Positions 1 to 51,197 of a DNA stretch of 51,197 bases are shown one piece after another. The DNA is from Holophagae bacterium (lineage in GTDB: Bacteria; Acidobacteriota; Thermoanaerobaculia; Thermoanaerobaculales; Thermoanaerobaculaceae). The notes below the pieces were generated by a model. The model was not told where the DNA came from. It worked only from the letters and a program-made list of their open reading frames with translations, and did no database searches. The stretch is taken from NCBI GenBank assembly GCA_012516935.1, contig JAAYVZ010000236.1:1-51197 (forward strand), written 5' to 3'. Made by a program: the position numbers and the translations under genes. How positions within the stretch are numbered: the stretch's first letter is position 1; every line of letters starts with the position of its first letter.

Positions 1-259
1 CGGCCCACTCGTTCACGTACGTCGCACACAGCAGGCAGTCGAACGGCGCCTCGATCGCCAGCGCGAGGTGGCGCTCACCGGAGCGACGGCTGTGCGCCCG
101 GCGCGGCCAGCCGAGCGCCGCGTGCGCACGCTTGAGCGCCTCGCGCCAGGCCGGCACCGGGTCCGGGTCGCCCTCGTCGAGGAAGACCTCGAGGACGGCG
201 CCGGGGCCGTCCAGCCACAGCGAGGGGCCGGTCAGGCGCCGCGACAGGCGGAGCTCCAT
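1..259 (-). CDS. CphA'-like cyanophycin synthetase homologue, N-terminal part (partial)
   Basis: An open frame starts with ATG at 259 and runs off the left edge with no stop (86 codons seen). Its start resembles the N-terminus of CphA-type enzymes: a basic stretch, then a TGPSLW motif and a GAVLEV strand. It is not the same protein as the neighbouring full-length synthetase. Its ATG shares one base with the cphA stop (TGATG), so it is the third gene of the cyanophycin operon and probably coupled to it. Some bacteria carry a second synthetase-like gene (cphA') beside cphA, and position plus N-terminal similarity suggest that here. Only the first 86 residues are visible, so the ATP-grasp and Mur-ligase domains expected of a synthetase cannot be checked. 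Confidence 0.6.
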   Translation of the reverse strand, partial: MELRLSRRLTGPSLWLDGPGAVLEVFLDEGDPDPVPAWREALKRAHAALGWPRRAHSRRSGERHLALAIEAPFDCLLCATYVNEWA

Positions 260-3093
260 CAGTCCTCGCTGTCCTCACGCGCGAGCCGCACGCCGCGCTC
301 GTCGCGGATGAGGCGGGCGCCCTCCGGCAGGGTCAGAGCGGAGGTCACCGGCTCGCCGGCGACTCCCGGGGGCGGCACCGGGCTGGGAGCCGCCGGGGGC
401 GTCCCCTCCTCGCCGGCGGTGGGCCTGGCCGCGGCCTCGCCTTCCGGGCGGAAGTAGATGACCTGCTTCCAGGTGCGGGTCAGCTTCTCGGCGAAGACGA
501 CGAGCAGGTCGCCCGGACGCGCCATGCGCAGCGCCCCGAGGTTCGCCTCCTGCTCGTCGGGGATGACGGTGATCCGCTCCTCGGGCACGCCGGCCTCGAG
601 CAGGCCCTTCTTCAGCAGGAGCGGGATCTCGTCGGGCCCGCGCCGCCGCAGGTTGTCATCGCGCCGCAGGACGAAATGGTCGAAGTGCGGCGCGGCGATG
701 CGCGCCACCTCGAGGGCGTCCTCGTCGCGCCGGTCGCCGGGGATCGTCAGCACGACGAGGCGCCGTCCCGGCACGTCGAGGCGCTGCACGAGGTCGCACA
801 TCGCCCTGATCGCGTGCGGGTTGTGCCCGTAGTCGACGATCACCTTGAACGGGTGCTCCTCGTACACGTTGAGCCGGCCGGGGGCCTGGAAGAACGTGGT
901 GTCGAAGGTGCGCAGCCCGTGGCGGATGCCCTCGATCTTGACCCCCATCGCCCACGCCATGCCGGCCGCGAACATGGCGTTCTGGACGTTGAACAGCGCG
1001 CGTCCCTCCATGGTCGCCGGGATGAGGTGGGTCCACACCAGCGGCAGGTGCTGGGCCTTGTCGTACAGCGTGATCATGTCGCCGGCGATCCCGCGCTCGA
1101 GCACCACCGCCGACTTCCCGGCCCGGATGTGCTCGCGCACCAGCTCGTGCGTGGGGTTCATCGTCACGTACATGATCTGCTTGGCCTGGGTGTAGTCGGC
1201 CATCGCCAGCACCAGCGGGTCGTCGGCGTTGAGCACCGCGCACTCGCGCGCCACCTCGACCACGAGCCGCTTGACGCGGGCCAGCTCCTCGACGGTGTCG
1301 ACGCCGTCGAGCCCGAGGTGGTCGGCGGCGACGTTGAGCACGGCGCCGACGTCGCAGTAGCGGGTGCCCATCCCCGAGCGCAGCAGGCCACCGCGCGCGA
1401 CCTCGAGCACCGCCAGGTCCACGGTGGGGTCGCGCAGCACCATCTGCGTGCCGGTGGGACCGGTGAGGTCCCCCTCCACCGAGCGCTGGCCGTCGATGTA
1501 CACACCGTCGGTCGTCGCCAGCCCGACGATCCGCCCGGCCATCTTGTGGATGTGCGAGAGCATGCGGGCCGTCGTGGTCTTGCCGTTGGTGCCGGTGACG
1601 GCGGCGATCGGGACGGCGGCCGGGGTTCCCGGCGGGAACAGCATGTCCATGACTGGGCCGGCGGGATCACGCGGTGTGCCGTCGGTGGGCGCCACGTGCA
1701 TACGGAACCCCGGCGCCGCGTTGACCTCGCAGATCGCCCCGCCGACCTCGCGCCACGACTTGGTGATGTCGGGTGAGAGGAAGTCGATGCCGGCCACGTC
1801 GAGGCCGATCGCCTGCGCGGCGCGGACCGCCATCTCGCGGTTGTCGTAGTGCACGACATCGGTGACGTCCGAGGCGGTGCCGCCGGTCGAAAGGTTGCCG
1901 GTGAGGCGCAGGTACCCGCTCTCACCGGCCGGCGGCACGGTCTCCGCCGTGTACCCCTTACGGGCGAGCATGCGCCGCGCCTGCTCGTCGATCGCCAGCC
2001 GGGTGAGCACTTTTTCGTGGCCGATCCCGCGCCGGGGGTCCTGGTTGGTGATCTCGACGAGCTGGGCCACGGTGTGGACCCCGTCGCCCACGACCTTGCC
2101 GGGCTCGCGGCGTGCCACGGCGATGAGCTGGTCACCCACCACCACCATGCGGTGGTCGAGCCCCTCGATGAACTTCTCCACCACGACGATGCGCGAGATC
2201 TCGCGGGCCGTGGGGTAGGCGCTGCGGACCTCCTCCTCGTTGCCGAGGTTGGCGGCCACACCGCGTCCGTGGTTGCCGTCGAGCGGTTTGACCACGACTG
2301 GGTAGCCGATGTCCTCAGCCGCCTCGAGCGCCTCGCGGAGCGAGTAGACGATCATCTGTGGCGGTACCGGTAGACCGATGTCGGCCAGGATGCGATTGGT
2401 CTGCGCCTTGTCAGAGGCGATTTCGACCGCAATCTGGCGTGTCTCCGAGGTCACGGTGGCCTGGATGCGCTTCTGGAACCGCCCGTGCCCGAGCTGCACC
2501 AGCGAGTAGTCATTGAGGCGGAACCAGGGGATGCCGCGCACCTCGGCGGCTTTCACCAGCGAGAACGTCGAGGGTCCGAGCTGTCGCTTCTGGGCGTAGC
2601 GGATGAGGTCCTCGATCTCGGTGTCAAAGTCGAGCTCCTGCTCCTCCTCGCCGCCTGGCGGGCGCACCAGCACGCGTAGCTTCTTGGGTAGCAGGCTTTC
2701 GATGAGGAGCTGAGCGAGCTTGCCGGCCCGCTCGCCGACGTGCGCCTCTTCGTACTCGTAGACGACGTGGTACTCGCGTGGCCGGCCGGTCGAGCGCGTC
2801 TTGCCGAACGACACGTGGGCGCCAGCCAGGTTCTGGAGCTCGATCGCCACGTGCTCCCAGACGTGGCCAATCCAGGTGCCCTCGCGCAGCCGACGCACGA
2901 ACCCGCCTGCCTGTTCGTACGAGCAGCCGTGCTCGTCCAGATGCGGCAGGCGCTTGAGTAGCTTGCTGACGAACCCCTGGATCTTGTTCGACGGGTAGTC
3001 CTCGAGCACCCCGAGGTCGACCGTGAGGCGAATGACCGGGAAATGAGCGTATAGGTTCGGACCGCGGTACACACGGCGCTCGAGCACGCGCAT
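259..3093 (-). CDS. cphA: Cyanophycin synthetase
   Basis: 944 residues, a normal length for CphA, which builds multi-L-arginyl-poly-L-aspartate from Asp and Arg using ATP, without ribosomes. The N-terminal region opens with a RGPNLY motif. An ATP-grasp domain lies around residues 215-470 (VVVKPLDGNHGRGV near 268). A Mur-ligase-type domain follows, with the P-loop TGTNGKTTTARM near residue 502 and the later DYGHNPHA motif typical of the family. The ATG overlaps the stop of the cyanophycinase gene and the stop overlaps the start of the next synthetase-like gene, both as TGATG. Synthesis and breakdown are therefore translated from one message. Product is expected as cytoplasmic storage granules. 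Family assignment is secure; whether the polymer is pure Asp/Arg cannot be read from sequence. Confidence 0.95.
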   Translation of the reverse strand: MRVLERRVYRGPNLYAHFPVIRLTVDLGVLEDYPSNKIQGFVSKLLKRLPHLDEHGCSYEQAGGFVRRLREGTWIGHVWEHVAIELQNLAGAHVSFGKTRSTGRPREYHVVYEYEEAHVGERAGKLAQLLIESLLPKKLRVLVRPPGGEEEQELDFDTEIEDLIRYAQKRQLGPSTFSLVKAAEVRGIPWFRLNDYSLVQLGHGRFQKRIQATVTSETRQIAVEIASDKAQTNRILADIGLPVPPQMIVYSLREALEAAEDIGYPVVVKPLDGNHGRGVAANLGNEEEVRSAYPTAREISRIVVVEKFIEGLDHRMVVVGDQLIAVARREPGKVVGDGVHTVAQLVEITNQDPRRGIGHEKVLTRLAIDEQARRMLARKGYTAETVPPAGESGYLRLTGNLSTGGTASDVTDVVHYDNREMAVRAAQAIGLDVAGIDFLSPDITKSWREVGGAICEVNAAPGFRMHVAPTDGTPRDPAGPVMDMLFPPGTPAAVPIAAVTGTNGKTTTARMLSHIHKMAGRIVGLATTDGVYIDGQRSVEGDLTGPTGTQMVLRDPTVDLAVLEVARGGLLRSGMGTRYCDVGAVLNVAADHLGLDGVDTVEELARVKRLVVEVARECAVLNADDPLVLAMADYTQAKQIMYVTMNPTHELVREHIRAGKSAVVLERGIAGDMITLYDKAQHLPLVWTHLIPATMEGRALFNVQNAMFAAGMAWAMGVKIEGIRHGLRTFDTTFFQAPGRLNVYEEHPFKVIVDYGHNPHAIRAMCDLVQRLDVPGRRLVVLTIPGDRRDEDALEVARIAAPHFDHFVLRRDDNLRRRGPDEIPLLLKKGLLEAGVPEERITVIPDEQEANLGALRMARPGDLLVVFAEKLTRTWKQVIYFRPEGEAAARPTAGEEGTPPAAPSPVPPPGVAGEPVTSALTLPEGARLIRDERGVRLAREDSED

Positions 3094-3959
3094 CAGCGTT
3101 CCTCCTCGGCCGCCTCGGCGTCGACGGCCAGCGGCCCCTCCTCCGCGAAGGCCTCGCGGGTCTCCAAGTTGAAGCGTCCACCGGCAACCAGGACATGCAA
3201 CCGGACGTTGAGCATAGATACGGGCTCGCCGTCAGCCACCCGCCCCATGGCGCTGTAGGTGAGCTGGCTCGCATCCACGACCGTCAGCGCCTCCTTGCCC
3301 ACGACCTCGATCACGTTGTCGGGGCCGATAAAGGCGGCGGTGTCCTCATCGAGGCCGAGACCGACCGGGAACGGGTTGTAGGCAAGGGCGGCGAGCAACC
3401 GGCCAAGCCGGTCGCGCTGGCGGAAATGCTGGTCGATGATGACTTTGTTGGTCAAACCAAGCCCTGCCGCGAGACGCACCATCGCGGCGCGGGGGGTACC
3501 TCCCTCGTCGCCACCGGCGATCATGTGCTCGGAGATGAACGAGGCGCCGGCCGAGGTGCCGGCCACGACCACACCGGCGGCGTTGCGCCGGCGAATCAGT
3601 CGCGCCGCCTCGGTGCCGCCGAGCGTGGTGGTGAGTCGGAGCTGGTTGCCGCCGGTGAGGAAGATCCCGGTGGCCGAGGCCAGCTCCTCGAGCACCGTCG
3701 GGCGCTCGCAATCGAGCCGGTGCTCGATTGGCAACGAGCGCGCCGACCAGACTCCGAGGTCGCGAAAGATTCGCTCGTAGTTGGCGCCGGTATCGGGCTG
3801 TTCGGAGGCAGTGGGGACAATGGCGATGCGGGCGTCGCGTCCGCCGGCGAGCTCGACGAAACGGCGCAGGATCGTGCGGTCGGCCAGCTTGTCCTCGGCG
3901 CCGCCGATGGGAACGATGAAGCCGCGGAAGGATCGGGAGACGGAGCGGGATGGACTCAT
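3093..3959 (-). CDS. cphB: Cyanophycinase (peptidase family S51)
   Basis: 288 residues when started at ATG 3959. This start is preferred over upstream in-frame codons because the N-terminus then runs straight into the family strand FIVPIGGAEDKL. Cyanophycinase hydrolyses cyanophycin to beta-Asp-Arg dipeptides. The nucleophile elbow GTSAGA places the catalytic Ser at 136. An LTGGNQ loop lies near 102-107. It is the first gene of a minus-strand operon followed by cphA and the cphA'-like gene. Upstream, a TTGACG hexamer (3993-3998, minus) and CACAAT (3968-3973, minus) lie 19 nt apart, with the -10 only 8 nt from the ATG, so the transcript may be leaderless. No signal peptide is seen, in keeping with an intracellular enzyme. 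Confidence 0.93.
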   Translation of the reverse strand: MSPSRSVSRSFRGFIVPIGGAEDKLADRTILRRFVELAGGRDARIAIVPTASEQPDTGANYERIFRDLGVWSARSLPIEHRLDCERPTVLEELASATGIFLTGGNQLRLTTTLGGTEAARLIRRRNAAGVVVAGTSAGASFISEHMIAGGDEGGTPRAAMVRLAAGLGLTNKVIIDQHFRQRDRLGRLLAALAYNPFPVGLGLDEDTAAFIGPDNVIEVVGKEALTVVDASQLTYSAMGRVADGEPVSMLNVRLHVLVAGGRFNLETREAFAEEGPLAVDAEAAEEER

Positions 3960-3967
3960 ACGCCCCC

Positions 3968-3998
3968 ATTGTGGGCCGGGCCCCCCCGGGGACGTCAA
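3968..3998 (-). promoter_or_regulatory. Candidate promoter of the cyanophycin operon
   Basis: On the minus strand TTGACG (3998-3993) and CACAAT (3973-3968) are separated by 19 nt. The -10 lies 8 nt before the cphB ATG, which would put the transcription start at or next to the start codon. The spacing is longer than ideal. Confidence 0.4.
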
Positions 3999-4131
3999 CC
4001 TCCGTCCTCCGCCGCAGCTGTCCGCCCACCCGTTCGACCGCTCGAAAGCCAAACACCGTCCGCCACCTGACCGGTCGCGAGTCGGAAGACGGGTATCGTC
4101 CCCTGCTCCCTCACGCGGCCGGTCCGGTGGG

Positions 4132-4162
4132 TTGCTCGGATGGGCGGGGACGGAGGTATGAT
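4132..4162 (+). promoter_or_regulatory. Candidate promoter of the MIO lyase gene
   Basis: TTGCTC at 4132-4137 and TATGAT at 4157-4162 are 19 nt apart, upstream of a leader of about 45 nt that carries a hairpin and a Shine-Dalgarno sequence. Confidence 0.4.
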
Positions 4163-4178
4163 GCCCGGACAACGCGCC

Positions 4179-4198
4179 TGGGGCCGCGCAAGGCCCCA
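4179..4198 (+). promoter_or_regulatory. 7-bp inverted repeat in the 5' leader of the MIO lyase gene
   Basis: TGGGGCC (4179-4185) pairs perfectly with GGCCCCA (4192-4198) around a 6-nt loop. It ends 5 nt before the AAGGAGA ribosome binding site at 4204-4210. It could be an operator half-site pair or an RNA hairpin that affects access to the RBS. Confidence 0.35.
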
Positions 4199-4215
4199 CG
4201 CCCAAGGAGACCCCC

Positions 4216-5748
4216 ATGGCCGTGATCTGTGACGGACACCATCTGCGGATCGAGGACGTCGTACGCGTGGCCCGCTACGGCGAAAAGGTCGAGCTGGCGC
4301 CGGAGGCGCTGGAACGGATCAAGCTCTGCCGCGGCATGCTGGAGCGCAAGGTCGTCGCCCACGAGATCATGTACGGTGTCAACACGGGCATCGGCGAGTT
4401 CTCCGAGGTGGTGCTCGACGACGAGCAGGTCAAGCAGTTCCAACGCTACCTGATCTATAACCACGCGGCCGGTATCGGCCAGCCGTGTCCGATCGAGCAC
4501 GTGCGTGCGGCGATCCTCTCGCGCATCAACGTGCACGCCCGCGGCTACTCCGGCTGTCGTCCCGAGATCACCTTCACGTACATCGATTTGCTCAACAAAG
4601 GCGTGACTCCGGTGGTGTGCGAGAAGGGGTCGGTCGGCGCCTGCGGCGACCTCTCGCCGATGAGCCAGCTCGCCCTCTCGTTGATGGGTGAGGGCGAGGC
4701 GTTCTACCACGGCGAGCGCATGCCGACGGCACGGGCGATGGAGCTGGCGGGGATCCCGGTGCCGGGGCTGCAGGCCCGCGACGGTCTCGCCGCCATCAAC
4801 GGTTCGAACCTCATCACCGGCATCGCCTGTCTGATCCTGTACGACGCCGAGCGCTGGATCAAACAGGCCGAGATCGGCGCCGCGATGTCCCTCGAGGCGC
4901 TGCTCGCCAATATGAAGCCGTATCAGGAAAAGCTCCACGTGCTGCGCGGCTTCAAAGGCGCCATCACCTGCGCCCGCAACCTCCGCCAGGTGATCGCCGG
5001 CTCCGACCTCGTGACCGGCAAGCTCAAGACCAAGGTCCAGGACGCCTACTCGATGCGCTCGACGCCGCAAGTCATCGGCGCGCTCCGCGATGCCATGGTG
5101 TACGCCCGCACCCAGGTCGAGATCGAGCTCAACGCCGTGGCCGATAACCCGGTGTTCGTGGCCGAGGATAACTTGGTGCTCACCGGTGCCAACTTCCAGG
5201 GCACGCCGGTATCGATGCCGCTCGACCTGATCGGGGCTGGAATCACGACCGTCTCGGTGCTTTCCGAGCGTCGGCTCAACCGACTCCTCAACTCGGCGCT
5301 GTCGGTCGGCCTGCCCGACTTCCTCACCAAGGGCGCCGGGATGTTCTCCGGGCTCATGCTTTCCCAGTACACCGCCGACACCCTGATCGTCGAGCAACGC
5401 ATCCTGTCGACCCCGTCGTGTACCCAGTCGATTCCGGCCGCGGCTGACCAGGAAGACTTCGTGTCGATGGGCATGAACGCTGCGCTCAAGACCAAGCAGA
5501 TCCTGACCAACGCGTACGGCGTCCTGGGGATCGAGCTGATCGCTGCGGCGCAGGCGCTCGACTTCCGGGAGTTCACTCCTGGGGCCGGTACGCGTGCCGC
5601 CAAGGCGGCGATCCGCGAGGTGGTCGAGCACCTCGACGTGGACCGCCCGCTCTTCCCCGACCACAACGCGATGATGGCCGCGGTCGAGCGTGGCGATGTC
5701 CTCGAGGCCGTGCAGGCCGCGGTGGGTGAGCTCACGAGCTCTTGGTAG
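4216..5748 (+). CDS. Histidine-ammonia-lyase-type MIO enzyme with Cys in the MIO triad
   Basis: 510 residues, the usual size of bacterial histidine ammonia-lyase (HAL), which removes ammonia from L-His to give urocanate through a self-made methylidene-imidazolone (MIO) group. Active-site positions line up with Pseudomonas putida HAL almost without offset: Tyr53, His83, Asn195, Gln275, Tyr278, Arg281, Phe327 and Glu413 (Q277/Y280/R283/F329/E414 there). The MIO triad, normally Ala-Ser-Gly, reads Ala142-Cys143-Gly144 (codon TGC). After Glu413 comes Asp-Phe where HALs usually have Asp-His. ATG 4216 follows AAGGAGA by 5 nt. The gene stands alone, divergent from the cyanophycin operon, with no hutU/hutI/hutG nearby, so a His-degradation role is not supported by context. 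A Phe- or Tyr-specific lyase or an aminomutase is possible, though His83 favours a HAL-like pocket. Confidence 0.85.
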   Translation: MAVICDGHHLRIEDVVRVARYGEKVELAPEALERIKLCRGMLERKVVAHEIMYGVNTGIGEFSEVVLDDEQVKQFQRYLIYNHAAGIGQPCPIEHVRAAILSRINVHARGYSGCRPEITFTYIDLLNKGVTPVVCEKGSVGACGDLSPMSQLALSLMGEGEAFYHGERMPTARAMELAGIPVPGLQARDGLAAINGSNLITGIACLILYDAERWIKQAEIGAAMSLEALLANMKPYQEKLHVLRGFKGAITCARNLRQVIAGSDLVTGKLKTKVQDAYSMRSTPQVIGALRDAMVYARTQVEIELNAVADNPVFVAEDNLVLTGANFQGTPVSMPLDLIGAGITTVSVLSERRLNRLLNSALSVGLPDFLTKGAGMFSGLMLSQYTADTLIVEQRILSTPSCTQSIPAAADQEDFVSMGMNAALKTKQILTNAYGVLGIELIAAAQALDFREFTPGAGTRAAKAAIREVVEHLDVDRPLFPDHNAMMAAVERGDVLEAVQAAVGELTSSW

Positions 5749-5861
5749 GGTTCAACAGGCGAGGGCTCGGGACCGGCAACGGGGACCTCGGTCGAGGTGC
5801 ACGGTCGAGGGCTGGTATCCGGAAGGCACCGGCTTTCACGAGTCCCGGATCGTGGTCGTGC

Positions 5862-5880
5862 TAGCCTGCCCGAGCGGAGG
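5862..5880 (+). promoter_or_regulatory. Extended -10 box and RBS before the MuiA-family gene
   Basis: TGC followed by TAGCCT (5862-5867) forms an extended -10-like element. A GGAGG ribosome binding site (5876-5880) lies 7 nt before the ATG. No good -35 is seen. The rest of the 139-bp gap after the lyase gene holds nothing recognisable. Confidence 0.3.
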
Positions 5881-5887
5881 ATCTGCC

Positions 5888-7474
5888 ATGCGTGAGCTGA
5901 CGACGCGGGTGGTAGCGGTGACCGTGTACACCGATCGGGCGAGAGCGACGCGGGAAGGGCGGGCGGAGGTGGAGATCGGAGCCTGCAAGCTCGAGATCGG
6001 TGAGCTGCCACTCGGGCTCGAACCGGCGAGCGTGCGAGCGAAGGTTCGCGGCACCGCTCGAGCCCGGCTGATGGGTGTCGAGGTGCGCCGCCGCACGTAC
6101 GCCGAGACTCCGGTCGAGACGGTCCGGGTGCTCGAGCAGAAGCTCGAGGCGCTCGCCGACCAGATCACCGAGCTCGAGGCGCAGACGAAGCTGGCAGAGG
6201 AGGAACGGCAGGCGGTTCGTGGGCTGTGCGAGGCTACCGACTTCTACGCTCGGGGGCTCGCGCGCGGGACCATGAAGGTGGCCGACGAGGTGGCGCTACT
6301 GGACGCGCTGCGGCAGCGCGCGGCTGACCTCGATCAGCTCGGGCAGGCTCTGGCGATCCGCCTCCGTGGGCTCGCGCGAGAGCAGCACCTCGTCGCGTCC
6401 CAGCTCGCGGAGGTCAAAGGTGCTCGCGGCCGCGAGCGGCAGGTGGCCACAGTGGAGCTCGACGTCACCCAGTCGGGTGAGGTGGTCGTCGAGCTTTCGT
6501 ACGTGCTGAGCGGCGCCAGCTGGTCACCGCTTTACGATCTGCGGCTGGTCGAGCATCCTGCTGGTGCCACCCTCGAGGTCGGCTACCTCGCCCAGGTCCA
6601 GCAGCACACCGGTGAGAGCTGGACGGGTGTCGAGCTGACGCTCTCCACGGCGCGTCCCGCGCTCGCGGCCCACACTCCCGAGCTGCAGCCATGGTATTTG
6701 AGCCCGCCGCTGTCGCGGCCGGCGCGGGCGAAAGTGGCGCCGTCCCTGGCTGCGATGGGCGCCGGTGTCGACAGCTTCGTGCGCAGCAAGGAGGCCGAGC
6801 CCGAGCTGGCGGTCGAGGAGATGGTGGTCGAAGATGCGGTGGCCACGGTCGAAACCTCCGGCGCCGCCGTCACCTTCCGCATCCCCGGTGTGGTCGACGT
6901 TCCGTCGGACGGGGCCTCGCACAAGGTCACCGTCGCCCGTCTCGAGTGGCCTGCCGGCCTCGACTACGTCACCGCACCCAAGGAGGTGACAGCCGCCTAT
7001 CGCCGGGCCAGGACGCACAACCGCAGCCCGTACTCGCTCTTGCCGGGTGACGCCACGCTCTTCGACGGTGACGAGCTGGTCGGAGCGAGCCGACTGCCGC
7101 ACACCCCGCCCGACGGCGAGCTCGAGCTCTACCTCGGGGTCGACGAGCGCCTCTCGGTGAGAAGGGAGCTGCGACGCCGCGACGTCGACCGCAAGCTCCT
7201 GGGCGACGGCAGGCGGGTGAGCGTCGGCTACGAGATTTCGCTCGAGAGCGTGTTGCCGACGGCGGCCCGGGTGCGGGTGGAGGACCAATTGCCGGTGCCC
7301 CGCCACGAGTCGATCAGGGTCCGGCTCGAACAAGCCGAGCCGAAGCCGGCCGAACAGACCGAGCTCGGGTTGCTCCGCTGGGAACTGGACCTCGAGCCGG
7401 GGCAGAAGCGAACCGTGCGGTTCGACTTCCAGATCGAGCATCCGCGCGAGATGCAGGTCATGGGGATGCCGTAA
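5888..7474 (+). CDS. MuiA-family protein (DUF4140/DUF4139)
   Basis: 528 residues from ATG 5888, chosen because GGAGG lies 7 nt upstream and the family motif VTVYTDRARATR begins at about residue 10. This is the layout of the mucoidy-inhibitor MuiA family: an N-terminal DUF4140 beta domain (about 10-100), a charged helical, probably coiled-coil, section rich in Glu/Leu/Arg (about 85-180), and a C-terminal DUF4139 region with the SGASWSPLYDLRL motif near residue 210. A link to exopolysaccharide control is known only for a few members; the biochemical role is unknown. No signal peptide or membrane helix is visible. It stands alone between the lyase gene and the antisense-oriented selC. Confidence 0.85.
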   Translation: MRELTTRVVAVTVYTDRARATREGRAEVEIGACKLEIGELPLGLEPASVRAKVRGTARARLMGVEVRRRTYAETPVETVRVLEQKLEALADQITELEAQTKLAEEERQAVRGLCEATDFYARGLARGTMKVADEVALLDALRQRAADLDQLGQALAIRLRGLAREQHLVASQLAEVKGARGRERQVATVELDVTQSGEVVVELSYVLSGASWSPLYDLRLVEHPAGATLEVGYLAQVQQHTGESWTGVELTLSTARPALAAHTPELQPWYLSPPLSRPARAKVAPSLAAMGAGVDSFVRSKEAEPELAVEEMVVEDAVATVETSGAAVTFRIPGVVDVPSDGASHKVTVARLEWPAGLDYVTAPKEVTAAYRRARTHNRSPYSLLPGDATLFDGDELVGASRLPHTPPDGELELYLGVDERLSVRRELRRRDVDRKLLGDGRRVSVGYEISLESVLPTAARVRVEDQLPVPRHESIRVRLEQAEPKPAEQTELGLLRWELDLEPGQKRTVRFDFQIEHPREMQVMGMP

Positions 7475-7556
7475 CCCCGGGTTGCCGGCTTCCCACCGTC
7501 GTTCCTCACCGACGGCGATCCACAGGCATCGTGGTCGGGGACAGAGCGGAAGGAGG
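7475..7556. other. Short gap between the MuiA-family gene and selC
   Basis: 82 bp between two convergent genes. No clear hairpin with a T-run is visible, so termination of either transcript cannot be assigned. Confidence 0.5.
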
Positions 7557-7655
7557 TGGCGGAAGCGCATGGGAATCGAACCCACCCACCGTACGGCAGC
7601 CGCACGGCGCAACGGTTTTGAAGACCGCGGAAGCCACCAGGCCCCGGGCGCTTCC
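7557..7655 (-). tRNA. selC: tRNA-Sec (anticodon TCA)
   Basis: The minus strand folds as a selenocysteine tRNA. It has an 8-bp acceptor stem (GGAAGCGC at 7655-7648 with GCGCTTCC), discriminator G and an encoded CCA. The D arm has a 6-bp stem with a 4-nt loop. The anticodon arm has the loop CTTCAAA, with TCA at 7621-7619. A long extra arm has about nine or ten pairs including G-U, and the T arm has loop TTCGATT. The 99-nt length, the 8-bp acceptor and the 6-bp D stem separate it from tRNA-Ser and from a UGA suppressor. It lets UGA be read as selenocysteine by SelA/SelB. Neither those genes nor an evident selenoprotein is in this window. Confidence 0.96.
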
Positions 7656-7766
7656 ACGGCCAGTCTATCACTCGCCCTCGCGCGCTCCGGACCGCGGGTT
7701 GAGCCGGGGGCAGCGTTCAGCTCTCGCCGCACGACTCGCGAGCGGGTGGGAATGGCGGCGGCGTGC

Positions 7767-7779
7767 TACCATTTGTCTC
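7767..7779 (+). promoter_or_regulatory. -10-like box 7 nt before the DUF4388 gene
   Basis: TACCAT (7767-7772) precedes the GTG start by only 7 nt and no Shine-Dalgarno sequence is present, which suggests a leaderless transcript. Confidence 0.35.
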
Positions 7780-8547
7780 GTGGTTGGTGAGGCGCGGCAC
7801 ATCTTCGTTGGCGATTTGGCCGAGACTCCGTTACCGGAGATCTTGGCGACGATCCATCGGTATCGGGTGCCGGGGATGGTCGAGACGCAGCTCGGGGACT
7901 GCACGAAACGAGTCTCGATTCTCAACGGTGACATCATCTTCGCCTCATCCACCAACCGTGGCGAGTCGCTCGGCGACATGCTGCTGGCGGCTGGACGGAT
8001 CACCATGGAGCAGTACCGGGCATCGGCGCTCATGCTCCTGGACAACCCGCGCAAGCGGCACGGCCAGATTCTGGTTCAGATGGGCGTGCTGACCGAGGCC
8101 GAGATGCGCACCGCAGTGCTCGAGCAGGTGCAGCGTATCGTCTGGAGCCTGTTCGGGCTCTCCGAGGGCCTGGTAACGTTCACGCTCGGCGCGGATCGCG
8201 TCGATGAGGTCTACAAGCTCCGTATCCCGACGCCGCGTGCGATCCTCCACGGCTGCAAGACGGTGCCCGACGCCAAGCGGCTGATCAGCCGGCTCGGCGG
8301 CAAGAGCACGGTCTTCTCGAGGGTCGCCATGCCGGAGCATCTGGAGGGCATCCAGCTCGAGGGGAGCGAGGAGGAGCTGCTCGCCCTCATGGACGGCCGC
8401 CGGACGCTGTTCGAGCTGTGCGAGAACGGCCCCCTGAGCGCCGGTCTCAACGCCAGGATCATTTATGCCCTCCACTGCCTCGGGCTGATCCGCAAGGAAA
8501 AGGACTCGAGCTCCGGCATCAAGGTGCAGGTGCCTTCGGGGGGCTGA
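7780..8547 (+). CDS. DUF4388 (PATAN-like) protein
   Basis: 255 residues from GTG 7780. Longer in-frame starts would run through selC and are rejected. The N-terminal section (about 8-110) has the DUF4388 pattern, with FVGDLAETPLPEILATI followed by a strand pair and GESLGDMLLAAGRIT, then a segment like those found in regulators of surface motility and signalling. Residues about 170-240 resemble a winged-helix-like tail (LEGSEEELLALMDGRRTL). Such proteins are common in Myxococcota, Acidobacteriota and related groups, where they occur with two-component and pilus regulation. No enzymatic motif is seen. The nearby pil genes are suggestive context only. Confidence 0.7.
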   Translation: MVGEARHIFVGDLAETPLPEILATIHRYRVPGMVETQLGDCTKRVSILNGDIIFASSTNRGESLGDMLLAAGRITMEQYRASALMLLDNPRKRHGQILVQMGVLTEAEMRTAVLEQVQRIVWSLFGLSEGLVTFTLGADRVDEVYKLRIPTPRAILHGCKTVPDAKRLISRLGGKSTVFSRVAMPEHLEGIQLEGSEEELLALMDGRRTLFELCENGPLSAGLNARIIYALHCLGLIRKEKDSSSGIKVQVPSGG

Positions 8548-8596
8548 TCCCGCAGTCATCAGTGAAGGTCCACGACGTCCCAGGCGGAGGGTGATC

Positions 8597-8881
8597 ATGC
8601 CGTTGTACGAGTATCGGTGTTCGAGCTGTGGTGAGGTGGTCGAGATCCTGCAACGATCGGGGGATGCGCCGCCTGCGGAGTGCGTTCGCTGCGGTGGCGC
8701 GATGCTCAAGATCGTCTCGGCTCCCGCGATCCAGTTCAAGGGCAGTGGCTGGTATGTCACCGATTATGCCCGGGCCGGCAAGACGGACAAGGAAGCCCCA
8801 TCTGCAACACCCAGCGAGGCCAGCACGCCCGCAACGGAGAGCAAGCCGTCCCCATCCCCGCCCTCGAAGTCATCCTCGTGA
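8597..8881 (+). CDS. FmdB/CxxC-type zinc-ribbon protein
   Basis: 94 residues from ATG 8597, chosen over GTG 8591 because GGCGGAGG (8583-8590) is well spaced and the family starts MPLYEYRC. Two CxxC pairs (YRCSSCGE and CVRCGG) form a zinc ribbon over the first 40 residues. A conserved FKGSGWYVTDY segment follows and then a low-complexity Ser/Pro/Thr tail. This is the FmdB putative regulatory family. Members are small, widespread and of uncertain function. No operon partner is evident; the next gene is on the other strand. Confidence 0.85.
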   Translation: MPLYEYRCSSCGEVVEILQRSGDAPPAECVRCGGAMLKIVSAPAIQFKGSGWYVTDYARAGKTDKEAPSATPSEASTPATESKPSPSPPSKSSS

Positions 8882-9008
8882 CCGGCTGCTCGGGCTCCAT
8901 GCCAGCCGCCGGGCCGGTGCCCCCACCCGGGCGGCGGGAAGCCAGCCCCAACCGCCTCGTGATACGGTGTTCCAGGGGGTTCCGCCCGGTGCGAGACCAG
9001 GCCGCCGG

Positions 9009-9461
9009 TTACCTGGTTGGGGTTGGGGGCGGCAGAGGGTAGCCCGGTACCGACGAGAAGCGCAAAACGGTGCCCGCCTTGATGCCGTGCCGGGTGGCCG
9101 AGCCGGCCACCATTTCCAACACCGCCCGCCCTTTGGTGGTCGGTGCGTAGCTCGGGCAGGGATCGAGCCGGCACGGTGGCACGTTGGCTCGCACCTCCAC
9201 CACCTTGCCGGCCGCATCGAGCCAGATGAGGTCGAGGCTCACCATCGTGTCCTTCATCCAGAACGGCCATATGCCATCCTCGGCGAAGACGAACAGCATG
9301 CCGGTTTCCGGCGGTACGACGTCGCGGAACATGAGCCCGAGGGCCCGCTCCTGATCGGTGACGGCGAGCTCGAGCGTGATCGCCGCACCGTCGGGGAGAA
9401 TGCACCCAGGTGGGGGAGGCGGGGCTAGGCATAGGAGCAGGGCAAGGAGCGAGGAGGTCAC
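9009..9461 (-). CDS. DUF192 secreted protein
   Basis: 150 residues from GTG 9461. A short hydrophobic leader (residues 1-17, SSLLALLLCLAP) suggests export. The body matches DUF192, with the ALGLMFRD motif, GMLFVF, the WPFWMKDTMVSLDLIWLD block and a GKAVLE-like GRAVLEM near the end. The function of the family is not established. The start lies 4 nt after the pilR stop, with a GGAGGA-like site inside the end of pilR, so it is probably co-transcribed as the last gene of the pilBTCSR operon. Confidence 0.85.
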   Translation of the reverse strand: MTSSLLALLLCLAPPPPPGCILPDGAAITLELAVTDQERALGLMFRDVVPPETGMLFVFAEDGIWPFWMKDTMVSLDLIWLDAAGKVVEVRANVPPCRLDPCPSYAPTTKGRAVLEMVAGSATRHGIKAGTVLRFSSVPGYPLPPPTPTR

Positions 9462-9464
9462 GTG

Positions 9465-10811
9465 TCAGTCCTCCGTTGTCAGCCTGAGCTTCTCGGCGTG
9501 GTAGCGAAAGGCGCGATAGCTCATGTGGAGAAGCCGGGCGGCGTCCTTCTGGATGCCTCCGCAGCGCTCGAGTGCCTGACGCATGAGCTCGCGGCGTATG
9601 GTGTCGAGATGCGCTTCGAGATCGAGGCCCTCGGCCGGGAGGTGCATGCCGAGCGAGCGGGTGCCGCGGTCCCCGGCGCCGGTGAGCAGCGCCGCCGGCA
9701 ACGAACCCACGGTGATCAGAGACGACGGCTCCATGGCCGTGGCCTGCTCGATGACGTTCTCGAGCTCGCGGACGTTGCCGGGCCAGGGGTGCGCTTGAAG
9801 GACGAGCATGACGTCCTTCTGGAGCTCCTTCTTCTCGATCCCGAGGCGGCGCGCGGCGCGATCGAGGAACACACGGGCCAAGACGGGAATATCTTCCGTT
9901 CGTTCGCGCAGCGACGGAAGGGCAACGGAAAGGACGTTGATCCGGAAAAAAAGGTCCTCACGGAAACGTCCGTTTTCGATGAGACTGCGTAAGTCGGCGT
10001 TGGTGGCGGCCATGACGCGCACGTCGCAGGTGATCTCACGGTTCCCGCCGACCGGGCGGATCTTCCGGTCCTGGAGGGCCCGTAGCAGCTTGACCTGGAG
10101 GGGGAGCGGCAGCTCGCCGATCTCGTCGAGGAACAAGGTGCCCCCGTTTGCTTCCTCGAACAGGCCTCGCTTGTCGCGCACCGCTCCGGTAAACGACCCA
10201 CGGACGTGGCCGAAGAGCTCACTCTCCAGCAAGCCTTCGGGGAGCGCGCCGCAGTTGACGGCGAGAAACGGTCCCGCAGCCCGCGGAGAGGCGGCGTGGA
10301 TTGTCTTCGCCAGCAGCTCCTTGCCGGTACCCGATTCGCCGGTAATCAGCACCGTGGCGTCACTGCGGGCGATCTGGGCGACGCGATCCTTGATCGGGCG
10401 CATGGCCGAGGACACCCCGACCAGGTCATCCCCGACGCTGGCCTCCGTGAGCGCCACCGGGCGGTGCAACCGCTTGGCCACGACCTTCTTGAGCTGCTCG
10501 ATGTCGAACGGCTTGGACAGGTACTCGACCGCGCCCTGGCGGACTGCGGAGAGCAGCGTCGCCGGCGTGGTATGGGCGGTGATCATGGCGAAGCTCGTGG
10601 TAGCTCCGTGAGCCCGGAGGAGATCCAGCCCACTCCCGTCGGGCAGGAGGATGTCGCAAATGACGAGGTCGAAGTGCTCGCGTGCCAAGGCTGCAGAGGC
10701 ACTGCTCAGGTCAGCGGCCTCGCGCACCACGAAGCCCTCGTCCTCGAGGACGATGCGGATCACTTCCCGCAAGTTCGGCTCGTCGTCAACGACCAGCACC
10801 CGACCGCTCAT
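9465..10811 (-). CDS. pilR: Sigma-54-dependent response regulator PilR
   Basis: 448 residues: receiver domain (1-115, with phospho-acceptor Asp in LVICDILLPDG near 53), AAA+ sigma-54 activation domain (about 130-370, with Walker A GESGTGKE, the sigma-54 contact loop GSFTGA, and Walker B FLDEIGE), and a Fis-type helix-turn-helix at the C-terminus (RCGGIQKDAARLLHMSYRAF). The ATG overlaps the pilS stop (ATGA). In known systems PilS/PilR switch on the major pilin gene from a sigma-54 promoter. The pilin gene is not in this window. The PilR name rests on the operon with pilB, pilT, pilC and pilS; the domain layout alone would only give an NtrC-family regulator. Confidence 0.9.
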   Translation of the reverse strand: MSGRVLVVDDEPNLREVIRIVLEDEGFVVREAADLSSASAALAREHFDLVICDILLPDGSGLDLLRAHGATTSFAMITAHTTPATLLSAVRQGAVEYLSKPFDIEQLKKVVAKRLHRPVALTEASVGDDLVGVSSAMRPIKDRVAQIARSDATVLITGESGTGKELLAKTIHAASPRAAGPFLAVNCGALPEGLLESELFGHVRGSFTGAVRDKRGLFEEANGGTLFLDEIGELPLPLQVKLLRALQDRKIRPVGGNREITCDVRVMAATNADLRSLIENGRFREDLFFRINVLSVALPSLRERTEDIPVLARVFLDRAARRLGIEKKELQKDVMLVLQAHPWPGNVRELENVIEQATAMEPSSLITVGSLPAALLTGAGDRGTRSLGMHLPAEGLDLEAHLDTIRRELMRQALERCGGIQKDAARLLHMSYRAFRYHAEKLRLTTED

Positions 10812-12478
10812 GGCAAGCCCAGCGGGAAGCGCAGAGTGAAGGTCGAACCCTGGTCAGGAACGCTCTCGACCGTGATGTCGCCGCGGTGATCGCTGACGAT
10901 CGAGTACACAACGGCCAAGCCGAGCCCTGTCCCACCCTGCCGGAACGCTTTGAAGGGTTGGAAGATCTCGTCGATCTGCGGGGTCGTCATGCCGATGCCC
11001 TCATCGCTCCAGCGGATGACGTACTCGCCGTCCTCGGGAGCAGCGACGACCCGCATCGTACCACCGTGGGGCATGGCCTGAATGGCGTTGCGGGCGAGGT
11101 TGAAAAACGCTTGTCGTAACTGCCTCTCGTCGGCCGTGACGGGCTCTGGGTGGGACCGGATGTCGAGGTCGAGGTGGTGCGCGGGCGTGACCTCTGCGGA
11201 GTTGGCAAACAGGGCGAGGGTGTCGGCCAGGATCGATCCAATCTGACAGGGGCCGGGGTGGGGTTCCGGTGGCCGGGCGTAGGCGAGGAACGCCTCGATC
11301 GTGGAGGACAGGCGGCGCGACTCCTCGACGATGATGCGCGACAAACGCCGCTCGCTCTCGCGGAGCCCCGGGACCTTGCCGAGGACCTGCGCCGATCCCG
11401 AGATCGAGGCGAGGGGGTTGCGGATCTCGTGGGCGATGCCGGCGGCCATCTGACCGACCGCCACCATGCGTTCGCGCAGGCTTTCCCGGCGTGCGGACTC
11501 TCTGACCTCGGTCAGATCGCGGAAGTGGATCACGAAGCCCACGAGGTTGCCTTCGGCGGTGCGCAGCGGCGTGACCGTGCACCCCACAGGTACGCGACGA
11601 CCGACCTCGGTCCCCTCCAGCTTGACTGGGCCGGTCACCGCGACCCGCTTCAGGACGTCCACCCACGAGACGTTCTCGAGCGCGAGAAGCTGGCCGACCT
11701 GCTTTCCTTCTACGGCTTCGTCGCGGCCGAGGATCCGTGTCGCTGCGGGGTTACCCAGTACGATCTGTCCTTCGAGGTCCACCGCCAACACACCCGAGTC
11801 CACGGAGCGGACGATGTCGTCGGAGAGTGCGAGGAAGCGGGCACTGGCGGTGCGTTCGCCGAGCAACTGGCGCTCGGCCCGGTGAACCGAGTGGGCGAGA
11901 AACGAGGTGAGGATGGCAACAATGGCAAAGCCGATGCCGGTCACGACGAGCTGGAGCCCGAGGCTCGTGCGCCCGGCCAGCGAGGCTTGCGAGCTGAAAG
12001 ACGGCGGCGCGACAAGATGAAAGGCGATCAGCTCAACGAGCCCGGCATACGCGATGAACGCCGCACCTGCCGTGGTCAGGGCGCCGCGCAACCCGAACAG
12101 GTGGGCGCCGACAGCGACCGGGATCATGAAGAGGAAGGAAAACGGCGAGCTGGGCCCGCCGGTCATATAGATCAGTGCCGTGACCACCGCCAGGTCCCCG
12201 ACGAGCTGGAGGCCGCCGAAAAGCCCAGGAGGAATGCGCAGCAGCAGCAGAACGATCCAAACCAGCGACAGCAGGTAGGCGAGCCCGGCGACCCGGATGA
12301 GCGGGGCGATGGGGAGGATGTCCTCGCTCGACACCTGCACCAGCAAAGCCCCGACAAAAAGCCCCGATACGGCCAACAGCCGCAAGCCGACCAGCCATTT
12401 GACGGCACGCGCCAGGCCCGGAATGGGCGACTCCGGGCCGGCCGGCGGGTCGGCCCGGAGGGCAAGAGGGACGCTCAT
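10808..12478 (-). CDS. pilS: Membrane histidine kinase PilS
   Basis: 556 residues from ATG 12478. Longer in-frame starts lie within pilC and are rejected because ATG 12478 overlaps the pilC stop as ATGA. The N-terminus has about six hydrophobic segments (residues 25-195). A PAS domain follows (about 215-330, LSDDIVRSVDSGVLAVD), then a HisKA dimerisation box with phospho-His in AAGIAHEIRNPLASI (near 365), and an HATPase_c domain with the N box NLARNAIQAM and glycine boxes DEGIGM and GTGLGLAVVYSIV. It is the sensor for the PilR regulator encoded next with a 4-bp overlap. The signal sensed is not deducible; in Pseudomonas, PilS responds to pilin in the membrane. Confidence 0.9.
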   Translation of the reverse strand: MSVPLALRADPPAGPESPIPGLARAVKWLVGLRLLAVSGLFVGALLVQVSSEDILPIAPLIRVAGLAYLLSLVWIVLLLLRIPPGLFGGLQLVGDLAVVTALIYMTGGPSSPFSFLFMIPVAVGAHLFGLRGALTTAGAAFIAYAGLVELIAFHLVAPPSFSSQASLAGRTSLGLQLVVTGIGFAIVAILTSFLAHSVHRAERQLLGERTASARFLALSDDIVRSVDSGVLAVDLEGQIVLGNPAATRILGRDEAVEGKQVGQLLALENVSWVDVLKRVAVTGPVKLEGTEVGRRVPVGCTVTPLRTAEGNLVGFVIHFRDLTEVRESARRESLRERMVAVGQMAAGIAHEIRNPLASISGSAQVLGKVPGLRESERRLSRIIVEESRRLSSTIEAFLAYARPPEPHPGPCQIGSILADTLALFANSAEVTPAHHLDLDIRSHPEPVTADERQLRQAFFNLARNAIQAMPHGGTMRVVAAPEDGEYVIRWSDEGIGMTTPQIDEIFQPFKAFRQGGTGLGLAVVYSIVSDHRGDITVESVPDQGSTFTLRFPLGLP

Positions 12479-13677
12479 CCGATCTTCGAGATGAGATCGA
12501 ACATCGGCAGATACATGGCGATCACGATACCGCCGATGACGACGCCGAGGAAAAAGATCATGACCGGCTCGATGAGCTTCATCATGCCCGCCACCGCTGT
12601 ATCGACCTCGTCCTCGTAGAACTCGGCGATCTTGGACAGCATGGTATCCATGGCGCCGGTCGCCTCGCCGACGCCGATCATTTGCACCACCATCGGCGGG
12701 AACTGGTTGGTGGCTTTGAGAGGCTCGGCAAGGGCTTTGCCCTCTTCCACCTGCTTGCGGACCTCGAGAATGGCGCGCTCGATGACCGCGTTGCCGGAGG
12801 TTCTGGCGGTGATCTCGAGCGATTCGAGGACTGGCACACCGGCGGAAAGCAGTGTGCCGAGTGTGCGGCAGAAGCGCGCGACGGCGATCTTCCGCAGCAC
12901 CATGCCGAGGACGGGTGCCTTGAGCATCAGGTTGTCGATGACGAGCTTGCCCTGAGGGGTCTTGTAGTACTGGCGGACGGCGACGATGCCGGCGACAACC
13001 AGGATCGCGATGAGCCACCAGAAACGGCCGACGAAGTTCGAGAGCTCCACGACCACTCGGGTCGGAAGTGGGAGGCTGGCGCCGAGGCTCTCGAAAAGCG
13101 AGGCGAACACCGGGATGACTTTCCAGAGAATCACGTAGACGACGAGGATGGCGATCGCGATGACCGTCACCGGGTAGATCATCGCCGACTTGACTTGGGC
13201 TTTGAGGCGGGCGGCCTTCTCGATGTAGGTCGCCAAACGCTGCAAGATGGTGTCGAGGATACCGCCAGCCTCACCAGCCGCCACCATGTTGACGTACAGA
13301 TCCGAGAACGCCTGCGGGTGTTTCTTGAGGGCGTTGGCGAGCGACGACCCGGTCTCGACGTCCTCGCGGACCTGCAGGATGATGTGCTGGAAAGCCTTGT
13401 TTTCCTGCTGCTCGCCCAGGATCTGCAGGCACTGGACGAGCGGTAGACCGGCGTCGATCATGACCGAGAACTGCCGGGTGAAAACGGCCAAGGCCTTGTC
13501 GGAGACGCCACCGCGAACCTTCGGGAGCGCGATCTCCTTGCCTTTCTCCTTGACCGTGATCGGCACCACCTGCTGGCGTCGCAAGACCGCGAGGGCGGCG
13601 TCCTTGGTATCCGCTACGAGCACGCCGCTCTGTGGCCGGCCGGCGCGATCTCGCCCCTTCCATTCAAAGCTGGGCAT
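12475..13677 (-). CDS. pilC: Type IV pilus inner-membrane platform protein PilC
   Basis: 400 residues with two GspF/PilC domains (about 65-190 and 270-390) and three membrane helices (around 170-195, 215-240 and 370-395). The N-terminal WKGRDRAGR segment and the QFSVMIDAGLPLVQ and LLSAGVPVLESL motifs are typical. PilC forms the rotor-like platform on which PilB and PilT act during pilus extension and retraction. The gene follows pilT after 3 nt and overlaps pilS. Confidence 0.95.
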   Translation of the reverse strand: MPSFEWKGRDRAGRPQSGVLVADTKDAALAVLRRQQVVPITVKEKGKEIALPKVRGGVSDKALAVFTRQFSVMIDAGLPLVQCLQILGEQQENKAFQHIILQVREDVETGSSLANALKKHPQAFSDLYVNMVAAGEAGGILDTILQRLATYIEKAARLKAQVKSAMIYPVTVIAIAILVVYVILWKVIPVFASLFESLGASLPLPTRVVVELSNFVGRFWWLIAILVVAGIVAVRQYYKTPQGKLVIDNLMLKAPVLGMVLRKIAVARFCRTLGTLLSAGVPVLESLEITARTSGNAVIERAILEVRKQVEEGKALAEPLKATNQFPPMVVQMIGVGEATGAMDTMLSKIAEFYEDEVDTAVAGMMKLIEPVMIFFLGVVIGGIVIAMYLPMFDLISKIG

Positions 13678-13680
13678 ACG

Positions 13681-14796
13681 CTAGCTCCTCCCAGGCACGC
13701 GGGGCGGCGGAAGCTGCTGCACGACGCCGGTGCCACGGTTGATCATGTCCTGCAGCTCCTCTTGGTTGGAGCTGTAGGACAGGGCGGTCTGCAGGGTGAT
13801 CAGCTTGCGCTGGTACAGCGTGGCCAGCGATTGGTTGAAGGTCTGCATCCCGTGCTTGAGCTGACCCGTCTGCATCATCGAGTAAATCTGGTGAACCTTG
13901 TCCTCTCGGATCAGGTTACGCACCGCGGCGTTGGGAATCAAGACCTCGCACGCCAGCACCCGTCCGTGGCCCCCGGTCCTGGGGAGCAACGACTGGCAGA
14001 TGATCCCCTCGAGGACGAACGAGAGCTGGGTACGGATCTGCGACTGCTGGTGCTCGGGGAACACGTCGATGATGCGGTTGATCGTTTGCGGTGCCGAGTT
14101 GGTGTGGAGCGTCGCGAACGTCAGGTGACCCGTCTCGGCGATCCGCAGCGCCGACTCCACCGTCTCGAGGTCGCGCATCTCGCCGATGAGCACGACGTCG
14201 GGGTCCTCGCGCAGCACGGAACGCAGGGCGTTGCCGTACGACTGGGTGTCCGAGTGGAGCTCCCGTTGGTTCACCATCGCCTTCTGATGGGTGTGCAGGT
14301 ACTCGATCGGGTCCTCGATGGTGATGATGTGGAGCGGCTTCTCGCGGTTGACCTTATCGATCATGGCCGCGAGCGAGGTGGACTTTCCCGAGCCGGTGGG
14401 CCCGGTGACGAGCACCAGCCCGCGCGGCTTCTCGCACAGCGACTCCACGACCTGGGGCAGCCCGAGCTCCTTGAAACCCAGGATCTCATATGGGATCCGG
14501 CGGAAGGCTGCGGCCAGCGCGCCGCGCTGAAAGAACACGTTGGCCCGGAAACGCGCCAGGCCTTTGATGCCAAACGAGAGGTCGAGCTCGAGCGTTTCCT
14601 CGAGCCGGTGTTTTTGCGCGTCAGTCAGCACCGAGTAGGCGAGCCGCTTGGTCTCGGAAGCCGTGAGCGGCGGGCTGGATAGTCGTTCGAGCAGCCCGTG
14701 CACCCGGATGATGGGGGGGGAGTTGGTCGTGATGTGGAGGTCGGTGGCTCCGGAGTCCACCATTTTCTTGAGGAGCTCGTGCAGCGTAACGGCCAT
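13681..14796 (-). CDS. pilT: Pilus retraction ATPase PilT
   Basis: 371 residues. Walker A GPTGSGKST lies near 133-141, the Asp box IEDPIEYLH near 170, Walker B VVLIGEMRD near 205, and the His box TFATLHTNS near 228. A retraction-type AVRNLIRE motif (AIRNLIRE in the canonical form) is also present, which separates PilT from extension ATPases. It powers pilus disassembly and twitching. It lies between pilB (10 nt) and pilC (3 nt). A run of eight G on the plus strand (14713-14720) falls in the codons for residues 26-28 and could be slippage-prone. Confidence 0.96.
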   Translation of the reverse strand: MAVTLHELLKKMVDSGATDLHITTNSPPIIRVHGLLERLSSPPLTASETKRLAYSVLTDAQKHRLEETLELDLSFGIKGLARFRANVFFQRGALAAAFRRIPYEILGFKELGLPQVVESLCEKPRGLVLVTGPTGSGKSTSLAAMIDKVNREKPLHIITIEDPIEYLHTHQKAMVNQRELHSDTQSYGNALRSVLREDPDVVLIGEMRDLETVESALRIAETGHLTFATLHTNSAPQTINRIIDVFPEHQQSQIRTQLSFVLEGIICQSLLPRTGGHGRVLACEVLIPNAAVRNLIREDKVHQIYSMMQTGQLKHGMQTFNQSLATLYQRKLITLQTALSYSSNQEELQDMINRGTGVVQQLPPPRVPGRS

Positions 14797-14806
14797 GCTC
14801 GCCCCC

Positions 14807-16522
14807 TTACAGGACGGTCTCCCGGACGACCTCGTCGATGGTCGTGAGGCCCTCGCGGATTTTCTGCAGGCCCGACTCCCGGAGGGTGATCATCCCCTCC
14901 TCCCGAGCCTTGCGACGCAGCTCGATAGCGGTCGCCCCCGAGAGCACCAGCTCCCGGAGGTCATCGGTCATGGTCATGACCTCGATCAGGGCTGTGCGAC
15001 CCTTGTAACCGGTGTTGTTGCACTTGTCGCATCCCCTGCCCTTGTAGAGCTTGACGTCGTGAGCCTCCGACTCCGAGAAGCCCACCCCCAGCAGCGCCTG
15101 GATCGGCGTGTCGAGCTCCTCTTTGCAGTTCGGGCAGACGCGGCGGATGAGCCGCTGGGCTGCGATGCAGTTGACCGAGGTGGCGACAAGGAAGGGCTCG
15201 ATGCCCATGTTCATGAGGCGTGAGATGGTCGATGGGGCGTCGTTGGTGTGCAGGGTTGAGAGCACCAGGTGCCCCGTGAGCGCGGCCTTGATGGCGATTT
15301 CGGCCGTTTCGAAGTCGCGGATCTCCCCGACCAAAATGATGTTGGGGTCTTGGCGCAGGAACGAGCGGAGGGCGGCAGCGAAGTTGAGGCCGATAGCGTC
15401 CTTCATCTGTACCTGGTTGACGCCCGGCATCTGGAACTCGACCGGGTCCTCCGCCGTCATGATGTTGGTGTCGGGCGTGTTGACACGCTGCAGGGCGGAG
15501 TAGAGCGTGTTGGTCTTGCCCGAGCCGGTCGGCCCGGTGACCAGCACCATGCCGTAGGGCTTGAGGACGGCGTCCTCGAACGCCTTGAGCGACGGCTTCT
15601 CAAACCCCAGCTTGGTGAGATCGAGACGAAGGTTTTCCTTGTCGAGCAGCCGCATCACGACCTTCTCGCCGTGCACCGTCGGGATGCACGAGACGCGGTA
15701 GTCCAGCTCGCGGGTCCGACCCTCGACCTTGGCCTTGAGGCGGATGCGACCGTCCTGAGGCAGCCGCTTCTCGGCGATGTCGAGCTTCGCCAGCACCTTG
15801 ATGCGGGAGGTGATGGCGTCCTTGAGCTTGAACGGGGGGGTCATGACCTCGCGCAACAGCCCGTCGATGCGGTAGCGCACGCGGAAGGTCCTCTCGTACG
15901 GCTCGACGTGGATGTCCGAGGCGCCACGCTTGATGGCATCGGTCAGCATGATGTTGACCAGCCGCACCACCGGTGCTTCCTCGACCCCCTCGGCGAGGGT
16001 GGCGACGTCCACCTCCTCCTCTTCCTCCATGAGCTCGAGTGCCGCCTCGTCGACGCTGGTGAGATCCTCCATCACCTTCTTGAGCTCGACCTCGCGGGTG
16101 GAACCGAAGTGGCGGTCGATGGTCTCGCGGATCGCCTCCTCGGAGGCCACGACCGGCTCCACTCGGTAGCCGGTCATGAAGGTGATCTCGTCCATGGCGA
16201 AGATGTTGGTTGGGTCGGTCATGGCGAGAGTGAGGGTGGCACCGGTCTTGTTGACCGGGACGACGTTGTACTTGCGGGCCAAATCGACCGGAATGAGCCG
16301 CGCTACGTTGGAGTCGATCTCGAAGTGACGAAGGTTGATGGACGGGACACCGAACTGGTGCGACAAGCACTCGATGATGTCGTCCTCGGTGACGAACCCG
16401 AGGCGCTGCAGGATCTCCCCCAGCTTGCCTCCGGTGCTCTTCTGCTCGTCCAGCGCCTTCTGCAGTTGCTGCTGGTTGATCAACTGGGCTTTGAGGAGGA
16501 GCTCACCAAGCTTGAGGGCCAT
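14807..16522 (-). CDS. pilB: Pilus extension ATPase PilB
   Basis: 571 residues. The N-terminal MshEN-type domain (about 1-150) reads ALKLGELLLKAQLI. The GspE/PilB ATPase core has Walker A GPTGSGKTN near 328, Walker B IILVGEIRD, the His box STLHTND, and a tetracysteine zinc site CPNC...CDKC near 460-500. An acidic patch (EEEEE) lies near 190. It drives pilin polymerisation at PilC. It is the first gene of the pilBTCSR operon, with a -10-like TACAAT 36 nt upstream and a purine-rich RBS. Confidence 0.96.
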   Translation of the reverse strand: MALKLGELLLKAQLINQQQLQKALDEQKSTGGKLGEILQRLGFVTEDDIIECLSHQFGVPSINLRHFEIDSNVARLIPVDLARKYNVVPVNKTGATLTLAMTDPTNIFAMDEITFMTGYRVEPVVASEEAIRETIDRHFGSTREVELKKVMEDLTSVDEAALELMEEEEEVDVATLAEGVEEAPVVRLVNIMLTDAIKRGASDIHVEPYERTFRVRYRIDGLLREVMTPPFKLKDAITSRIKVLAKLDIAEKRLPQDGRIRLKAKVEGRTRELDYRVSCIPTVHGEKVVMRLLDKENLRLDLTKLGFEKPSLKAFEDAVLKPYGMVLVTGPTGSGKTNTLYSALQRVNTPDTNIMTAEDPVEFQMPGVNQVQMKDAIGLNFAAALRSFLRQDPNIILVGEIRDFETAEIAIKAALTGHLVLSTLHTNDAPSTISRLMNMGIEPFLVATSVNCIAAQRLIRRVCPNCKEELDTPIQALLGVGFSESEAHDVKLYKGRGCDKCNNTGYKGRTALIEVMTMTDDLRELVLSGATAIELRRKAREEGMITLRESGLQKIREGLTTIDEVVRETVL

Positions 16523-16624
16523 ACCCTTCCCTTCCGTTACGCATCGGTCCGCGCGCTGATTGTATCACTATCCATCACCGCCCGTAGAGCCTCGGAGGTG
16601 ACTGCAGGCACATCCGGTTGCACC
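16523..16624. promoter_or_regulatory. pilB upstream region with an extended -10 promoter candidate
   Basis: 102 bp. On the minus strand TGATACAAT (-10 hexamer 16564-16559) is an extended -10 element. It is followed by a 36-nt leader with a GGAAGGGAAGGG purine tract just before the pilB ATG. A -35 is not evident. The end of the GT9 gene lies at the right edge. Confidence 0.45.
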
Positions 16625-17620
16625 TCATGGTGCCAAGCCGTGGACCACCGCCAGGACCTCGTCGACCCCGACCTCTCGCGCGACACCTGTGCGGGCGCGC
16701 CCATGTCGGGTCCCCGTGCGTGCTGCCGAGACAACCGCCACATGGTCTCCACGGGGACGGTTGCGTAGCGGGTCGGTGGCCAGGAAGATAGCCACCGTCG
16801 GGACACCCAGCGACGCCGCCAGGTGCACGGTCCCGGTGTCGCCGCCGACGACCACCTGGGCGCTCGACAGCAGGTGCGCGAGCTCAACGATGGAGGTGGG
16901 CGGTGCCGTCTCGACCCCCGGTCCGGCCTCGCTGGCGATCGCCTCGGCGAGTTGACGCTCGCCCGGTCCCCATGCCACGCACACGGGCCGGCCGGCGCGG
17001 GCGAGAGCAGCCGCTAGCTGCGCCCAGCATCGCGGTGGCCAGGCCTTCCCCGGCCCCCCGGTGGCGGGGAGGACGACCGTCGAGCCGGCTGCCAGACGCG
17101 GTCCGTTTCCGGCTGCGAGCAGGAACCGTCCGTCCGGCGCCACGCCCAGCGCCGGAGTGACACCGAGTACCCCGGCAAACGAGAGGTTGATGTCGACGAC
17201 GTGGGTCGCCCCCGGTAAGGGGCTCACGGTCTCGGTGTAGAACAGCCCCGCCGCCCGCTCTCTTCGGTGGCGCCGCTCGAGCCCAGCCCTCGTCGGGACC
17301 CCCGCTACCTTCGCCCAGATCGCCGACTTGACCAACCCCTGCGGGTCGAGCGCAACCTCGAACGAAAGCTCGCGGAGGCGTCTGGCGACGCTCGCCGCTT
17401 GCTGTCTGGTCGCGGCCGACAGATACTCCTTGCGCCAACAGCGGGTGGCAACGCTGATGGTGCCGGCCACTGCCCCGTGTGTTTCCACGAGCGGCAGGAA
17501 GTGACGCTCGACCAGCCAATGGATCTCGATTCCGGGGAGCTCGCGGGCGAGCAGCGAGGCGAGCGGCCAGGTGTGCACGATGTCGCCGAGGGCCGAGAGG
17601 CGGGTGAGGAGAACGCGCAC
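16625..17620 (-). CDS. Glycosyltransferase family 9 (heptosyltransferase-like)
   Basis: 331 residues from GTG 17620. The N-terminus (VLLTRLSALGDIVHTWPL) and the C-terminal motif VVGGDTGTVHLAASLGVPTVAIF are those of GT9 enzymes, which add L,D- or D,D-heptose to Kdo of the LPS inner core. The gene lies downstream of the rfaE1/rfaE2 heptose genes and kdtA, which fits a heptosyltransferase I (WaaC-like) role, though WaaC and WaaF cannot be told apart here. TAGAAT sits 6 nt before the GTG and there is no RBS, so it may have its own leaderless promoter. Confidence 0.85.
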   Translation of the reverse strand: MRVLLTRLSALGDIVHTWPLASLLARELPGIEIHWLVERHFLPLVETHGAVAGTISVATRCWRKEYLSAATRQQAASVARRLRELSFEVALDPQGLVKSAIWAKVAGVPTRAGLERRHRRERAAGLFYTETVSPLPGATHVVDINLSFAGVLGVTPALGVAPDGRFLLAAGNGPRLAAGSTVVLPATGGPGKAWPPRCWAQLAAALARAGRPVCVAWGPGERQLAEAIASEAGPGVETAPPTSIVELAHLLSSAQVVVGGDTGTVHLAASLGVPTVAIFLATDPLRNRPRGDHVAVVSAARTGTRHGRARTGVAREVGVDEVLAVVHGLAP

Positions 17621-17632
17621 GGCTGGATTCTA
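17621..17632 (-). promoter_or_regulatory. TAGAAT box 6 nt before the GT9 gene
   Basis: TAGAAT (17632-17627, minus) ends 6 nt before the GTG start. The same TAGAATCC plus 4 nt plus GTG arrangement occurs before rfaE1. The rest of the 107-bp gap up to rfaE2 shows nothing clear. Confidence 0.4.
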
Positions 17633-17727
17633 CCCTCCCCGTCGCTTTGGACCCGCGGCGGGCGCGCAGTGGGGTGGAGTTGGCGGCGAGCCCGCGACCG
17701 CGTCGGTGGCTGTCCGTCGACTGGCGC

Positions 17728-18234
17728 TCAGGGGCAGCGGGGGGGAGAGGCGAAACGCCGGAGCACCTCGCCGATGAGGTCGGTGGTAGCGTGGTCCTTG
17801 GGGTCGCCGCAGATGACCGTACGGCCGCCCCACTGGCTCATGACGGCGCGCTCGGGAACGGTCTCTGGTGTGTAGTCGGTGCCTTTGGCGTGGAGGTGGG
17901 GACGGAGCTCGCGCAGGATGGCGGCTACGGTCGGCTCGTCGAAGAGCACGATCCAGTCGACGCACACGAGGTGGGAGAGCAGCTCGACTCGTTCGCCCTC
18001 GGGCACCACCGGCCGCGTCGGTCCCTTGAGCCCCCGTACGGAGCTGTCGGTGTTCACGGCCACGAACAGGACGTCGCCGTGGCGCCGGGCATCGGCGAGG
18101 TAGCGCACATGGCCGACGTGCAGCATGTCGAATGCGCCGTTGGCGAGGACGACCACGTGCCCTGCCGTTCGCGCCGCGGCCGCCAGCCGTGCGGCGTGCG
18201 CACGCGTCACCAGCTTGGCTCCCGGCTCAGTCAT
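17728..18234 (-). CDS. rfaE2: D-glycero-beta-D-manno-heptose 1-phosphate adenylyltransferase
   Basis: 168 residues from ATG 18234. This start is chosen because it gives the family N-terminus and overlaps the upstream kinase gene by only 8 nt. The cytidylyltransferase-like fold is shown by NGAFDMLHVGHVRYL, with the HxGH nucleotide-binding motif near residue 41, and by a KGTDYTPETV segment. It transfers AMP to heptose 1-phosphate to make ADP-heptose. In E. coli the kinase and transferase are one protein (HldE); here they are two coupled genes. A run of seven G lies near the 3' end. Confidence 0.92.
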   Translation of the reverse strand: MTEPGAKLVTRAHAARLAAAARTAGHVVVLANGAFDMLHVGHVRYLADARRHGDVLFVAVNTDSSVRGLKGPTRPVVPEGERVELLSHLVCVDWIVLFDEPTVAAILRELRPHLHAKGTDYTPETVPERAVMSQWGGRTVICGDPKDHATTDLIGEVLRRFASPPRCP

Positions 18235-19237
18235 GGAGGAACGGCGCCGAGTCGATGGCTCGGTGGAGCTCGGCCGGGCTCGCGGTGGCGGTACCGAGCT
18301 TGGTGACGACGATGCCACCCGCGAGGTTGGCAAGGGTGGCCGCCTCGAGCGGTGAGGCGCCGGCGGCCATGGCGAGCGCGGAAGCGGCAAGCACGGTATC
18401 GCCGGCCCCGGTCACGTCCGCCACCTGATCTGAGCCGTAAACCGGTAGGTGGACGGCTGCCTGCCCTTCCGCCACCAGCGTCGAGCCCTGGCTGCCCCGA
18501 GTGGCGATGAGGAACCGGCAGCCCATGCTCCGTCGCAGCGCCTCCGCTGCGCTCGCCACGTCGTTGTCGGTGAGCAGCTCGCGGCCGGCGGCGGCGACGA
18601 GCTCCTCGAGGTTGGGTGTGGCGCCGTCAACGCCCACCAGGCTCGCGAGGGCAAACCGTGAGTCGACGATCATCGGTGCGCCGGCGGGCATGGCGGCGCG
18701 GAGGGCGGTGATCCCGGCCCGACCTACGGTACCGTAGCCGTAGTCCGACACGGCTGCGGCCGCGGCTTGGGCGCCGACCGTGGCGAGGGTGGCGAGGACG
18801 CGGCGCAGCCGGCGATCGTTGGCAGCGAGACGATCCTCGATGTCGTAGCGCGCCACCTGGTGTTTGAGCGACGAGGGGCCGCCGGCGACGACCCGGACCT
18901 TGGTGACGGTCCGAAACCCCGGCGCGATGAGGATCGAGCCCACGTCGATGCCACGCGCTCGCAGCGATGCCAGAAGCGCCTGCCCGGGCTCGTCGTCGCC
19001 GACCACACCCACGGGCAGCGGCGTTCCGCCCAGCGAGGCGATGTTGGCGAGGGCGTTGGCTCCTCCCCCGGGTAGATCCCGCTGACCCTCGAACCGTAGG
19101 ATGATGACCGGCGCCTCGCGCGAGATCCGCTTCGGGGCTCCGAGGACGAAGCGATCGAGCACCAGATCACCGTAGAGCACCACCCGACAGCCGGAGAAGG
19201 CGTCGACGATGGCATGAAGACGCGACCGCTCGAGCAC
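18227..19237 (-). CDS. rfaE1: D-glycero-beta-D-manno-heptose-7-phosphate kinase
   Basis: 336 residues from GTG 19237. PfkB/ribokinase fold: the first signature region contains PGGGANALANIASLGG (about 60-75) and the C-terminal signature VADVTGAGDTVLAASAL carries the catalytic Asp in GAGD. It phosphorylates heptose 7-phosphate at C1 for the ADP-heptose pathway. The next gene, for the adenylyltransferase, overlaps its 3' end by 8 nt. The upstream lpxK gene ends 9 nt before. The TAG stop of lpxK is part of a TAGAAT box 6 nt before this GTG, so an internal leaderless promoter is possible. Confidence 0.93.
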   Translation of the reverse strand: MLERSRLHAIVDAFSGCRVVLYGDLVLDRFVLGAPKRISREAPVIILRFEGQRDLPGGGANALANIASLGGTPLPVGVVGDDEPGQALLASLRARGIDVGSILIAPGFRTVTKVRVVAGGPSSLKHQVARYDIEDRLAANDRRLRRVLATLATVGAQAAAAAVSDYGYGTVGRAGITALRAAMPAGAPMIVDSRFALASLVGVDGATPNLEELVAAAGRELLTDNDVASAAEALRRSMGCRFLIATRGSQGSTLVAEGQAAVHLPVYGSDQVADVTGAGDTVLAASALAMAAGASPLEAATLANLAGGIVVTKLGTATASPAELHRAIDSAPFLHD

Positions 19238-19246
19238 AGGAGGATT

Positions 19247-20242
19247 CTACAGGACCGAGGCGGGGATCAGCTCGGCGAAGGAGCCGACGAGTGCCTGCAG
19301 CTCCACCTCCAGCCACGCCACCGAAGCGGCGACCTCGTCCGGCAGCTTGACCACGTCTTTCGCGGTCGTGAGGACGATCGCGCCGGCGGCACGAGCGCTC
19401 GCCAGGATGCGCTTGAGCTCTCCCTCGCGGTATCTGTGATGGTCTGGAAACAGCTCCATATCGATCACCAGCACGTCGAGGTCGCCGACCGAGCTGACGA
19501 ACGCCCGAGGGTTACCAAGTCCGGCCATGAGCACGGCCTTGCGCCCGCGCAGGCTCTCCGCCGGGGTGCGCTCGCCACCCAGGTGGACGGCACTGACCAC
19601 GACCCGCGTCGCGATCATCGCGGCATCCGGTGCCCACGGGCCCAGCATCGCCAGGGCTGCGGCGGCCTGACTGCGGTCCTCGACGCGGTTGACGACGATG
19701 CCCGAAGCGTGTCGAAGAGCGGCCGGGGGTTCGCGGCGAGGAGCGCTGTGGGCCAGCGGGTCGTGGGCGTCGACGACGACGATGTCGGCATCGCGGCCGA
19801 GGCGCCAGTGCTGGAAACCGTCGTCGAGCAGCAAGTGAGTGGCGCCGGTCTCCCTCACGGCGGTGGCTGCGCCTCGAACCCGGTCGCGGTCGACCACGAT
19901 CGGGACCCCAGGTAGCGCCCGGGCCAAAAGCGCGGGTTCGTCGCCGACTGCACGCCACGAGACCAGACCCGGCTCGGTGATGAGCTGCGGCGTCGTGCTC
20001 TCGCGGCGGTAGCCGCGGGTGAGGATTGCCGGGCGTTTCCCGGCGTCAACCAGAAACCGGGCCAAGGCAGCCACCAGCGGAGTCTTCCCGGTTCCGCCGC
20101 AGGCGATATTGCCGATCGAGATGACCGGGACCTCGGCCCGATGAACGCGCGTGAGCCCCCAGCGATACAACGGCCTGATGCAAGTGTTGACCAGCTCCAG
20201 GATGCCGCTCGCCCCGATGGCGAGCTGACGCAGGGCGCTCAC
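19247..20242 (-). CDS. lpxK: Tetraacyldisaccharide 4'-kinase
   Basis: 331 residues from GTG 20242, which overlaps the kdtA stop as GTGA; upstream in-frame starts lie inside kdtA and are rejected. LpxK phosphorylates the lipid A disaccharide at the 4' position at the inner membrane. Evidence: the N-terminal hydrophobic helix (LRQLAIGASGILELVN), the P-loop GNIACGGTGKTPLVAAL near 40-56, ILTRGYRRE, LLLDDGFQHWRL and a C-terminal PDHHRY motif, all family hallmarks. Its position between kdtA and the heptose genes fits an envelope operon. Confidence 0.95.
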   Translation of the reverse strand: MSALRQLAIGASGILELVNTCIRPLYRWGLTRVHRAEVPVISIGNIACGGTGKTPLVAALARFLVDAGKRPAILTRGYRRESTTPQLITEPGLVSWRAVGDEPALLARALPGVPIVVDRDRVRGAATAVRETGATHLLLDDGFQHWRLGRDADIVVVDAHDPLAHSAPRREPPAALRHASGIVVNRVEDRSQAAAALAMLGPWAPDAAMIATRVVVSAVHLGGERTPAESLRGRKAVLMAGLGNPRAFVSSVGDLDVLVIDMELFPDHHRYREGELKRILASARAAGAIVLTTAKDVVKLPDEVAASVAWLEVELQALVGSFAELIPASVL

Positions 20243-21504
20243 TGCAGGAACCTCTCGAGAGCGGAAACGGTGCGAGCCGTTGCCCCGGCGTTGGCTTCGA
20301 GCAAGCTCCTCCCGGCCTCTCCAGCTCGGCGGGCGGCCGCGGGGTCGGCGAGCCATCGGTGGAGCGCGTCGGTCAGCTCGCTTTCACCGCGCACGACCTT
20401 GGCGGCGCCGACCTCGAAGAACCGCCGGAACACGGCCGCGAAGTTCTTGACGTGGGGCCCGGTGAGCACCGGCACCGCGAAGCGCGCCGGCTCGATGGGG
20501 TTGTGACCCCCGGTGGCGACGAGCGAGCCGCCGACGAACGCCACCTGGGCGAGCTCGTACAGTGAGGCCAGCTCGCCAACGGTGTCGAGGACCACCACCT
20601 CGCATCGCGAAGGTGCCGCCGCGAGGAGTGTCCGGCGCTCGGCAGAGAACCCCAACCTCGCCGCGATCTCGAGCACGGCGCCGGCGCGTTCGGGGTGGCG
20701 CGGGGCGAGCAGCAGGAAGGTATCCTCGCGGTTGGGTATCCGCTGCAAGGCGCGCAACACCGGCAGCTCCTCGCCTTCCATCGTGGAGCCGGCCACCACG
20801 ACGTGGCGTTCCCCGGCCACTCGGCGCATCTCGGTCGCCACGCCGGGGGCGGTTTTGGGTGGACCGACATCGAACTTGAGGTTGCCCAGCACCTCGATTC
20901 GGTTGGCGGGCAGCCCGATCGCAGCCAGGCGTTCGGCATCGAGTGGCTCCTGGGCGAGGGCCAGCGTCACCGGCGCGAGCAGCGGCCGCAAGAGCGGGCG
21001 CAAGAGCCTGTAGCCGCGGAAGGAGCGGTCCGAGACACGAGCGTTGGCGAGCACCACTGGGATACCGCGCGCGGCGCAGCCGGCAAGCATCTCCGGCCAG
21101 AGCTCGGTCTCTACGAGGACGACCAGTCGGGGGTGGGCGGCGTCCAGCACCCGGTCGACCGGGCCCGGGAGGTCGAGGGGAAAGGGGACAACGACGTCAG
21201 CCTGCTGCTGGCCGGTGGCCAGCGAAAGGCCGGTGGCCGTCGTGGCCGAGAGGATGATGGCGGTCTCGGGATGGCGCCGTCGTAGCTCGGCGAGCAGCAG
21301 GCGAGCCACCGCCACCTCTCCGACCGACACGGCCTGCACCCAGACGCTATCTCCCGGCAGAGGCGGAAGCTGACGCCCCAGGCGCAACGCCAACGGGGGG
21401 CGCTTTTTCCCGTACCGGCGGTCGGCAGCGAGCAACCATGGCGTGGCGAGGGGAAGCGCTGCCATCATGACAGCCCGGTACAGCCAAAGGGCGGGGCGCG
21501 CCAT
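20239..21504 (-). CDS. kdtA: 3-deoxy-D-manno-octulosonic acid transferase
   Basis: 421 residues from ATG 21504, chosen as the first Met that gives the standard membrane-anchored N-terminus (WLYRAVMMAALPLATPW). GT30 family: HASSVGE-like VQAVSVGEVAVA near 48, VETELWPEML, NARVSDRS and the C-terminal FVGGSLVATGGHNPIEPA donor-site signature. It attaches Kdo residues to lipid IVA. It heads the operon kdtA-lpxK-rfaE1-rfaE2. A TACACT -10 box lies 7 nt before the ATG, with TGG in front of it. Confidence 0.95.
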   Translation of the reverse strand: MARPALWLYRAVMMAALPLATPWLLAADRRYGKKRPPLALRLGRQLPPLPGDSVWVQAVSVGEVAVARLLLAELRRRHPETAIILSATTATGLSLATGQQQADVVVPFPLDLPGPVDRVLDAAHPRLVVLVETELWPEMLAGCAARGIPVVLANARVSDRSFRGYRLLRPLLRPLLAPVTLALAQEPLDAERLAAIGLPANRIEVLGNLKFDVGPPKTAPGVATEMRRVAGERHVVVAGSTMEGEELPVLRALQRIPNREDTFLLLAPRHPERAGAVLEIAARLGFSAERRTLLAAAPSRCEVVVLDTVGELASLYELAQVAFVGGSLVATGGHNPIEPARFAVPVLTGPHVKNFAAVFRRFFEVGAAKVVRGESELTDALHRWLADPAAARRAGEAGRSLLEANAGATARTVSALERFLQ

Positions 21505-21520
21505 GGCGGAGAGTGTACCA
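21505..21520 (-). promoter_or_regulatory. Extended -10 promoter candidate, kdtA operon
   Basis: On the minus strand TGGTACACT (hexamer 21517-21512) is an extended -10 element that ends 7 nt before the kdtA ATG. No RBS is present, so a leaderless mRNA is suggested. Confidence 0.45.
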
Positions 21521-21715
21521 GCCTGTCCGCCCGGTCGAGAGGCGAGAGCATTTTGCTGCCCCCTCCCCAACGGTCGGGCTGCTCGCTTTCCGTCCCTTCC
21601 CCCGAAGAGGGCCTCGACCTGGACCCGGCCGCGGACGTGGTCGCGGGCGTGGGTACAGGCCGAGCCCCCGCACGCTGGGGCCGGAGACAGAAGGCAATCG
21701 GCCGGACAGCAAGGC

Positions 21716-21721
21716 TATAAT
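21716..21721 (+). promoter_or_regulatory. TATAAT -10 box upstream of the ECF sigma gene
   Basis: A perfect TATAAT, rare in this GC-rich sequence, lies 57 nt before the sigma factor ATG and a GGAGG lies at 21762-21766. The expected -35 position reads GGCAAT, which is weak. Confidence 0.45.
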
Positions 21722-21778
21722 CGACGCCCCAACGGCCCCGCGGCCGTGCCCGTATACGCTCTGGAGGTTGGAGTTGGG

Positions 21779-22393
21779 ATGGGACTTTTGCGGCTGCTGC
21801 CGAGGCCGATGCTAGCACCCCCGCGCGAAGATCGCGAGCTTGCGGCGGCGGCTCGGGCCGGCGACGAGGCGGCTTTCGCCGAGCTCGTCCGGCGTCATCA
21901 AGCGGGGGTGCGGCGATGCGCCGCCCGTATCCTTTGCGACGACGAGGAGGGTCGGGACGTCGCCCAGGCGGCTTTCATCCGCGCCTGGGAGAACCTCGCC
22001 AAGTACGACCCGGCGTGGTCGTTCTCCACCTGGCTGTATCGCATCGCCTCCAACCTGGCGATCGACGTGCTGCGCTCGCGGGACAGCCGCGATCGCACCC
22101 ACCAGATCCACCTCCGCCTCGTGGGTGAGTCGGAAACCCCGCGAGCTCCTGAGCACCTCGCCGAGGTCGAGGTCCAGCGGATCTTCGGTGAGCTGGCGGA
22201 ATGCCTGACGCCGGCGCAGCGCTCGGCATTCGTTCTCCGCGAGGTCCAGGGGCTTTCCACCGCCGAGGTCGCCGAGGCCGTCGGATGCAGCGAGGCAACG
22301 GTACGAAACCATGTCTTCCAGGCTCGAGCGGTGTTGCGTCGGGAGCTCGCAGCCCGGTTTCCGGAGTACCTGCCGCGGGGAGGCGGGCGATGA
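21779..22393 (+). CDS. ECF-family RNA polymerase sigma factor
   Basis: 204 residues from ATG 21779, which has GGAGG 12 nt upstream; longer in-frame starts would overlap the divergent kdtA promoter. Sigma-70 region 2 (about 20-95) contains RDVAQAAFIRAWENL and FSTWLYRIASNLAIDVLR. Region 4 (about 140-195) contains the helix-turn-helix VQGLSTAEVAEAVGCSEATV. There is no region 1 or 3, as in group 4 factors. The next gene, overlapping by ATGA, encodes a membrane anti-sigma factor, and a secretion-type operon follows directly, so this factor probably controls that operon. Confidence 0.92.
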   Translation: MGLLRLLPRPMLAPPREDRELAAAARAGDEAAFAELVRRHQAGVRRCAARILCDDEEGRDVAQAAFIRAWENLAKYDPAWSFSTWLYRIASNLAIDVLRSRDSRDRTHQIHLRLVGESETPRAPEHLAEVEVQRIFGELAECLTPAQRSAFVLREVQGLSTAEVAEAVGCSEATVRNHVFQARAVLRRELAARFPEYLPRGGGR

Positions 22394-22893
22394 GGATGTG
22401 CAGTGAGATTCTGGCGCTTCGCGAGCGCTTCATCGGGCTCGAGCTGGTGCCGGAGGTTGAGCGCGAGGTCCGCGAGCACCTCGGGACCTGCCTTGAGTGT
22501 CGCCAGGTGTTCGTCGCCGCCGAGCCCTCGCTTGCGGTGAGCTTGGCCCTGGCCGTTGCCCCCTTGGCCGAGGATGAGCGGTTCGTCACCGAGGTGCTCT
22601 CCGGCATCCGGCAGCGCCGTCTTGAGCGCCGCACCGGGGGCTGGCGCCGCTGGTGGGTAGGTGTGGCGGCAGCGGCGGTGCTGGCGATCGTGGGCTCTAC
22701 GGCCACCTACTTGCGGCTTCGGGGTGGCTACGGGGCTCCCCCGACCGTCGTGGCGGAGAGCGCGCAGTCGGTGGAGCCGGCTCTGGTGGAGGTCGAAGGC
22801 GACGGTCTGCGGCTCTACCAGCTCACCGCCCGGGGCTCCGACGGCAAAGAGGTGCAGGTAGCGTTCGTCGTCGATCCGGGGCTGGAGCTGTAG
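22390..22893 (+). CDS. Membrane anti-sigma factor with zinc-binding HxxxCxxC
   Basis: 167 residues. The N-terminal anti-sigma domain has Cys4 plus His31-x3-Cys-x2-Cys (HLGTCLEC), the zf-HC2/ZAS pattern. One membrane helix follows at about 93-109 (WWVGVAAAAVLAIVG), then a periplasmic tail of about 55 residues that could sense an envelope signal. The start overlaps the sigma stop as ATGA, and the stop abuts the GTG of the next gene. It should hold the ECF factor inactive at the membrane. No protease gene for its release is in the window. Confidence 0.85.
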   Translation: MRMCSEILALRERFIGLELVPEVEREVREHLGTCLECRQVFVAAEPSLAVSLALAVAPLAEDERFVTEVLSGIRQRRLERRTGGWRRWWVGVAAAAVLAIVGSTATYLRLRGGYGAPPTVVAESAQSVEPALVEVEGDGLRLYQLTARGSDGKEVQVAFVVDPGLEL

Positions 22894-23580
22894 GTGCGGC
22901 GAACGTTCCTCGTCGTGCTGCTGGCGGCTGGCGTATCGGTGGTTGACGCCTCCGAGCTCGAAGAGCGAGCGATCCAGCTCCGCCACCAGCCGGTGCGAGA
23001 GGCGGCAGCGGTGGTGGAGCCGATGCTCTCTCCCCAGGGCAGCGTGCTGATCCAACCGGGCACCAACAGCCTTACCGTGAGGGATCGCCCGGAGGTCGTC
23101 CGGCACGTCGTCGAGGTCCTGACGGCCTGGGACGTCGTACCACGCGATTACCGTCTACGCGTTCGGCTCATCCTCGCCTCGACCGCTGCTGCCATCAGAC
23201 CCGGTCAGCAACCGGCAAAGCTCGAGGGGTTCGGGTCCGAGCTGACGGGGCTCTTCCGTTGGAGCGGCTTCGAGGAGATCGATTCGTTCGAGGTTCAGGC
23301 GCGGGAAGGAGCTTCGGTCGAGACCAAGCTGGGCCAGGGCTACACCGTTCGCTTCACGCTCCGGGCTTCCCCCAGCGAACCGGAGCGCGTCCAGCTTGCG
23401 CCCTGCGAGGTTCTGCGACTGGAAGGCCAGGAGCACGGTATCGGGGTGCAGCACCGGGTTCATCGGTCGAACGTGAGCCTGCGGCTCGGGCAGACGTTCA
23501 TTCTCGTCACGGCACGCTCGGAAGAGGCCAAGAAGGCACTCGTGGTGGTCCTGGGGGCGGACCGGGAGACCGCCAAGTGA
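22894..23580 (+). CDS. Secretin N-domain-like exported protein
   Basis: 228 residues from GTG 22894, directly abutting the anti-sigma stop. Signal peptide about 1-19 (FLVVLLAAGVSVVDA). Residues 25-85 match a secretin/NolW-type N domain: LRHQPVREAAAVVEPMLS, then a TNSLTVRDRPEVV strand-turn. The C-terminal half (about 90-220) recalls the secretin beta region, ending in LGQTFILVTARSEEAKKAL, but lacks the full pore. It may be a stand-alone periplasmic ring or pilotin-like part of the following machine. The start of gspF overlaps its stop as GTGA. The family is assigned by pattern only. Confidence 0.6.
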   Translation: MRRTFLVVLLAAGVSVVDASELEERAIQLRHQPVREAAAVVEPMLSPQGSVLIQPGTNSLTVRDRPEVVRHVVEVLTAWDVVPRDYRLRVRLILASTAAAIRPGQQPAKLEGFGSELTGLFRWSGFEEIDSFEVQAREGASVETKLGQGYTVRFTLRASPSEPERVQLAPCEVLRLEGQEHGIGVQHRVHRSNVSLRLGQTFILVTARSEEAKKALVVVLGADRETAK

Positions 23581-24785
23581 GCGAGTACGTCGTTCGTGTT
23601 GGTACCCCGGACGGTCTGGTGCTGCAGCAGCGGCATCGGGCCTCCAACCCCGAGGCGCTGCGCCGCGAGCTCGAGGGCAAGGGGCTGCATGTCTTCGTGC
23701 TGCAACCGGTTCGCTCGCGGCTCGGCCTACCGCGCTGGTGGCGACGGGAGCGCATCACCTCGCTCGAGTTCCTGGTCTTCAACCAGCAGTTCTCGACCCT
23801 GCTGCGCGCCGGCATCCCGGTGCTGCAGTCGCTCGAGCTGCTGCAGCGGTCGCAGACCAACCCGGTTTTCCGACAGGTGCTGCTGCGGGTGCTCGAGGAC
23901 GTGCGGTCCGGAGTAGCGCTGTCCGAGTCGTTTGCGGCGCAGGGGGGGCTCTTCCCGCGTCTGTACTGCGCAACCCTGCTGGCGGGCGAGCAGTCGGGCG
24001 AGCTGGTGCCGGTGCTGGCGCGCTACACGCAGCACTCGCAGATGCTCGAGGCGGTGCGGCGCAAGGTGTCCTCCACGCTCACCTATCCGCTGGTTCTGGT
24101 GCTGCTGGCATTGGGGCTGATCGCCCTGCTGCTGACCTACGTGATCCCGCGTTTTGCCACGTTCTACCTCGGGTTTGCCTCGGAGCTGCCGCTGCCGACG
24201 CTGATCGTCCTCAACACCGCCAAGCTCCTCGAGCAGAACCTACCCTACATGGCCGGCGCGATGGTCATCGCGTACCCCTTCCTGCGTCGGTGGCTGCGCA
24301 GTGACCACGGCGCGCTCTTTCTCGACCGGCTCAAGCTGCGCCTGCTCTTCGTCGGCCCGATCCTGCACCTGTTCGCGCTCTCCCAGTTCACGCGGTCGCT
24401 CGGCACCCTCCTGTCGGGCGGCACGCCCCTCGTGCGAGCGCTCGAGGTCGCGAGCTCGACGGTCACCAACCGGGCCATCGGCGGCCCGCTGACCCGGGTG
24501 GCCCCGCGGGTGAGGGAGGGGCAGGCACTATGGTCGTCCTTGGACGCGACTGGGCTCTTTCCCGAGCTGACCATCGCCATGGTTCAGGTCGGCGAGGCGA
24601 CCGGCGCCCTCGAGGAGATGCTGGCCAACGTATCCCAGTTTTATGACGAGACGATCGAGGTCAAGCTCGCCCGTGTGGTGAGCCTCATCGAGCCGGCGGT
24701 GCTCGTGGTCATGGGCGGCGTGGTGTCGGCGCTGCTGCTGTCGGTGTACTACCCGATGTTCACGATGATGCAGCGCGCCCAGTGA
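23577..24785 (+). CDS. gspF: GspF/PilC-type inner-membrane platform protein
   Basis: 402 residues from GTG 23577 (GTGA overlap with the previous gene). Two T2SSF domains (about 65-190 and 265-390) and three membrane helices around 165-190, 220-240 and 370-395. QFSTLLRAGIPVLQSLELL and LGTLLSGGTPLVRALEV are the domain signatures. It is a second member of the PilC family, clearly different from the one in the pil cluster, and should anchor the ATPase encoded next. A G7 run lies at about 23942-23948. Confidence 0.92.
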   Translation: MSEYVVRVGTPDGLVLQQRHRASNPEALRRELEGKGLHVFVLQPVRSRLGLPRWWRRERITSLEFLVFNQQFSTLLRAGIPVLQSLELLQRSQTNPVFRQVLLRVLEDVRSGVALSESFAAQGGLFPRLYCATLLAGEQSGELVPVLARYTQHSQMLEAVRRKVSSTLTYPLVLVLLALGLIALLLTYVIPRFATFYLGFASELPLPTLIVLNTAKLLEQNLPYMAGAMVIAYPFLRRWLRSDHGALFLDRLKLRLLFVGPILHLFALSQFTRSLGTLLSGGTPLVRALEVASSTVTNRAIGGPLTRVAPRVREGQALWSSLDATGLFPELTIAMVQVGEATGALEEMLANVSQFYDETIEVKLARVVSLIEPAVLVVMGGVVSALLLSVYYPMFTMMQRAQ

Positions 24786-24789
24786 GGAG

Positions 24790-26423
<1,634 letters not shown>

Positions 26424-26427
<4 letters not shown>

Positions 26428-27338
26428 AGCTCCCACGGTTTCTCACCACCCCTCTCCCGCCCAGCGTTCTCTCACTGGCGGACGACCAGATCGTCCTGGC
26501 GTCGCTGTCGCGCCGCCGCGACGCGCTCATGCGTGTGGATGCCGTGCCGCTCGAAGGGGAGTGCTTCCAACAGGGGCCGGTGGGGCTGCTGCAGGTTGAC
26601 CGTGCACTGCTGGCTGCCGCCCTCGGCCGTCTCGCGCAGAACGTCGGCAAGCTTCCCAGCCGCGGTACGGCGCTTCTTCCTACGGCGTGGACCAGAAGCG
26701 TGCAGGTTGACGTGGGCGGGCTGCCGCGCCATCGCCAGGAGGCGGAGGATGTGATCCGCTGGCGGCTCAAGAAGCTCCTGCCGTGCCGGCCGGAAGAGGT
26801 GCGGCTGGACTTCCTGCCGGCGCGCGACGAGGGACAGGTCCTCGTGACGCTGGCGCTCGACCGGCCGCTTTCGGTGATCGAGGAGACGTTGGCAGCAGCT
26901 GGGATGTGGGTCGGCCGCCTCGAGACCACCGCGTTGGCCGTCGCCAACCTCGTACCGGCGATCGGCGGGCCGTATCTGGTGGTGGCCGCCGAACCTCGAT
27001 CGCTGGGGTTCGTGGCCGTGGTGGGTGGGGTGATTGCCCTGCTGCGTCAAAAAGGGCTGCCTGGTGACCCGTCCCGGGCCGCCGACTTCGTGACCCGCGA
27101 GGTGGAGCACTCGCTCAATCGGCTCACAGGCGCCGTCGAGGCGGAGGCCGGCATCGAGATGTGGGTGGTGGCGTTCGACGAGGAGCTGGCGCTCGAGGTC
27201 GAGGCCAGTGTGGCCAATCGGCCTCAGGTCACCGTGCGCCGCCTGGTCGTGAGCGCTGAGCGGGTTCCGGTGGGCACCACGCTACCCGGGGCGCTTTTGG
27301 GTGCGCTGCTCGCCTGTGGCGCCGGCAGGGAGGTGTGA
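26424..27338 (+). CDS. pilM: PilM/GspL-like cytoplasmic assembly protein
   Basis: 304 residues from ATG 26424 (ATGA overlap). The actin-like PilM fold is suggested by LLPTAWTRSVQVDVGGLP, a RHRQEAEDVIRWRLKKLLP helix, LETTALAVANLVPA and a later beta-rich domain. Similarity is moderate and the canonical PilM nucleotide signature is weak. PilM links the ATPase side to the membrane protein PilN, encoded next with a TGATG junction. A GspL cytoplasmic domain is the alternative name. Confidence 0.75.
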
Positions 27339-27910
27339 TGCGGCGCCCCAACCTTGCCCGCGAGCGCTTCGAGAACAGCCGGCCGGTGTGGGTGGTGGGA
27401 GCGGTGTTGGCGGTCGTGGCGGTAACGCTCAGCCTCATGTCGGTCAGCGAGCTGCTCGGTGCACGGGGGGTCGAGCAGGATCAGCTCGAGCAGGTGCATA
27501 GACTGCGCGCCGAGCGGGACCGGCTCGCTCGTGAGGTGGCGACGACGGATCGTGAGCTCGCAGCCGTTGGGTGGCGCAAGCTGCAAGCGGAAGCCGAGGC
27601 GTTCCGGGAGGTGGTGGCGCGACGCCAGCTATCGTGGAGCACGATGCTCGGCGATCTCGAGCGGACGATCCCGTGGGACGTCCGTCTCGTCAGCGTGAGC
27701 CCTCAGGTCCAGAAGGACGGGTCGCTGCGCTTGGTGCTGAGCTGTGTCGCGATCTCGCGCGAGGCGTGGCTGAGGCTGCTGGCGGCGCTGTTCGCGGATC
27801 CCTCCTTTTCGGATCCTGTGCCTGCCAACGAGGTTGCTCCGGCAAGCTCGGGAGGGCAGGGATACCAAGTCGGCCTGTCGGTCACGTACTGGCCGGGAGG
27901 CCGGCCATGA
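27338..27910 (+). CDS. pilN: PilN-like inner-membrane alignment protein
   Basis: 190 residues from ATG 27338; GTG 27335 is possible but the TGATG junction favours the ATG. A short cytoplasmic N-terminus starts with MRRPNLARERFEN, where PilN usually has its PilM-binding INLLP-like motif. A single membrane helix (19-38), a coiled coil (about 45-85) and a periplasmic ferredoxin-like domain follow. It pairs with the PilO-like protein encoded next (ATGA overlap). Confidence 0.75.
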   Translation: MRRPNLARERFENSRPVWVVGAVLAVVAVTLSLMSVSELLGARGVEQDQLEQVHRLRAERDRLAREVATTDRELAAVGWRKLQAEAEAFREVVARRQLSWSTMLGDLERTIPWDVRLVSVSPQVQKDGSLRLVLSCVAISREAWLRLLAALFADPSFSDPVPANEVAPASSGGQGYQVGLSVTYWPGGRP

Positions 27911-28524
27911 GCCGGCCGGCCACGTGGCTTCGCCATTGCTGGGTGTGGCTGGTGCCGGCTCTGCTTCTGGCTGCCAACCTGGCCTGGGTGTTCGGTTTCC
28001 GTTCGAGCGTGCTGGAGAGACGCTCGCTTCTGGCGGCCCAGTCGGAGCAGCTCCAGTCGGAGGTCGCGCGGCTGGAAGGTAGCGCGCGCCAGCTCGGGGG
28101 AACGCGTGACGAGCTCGTGAAGCTGCGCGAGAACCTGAGCGTGCTGCGGCGTGACCAGCTCTCCGGTATGAAGGAACGGCTCGTCCCCTTCCTGCAGGAG
28201 GTGCTGCGGCTGGCCCAGGAGAGCGGGCTCACCGTCGAGAGCATCGCCTACTCCTACAAGCTGGAGGACAAGACCGGGCTCGTCTACTTCACCGCCTCAT
28301 ACGCCGTGAAGGGGTCGTACGAGCAGATCCGACGATGCGTCTTCCTGCTGGAGAGCTCGCCGCAGTTCATCGTCCTGGAGGGGCTGGGGCTTACCGGCGA
28401 CTCGTCGGCGGCGAGCCTGGACGTTTCGGTGAGGCTGACGATGGGGACCTACTTCTCGGCGGTGGACGAGAAGCTGGTGCGGGAGCTGGGTGTCGAGGAG
28501 GTGCCGGGTGGCGGCCAGGACTGA
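27907..28524 (+). CDS. pilO: PilO-like inner-membrane alignment protein
   Basis: 205 residues from ATG 27907. One membrane helix (about 8-30, WVWLVPALLLAANLAWVFGF), a coiled coil (40-90) and a C-terminal ferredoxin-like domain with YAVKGSYEQIRRCVFLLE, the pattern of PilO. Together with PilN and PilP it should form the periplasmic bridge between the inner-membrane platform and the secretin. Confidence 0.8.
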   Translation: MSRPATWLRHCWVWLVPALLLAANLAWVFGFRSSVLERRSLLAAQSEQLQSEVARLEGSARQLGGTRDELVKLRENLSVLRRDQLSGMKERLVPFLQEVLRLAQESGLTVESIAYSYKLEDKTGLVYFTASYAVKGSYEQIRRCVFLLESSPQFIVLEGLGLTGDSSAASLDVSVRLTMGTYFSAVDEKLVRELGVEEVPGGGQD

Positions 28525-29056
28525 TCCGCGGCGGCTCGTGCTGCTGCTGGTCTTGCTCGCAGCGGCTTTGGTCTTCGCCCTCCTCCGTTGGCGCCCGGCG
28601 TTCCTCGCTGGCGCCGCATCCGGCGGCGCGCTCCCACCGGCGCGAAGCTACACGGTACCGATTCTCGGCTGGAGCCCAACCGAAGGGGGAGCGCGGCCGA
28701 CCCCCGGAGGCGGACGAAACCTCTTCACCTACGGCCCACCTCCGACGCCGACTCCGGATCGCCGCCCAACCCCGACCCCGCTGCCAACCCGTCCGCCTCA
28801 GCCGGTCGTGGCGAGACCGACATCGACCCCCGGGCCCCCCCCCCCGCCGCCGTTCACGTTGACGTTCATCGGCTGGTTGGGTCCGGACCGTCTCCCGGTG
28901 GCGATCTTCCGCGACGGTGAGGAGATCGTGGCAGCAGCGCCGGGCGACACGCTGAAGGGGAAGTTCATCATCCGCGAAGTCAAGGCAACGGGCGTGACGG
29001 TGGGGTTCGTAGGGTTCGCTGACACCGTCAAGACCGAGGTTCCACTGGCGAGGTGA
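28508..29056 (+). CDS. PilP-like protein with Pro/Thr linker
   Basis: 182 residues from GTG 28508, chosen because GAGGAGG (28495-28501) is 6 nt upstream; GTG 28490 is an alternative. It overlaps the 3' end of the PilO-like gene by 17 nt. One membrane anchor (about 10-27), a long Pro/Thr-rich linker (70-115), and a C-terminal beta domain with FTLTFIGWLG and VAIFRDGEEI that matches the homology-region domain of PilP/GspC, which binds the secretin. Unlike PilP it has no lipobox, so it is closer to GspC in anchoring. The linker is encoded by a C11 run (28835-28845) that could slip. Confidence 0.7.
   Translation: MAARTDPRRLVLLLVLLAAALVFALLRWRPAFLAGAASGGALPPARSYTVPILGWSPTEGGARPTPGGGRNLFTYGPPPTPTPDRRPTPTPLPTRPPQPVVARPTSTPGPPPPPPFTLTFIGWLGPDRLPVAIFRDGEEIVAAAPGDTLKGKFIIREVKATGVTVGFVGFADTVKTEVPLAR
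28835..28845 (+). repeat. C11 mononucleotide tract inside the PilP-like gene
   Basis: Eleven consecutive C encode part of a Pro stretch. The frame is open at this length; gain or loss of one base would cut the protein before its C-terminal domain. Confidence 0.9.
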
Positions 29057-31449
29057 GTGTGAGCACGAGGCATCGAAGCACGACGGCCGTACTGGTGGCG
29101 GTGGCCTTGGTGGTGGCGGGGTGCGGGACGTACTCGACCACGCGTCGGGCCGAGGAGGCCGTGCGGGTGGAGAACTGGGACGCGGCCGTGTACCACTACC
29201 TGGAGGCGCTGGCCAAAAAGCCCGACGATCTACGCCTGAGAATGTCGCTACAAAGGGCGCGCCAGCGCGCCGGCGAGGCCCACTTTCGCAAGGGGTTGGC
29301 GTTTCGGGAGGTAGGCGACATGCAGCGGGCGGTCACCGAGCTGCAGCTTGCGGTTCAGCTCGATCCCACCCACCAGTACGCCGAGGTGGAGCTCGCCAAG
29401 GCAAGGAAAGACCTCGAGGTGCTCGCCCAGGAGGGAGGCGCCTCCAAGCTCGAGCAGATGAAGAAGGCAGCGGCGGAGATGAAGGTCAAGCCGCCGATCC
29501 TCAACCCCGCGTCCGACGAGCCGATCAGCCTTTCGTTCCCCAACCAAACCAACGTCAAGGACATCTACAAGGCGATCGGCCAGGCGTTCGGCATCAACAT
29601 CCTGTTCGACGGCAAGCTCAAGGACAACAAGATCACCATCGAGCTCAAAGATGTGACAGCCAAGCAGGCACTCGAGACCGTCATGCAGGCGGCGACCCAT
29701 TTCTACAAGGTGCTCGACGACAAGAGCGTGATGATCGTCGAGGACACGCCGCAAAACCGCCGCGACTACGAGGACCTGGTGGTCAAGACGTTTTTTCTCT
29801 CCAACGGCGACGTGAAGGATGTCAACAACATGCTGCGGGCGCTCATCGACGCCCGCCGTCTGGCGGTCAACGAGCGCCTCAACTCCATCGTCATCCGTGA
29901 CACCGCCGACAAGGTGGCGATCGCCGAGCGGCTGATCAACGCCAACGACAAAGCCAAGGCCGAGGTGCTGGTCGACGTCGAGCTCATCCAGCTCGACTCC
30001 AACACCGCCCGCAAGCTGGGGGTGGCGATCGCCGCGCCGACCTCCGACGGCTATCCGATCACCTTCGATCCGTCGTCCATCACCGGCAAGAAGGACGACT
30101 TCCGGATCCCCCTCGGGAGGCTCGGTGACATCACCCGCAGCATGTGGGGGGTCACCATGCCGTCGGTGACCCTGCAGCTCGTCAAGTCCTCGGGCGAGGC
30201 CGAGACGCTGGCTCAGCCGCAGCTCCGCATCACCGAGGGCGAGAAGGGCAACCTCGTCATCGGTGACCGCGTGCCGATCCCCACCACGACCTTCAACACG
30301 ACCCAGACGCAGGGTGGTAACATCGTGCCCATCACCGCGTTCCAGTACCAGGACGTGGGCATCAAGATCGACCTCGAGCCGCGCGTGCACCACAACAACG
30401 AGATCACGATGAAGCTCAAGGTCGAGGTCTCCGAGTTGGGTGACAAGGTCGACGTGGGCGGCGGCAACATGCAGCCGAAGATCGGCACCCGCAGCATCGA
30501 CTCGGTGATCCGGCTCAAGGACGGCGAGACCTCGATGCTGGCCGGCCTGCTCAAGTACCGCAAGGGCACCTCGCGCTCGGGCGTGCCGTTTCTGGCCGAC
30601 TTGCCGATTATCGGGGCGCTGTTCCGAGGCAATACCGCGGATCTCACCCAGACCGAGCTGGTGCTGACGATCACGCCGCACATCATCCGCAACCCCAACA
30701 TCACCGAGGAGGACCTGGCCCCGGTGTGGGTGGGTACCGAGAACCGCATCACGGTCTTCGGCAACTCGCCACGCATCCGCTCGGGCGTCGAGGGCGGGCC
30801 GTTTGGAGACGCCGGCTCGGTCTCGGAGCCGATGGAGGACCCGGCCACGCGCCAGAAAGCGCCAGAGGGTGAGCGCGAGTACCGGCGGCCGCGGCTCGCC
30901 CTTCCTCCCACCGAGGGAGAGCGGACGGAGCGCCCGCCGGTGGGTATCCACCCCGGTTCGAGGAGCGACCGGCCCGAGGACGAAGCGCGGCAGCAACGGC
31001 CCGAGCCGTCGTCCCTGACCCTCCAGGCGGCGGAGGCCGCCCTCTCCCGGATCTCGTTCTACCCGGCCCGCTGCCCGGTGGTGGTGGGCTCGGATGGCGT
31101 CCTCACGATCGTTCTCGACCCGGGAGCCGAAGGCGTCCCTTCCCCCCTGCACTTCGCGTACGACCCGGCCCACCTCGAGGTGGTGCGGGTCGAGGGCGGC
31201 GACGTGGCCGGCGACGGTCGGAACCTGCGGGTCCAGCCGACCCACACGCCAGCCCTGGGATGGATCACCGCCAGCTGGAGCGGAGTGGCGCGCGGCAGCG
31301 GCACCTTGCTCCGGATCACCGTGCGCCCCCGGCAGGCGGGTGAGCTGCCGTTGGTTTTCGCCGGGCCGGTGGGGACGGTGACCGGCTCGGGGGCCACGAT
31401 CGTGGCCGTTCCCTCCTCAGCCGTGGCGACGGAGGTCCGGGCGCCGTGA
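29053..31449 (+). CDS. gspD: Outer-membrane secretin, lipoprotein with TPR and cohesin-like ends
   Basis: 798 residues from GTG 29053 (GTGA overlap); GTG 29059 is possible. Lipoprotein signal with lipobox VVAGC (Cys24). TPR-like helices run at about 30-130 (WDAAVYHYLEAL, then a repeat with AVTELQLAVQLDP). Secretin short N-domain (about 155-225) and NolW-type domain (about 240-300) come next. The secretin pore domain (about 310-560) carries VPIPTTTF, a long GGNIVPITAFQYQDVGI insertion and the C-terminal VPFLADLPIIGALFR motif. A Pro/Arg/Glu-rich linker (about 590-665) leads to a C-terminal beta domain (670-798, SPLHFAYDPAHLEVVRVEGGD) that looks like a cohesin-type module. This is the outer-membrane channel of the machine. 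It has no AMIN domain, which favours T2SS-type over PilQ. Confidence 0.93.
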   Translation: MSVSTRHRSTTAVLVAVALVVAGCGTYSTTRRAEEAVRVENWDAAVYHYLEALAKKPDDLRLRMSLQRARQRAGEAHFRKGLAFREVGDMQRAVTELQLAVQLDPTHQYAEVELAKARKDLEVLAQEGGASKLEQMKKAAAEMKVKPPILNPASDEPISLSFPNQTNVKDIYKAIGQAFGINILFDGKLKDNKITIELKDVTAKQALETVMQAATHFYKVLDDKSVMIVEDTPQNRRDYEDLVVKTFFLSNGDVKDVNNMLRALIDARRLAVNERLNSIVIRDTADKVAIAERLINANDKAKAEVLVDVELIQLDSNTARKLGVAIAAPTSDGYPITFDPSSITGKKDDFRIPLGRLGDITRSMWGVTMPSVTLQLVKSSGEAETLAQPQLRITEGEKGNLVIGDRVPIPTTTFNTTQTQGGNIVPITAFQYQDVGIKIDLEPRVHHNNEITMKLKVEVSELGDKVDVGGGNMQPKIGTRSIDSVIRLKDGETSMLAGLLKYRKGTSRSGVPFLADLPIIGALFRGNTADLTQTELVLTITPHIIRNPNITEEDLAPVWVGTENRITVFGNSPRIRSGVEGGPFGDAGSVSEPMEDPATRQKAPEGEREYRRPRLALPPTEGERTERPPVGIHPGSRSDRPEDEARQQRPEPSSLTLQAAEAALSRISFYPARCPVVVGSDGVLTIVLDPGAEGVPSPLHFAYDPAHLEVVRVEGGDVAGDGRNLRVQPTHTPALGWITASWSGVARGSGTLLRITVRPRQAGELPLVFAGPVGTVTGSGATIVAVPSSAVATEVRAP

Positions 31450-31898
31450 GGCAGCAGCGCGGCTTCACCCTGGCTGAGCTGGTGATGGTCGTGGCGCTGC
31501 TCGCGATCCTGGCCGCGGTCGCCCTGCCGACGGCCAAGTTCACCATCAAGCGGCAGCGCGAGGTCGAGCTGCGGCTGGCGTTGCGCCAGATGCGCAACGC
31601 CATCGACGAGCACAAGCGCTTGGCTGACCAGGGGATGATCCAGGTCGAGCTGGGGACCGAAGGCTATCCCAAAGAGCTGGAGGTGCTGGTCGAGGGTGTC
31701 GACGTGGTCGGTCAAACGATCAAGAAGAAGTTCTTGCGGCGCATTCCGATCGATCCCATGACCGGCGAGGCAGAATGGGGCATGCGCTCGTACCAGGACG
31801 AGGCGGACTCCCGCACCTGGGGCAGGCAGAACGTCTACGACGTGTACTCGCTCTCGGGGGCTACCGCTCTCGATGGCACCAAGTACAAGGACTGGTGA
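31446..31898 (+). CDS. GspG-like pseudopilin 1
   Basis: 150 residues from GTG 31446 (GTGA overlap). Type III signal with a six-residue basic leader, cleavage MRQQRG/FTLAE, and the conserved Glu at +5 of the mature helix, followed by a hydrophobic helix to about 30. The body has the G-type layout (YPKELEVLVEG, RRIPIDPMTGEAEWG) and ends DGTKYKDW. It is probably the major pseudopilin or a close partner. The prepilin peptidase is not in the window. The stop meets the next ATG as TGATG. Confidence 0.92.
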   Translation: MRQQRGFTLAELVMVVALLAILAAVALPTAKFTIKRQREVELRLALRQMRNAIDEHKRLADQGMIQVELGTEGYPKELEVLVEGVDVVGQTIKKKFLRRIPIDPMTGEAEWGMRSYQDEADSRTWGRQNVYDVYSLSGATALDGTKYKDW

Positions 31899-32494
31899 TG
31901 AGAAGACTGCGGACGGGAGAGTGGATTCGGAGATCTGGAAGAGGGTCGGCCCGGTTGGAGCTGCGCGCTCAACCCGGGTGGTCCGTTGCGGAGGGGTTGA
32001 TGGCAGGTACCGCTGCAAAGCCTCCCGGTCCGCCGGAAACCGGGTCCGCGCAGCGCTCGCCTGGGTTCGATGCTTCCTGTCCCATGGGTGGGAGGAAAGG
32101 GGAGCGAGGGTTCACGCTCATTGAGCTCATCATCGTCGTGACCATCATCGGCATCCTGGCCACCATCGCCGTGCCGGCGATGCGTACCGCACCCGTCCGG
32201 GCCAAGGAAGCAGCGCTCAAGGAGGACCTCTTCACGCTGCGGTCGTGCATCGACCAGTTCCACGGTGACCGGGCGCGCTACCCGAGCTCGCTCGAGGAGC
32301 TGGTCAGCTTGGGTTATCTGCGCAGGCTCCCGGTCGATCCGTTCACCGGCAGCGCCGACTCGTGGGACCCCCTGTTCGAGCAGGCGACCGAAGAGTCCGA
32401 CGAGCGTGACCAGGAGCAGCCGCCGGGAATCATCGACGTGAGGTCGGGCTCGGACGCCACGGCGCTCGATGGATCCCGCTACGCCGACTGGTGA
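31898..32494 (+). CDS. GspG-like pseudopilin 2 with long leader
   Basis: 198 residues if started at ATG 31898, which meets the previous stop as TGATG. The prepilin site ERG/FTLIE (with Glu at +5) then follows a leader of 71 residues. Starting at ATG 32084 would give a usual 9-residue leader (MGGRKGERG) but has no clear RBS. The mature part shows the G-type pattern YPSSLEELVSLGYLRRLPVDP, an acidic loop and the end DGSRYADW shared with pseudopilin 1. The gene overlaps the third pseudopilin by GTGA. Confidence 0.85.
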   Translation: MRRLRTGEWIRRSGRGSARLELRAQPGWSVAEGLMAGTAAKPPGPPETGSAQRSPGFDASCPMGGRKGERGFTLIELIIVVTIIGILATIAVPAMRTAPVRAKEAALKEDLFTLRSCIDQFHGDRARYPSSLEELVSLGYLRRLPVDPFTGSADSWDPLFEQATEESDERDQEQPPGIIDVRSGSDATALDGSRYADW

Positions 32495-33171
32495 AGCCCG
32501 TGCAGGGGGGGTCTCGGGGCCGCGACGCCCTCGCTCGGTTCTCACCTCGGCCGCGGGCTGCGGACCCTGGGTGGCGGGCCCCGGAGTACCGGCCGCGGAT
32601 CGTCCGCCGAAAGCGGTCCCAGGGCTTCACCCTGGCCGCGGTCATCGTCATCCTGGCGGTGATGGCCATCGGGCTCACCGTGGCGATCCAGAGCGTCACC
32701 TTTCAGAAGCGGCGAGAGAATGAGGAGGAGCTGATCTTCCGCGGCCAGCAGTTCGTCGAGGCGATCCGTCTCTTCCGGGCTCGCAACGGCCGTTTCCCGC
32801 TGAGCCTCGAGGAGCTCTACAAGGCCAAGCCACGCGTCATCCGTAAGCAGTGGAAGGATCCCTTCACCGGCAAGTCCGACTGGCAACCCCTCTTTTTCGG
32901 CCAGGACGGGCAGGCAGTCACCCCACCTGGGCCAGACGCTACGCGAAGGCCCACGCCCCAGCCCACGCCGCAAGCGACGCCCGGCTTCGGTGCGCCCGGT
33001 CAGCCGCAGGGCGGCCCGATCGTGGGCGTCACCTCACGCTCGTGCGAGGAGTCGATTCGCATCCTCGACGGACGCACTCGCTACTGCGACTGGAAGTTCA
33101 TCTTCGACCCCAACAAGCAGGCCGGGCCCAAGCCTCCGGTCCCCTCGGTCGTGCCCACCGGGAAGCGTTGA
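32491..33171 (+). CDS. Pseudopilin 3 (minor, lacks Glu5)
   Basis: 226 residues from GTG 32491. The hydrophobic start SQG/FTLAAVIVILAVMAIG follows a 45-residue basic leader. Mature position 5 is Ala, not Glu, as in tip-type minor pseudopilins such as GspK. The globular part (PLSLEELYKAKP, WKDPFTGKSDW) is G-like. A Pro/Thr/Gln linker (about 145-175) leads to a C-terminal segment with LDGRTRYCDW, the same motif that ends the other two pseudopilins, followed by 25 more residues. It is the last gene of the secretion operon. Confidence 0.8.
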   Translation: MKPVQGGSRGRDALARFSPRPRAADPGWRAPEYRPRIVRRKRSQGFTLAAVIVILAVMAIGLTVAIQSVTFQKRRENEEELIFRGQQFVEAIRLFRARNGRFPLSLEELYKAKPRVIRKQWKDPFTGKSDWQPLFFGQDGQAVTPPGPDATRRPTPQPTPQATPGFGAPGQPQGGPIVGVTSRSCEESIRILDGRTRYCDWKFIFDPNKQAGPKPPVPSVVPTGKR

Positions 33172-33236
33172 CCGACGTGGCGGACCTCTCACCCCCACCT
33201 CCCGTTCGGGTGGGGGACGGAGTCGCCCGGCGCTGG

Positions 33237-33251
33237 TATCCTGCGCGCTCT
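33237..33251 (+). promoter_or_regulatory. Extended -10 box before the M16 peptidase gene
   Basis: TGG plus TATCCT (33237-33242) lies 9 nt before the ATG, with no RBS between them. This suggests a new transcription unit with a leaderless start. Confidence 0.4.
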
Positions 33252-34487
33252 ATGACGGGAGCTCCTGTCATCCTGCACGAAACGGTACCCGGAGCCACCG
33301 CGGCGCTCGGCGTGTGGGTACGGAGCGGCTCGGCCGACGAGCCGGCGGATCTGGCGGGTGTCACGCACCTGCTGGAGCACCTTCTGTTGCGACGATGCGG
33401 TCAGCGCACCCCTGAGGCCATTGCCGAGCTGACCGACTCGCTCGGTGGCTCGGTGGACGCGTTCACGACGCGGGAGGTCTGCGCCGTGACCGCGCACGTC
33501 CCAGCGGAGCGCCTCGAGGAGGCGGCGGAGCTGGTGCTGGAGGCGGTATCGCAGCCCGTGGTGCGGGCCGATGAGCTCGAGCTCGAGCGCTCGGTGGTCG
33601 GCGCCGAGTTCGACCTGGTTCAGGATTCGCCCGCCGAGGTCGTGGCCGAGCTGGCGCTGCAGGCGTGCTGGGCGGATCACCCCTTGGCCCGGCCGGTGCT
33701 GGGTCGTCGCGAGGTCGTAGAACGCCTGACGGTGTCCGACCTGGTGCGGTTTCACCGTGCTCGCTTCGGGTCTGGCAACCAGCTGCTGGTGGTGGTGGCG
33801 CCGCCTGGCGTACCGCTGCCGCAGGCGCTCACGGAAGCGGGGGCGCGCGGCCTGAAGGCCGGACGCGTCACCCACCTCCCACCGGCTTGGCGTCCAGGGG
33901 TGCTGGCCGAAGAGCGCGACGGGATCGAGCAGATGTACGCCAACCTCGTGCTCCCCGGGCTACCCGCTGACCACCCGGAGATCTACACGCTGGGTGTGCT
34001 GCACCAGCTGCTCGGGGGTGGAGCCTCGAGCCGGCTGTTTCGCGAGATGCGCGATCGCCTGGGGCTCGTGTACGAGATCTCGACCGCGGTCTACGCGGCG
34101 GCTCCGGCAGGTGTGCTGGAGATCATGTTCTCGGCCCCGACCCGCCAGGCGGCCGCCTGCTGGGAGGTGCTCTTGGGTGTCTTGGCCGCGGTGGGCGCCG
34201 GGGCGGTGACCGAGCGCGAGGTCGAGCTCGCCAAGCAGGCACTGCTGGCCGGCGTGGTGCTCGGTGCCGAGGGAGCCGAGGCGCTGATGGAGGCACATGC
34301 CGGGGAGTGGCTGGCCCGGCATCGCCGGTTCGACGCCGCCGGGGTGTGCCGTGAGCTGGAGGCGATCACTCCGGAGCGGGTGCGGGTGTTGGCAGGTGAG
34401 ACGGTCCGACTGGAGAACCTGGCCGGGGCGGTGTGCGGACCGCGGGGTGGGGTGGTCCTCCCCGAGGACGTGCGGAGGCTCGTTTGA
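33252..34487 (+). CDS. M16 (insulinase/processing-peptidase family) metallopeptidase
   Basis: 411 residues from ATG 33252; the in-frame extension upstream overlaps the third pseudopilin and is rejected. The inverted zinc motif HLLEH lies at about 40-44, and the third ligand is a Glu about 75 residues later (near [12 protein letters not shown]). The second M16 domain has [23 protein letters not shown], a typical substrate-binding region. No signal peptide is evident, so a cytoplasmic peptidase is likely. Many bacteria carry one such single-chain enzyme (YmxG-like) near dut. The dut start overlaps its stop as TTGA. Confidence 0.92.
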
Positions 34488-34933
34488 CCGGCCCTCTCGT
34501 GCTCGTGCAGCGGCTATCGCATGCCGCACAGCTGCCGTTGCCACGATACCTCTCGGTGGGGGCAGCCGGCGCCGACGTCGTGGCAGCCGTAGACACACCC
34601 CTGACGCTCGCGCCCGGCGAGCGGGCGGCGGTGCCGACCGGGCTCGTCCTGGCGATTCCGGAGGGTTTCGAGGTCCAGATCCGGCCCCGCTCGGGCCTGG
34701 CGCTGAGGTGGGGAGTCACGCTCGCCAACGCGCCCGGTACCATCGACTCCGATTACCGAGGCGAGGTCAAGGTGCTGCTGGCCAACATGGGGAGTGAGCC
34801 GTTCGTGGTGAGGCGCGGGGACCGCATCGCCCAGCTCGTGGTGGCGCCTGTGGAGCAGGCCCAGTTCGTCGAGGTGGAGGTGGTGCCTCCGAGCCCGCGC
34901 GGTGCCGGCGGCTTCGGGTCCACCGGAGTGTGA
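34484..34933 (+). CDS. dut: dUTP diphosphatase
   Basis: 149 residues from TTG 34484, which overlaps the M16 stop (TTGA); a start at GTG 34499 would lose only five residues. All five trimeric dUTPase motifs are present: [41 protein letters not shown] and the C-terminal GAGGFGSTG. It hydrolyses dUTP to dUMP and pyrophosphate, keeping uracil out of DNA and feeding dTMP synthesis. Confidence 0.95.
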
Positions 34934-34934
34934 C

Positions 34935-34943
34935 TGGTACACT
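34935..34943 (+). promoter_or_regulatory. Extended -10 box upstream of the MBL hydrolase gene
   Basis: TGGTACACT (hexamer 34938-34943) lies just after the dut stop, about 100 nt before the likely GTG of the hydrolase. The intervening leader is otherwise featureless. Confidence 0.35.
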
Positions 34944-35046
34944 GGCGGCGCCGCTGGCTGCGGCTCGAAAGAGGTGGGTGTGCGGCGACACGAGGTTCGA
35001 TCGGAGGCTGGCCGAGGCTGTTTTCTACCGAAGGGAGCGGCCTAGG

Positions 35047-35910
35047 GTGCGCATCGTCGTCCTCGCCTCGGGCTCGCGCGGCAACGCCGTGGTGGTGGAG
35101 GCCAACGGCACCCGGGTGCTGGTGGACTGCGGCCTCTCGTACCGGCAGTTGCGGACCCGGATGGCGCCCCACGGGCTCGGGCCCGCCGACATCGAGGCGG
35201 TGCTCCTCTCCCACGAGCACATCGATCACGTGCGTGGACTCGAGGCTTTCCACAAGCAGCACCGGCTCCCTGTCGTGGGCAGCGAGGGCACCCGCAAAGC
35301 GCTCGCTGGCCGGGTCGCGGTCGAGCCGCTGCTGCGCTCGGGGCAACCGCTGACCCAGCATGGCCTCGAGGTGCTGCCGGTGGCGACCAGCCACGATGCC
35401 GCCGAGCCGATCGGTTTCGTGTTCACCCATCGAGGACGGCGGCTCGGACTGGTCACCGACACCGGCACGATGACCGCGCCGCTCGTCGAATGCCTTGCCG
35501 GGTGCACCGCGCTGCTGCTCGAGGCCAACCATGACCTCGACATGCTGCGCCTCGGCCCGTACCCGTGGCCCCTCAAGCAGCGCATCCGCTCGCGCACCGG
35601 ACACCTGTCCAACAGCCAGACACGCGACGCGCTCGAGCAGCTCGTCGGGCCGGAGCTCCAGCTGGTGGTGGCGATGCACCTCTCGCAGGAGAACAACACC
35701 CCCGATCTGGTGCGCGCGGAGCTCGGGCGGGTGCTGGCCGGCAGCGCTGTCCGTTGCCAGGTCTCCAGCCAGGATCATTCTCTCGTCGTCGATCTCCCGG
35801 CCCCCGCACAGGCTGTCGGCAGGGAGGGGGCTCTCGACTCTCGACTCTCAACTCCCGACCGGCCGGGTGGGGGTCCTCACCCAGGGCCCCGGACCCCGGA
35901 CTGGGGGTAG
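35047..35910 (+). CDS. YycJ/WalJ-type metallo-beta-lactamase-fold hydrolase
   Basis: 287 residues from GTG 35047. This start gives the family N-terminus VRIVVLASGSRGNA and has a purine-rich RBS; GTG 34930 (GTGA with the dut stop) would add an atypical 39 residues. The zinc-binding motif SHEHIDH is near residue 57. A later TDTG segment, EANHD and a GHLSN-H-like motif are also seen. Members are thought to be nucleases linked to cell division and DNA repair, but the substrate is uncertain. The last 25 codons run through a heptad-repeat tract (35834-35861), giving a Pro/Gly-rich tail that looks acquired. Confidence 0.85.
   Translation: MRIVVLASGSRGNAVVVEANGTRVLVDCGLSYRQLRTRMAPHGLGPADIEAVLLSHEHIDHVRGLEAFHKQHRLPVVGSEGTRKALAGRVAVEPLLRSGQPLTQHGLEVLPVATSHDAAEPIGFVFTHRGRRLGLVTDTGTMTAPLVECLAGCTALLLEANHDLDMLRLGPYPWPLKQRIRSRTGHLSNSQTRDALEQLVGPELQLVVAMHLSQENNTPDLVRAELGRVLAGSAVRCQVSSQDHSLVVDLPAPAQAVGREGALDSRLSTPDRPGGGPHPGPRTPDWG
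35834..35861. repeat. Heptad repeat tract (TCGACTC-type)
   Basis: Four 7-bp units: TCGACTC, TCGACTC, TCAACTC, CCGACCG. They lie in the 3' end of the MBL gene, followed by a GGGTCC/GGACCC inverted repeat (35871-35876 and 35891-35896). A related heptad tract of different sequence lies at 49014-49046. Confidence 0.6.
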
Positions 35911-35927
35911 GGGCGCACGGAGGCAAC

Positions 35928-36167
35928 ATGCAGGTAGAAGTCCGCGTAAAGCTCAAGGAAGCAGTGCTTGACCCGCAGGGTGAGGCGATCCGACGGGTGC
36001 TTTCGAGCCTCGGCTTCGAGGAAGTGACGCAGGTCCGGGTCGGCAAGCTCGTGCTGCTCGAAGTCGAGGGCGACGACTGCGAGCGCGTCCGGGCTCGAGC
36101 CGACGAGGCCGCGCGCGAGCTGCTGGCCAACCCGGTCATCGAGGACTACGAGGTTCGGCTGCCATGA
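35928..36167 (+). CDS. purS: FGAM synthase subunit PurS
   Basis: 79 residues from ATG 35928, preceded by GGAGG. It matches PurS in size and pattern (VRVKLKEAVLDPQGEAI, then ANPVIEDYEV at the end). PurS dimers bridge PurQ and PurL in the FGAM synthase complex that converts FGAR to FGAM with glutamine and ATP. It heads a tight purine operon; the stop overlaps purQ (ATGA). Confidence 0.95.
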   Translation: MQVEVRVKLKEAVLDPQGEAIRRVLSSLGFEEVTQVRVGKLVLLEVEGDDCERVRARADEAARELLANPVIEDYEVRLP

Positions 36168-36864
36168 CCGACGGCGGGCGACGTCCACGCGTGGCGGTGG
36201 TCATCTTCCCCGGCTCCAACTGCGACCGTGACGCCCTGGCAGCGGTCGAGGCCGTGGGTGGCGAAGCGGTGCCGGTGTGGCATCAGTCGAGAGATCTGCA
36301 GCGGTGCGGTGCCGTGCTCCTGCCCGGCGGGTACTCCTACGGAAACTACCTGCGGGCCGGGGCGATGGCCGCTCACTCGCCGGTGATGAAGGCCGTGCGC
36401 CGGCATGCCGACCAGGGTGGCGCGGTGCTGGGAATCTGCAACGGGTTCCAGATCCTGCTCGAGATCGGGTTGCTTCCCGGCGCCATGCTGATGAACCGCT
36501 CCCTGCGGTTCATCTGCCGCGACGTGCACGTGCGGGTCGAACGGACCGACTTGCCGCTGCTGCGCACCCTCCAGCCGGGGCAGGTGCTTCGCCTGCCCAT
36601 CGCCCACAAGGAAGGCAACTGGTTCGCCGAGCCGGCGGTAGTCCGCGAGGTCGAGCAGCAGGGGGCGGTGGCGTTGCGGTACTGTGATCCGAGCGGGCAG
36701 GTGCGGGCCGATGCGAACCCCAACGGGTCGCTCCAAAACGTCGCCGGGCTCGTCAGCCGCGAGGGCACGGTGCTGGGCATGATGCCGCACCCCGAGCGGC
36801 GGATTTCCCGCCTGCTCGGTGGCGAGGACGGGTGGGCGTTGATGCGCGCCCTGGTGGAGGCAGC

Positions 36865-36868
<4 letters not shown>
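36164..36868 (+). CDS. purQ: FGAM synthase glutaminase subunit PurQ
   Basis: 234 residues. Class I glutamine amidotransferase: N-terminal [12 protein letters not shown], nucleophile Cys in GICNGFQIL (near 92), and the catalytic His-x-Glu in MMPHPER near the C-terminus. It supplies ammonia to PurL. It overlaps purS and purL by 4 bp each, consistent with fixed stoichiometry. Confidence 0.96.
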
Positions 36869-40525
<3,657 letters not shown>

Positions 40526-40529
<4 letters not shown>

Positions 40530-41572
40530 GCGCACCGACCGATTCTCCCCTCACGTACGCCTCCGCGGGGGTGGACATCGATGCCCAGGACCGGGCGCTC
40601 GTCGGGGTGAAACGCCTCGCGAGGTCCACCTTCACGGCCGGTGTGCTGTCGGACATCGGGGCGTTCGGCGGGCTGTTCACGCTCGAGCCCGACAACCCTG
40701 CGGGGCAGGTGCTGGTCGCCTCCGCCGACGGCGTCGGCACCAAGCTCAAGGTGGCGCAACTGGCCGGTATCCACGACACCGTGGGCGAAGACCTCGTCAA
40801 CCACTGCGTCAACGACATCCTGGTGTGCGGGGCGCGGCCGCTGTTTTTCCTCGACTACTTCGCCTCGGGCACGCTCGAGCCCGGCGTCATGGTACGGGTG
40901 GTCGAAGGGTTGGCGCGCGGTTGCCGGGCCAACGCCTGCGCACTGCTCGGCGGCGAGACGGCCGAGATGCCGGGGTTTTACGCCCGAGGTGAGTACGAGC
41001 TGGCGGGGTTCGTCGTCGGCGGCTGCCGCCGCGACCGGCTGCTCCGGCGCGAGGCGGTGGTGGCCGGCGACGTGCTGGTGGCGCTGCCCTCGACCGGTCT
41101 GCACACCAACGGCTACTCCCTGGCACGGCGCATCTTCTTCGAGGTGCTGGGCCTGGGGGTGGACAGCCCGGTGCCCGAGCTGGGCCGTACGGTCGCCGAG
41201 GCGCTGCTGGCCGTCCATCGCTCGTACCTGCCGGCGGTCGGCCCACTGCTGGAGCGGGGCTTCGTCAAGGCCGCAGCGCACGTCACCGGTGGCGGGATCC
41301 CCGACAACCTCCCGCGTGCCCTGCCCGCGGGGCTCGGAGCCGAGATCTTCGTCGACTCGTGGGACGAGCCGCCGCTGTTCGGGCTGCTGCGCCGGGCCGG
41401 CCGTGTCCCCGAGGACGACATGCGCCGCACCTTCAACCTCGGCGTCGGCATGATCCTGGTGGTCGCCGAGGAAAGCCTCGGCGACGTCCTGGAGTCGCTC
41501 GTGCCCCACGGTCCCGGCTGGGTCGTCGGCCGGGTCGCCGGCGAGCCCGGCGTGAGGTTCGTCCGCCGATGA
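40526..41572 (+). CDS. purM: Phosphoribosylformylglycinamidine cyclo-ligase (AIR synthetase)
   Basis: 348 residues from ATG 40526 (ATGA overlap with purF). Motifs include SADGVGTKLKVA, HCVNDILVCGARPLFFLDY, GGETAEMPGFY, LPSTGLHTNGYSLARR and HVTGGGIPDNLPR. It closes the imidazole ring, turning FGAM into AIR with ATP. The overall length fits the family. Confidence 0.96.
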
Positions 41573-42228
41573 GCAAGGGAAGGGGAACGGGGGATGGGGG
41601 AGGGTGCCCGCCCCCGCCCGAGACACGACCTGCCAGGGTGGCGGTGCTGCTTTCCGGACGTGGCTCCAACTTCGTGGCGCTGGCCGACGGCTGCGCTCGC
41701 GGCGAGGTGCCAGCCGAAATCGTGCTGGTGCTCTCCGACAGGCCCGACGCCCCGGGTCTTGCTCGAGCGCGGGAGCGCGGCATCCCCACCCGCGTCATCC
41801 CGCGCAAAGGGCTCGGCCAGCAGGAGCAGGAGCGGCAGATGGTCGCCGCCGTCCGCGCGGCGGGTACCGAGTGGGTCTGCCTGGCCGGGTACATGCGCAT
41901 TCTCGGTGCTGAGTTCGTCGCCGCCTTCCCCGAGCGCATCCTCAACATCCACCCGGCGCTGCTGCCGGCGTTCCCGGGGCGCGAGGCGCAGCGCCAGGCG
42001 TTCGAGTACGGCGTCAAGGTCTCCGGCTGCACCGTGCACCTCGTCGACGCCGGGTGCGACACCGGCCCGATCGTGGCCCAGCGCGCCGTGCCGGTGCTCG
42101 ACGACGACACGACGGAGACGCTCGCCGCCCGCATCCTCGAGCAGGAGCACCGCGCCTACGCCGAGGCGCTGCGCCTCCTGCTCACCCGCGGTTGGCACGT
42201 CGAGGGCAGGCGGGTGGTGTTCGGGTAG
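41569..42228 (+). CDS. purN: Phosphoribosylglycinamide formyltransferase
   Basis: 219 residues from ATG 41569 (ATGA overlap with purM). The N-terminal 22 residues (Gly/Pro-rich) are an extra tail before the family start VAVLLSGRGSNF. The catalytic region has LAGYMRIL, the NIHPALLPAFPG motif with the catalytic Asn/His, and DTGPIVAQ. It makes FGAR from GAR and 10-formyl-THF. It is the last gene of the purine operon. A 25-bp repeat begins 3 nt after the stop. Confidence 0.95.
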   Translation: MSKGRGTGDGGGCPPPPETRPARVAVLLSGRGSNFVALADGCARGEVPAEIVLVLSDRPDAPGLARARERGIPTRVIPRKGLGQQEQERQMVAAVRAAGTEWVCLAGYMRILGAEFVAAFPERILNIHPALLPAFPGREAQRQAFEYGVKVSGCTVHLVDAGCDTGPIVAQRAVPVLDDDTTETLAARILEQEHRAYAEALRLLLTRGWHVEGRRVVFG

Positions 42229-42610
42229 CTGCCGTTTCGGAATCGATCGTGACATTGCCGAGGAGTCGTACAGCGGCGCCATAGGTCGAGCCGGTCGGGG
42301 TCGGGGTTTTTGTCTTCGCAAACCCTGGCGAGGGTTGACTCGTGGGTAGTCTCGTGGTGGTAGTCGTACAGCACGATGAACCAAGAACCCAAAGGCCCAC
42401 GGGCAGCTCGCCTCAGGCAACGCAAGGGCGACCTCCAGCGCCGCTCCGGGATCCCTCCCGCGTTTCCCACAGCCGCTTGGAAAACGCTTCGCGTTTCCCG
42501 CAACTCCCACAGGCCCGACGACGACGGGGAACCTCTCGTATACCACGTCAGGGGACTCTACTCTCTTCAGACCCCTGCCGGCGGGCCTTCCGGAGATTCG
42601 GAGGTGAGAG
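42229..42610. other. Gene-free stretch after purN
   Basis: 382 bp. It contains the first copy of the 25-bp repeat. An AACCCT/AGGGTT inverted repeat lies at 42321-42336. A near-perfect hairpin at 42479-42498 has stem strands GGAAAACGC and GCGTTTCC, close to a repeated CGCGTTTCCC. A GGAGGTGA ribosome binding site lies at 42600-42607. Codon-like periodicity is absent on both strands, and short frames here have no recognisable homology. It may hold remnants of an older element. Confidence 0.5.
42231..42255 (+). repeat. 25-bp direct repeat, copy 1
   Basis: Identical over 25 bp to 44827-44851 and in the same orientation. It begins GCCGTTTCGGAATCGATC. It starts 3 nt after the purN stop and could be one border of an inserted segment. 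Confidence 0.85.
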
Positions 42611-44503
42611 ATGCATAGAGTGTGGCGGGTTGTTGCGGGCAGCCTGGTTGCTCTCCTTGCGGTTGCGGCGACGTGCGCCGCGGAGCCCATCCAACTACCG
42701 ACCGGTACGGGTTCTGCTCGGCTCGCGTGGGTTCGAGACAGTGACGTTCAGTTGGCATCGACTTCGTTGCCGGGAACGACCGACCTTTCGCGAGGGCATG
42801 GTTGTTTGGTGCTCGCTGTTTCAGGCCAACCCGTGCAATGGCGGGAGGTTTCCCTCCCCGAAGAGGCTTCGGTTGTGGCGAAGCTGCTTGCGCCCAATCC
42901 AGGCGCGCGAGTGGGTGGCACGGTGCGAACGCGCGACCTTTGGGCGTTCACACCCAGTGTCGAGGCCACGCTGCTCGGCGCTCGGGTTCCGGACTCCTGT
43001 CTGAGGGGGCTGGCGGCTCTCGGAGCCTTGGAAGCACAGGTGGACTCGCATGGCCGTTTCGAGCTCGGTCCGTTGCCGAGCGGCCGTTGGCGCCTCCTCT
43101 TCAAGGCGCAGTATCACAAAGGGATCACGAAGGAAATCGCGATTGAGGGAAAAGAGGGGACGCTCGAAACAGGCGAGCTCGACCTCGAGCCCATTGCCGT
43201 AACGAGGGTGCGTGTCGAGTCCGAGCTCGAGAGCCCCCCCTACGCACTCCGGGTCGAGGAGGGCGAACGAAAGGACGAGCAGGCACCCTGGCGCTTCGTA
43301 CGACCACGTGACCTCGAGATGGATACCGCGCAAACGGAGCTCGAGCTTGCAACCGGAACGCACCGGTTCACGCTGACCAAGGTCGGAACCGAGCTGGGGT
43401 TCACAGCGGAGGCTGATCTGCAACCGGGCGAGCAGGAGTTGGTGCTGAGGCCAGTACCGTTCACCATCGAGGGGAGAGTCCTCCGGGGCGAGCACGGGGT
43501 TGCCGACGTGCGACTACTGATCTCCCGTCGGGGCCAGAAAGCGGAGGTAGAGAGCGGAATCGCGGGGGCGTTCACTCTTCGCTTGTGGGCGCCTGACATG
43601 TACCTCGTGGAGGCGCATCCACCAGAGGGCGACTTTGAGGCCGTTCTGCTCGACGCAAGGGAAGCGAAGGAGGGCGAGGTTCTCAAGCGGGATATTCTGC
43701 TCGGGAGCCGGGTTCTCAGCGGCATCGTTGTCGGAGCGCCCGAAGGAGCACCCCTGGCAGCAGCAGATGTCGCGGTGTCTCAAGAGGGCGGTGGGCGGCG
43801 CTATGTGTCGAGCTACGAGGCGAAGGACGACGGGTCCTTCCAGATCTACCTGAAGGATGAGCTGAGTGTAGAAGTGTACGCCTCAGCACGCGGCTACCTT
43901 CCGAGGACTGTTGCCTTGGGCAAGAACCCCGCCCCGTCACCGATCACGATCTCGCTGGAAAAAGGTGTGGAGGTGGTTGGCCAAGTGGTTGGCACAGCGG
44001 GAACACCGGTCGCGGGCGCGCTGGTGATCGGGTTTTCTCCGGGGCCGGACGGCAAACGGTCGTGCAGCACGGAGTCGGATGCGGCTGGGCGATTTGTGCT
44101 GACGTGTCCGACCGGGACGGTCGTCTTCGCCGTCGCAGCGGGACATACACTCGACTGGGTCACTGCGAGTGAACACGAGGTCCTGCTCAGACTCGGTGCG
44201 CAGGGGCCCCCGTCGCCGTTGACCATCCTAGCCGCCGACGGTGAGCCAGCAGCAGGCGCTGGCCTTGCGTTTCAGAAAGAGGATGGGGTCTGGATTCCGT
44301 TTGACCTGGTTTTCCGGGCCTTGACGGCGATGGGCCTTCCTGGGCGCACTGCCGAGAACGGCGGCGTCTCGCTCTCCTTCCTGCCACCCGGGAGATACGG
44401 CACGTTCCTCGTGGCGCGAACTGGGGTCGTTCCGCTCGGTGTCGTGCTTCTCCCCACGTCGACGCCGAGCTCTTTCAAGCTGCCTCGCACGCCACCCGGG
44501 TAG
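42611..44503 (+). CDS. Large secreted protein with carboxypeptidase-regulatory-like repeats
   Basis: 630 residues from ATG 42611, with GGAGGTGA just upstream. A signal peptide of about 23 residues (VAGSLVALLAVAATCAA) predicts export. The rest is beta-rich, with repeated units that resemble carboxypeptidase regulatory-like (CarboxypepD_reg) or prealbumin-like domains: for example GRFELGPLPSGRWRLLFKA near 145-163, TIEGRVLRGEHGVADV near 280, and GQVVGTAGTPVAGALVIG near 455 followed by DAAGRFVLTCPTG. No catalytic motif, cell-wall anchor or membrane helix is seen at the C-terminus. Such proteins are often surface or carbohydrate-associated. Specific function is unknown. It sits alone between two repeat copies. 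Confidence 0.75.
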   Translation: MHRVWRVVAGSLVALLAVAATCAAEPIQLPTGTGSARLAWVRDSDVQLASTSLPGTTDLSRGHGCLVLAVSGQPVQWREVSLPEEASVVAKLLAPNPGARVGGTVRTRDLWAFTPSVEATLLGARVPDSCLRGLAALGALEAQVDSHGRFELGPLPSGRWRLLFKAQYHKGITKEIAIEGKEGTLETGELDLEPIAVTRVRVESELESPPYALRVEEGERKDEQAPWRFVRPRDLEMDTAQTELELATGTHRFTLTKVGTELGFTAEADLQPGEQELVLRPVPFTIEGRVLRGEHGVADVRLLISRRGQKAEVESGIAGAFTLRLWAPDMYLVEAHPPEGDFEAVLLDAREAKEGEVLKRDILLGSRVLSGIVVGAPEGAPLAAADVAVSQEGGGRRYVSSYEAKDDGSFQIYLKDELSVEVYASARGYLPRTVALGKNPAPSPITISLEKGVEVVGQVVGTAGTPVAGALVIGFSPGPDGKRSCSTESDAAGRFVLTCPTGTVVFAVAAGHTLDWVTASEHEVLLRLGAQGPPSPLTILAADGEPAAGAGLAFQKEDGVWIPFDLVFRALTAMGLPGRTAENGGVSLSFLPPGRYGTFLVARTGVVPLGVVLLPTSTPSSFKLPRTPPG

Positions 44504-44826
44504 GACCCTGCTGCGCCGGTCCAGGTCACGAACTGCTGGGCGGGCAGTCGGCTTTCTCCCGCCATCTAAACGGAAAGCGGAACCCGAGCTTGCCGCCGAG
44601 TCGCCCGTGAAGTACTCGTGGAACATGACCCGTCGCATGGTGCCTCGCCTCGCGCACTGCGAAAGCAGTGGGCAAGCAGCGTTGCTCTCTTGGGGCTCGA
44701 GGTAGCACGAGCACCACGCGCAGCCCCGGGGAACGCGTCGATTCGTCGATGCTGGTGTGGCGTCCGTCCCCCTCTCGTGCGACCGCGAATGGGGAAGACG
44801 GGCATCCCGAGCGGGCGATGGCCCCA

Positions 44827-44851
44827 GCCGTTTCGGAATCGATCGTGACAT
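44827..44851 (+). repeat. 25-bp direct repeat, copy 2
   Basis: Same 25 bases and orientation as 42231-42255; identity ends abruptly at both sides. It lies 105 bp upstream of the lipoprotein promoter. Confidence 0.85.
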
Positions 44852-44953
44852 CACAGCACAGCCGAGCCCAATCAGCCTCGCCCCTACCCCTCCACCCCAG
44901 TTTCCGAGACGGCAGTTCGAGTCGCGGTGTCGTGGTGCGACCACCCAACGCTC

Positions 44954-44962
44954 TGGTACAAT
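44954..44962 (+). promoter_or_regulatory. Extended -10 promoter of the lipoprotein gene
   Basis: TGG plus TACAAT (44957-44962) is an extended -10. A 29-nt leader with a GGAAGG-type RBS follows. A -35 is not clear. Confidence 0.5.
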
Positions 44963-44991
44963 CTGTCCGGAACCGGAAGGATGGGAAGGCA

Positions 44992-45315
44992 ATGCACCGA
45001 GGTTTCTTCGCAGTCGCGCTCGTCCTCGCACTGGTGGTGCCCCTCGTGGGGTGCGCGAGCGCCAAGCCCACGGACTGGACCGGCCATCACATCGACGAGG
45101 TGATTGCCAAGCTCGGTCCCGCCAAACGGATCGTGCCGCAGGGCGAGAACAAGATGTACGTTTGGGAGGTGGAGCGCCGGATGGCCGCCCCGCCGACCAT
45201 CGACCCGGCCACTGGGCGTACGACCCCGAGCCCGCCAGCCGTGGCCTACACCTCGGTGCGATCTTTCTACGTCGGCCGGGACGGCATCATCATCTCGTAC
45301 ACCTGGCAGGAGTAG
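44992..45315 (+). CDS. Small lipoprotein of unknown function
   Basis: 107 residues from ATG 44992. Signal peptide with lipobox LVGC (Cys21). The mature part begins with DWTGHHIDEVIAKLGPAKR, reminiscent of SmpA/OmlA-like small lipoproteins that contain a short helix followed by a beta meander, with YVWEVER and a last strand DGIIISYTWQE. It has its own promoter. Its 3' end overlaps the 3' end of the convergent hydrolase gene by 26 bp. Outer-membrane assembly is a guess from fold resemblance only. Confidence 0.75.
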   Translation: MHRGFFAVALVLALVVPLVGCASAKPTDWTGHHIDEVIAKLGPAKRIVPQGENKMYVWEVERRMAAPPTIDPATGRTTPSPPAVAYTSVRSFYVGRDGIIISYTWQE

Positions 45316-46207
45316 CTTTTTCGCCCAGGCCGGCTCGGGCGAGCTCCACGAGGGCGGCGAGCAGCGCCTCCCCGCCGGCGTCGAAGGTGTCGTTGTGGCC
45401 GGCGAGCTCGACCGCGAAGAACCGTTTCGGTTCCCTCGCCGCGGCGTACAGCCGCTCACCCTGGGCGAACGGCACGACCTCGTCGGCCCGGCTGTGGATG
45501 ATGAGCACCGGGCAGCCGACCGAGGCGATCCTCGACAGGGAGTCCATCTGGGTGCGGACGAAAAGCCGTGGCACGAACGGGTAGTGGTGCGCAGCCAGGT
45601 CCGGGATCGAGGTGAACGTCGACTGCAGCACGAGGCCGGCCGGGTGGACGTCGCTCGCGAGGCGCGTTGCCACCCCCCCGCCGAGCGACTTGCCGTAGAC
45701 GACGACCCGCCTCGCCGGCAGCCCACGGTCTTCCGTCAAAAAGCGCCACACCGTCCGGGCGTCCTCGTACAGCCCCTCCTCGCCCGGGCGGCCCTCGCTG
45801 CGGCCGTACCCGCGGTAGTCGGGGATGAGGACGTCCATCCCCAGGTGCCGGGCGAGTGTTGCCACCACGGCGCCACGGTGCGAGAGGTTGCCGGCATTGC
45901 CGTGGAGGTACAGCAGGGCCGAGCGGATCGTCTCACCTGGCGGAGCCGGGTCCGGCGGGCTCACCCACCAGGCGTGGAGACGCACGCCGTCCGAGGTGGT
46001 GAGGAAGCGGTCCTCGAGCTGGCAGCCCGTGCGGCGCCGCCACGCCCCGAGGTCCCACTCGCCGATCGGATACCGCGCCGGAAAGAAAATGAGGTGGCGC
46101 TCGAGCAGCATCAGGCCTCCCACCGCCACCGCGACCACCAGGGCGAGCCAGCCGAGCAGCCGGGCGCGCCGCCGGAATCGCCGGCTGTCCTCAGGTACGA
46201 GGCTCAC
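45290..46207 (-). CDS. Membrane-anchored alpha/beta hydrolase
   Basis: 305 residues from GTG 46207, which overlaps the stop of the sulfatase-family gene (GTGA). An N-terminal membrane helix (about 16-34, LLGWLALVVAVAVGGLMLL) suggests an anchored periplasmic enzyme. The hydrolase fold has oxyanion region YLHGNAGN, nucleophile GKSLGG, acid HSRADEVVP and catalytic His in AGHND. The layout matches the BEM46/ABHD13-like group, whose substrates are mostly unknown. Coupling to a membrane sulfatase/phosphotransferase gene suggests work on the same envelope substrate. The convergent lipoprotein gene overlaps its end. Confidence 0.88.
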   Translation of the reverse strand: MSLVPEDSRRFRRRARLLGWLALVVAVAVGGLMLLERHLIFFPARYPIGEWDLGAWRRRTGCQLEDRFLTTSDGVRLHAWWVSPPDPAPPGETIRSALLYLHGNAGNLSHRGAVVATLARHLGMDVLIPDYRGYGRSEGRPGEEGLYEDARTVWRFLTEDRGLPARRVVVYGKSLGGGVATRLASDVHPAGLVLQSTFTSIPDLAAHHYPFVPRLFVRTQMDSLSRIASVGCPVLIIHSRADEVVPFAQGERLYAAAREPKRFFAVELAGHNDTFDAGGEALLAALVELARAGLGEKATPARCTR

Positions 46208-48255
46208 GGTGCCGTGTTCTCCGGCGGTACGACGGAGCGCCCGCTCGTGACCAGCCACGGGTAGACGCCGAGGTAGACGCGCGCCCACCGGCGGCCCTGC
46301 TCGAGCGCGGGTGCCCGTGCGGGACCGTCCGGAGCCTCGGAGCCGGAGCGATCCTCCACGAGCTGCTCGTCCAGGATCGGGTGCTCGCCGTCGACCGGGC
46401 GCTCGCCCACGGTGGCGTGATAGACCCAATCGCGGGTCGCGATGGTGAGCTGCCGGGCTTCGTCGTTCCAGCCGATGACCGGCCGCAGGGGATCCGTCGG
46501 CGCCGCGGCCAGCGCGTCGACCCCCGGTCCCGAGCGGAGCCCGCCAATGCCGAGCAGGCCGAGGATGGTCGCCGGCATGTCGGCGAGCGAGACGGGGTCG
46601 TCGACCGCGATGCCCGGTGTCAACCATGGCGCCCACATCAGCAGCGGCACCCGGTGCCGCAGCTCGGCCAGCTCGTGTGCTCCGGCGACACCCTCGAGCG
46701 GGGCGAGGGGCAGCCCGTGGTCGCCGGCGATGACGAGCAGGGTACGGCCGAACCAGCTCCGGCCGCGTGCCCCTTCGACCAATGCCCCCACCGCCTCGTC
46801 GGTGTAGTGGATGGTCTCGAGCATGGCCACGCTGTAGCGACCGCCGGAGCGGCCGTAGCGGGCCAGCATGTCCTGGCGCAGCGCGTCGGGGATCGGGTAG
46901 CGGCTCCTCGCGTCGGCCGGTACCTGGAACGGGAGGTGGTTGGTTACGGTCAGGAGCATGGCTGCGAAGGGCTCATCGAGCCGGTCGAAGGCGTCGAGTG
47001 CCAAGCGCATGAGTGCCCGGTCGGAGCGGCCCCAGTTGGTGACGGGGTCGGTCGACGGGAACCCCCGCTCGTCGACGAGCCCGAAACCGCGAGGCAGGTA
47101 GAACTGCTCGCGCTTGTAGATCTCCTGGTCGGCGTTGTGCATCCAGAGGAACGACCGCCAGCCGGCGGTGCGCAGACGCTCCGGCAGGCCCGACAGCGGC
47201 ACGGTGGGCCGGGAGCGCATGAGGATCTCGTCCGGTACCGCCAGCGTCCCGTACCACAGGCCCATCTCCGAGGTCGCTGTGTGGGTGCCGGGGCTGTACG
47301 CCCGCGCGAAGCGGATCCCGCTGCGGGCGAGGGTGTCGAGGTTGGGCGTGAGCCCGGGCAGGCGGCCACCCCAGGCGCCGACCTCGTGCGCCCGCACGCC
47401 CTCGAGGAGCACGAACACGACGTTCGGGCGCAGCCCGGACGGGACGGTGGCGGCCGAGCTGCGCGGCGGGGCTCGGTAGGCGAGGGGATGCTCGCCGTCG
47501 GGGAAGGACGAGGCCGGGACGGTGGGCACGAGCTCCCGTACGCTCGTCACGGGCAGCCGAGGCGAGGGCTCTGCCGGTGCTGCTGCGGCCGGATTGGCGG
47601 CGACGCAGCGCCAGAGGCTCGCCGCCACGAGGGCCGGGTGGCGGTAGAACTGGGGAGATGGAACGACCTCCTCCGCTCCGGCCGCCACGAGTGCCGCACC
47701 GAGCCCCACGCCGAGCACCGTGGCGCGGGTGGCGCGCAGCGCCGGCGCGCGGAGACTGGCCAGGATCGACCCCACCGCCACGGCAAGGATCAGCGCCGCC
47801 GGCGCCAGCCCCAGGGGGTCGAAGGTGCGGGTGACGAAGACGCCCTGGGCCGCCACCTCGATGTCGGCGCAGCGTGGCGGGTGGCCGTAGTAGATGAGAG
47901 CCTCGCACCAGGCGAGGTGGACGAGCGAGAAACCCGCGAACGCTGCGGCGACCGCCGCTGCGGCGAGCCGCCCGAGGCTCGCAAGGAGCGCGAGCGCCGC
48001 GGCCACTGCCACGTCCTCGGCCAGCCCCAGGAGCAGGCCCGGCGTCGCGTGGGGCGGTTGCAGCGGCATCACCGCCACCGCCCGCCAGCGCAAGACGAGC
48101 CCGAGACCCGCGGCACCGACGATGAGCGCCGTCGGGACCTCCGTGTCGAAAAAGCGCGCGAGCGCGTAGCCGAGCCGGTGCGCGAGCCGTCGGCACGAGG
48201 TGCGGGGCCCGTGGGCGAGGCGACGATAGCCGGGTTCCGCAGCTGTGGGTCTCAT
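46204..48255 (-). CDS. Membrane sulfatase-superfamily enzyme (LtaS/phosphoethanolamine-transferase-like)
   Basis: 683 residues from ATG 48255 (ATGA overlap with pxpA); the in-frame extension upstream is rejected. Four or five membrane helices lie in residues 35-205. The catalytic domain (about 270-640) starts NVVFVLLEGVRAHEVGAWGG, with metal-binding Glu and the likely nucleophile Thr in PGTHTATSE, then VTNHLPF and the metal site AGDHGLPL. The plan (membrane bundle plus extracytoplasmic alkaline-phosphatase fold) is that of lipoteichoic-acid-synthase-like phosphotransferases. In a Gram-negative cell a periplasmic head-group transfer is more likely than teichoic acid synthesis. No Cys for formylglycine is in the nucleophile position, so true sulfatase activity is unlikely. 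Confidence 0.85.
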   Translation of the reverse strand: MRPTAAEPGYRRLAHGPRTSCRRLAHRLGYALARFFDTEVPTALIVGAAGLGLVLRWRAVAVMPLQPPHATPGLLLGLAEDVAVAAALALLASLGRLAAAAVAAAFAGFSLVHLAWCEALIYYGHPPRCADIEVAAQGVFVTRTFDPLGLAPAALILAVAVGSILASLRAPALRATRATVLGVGLGAALVAAGAEEVVPSPQFYRHPALVAASLWRCVAANPAAAAPAEPSPRLPVTSVRELVPTVPASSFPDGEHPLAYRAPPRSSAATVPSGLRPNVVFVLLEGVRAHEVGAWGGRLPGLTPNLDTLARSGIRFARAYSPGTHTATSEMGLWYGTLAVPDEILMRSRPTVPLSGLPERLRTAGWRSFLWMHNADQEIYKREQFYLPRGFGLVDERGFPSTDPVTNWGRSDRALMRLALDAFDRLDEPFAAMLLTVTNHLPFQVPADARSRYPIPDALRQDMLARYGRSGGRYSVAMLETIHYTDEAVGALVEGARGRSWFGRTLLVIAGDHGLPLAPLEGVAGAHELAELRHRVPLLMWAPWLTPGIAVDDPVSLADMPATILGLLGIGGLRSGPGVDALAAAPTDPLRPVIGWNDEARQLTIATRDWVYHATVGERPVDGEHPILDEQLVEDRSGSEAPDGPARAPALEQGRRWARVYLGVYPWLVTSGRSVVPPENTAP

Positions 48256-49091
48256 GCGTGCCCGACCGCCCTGACCGCGATGCCGGCTCCGTCCAGAGCT
48301 CGCCGCACCGCGCGAGCGACCGCGAGCGCACCCGGGGAGTCGGAGTGGATGCACAACGTGTCGGCCCGGATGCCGACGACGGTGCCGTCGGCGGCGACGA
48401 CCTCGCGTCGGCCGGCGATCCGGACGGCTTGGGCGGCCGCCTCATCGGGGGCGCAAATCACGGCGTCGGGAAACCGTCGCGGGCGCAGCGTGCCGTCCGG
48501 CTCGTAGCGCCGCTCGGCGAACGCCTCGGCGACCACGTCGAACCCGGCTCGGCGGTAGACCTCCAGGCACGGCGACCCGGCGAGCCCCACGAGGCGGAGC
48601 TCCTCCCGCCACGGAGCAGCGCCCGCAGCCACAGCGGCCGCCACCGCCGGATCACGGGCGGCGTCGGCGTAGAGCGCGCCGTGCGGCTTGACGTGGGCGA
48701 GATGCACGCCGCACTCCGCCGCGAGGCGCGCGAGCGTCGCGACCTGGGAGCGAACGGTGGCGGCGATCTCCTCCGGTGCGAGTTCCAGACTCGCGCGCCC
48801 GAACCCCGCGCGGTCCGGGTAGCCGGGGTGGGCGCCGCACACCACCCCCAGTGAGTGGGCGCCCGCGAGCGTGGCGGCCATCGTCGCCACGTCGCCGGCG
48901 TGGGCGCCGCAGGCGATGTTGACCGAACAGACCAACGCCATGAGCTCGCACTCCGAGCCGTCGGCGATCGCCTCCGGGCGTTCCCCGGCGTCGAGGTTGA
49001 GATCAATGAAGACGGTTGATGGTTGATGATTGTTGGTTGGTGGTTCCCCCTCCCGCCTGGGCGGAGCCGAAGGCTCCGAACCACCAACCAT
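48252..49091 (-). CDS. pxpA: 5-oxoprolinase subunit A (LamB/YcsF family)
   Basis: 279 residues if started at ATG 49091, the nearest in-frame ATG. The family core begins IDLNLDAGE at 49007, where the codon is ATT, and normal members are about 250 residues long, so the first 28 residues are extra and are encoded by a repeat hairpin. Typical features: SVNIACGAHAGD, GAHPGYPDRAGFGR, HVKPHGALY and a terminal IHSDSPGALAVA. With PxpB and PxpC it cleaves 5-oxoproline to glutamate using ATP. pxpC lies two genes upstream; pxpB is not in the window. The stop overlaps the sulfatase-family gene. Confidence 0.88.
   Translation of the reverse strand: MVGGSEPSAPPRREGEPPTNNHQPSTVFIDLNLDAGERPEAIADGSECELMALVCSVNIACGAHAGDVATMAATLAGAHSLGVVCGAHPGYPDRAGFGRASLELAPEEIAATVRSQVATLARLAAECGVHLAHVKPHGALYADAARDPAVAAAVAAGAAPWREELRLVGLAGSPCLEVYRRAGFDVVAEAFAERRYEPDGTLRPRRFPDAVICAPDEAAAQAVRIAGRREVVAADGTVVGIRADTLCIHSDSPGALAVARAVRRALDGAGIAVRAVGHA
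49014..49046 (+). repeat. Heptad repeat tract (GGTTGAT-type)
   Basis: Consecutive 7-bp units GGTTGAT, GGTTGAT, GATTGTT, GGTTGGT and the start of a further GGTTC unit. The last 12 bp are also the left arm of a long inverted repeat. Confidence 0.7.
49035..49089. repeat. Nested inverted repeat between the MFS and pxpA genes
   Basis: GGTTGGTGGTTC (49035-49046) pairs perfectly with GAACCACCAACC (49078-49089). Inside lies a second perfect hairpin, CGGAGCC (49062-49068) with GGCTCCG (49072-49078). It could form a cruciform or RNA structure after the MFS gene. It is also read as the N-terminal extension of pxpA. Confidence 0.75.
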
Positions 49092-49120
49092 CGCCCACCA
49101 ACGGGAGGATGAGTGGGGGC

Positions 49121-50347
49121 TCAACCGAGCTCCTCCCCGCGTGTTTCGGGCAGCAGGCGCACGACCGCCGCCGACGCGGCGAAGAACAGCGCCGTGAGCA
49201 CCAGGGCGGAGCCGATGCCGTGGCGGTCGGCGAGCGCCCCGATGGTGGCCGGGGCGAGCGCCGAGATGGCGCGCCCGAGGTTGTAGCAGAGCCCCTGCGC
49301 GGTGCCGCGGATCCGGCCGGGAAACAGCTCGGCGAGCATGGCACCGAACAGCGAGAAGTAGCCGTGACCGGCGAACCCCACGAGCGGCCCGAGGGCGAGG
49401 AGCAGCCCCGGGTGGCGGGCGAGCTGGCCGTACACCGGCACGACCGCGGCGGCGGCGAGGACGAAGGCGGCGAACGTCGACCGCCGCCCCCAGCGGTCGG
49501 CGATCACCCCGAACAGGACGTATCCCGCCCAGGCGCCGAGCTGCATCGGAATGATGAAGGCCGAGGAGCGCACGACCGACAGTCCGGCCCCGCCCGACGC
49601 CACGGGGCTCGCGAGGTACGCCGGCACCCAGGTGAACAGCCCCCAGTAAGCGAACAGCACGAGGGTCGTCAGCAGCGTCGCGACGGTGGCGCGCCCGAGC
49701 AGCGGCGGCCGCGCGAGCTCGGCCCACGGGATCCCCCCGGTCCGCGTCGATGGCACGAATCGGTCCGGTTCCGGTACCCGGCGGCGGATCCACACCACGA
49801 CGAGCGCCGGCAGCAAACCCAGGGCGAACAGCGGTCGCCAGCCGTGTGTAGGCAGCACCGCCGACGACAGCAGCGCCGCCAGGATGTAGCCCAGCGCCCA
49901 CCCCGACTGCATGAGGCCGATCGCCTTGCCGCGGTGGGCCGCGGGCCAGCTCTCGGCCACCAGCACGGAGCCGGCCGCCCACTCGCCGCCGAGGCCGAGA
50001 CCGACCAGAGTGCGCCACAGCACCAGCTCGGGCAACGAGTGCGCGGTCGCGGTCAGCGCCGTGAACAGCGAGTAGGTCAGGATCGAGAGCACGAGCGCGC
50101 GCGCCCGTCCGATGCGGTCGGCGAGGGCGCCGAAGGCGATCCCGCCGGCGGCCGAGGCTAGCAACGTCACCGATGCCAGCGCCCCGGCCTGGGCGCCGGA
50201 AAGACCGAACTCGGCCCGGATGGTGGGCAGCGCAAAGGCGTAGAGCATGACGTCCATGGCGTCGAGCATCCACCCCGCCATCGCTGCGGCGAGGACGCGC
50301 CACTGCGCCGGCGTCGCCTGGCGCCACCACGCACGCTCCCCGCTCAT
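49121..50347 (-). CDS. Major facilitator superfamily transporter
   Basis: 408 residues from ATG 50347 (ATGA overlap with pxpC). Twelve hydrophobic segments can be traced. The loop 2-3 motif DRIGRARAL and its repeat DRWGRRSTF in the second half, plus DAMDVMLYAFALPTI in helix 1 with an acidic pair, resemble the aromatic-acid/metabolite:H+ symporter groups. Placement between pxpC and pxpA suggests uptake of 5-oxoproline or a related acid; the substrate is not proven. Only 29 nt separate its stop from the ATG used for pxpA. Confidence 0.9.
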   Translation of the reverse strand: MSGERAWWRQATPAQWRVLAAAMAGWMLDAMDVMLYAFALPTIRAEFGLSGAQAGALASVTLLASAAGGIAFGALADRIGRARALVLSILTYSLFTALTATAHSLPELVLWRTLVGLGLGGEWAAGSVLVAESWPAAHRGKAIGLMQSGWALGYILAALLSSAVLPTHGWRPLFALGLLPALVVVWIRRRVPEPDRFVPSTRTGGIPWAELARPPLLGRATVATLLTTLVLFAYWGLFTWVPAYLASPVASGGAGLSVVRSSAFIIPMQLGAWAGYVLFGVIADRWGRRSTFAAFVLAAAAVVPVYGQLARHPGLLLALGPLVGFAGHGYFSLFGAMLAELFPGRIRGTAQGLCYNLGRAISALAPATIGALADRHGIGSALVLTALFFAASAAVVRLLPETRGEELG

Positions 50348-51197
50348 GCCCACCCTCCTTTCGACAAGCCTGCCACAACCCGCTCGAGCTCGGCCAGCGC
50401 CGCGGCCGCTGTCGCCTCGTCCACGATGTCGAAGCGCACCGCGCGACCGGGACGGAGCTGGCCGAGGCGGTGGAGGTCCGCCGCGATGACCGAGGCGAGC
50501 TGGGGGTAGCCGCCGGTCGCGGGGTGGTCGGCCAGCATGACGATCGGCTGGCCGTCGGGGGGGACCTGGACGGCCCCGGTCGGCACCCCTTCGGTGAGGA
50601 GGGTGCCGGTGCCCGCACACACCGGCTCGCCCGACAGACGCACGCCGGTGCGGTCGGAACGGGCGCTGACGATGAACGTCCCGCCCGAGAGCGCGGCCAG
50701 GGCCTGTGTGCCGAGCGCTCGCGCGTGCGGTCCGGGTAGCACCCGCAGCGTGTCCGCTCGGGTGAGGAAGGCGCGCAGGGCCGGCTCGACCACGCCGTAG
50801 CGGCGCGAGCTCGGAGCGGTGACCGGCCAGACCCGCAGGATGTCGCCGGCACACAGCGACCGGCCCTCGACGCCGCCGAACCCCGCCGCGAGGTGCGTGG
50901 ACGCGCTGCCCAGGGCCACGGGCACTGCGAGCCCTCCGCGCACGGCGAGGTAGGCCCGCGCCCCTTCGTCAGCCGGGCCGAGCTCGAGCACCTGGCCCGC
51001 CCGTGCCAGCACCGGCTGCCAGGCCGGGACCGCTCGGCTGTCGACGCGCACTGCCATCTCGGCGCCGGCTGTGGCGAGCACGGCATCGCGCAGGAGGCGG
51101 AGCGCGCACGCCGAGAGCGTGATCTCGAGCGCTGCGGCGCCTTCGGGGTTGCCGACGAGGAGGTTTGCGATCCGCAGGCTCAGCGGGTCGGCCGCCC
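50344..51197 (-). CDS. pxpC: 5-oxoprolinase subunit C (partial, 5' end off the window)
   Basis: The open frame continues to the right edge (284 codons seen, no start). Near the edge it reads DPLSLRIANLLVGNPEGAAA, the usual N-terminal block of PxpC (biotin-dependent carboxyltransferase-like domain). RGGLAVPVALGSASTH, a VLPGPH segment, GVRLSGEPV and TGGYPQLASVIAADL follow. Only about 15-30 residues should be missing. With PxpA and PxpB it forms the prokaryotic ATP-dependent 5-oxoprolinase. It is followed by the MFS gene with an ATGA overlap. Confidence 0.9.
   Translation of the reverse strand, partial: AADPLSLRIANLLVGNPEGAAALEITLSACALRLLRDAVLATAGAEMAVRVDSRAVPAWQPVLARAGQVLELGPADEGARAYLAVRGGLAVPVALGSASTHLAAGFGGVEGRSLCAGDILRVWPVTAPSSRRYGVVEPALRAFLTRADTLRVLPGPHARALGTQALAALSGGTFIVSARSDRTGVRLSGEPVCAGTGTLLTEGVPTGAVQVPPDGQPIVMLADHPATGGYPQLASVIAADLHRLGQLRPGRAVRFDIVDEATAAAALAELERVVAGLSKGGWA

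What the first reader, a model, noticed from the sequence alone, without database searches (positions are those of the whole stretch)
42231..44851. 2.6-kb segment between perfect 25-bp direct repeats
Identical 25-bp sequences in the same orientation flank a segment with one large secreted protein and gene-poor DNA, inserted right after purN. The composition looks different from the surrounding operons. This is what a site-specific insertion or a recombined cassette leaves behind; no recombinase is inside, so it may be mobilised in trans or be a member of a repeat family.
Basis: partly seen in the sequence, partly recalled or inferred. Interest (0 to 1): 0.55.

Follow-up and report, generated by a model that had tools for sequence, protein, structure and literature searches.

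The report
Repeat-flanked one-gene segment after purN
A 2.6-kb stretch with one secreted-protein gene sits between two identical 25-base repeats and is missing from the sister species, so it looks like an ordinary acquired or variable scrap of DNA rather than a new kind of mobile element.

Summary
A perfect 25-bp direct repeat (42231-42255, 44827-44851) flanks 2,571 bp carrying one intact 630-aa ORF with CarboxypepD_reg domains and otherwise gene-poor DNA. The 25-mer has only these two copies in the 3.72-Mb assembly, even with 3 mismatches, and none in 38 relatives, so it is not a dispersed repeat family. In the one other genome held of the genus, purN runs straight into a convergent hydrolase gene; the segment, the small lipoprotein gene after it and the 25-mer are absent there. 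The locus is variable, but the clean one-repeat empty site was not seen. No recombinase was found in the ORFs scanned and there are no terminal inverted repeats. The only tyrosine recombinases found in the genome are XerC/XerD-like. The 5' spacer holds a worn terminus of an IS256-type element. A decayed fragment of a related gene lies between recQ and efp elsewhere. Best reading: a variable segment flanked by short direct repeats, gained or lost by short-homology recombination. A known kind; low interest.

The parts
41569..42228 (+). purN (phosphoribosylglycinamide formyltransferase), left neighbour
   Evidence: Pfam Formyl_trans_N, E 4.7e-58
42231..42255 (+). 25-bp direct repeat, left copy
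42459..42562 (-). worn terminus of an IS256-type (Mutator family) insertion sequence; no transposase left
   Evidence: 79-90% matches in G068, G096, G001, G065; common sharp end after ...GGACNCTACT in the 5 aligned sequences (coordinate); Transposase_mut ORF beside 2 of those copies, G068 and G065
42611..44503 (+). 630-aa protein with CarboxypepD_reg domains, apparently secreted (signal peptide judged by eye)
   Evidence: Pfam PF13620, E 2.3e-21, 3 stretches; no relative found in PDB sequences, viral contigs, plasmids or phages
44737..44802 (.). fragment resembling a sequence found 3 times in relative G002
   Evidence: 75-78% over 67-71 bp (first seen)
44827..44851 (+). 25-bp direct repeat, right copy
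44992..45315 (+). 107-aa small lipoprotein gene (lipobox by eye), also absent at this place in G001
   Evidence: homologues in 7 of 147 other genomes of the class; translation and GC3 0.87
45290..46207 (-). alpha/beta-hydrolase gene (named from its sequence; no family search was made), right neighbour of purN in the sister species
   Evidence: tblastn 62% identity over 266 aa in G001; sequence

Best explanation
The 2.6-kb stretch is a variable chromosomal segment: a mosaic of one lineage-specific secreted-protein gene and insertion-sequence debris. It sits in the junction between two genes that are neighbours in the sister species. The flanking 25-bp repeat is the footprint of the recombination that joined it in, most likely short-homology (RecA-independent, illegitimate) recombination that used or left the two copies of the 25-mer. 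The same repeats would let the segment be lost again, leaving one copy. Shown: the repeat and its uniqueness, absence of segment and repeat in the sister species, no terminal inverted repeats, no recombinase in the ORFs scanned, IS debris, and a decayed relative of the gene elsewhere in the genome. Inferred: that the repeats took part in the event, the direction (gain rather than loss), and the RecA-independent route. The cargo gene is probably an ordinary periplasmic or surface beta-sandwich protein (inferred from its domain family) with no part in mobility.
For: Exact repeat with sharp edges, about 3e-5 expected by chance. Only two copies in the genome, none in 38 relatives. Sister G001: purN and hydrolase abut with overlapping stops. 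At E 1e-12 the gene is found in only 2 of 148 genomes of the class, the own one and one distant relative at 30% identity. A 220-nt, 81% remnant lies at C17:318-535 between recQ and efp; no such fragment was found in the stretch held upstream of efp in 4 relatives examined. Composition mildly atypical. IS terminus remnant ending at 42562. No TIR (8 of 30 matches at the inner edges). Only XerC/XerD-like tyrosine recombinases found. In Genome Biol 2010 (PMC2884548, passages read) 10-18% of variable segments in three species have flanking direct repeats, 66-94% of those under 30 bp; the authors think short-homology illegitimate recombination likely.
Against: G001 lacks the 25-mer and also the lipoprotein gene, so the difference from G001 is larger than the repeat-bounded segment and need not be the same event. 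A 25-bp match between incoming and resident DNA is long for chance microhomology, which leaves room for a site-specific site. No genome with one repeat copy was found. Only one other genome of the genus (81% complete) was available, and none of the same species.
Confidence: 0.55

Rival explanations
1. Remnant or satellite of a site-specific integrated element: the 25-mer is the att core, with attL and attR flanking a small cargo whose integrase was lost or acts in trans.
For: Direct repeats of att-like length right behind a gene end (2 nt after the purN stop), no TIR, mildly atypical cargo.
Against: No integrase in the ORFs scanned; only XerC/XerD-like tyrosine recombinases found in the genome; the 25-mer has no dyad symmetry beyond chance (485 of 2000 shuffles as good); no further copies in the genome or in 38 relatives; no part of purN lies in the repeat. 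Serine recombinases not searched.
Confidence: 0.2
2. The locus differs because the G001 lineage deleted the block, and the 25-mer is a sequence duplicated for another reason, such as a shared regulatory site upstream of the two genes (355 bp and 140 bp before their start codons).
For: G001 lacks lipoprotein and segment together; homologues of the lipoprotein exist in 7 of 147 other class genomes, so it may be old; each repeat copy lies upstream of a gene on the same strand.
Against: A perfect 25-mer without symmetry and without other genomic copies is unlike a regulator's sites; the 630-aa gene is nearly confined to this genome.
Confidence: 0.15
3. A transposon or IS-made insertion with a long target-site duplication.
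For: An IS256-type end lies inside the segment.
Against: That end lies 307 bp inside the left repeat and is partial; no TIR at the segment edges; no transposase in the ORFs scanned.
Confidence: 0.05
4. Assembly artefact: a chimeric join at a 25-mer in this 293-contig assembly.
For: Fragmented assembly in which two contigs end in the same repeat.
Against: Two joins at the same 25-mer would be needed; a fragment related to the cargo gene lies in the same genome.
Confidence: 0.05

Closest known systems
Small variable segments flanked by short direct repeats (Genome Biol 2010, PMC2884548; passages read)
   Same: Segment present or absent at a locus, direct repeats mostly under 30 bp at its base, no transposase or integrase needed.
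   Different: Described within species, with the main finding on segments of 20-500 bp; here 2.6 kb with an intact gene, and only one other species of the genus to compare.
E. coli H47 genomic island (PMC3191183: abstract and part 1 of 2 of Results; PMC5426353: abstract and Discussion)
   Same: Cargo between direct repeats with no recombinase of its own; perfect stretches of 11-20 bp there, 25 bp here.
   Different: H47 repeats are 146/148 bp and imperfect, the island is 13 kb, excision was seen by PCR (the authors cannot wholly exclude PCR chimeras and found no host function responsible), and empty sites exist in many strains. None of this is shown here.

Membership tests
Variable segment flanked by short direct repeats | Directly oriented repeats at the segment's base, under 30 bp | tested here: met
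   25 of 25 bp
Variable segment flanked by short direct repeats | Segment absent at the same locus in a related genome | tested here: met
   G001, (the absent block is larger than the segment, and G001 is another species)
Variable segment flanked by short direct repeats | A genome with one repeat copy and no segment (precise empty site) | tested here: inconclusive
   No 25-mer in 38 relatives; no same-species genome among them
Recombinase-less mobile island (H47 type) | No recombinase gene inside | tested here: met
   630-aa ORF and six spacer ORFs scanned against Pfam; other frames not scanned
Recombinase-less mobile island (H47 type) | Excision or circular form detected | not testable with these tools
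   needs cells or reads
Integrase-type genomic island | Integrase gene in the element | tested here: not met
   the genome's two Phage_integrase matches lie on other contigs
DDE transposon with target-site duplication | Terminal inverted repeats just inside the duplication | tested here: not met
   8 of 30 at the inner edges, no inverted match better than E 1.2 between the 150-nt inner ends
DDE transposon with target-site duplication | Transposase | tested here: not met
   2 copies with up to 3 mismatches in 3,719,233 bases

The most novel reading that the evidence does not exclude
The 25-mer is a true crossover site at which a host recombinase (for example the XerC/XerD-like pair or an unrecognised serine recombinase) moves a single secreted-protein gene as a minimal cassette without any mobility gene, docking behind purN.
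Probability: 0.06. Interest if true: 0.45.

Novelty: new member of a known kind. Interest (0 to 1): 0.15.

Why it matters
It is a clear instance of gene turnover between neighbouring conserved genes without visible mobile-element machinery. If the repeats do recombine, it would add a 25-bp, 2.6-kb case to the few recombinase-less small islands described. Otherwise it is ordinary genome flux.

Tried and rejected
Rejected: a repeat family; a viral, phage or plasmid cargo gene (searches found no relative; the 25-mer's 20-nt core had no hit in viral contigs; the 5' spacer had no plasmid match); a transposon with TIRs; a structured RNA in the segment (one search gave only two sub-threshold miRNA matches, both outside it). 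Promoter and terminator scans were no better than shuffles. Two exact hits of the 20-nt core in the genome collection lie in records titled Alistipes and Clostridia and were taken as chance; their surroundings were not read. NCBIfam gave only sub-cutoff matches for the 630-aa protein. No structure prediction was run, because a fold of the cargo protein would not decide the question. One paper search gave nothing I used.

A slip: the lipoprotein was first handled in the wrong frame (44994 instead of 44992) (second protein; second protein); those lipoprotein results are discarded and replaced. One search's gene set was filtered on GC3 above 0.75, so its ranking of the 630-aa gene is partly circular; one search replaces it with unfiltered longest ORFs, some of which may be false frames.

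Limits: the DNA searches over the class scored only 4 candidates per genome and the protein search up to 8, so absence there is weak. The exact-repeat survey covers 438,504 of 3.72 million bases.

Full report
Observation. The two 25-bp copies are exact, in the same orientation, at the stated places, and identity ends at once on both sides. About 3e-5 such pairs would be expected in the window by base composition, and 0 of 100 shuffles held two. Within the window this is the only exact direct repeat of 18 nt or more. In 40 further stretches of the same genome, 9 of them wholly masked, pairs at least 300 bp apart were 18-20 nt long, apart from one cluster of repeated sequence in L093; closer pairs include 87 and 25 nt in L090. 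The pair is real and unusual for this genome.

Is it a repeat family? No. With up to 3 mismatches the 25-mer has 2 matches in the 3,719,233-base genome, both here, and none in 38 relatives (1 of 39 genomes, the own one). Its 20-nt core had no hit in viral contigs and two hits, in records titled Alistipes and Clostridia, in the species collection, taken as chance.

What is inside. One intact ORF of 630 aa (42611-44503) carries CarboxypepD_reg domains and an apparent signal peptide (by eye). It has no match in solved-structure sequences, viral contigs, plasmids or phages. Among 148 genomes of the class only the own genome and one distant relative (30% identity) match at E 1e-12; at E 0.001, 4 of 38 near relatives match weakly over part of the protein. 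A 220-nt relative of the gene's 3' end, 81% identical and with a 2-nt gap, lies at C17:318-535 between recQ and efp (gene names from their sequences). Differences between the two within the coding part fall mostly at third codon positions (18 of 33), so the family was probably once under selection as a protein. In the 4 relatives whose efp region was examined (G001, G003, G006, G008) no such fragment was found in the stretch held upstream of efp.

The 5' spacer (42256-42610) holds a worn insertion-sequence terminus ending at 42562. It aligns with sequences in G068, G096, G001 and G065 that all end at the same ...GGACNCTACT boundary; two of these copies, in G068 and G065, sit beside a Mutator/IS256 transposase ORF. 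The 3' spacer contains a 66-bp fragment resembling a sequence found three times in G002. None of the six spacer ORFs scanned has a convincing domain. So the segment is one gene plus debris. Its composition is mildly atypical: lower GC than its surroundings, and a GC3 of 0.71 that 14 of 134 long ORFs equal or undercut.

Sister comparison. In G001, the only other genome of the genus in the search (81% complete), the purN stop codon overlaps the end of the convergent hydrolase gene, with nothing between. The segment, the 25-mer and the 107-aa lipoprotein gene that follows are all missing there. The lipoprotein has native-like GC3 (0.87) and relatives in 7 of 147 other class genomes, but none found in G001. 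In the 11 other relatives whose purN region was fetched, the tblastn found no hydrolase in the stretch held, but in 6 of those 11 the contig ends within 2 kb of purN. Gain in this species and loss in G001 therefore cannot be separated firmly. That the 630-aa gene is nearly confined to this genome favours gain of the segment.

Mechanism. There are no inverted repeats at the segment edges (8 of 30 matches), no transposase or recombinase domain in the ORFs scanned, and no dyad symmetry in the 25-mer beyond chance. The only two Pfam Phage_integrase matches in the genome are XerC-like (just reaching the NCBIfam XerC cut-off) and XerD-like (a contig-end fragment that passes the general Xer-type subfamily model NF001399 but scores just below the XerD cut-off). 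This leaves short-homology recombination as the simplest account, and an att-like relic as the main rival. A published survey found that 10-18% of variable segments in three bacterial species are flanked by direct repeats, mostly under 30 bp, and its authors think short-homology illegitimate recombination likely (PMC2884548, passages read). For the E. coli H47 island, PCR evidence was reported that a cargo between direct repeats can excise without its own recombinase; the host function was not found and the authors could not wholly exclude PCR chimeras (PMC3191183 and PMC5426353).

Verdict. The clean empty site that would prove the repeats' role was not available.

Noticed in passing
window 42463-42525; L018 6-65; L064-L074: A ~55-bp sequence with a hairpin (by eye TTGGAAAACGCTNCGCGTTTCCCACAGCTCCCACAGNCCCGACGACGA): part or all of it matches in 31 of 147 other class genomes (query 42229-42615). 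Copies lie near transposase genes of different families (IstB in L068, Mu-type C-terminal domain in L069, Mutator/IS256 in L076 and L082, IS110 in L079). Why unrelated IS share it is unexplained.
   Followed up: partly
L017 318-535 (own genome C17): Decayed 3' remnant of a relative of the 630-aa gene between recQ and efp.
   Followed up: yes
L060 3974-4222 and 5578-5826 (G005): A second, partial purN 3' end (81.6% identical over 250 bp) lies about 1.35 kb downstream of the intact purN, as if another element had inserted behind purN in a different genus.
   Followed up: partly
L051-L062, purN regions of relatives: In 7 of the 12 relatives fetched (G001, G003, G004, G006, G008, G013, G014) the contig ends within 2 kb downstream of purN, as if this junction often holds repeats or variable DNA.
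   Followed up: no
L085, L088, L089 (G002): Three dispersed copies of a sequence sharing the ...GGAAGACGGG end with window 44737-44802.
   Followed up: partly
L093 (own genome C4), about 3933-7600: Cluster of many exact 18-49-nt repeats, many spaced at multiples of 108 bp, probably reiterated coding repeats.
   Followed up: no
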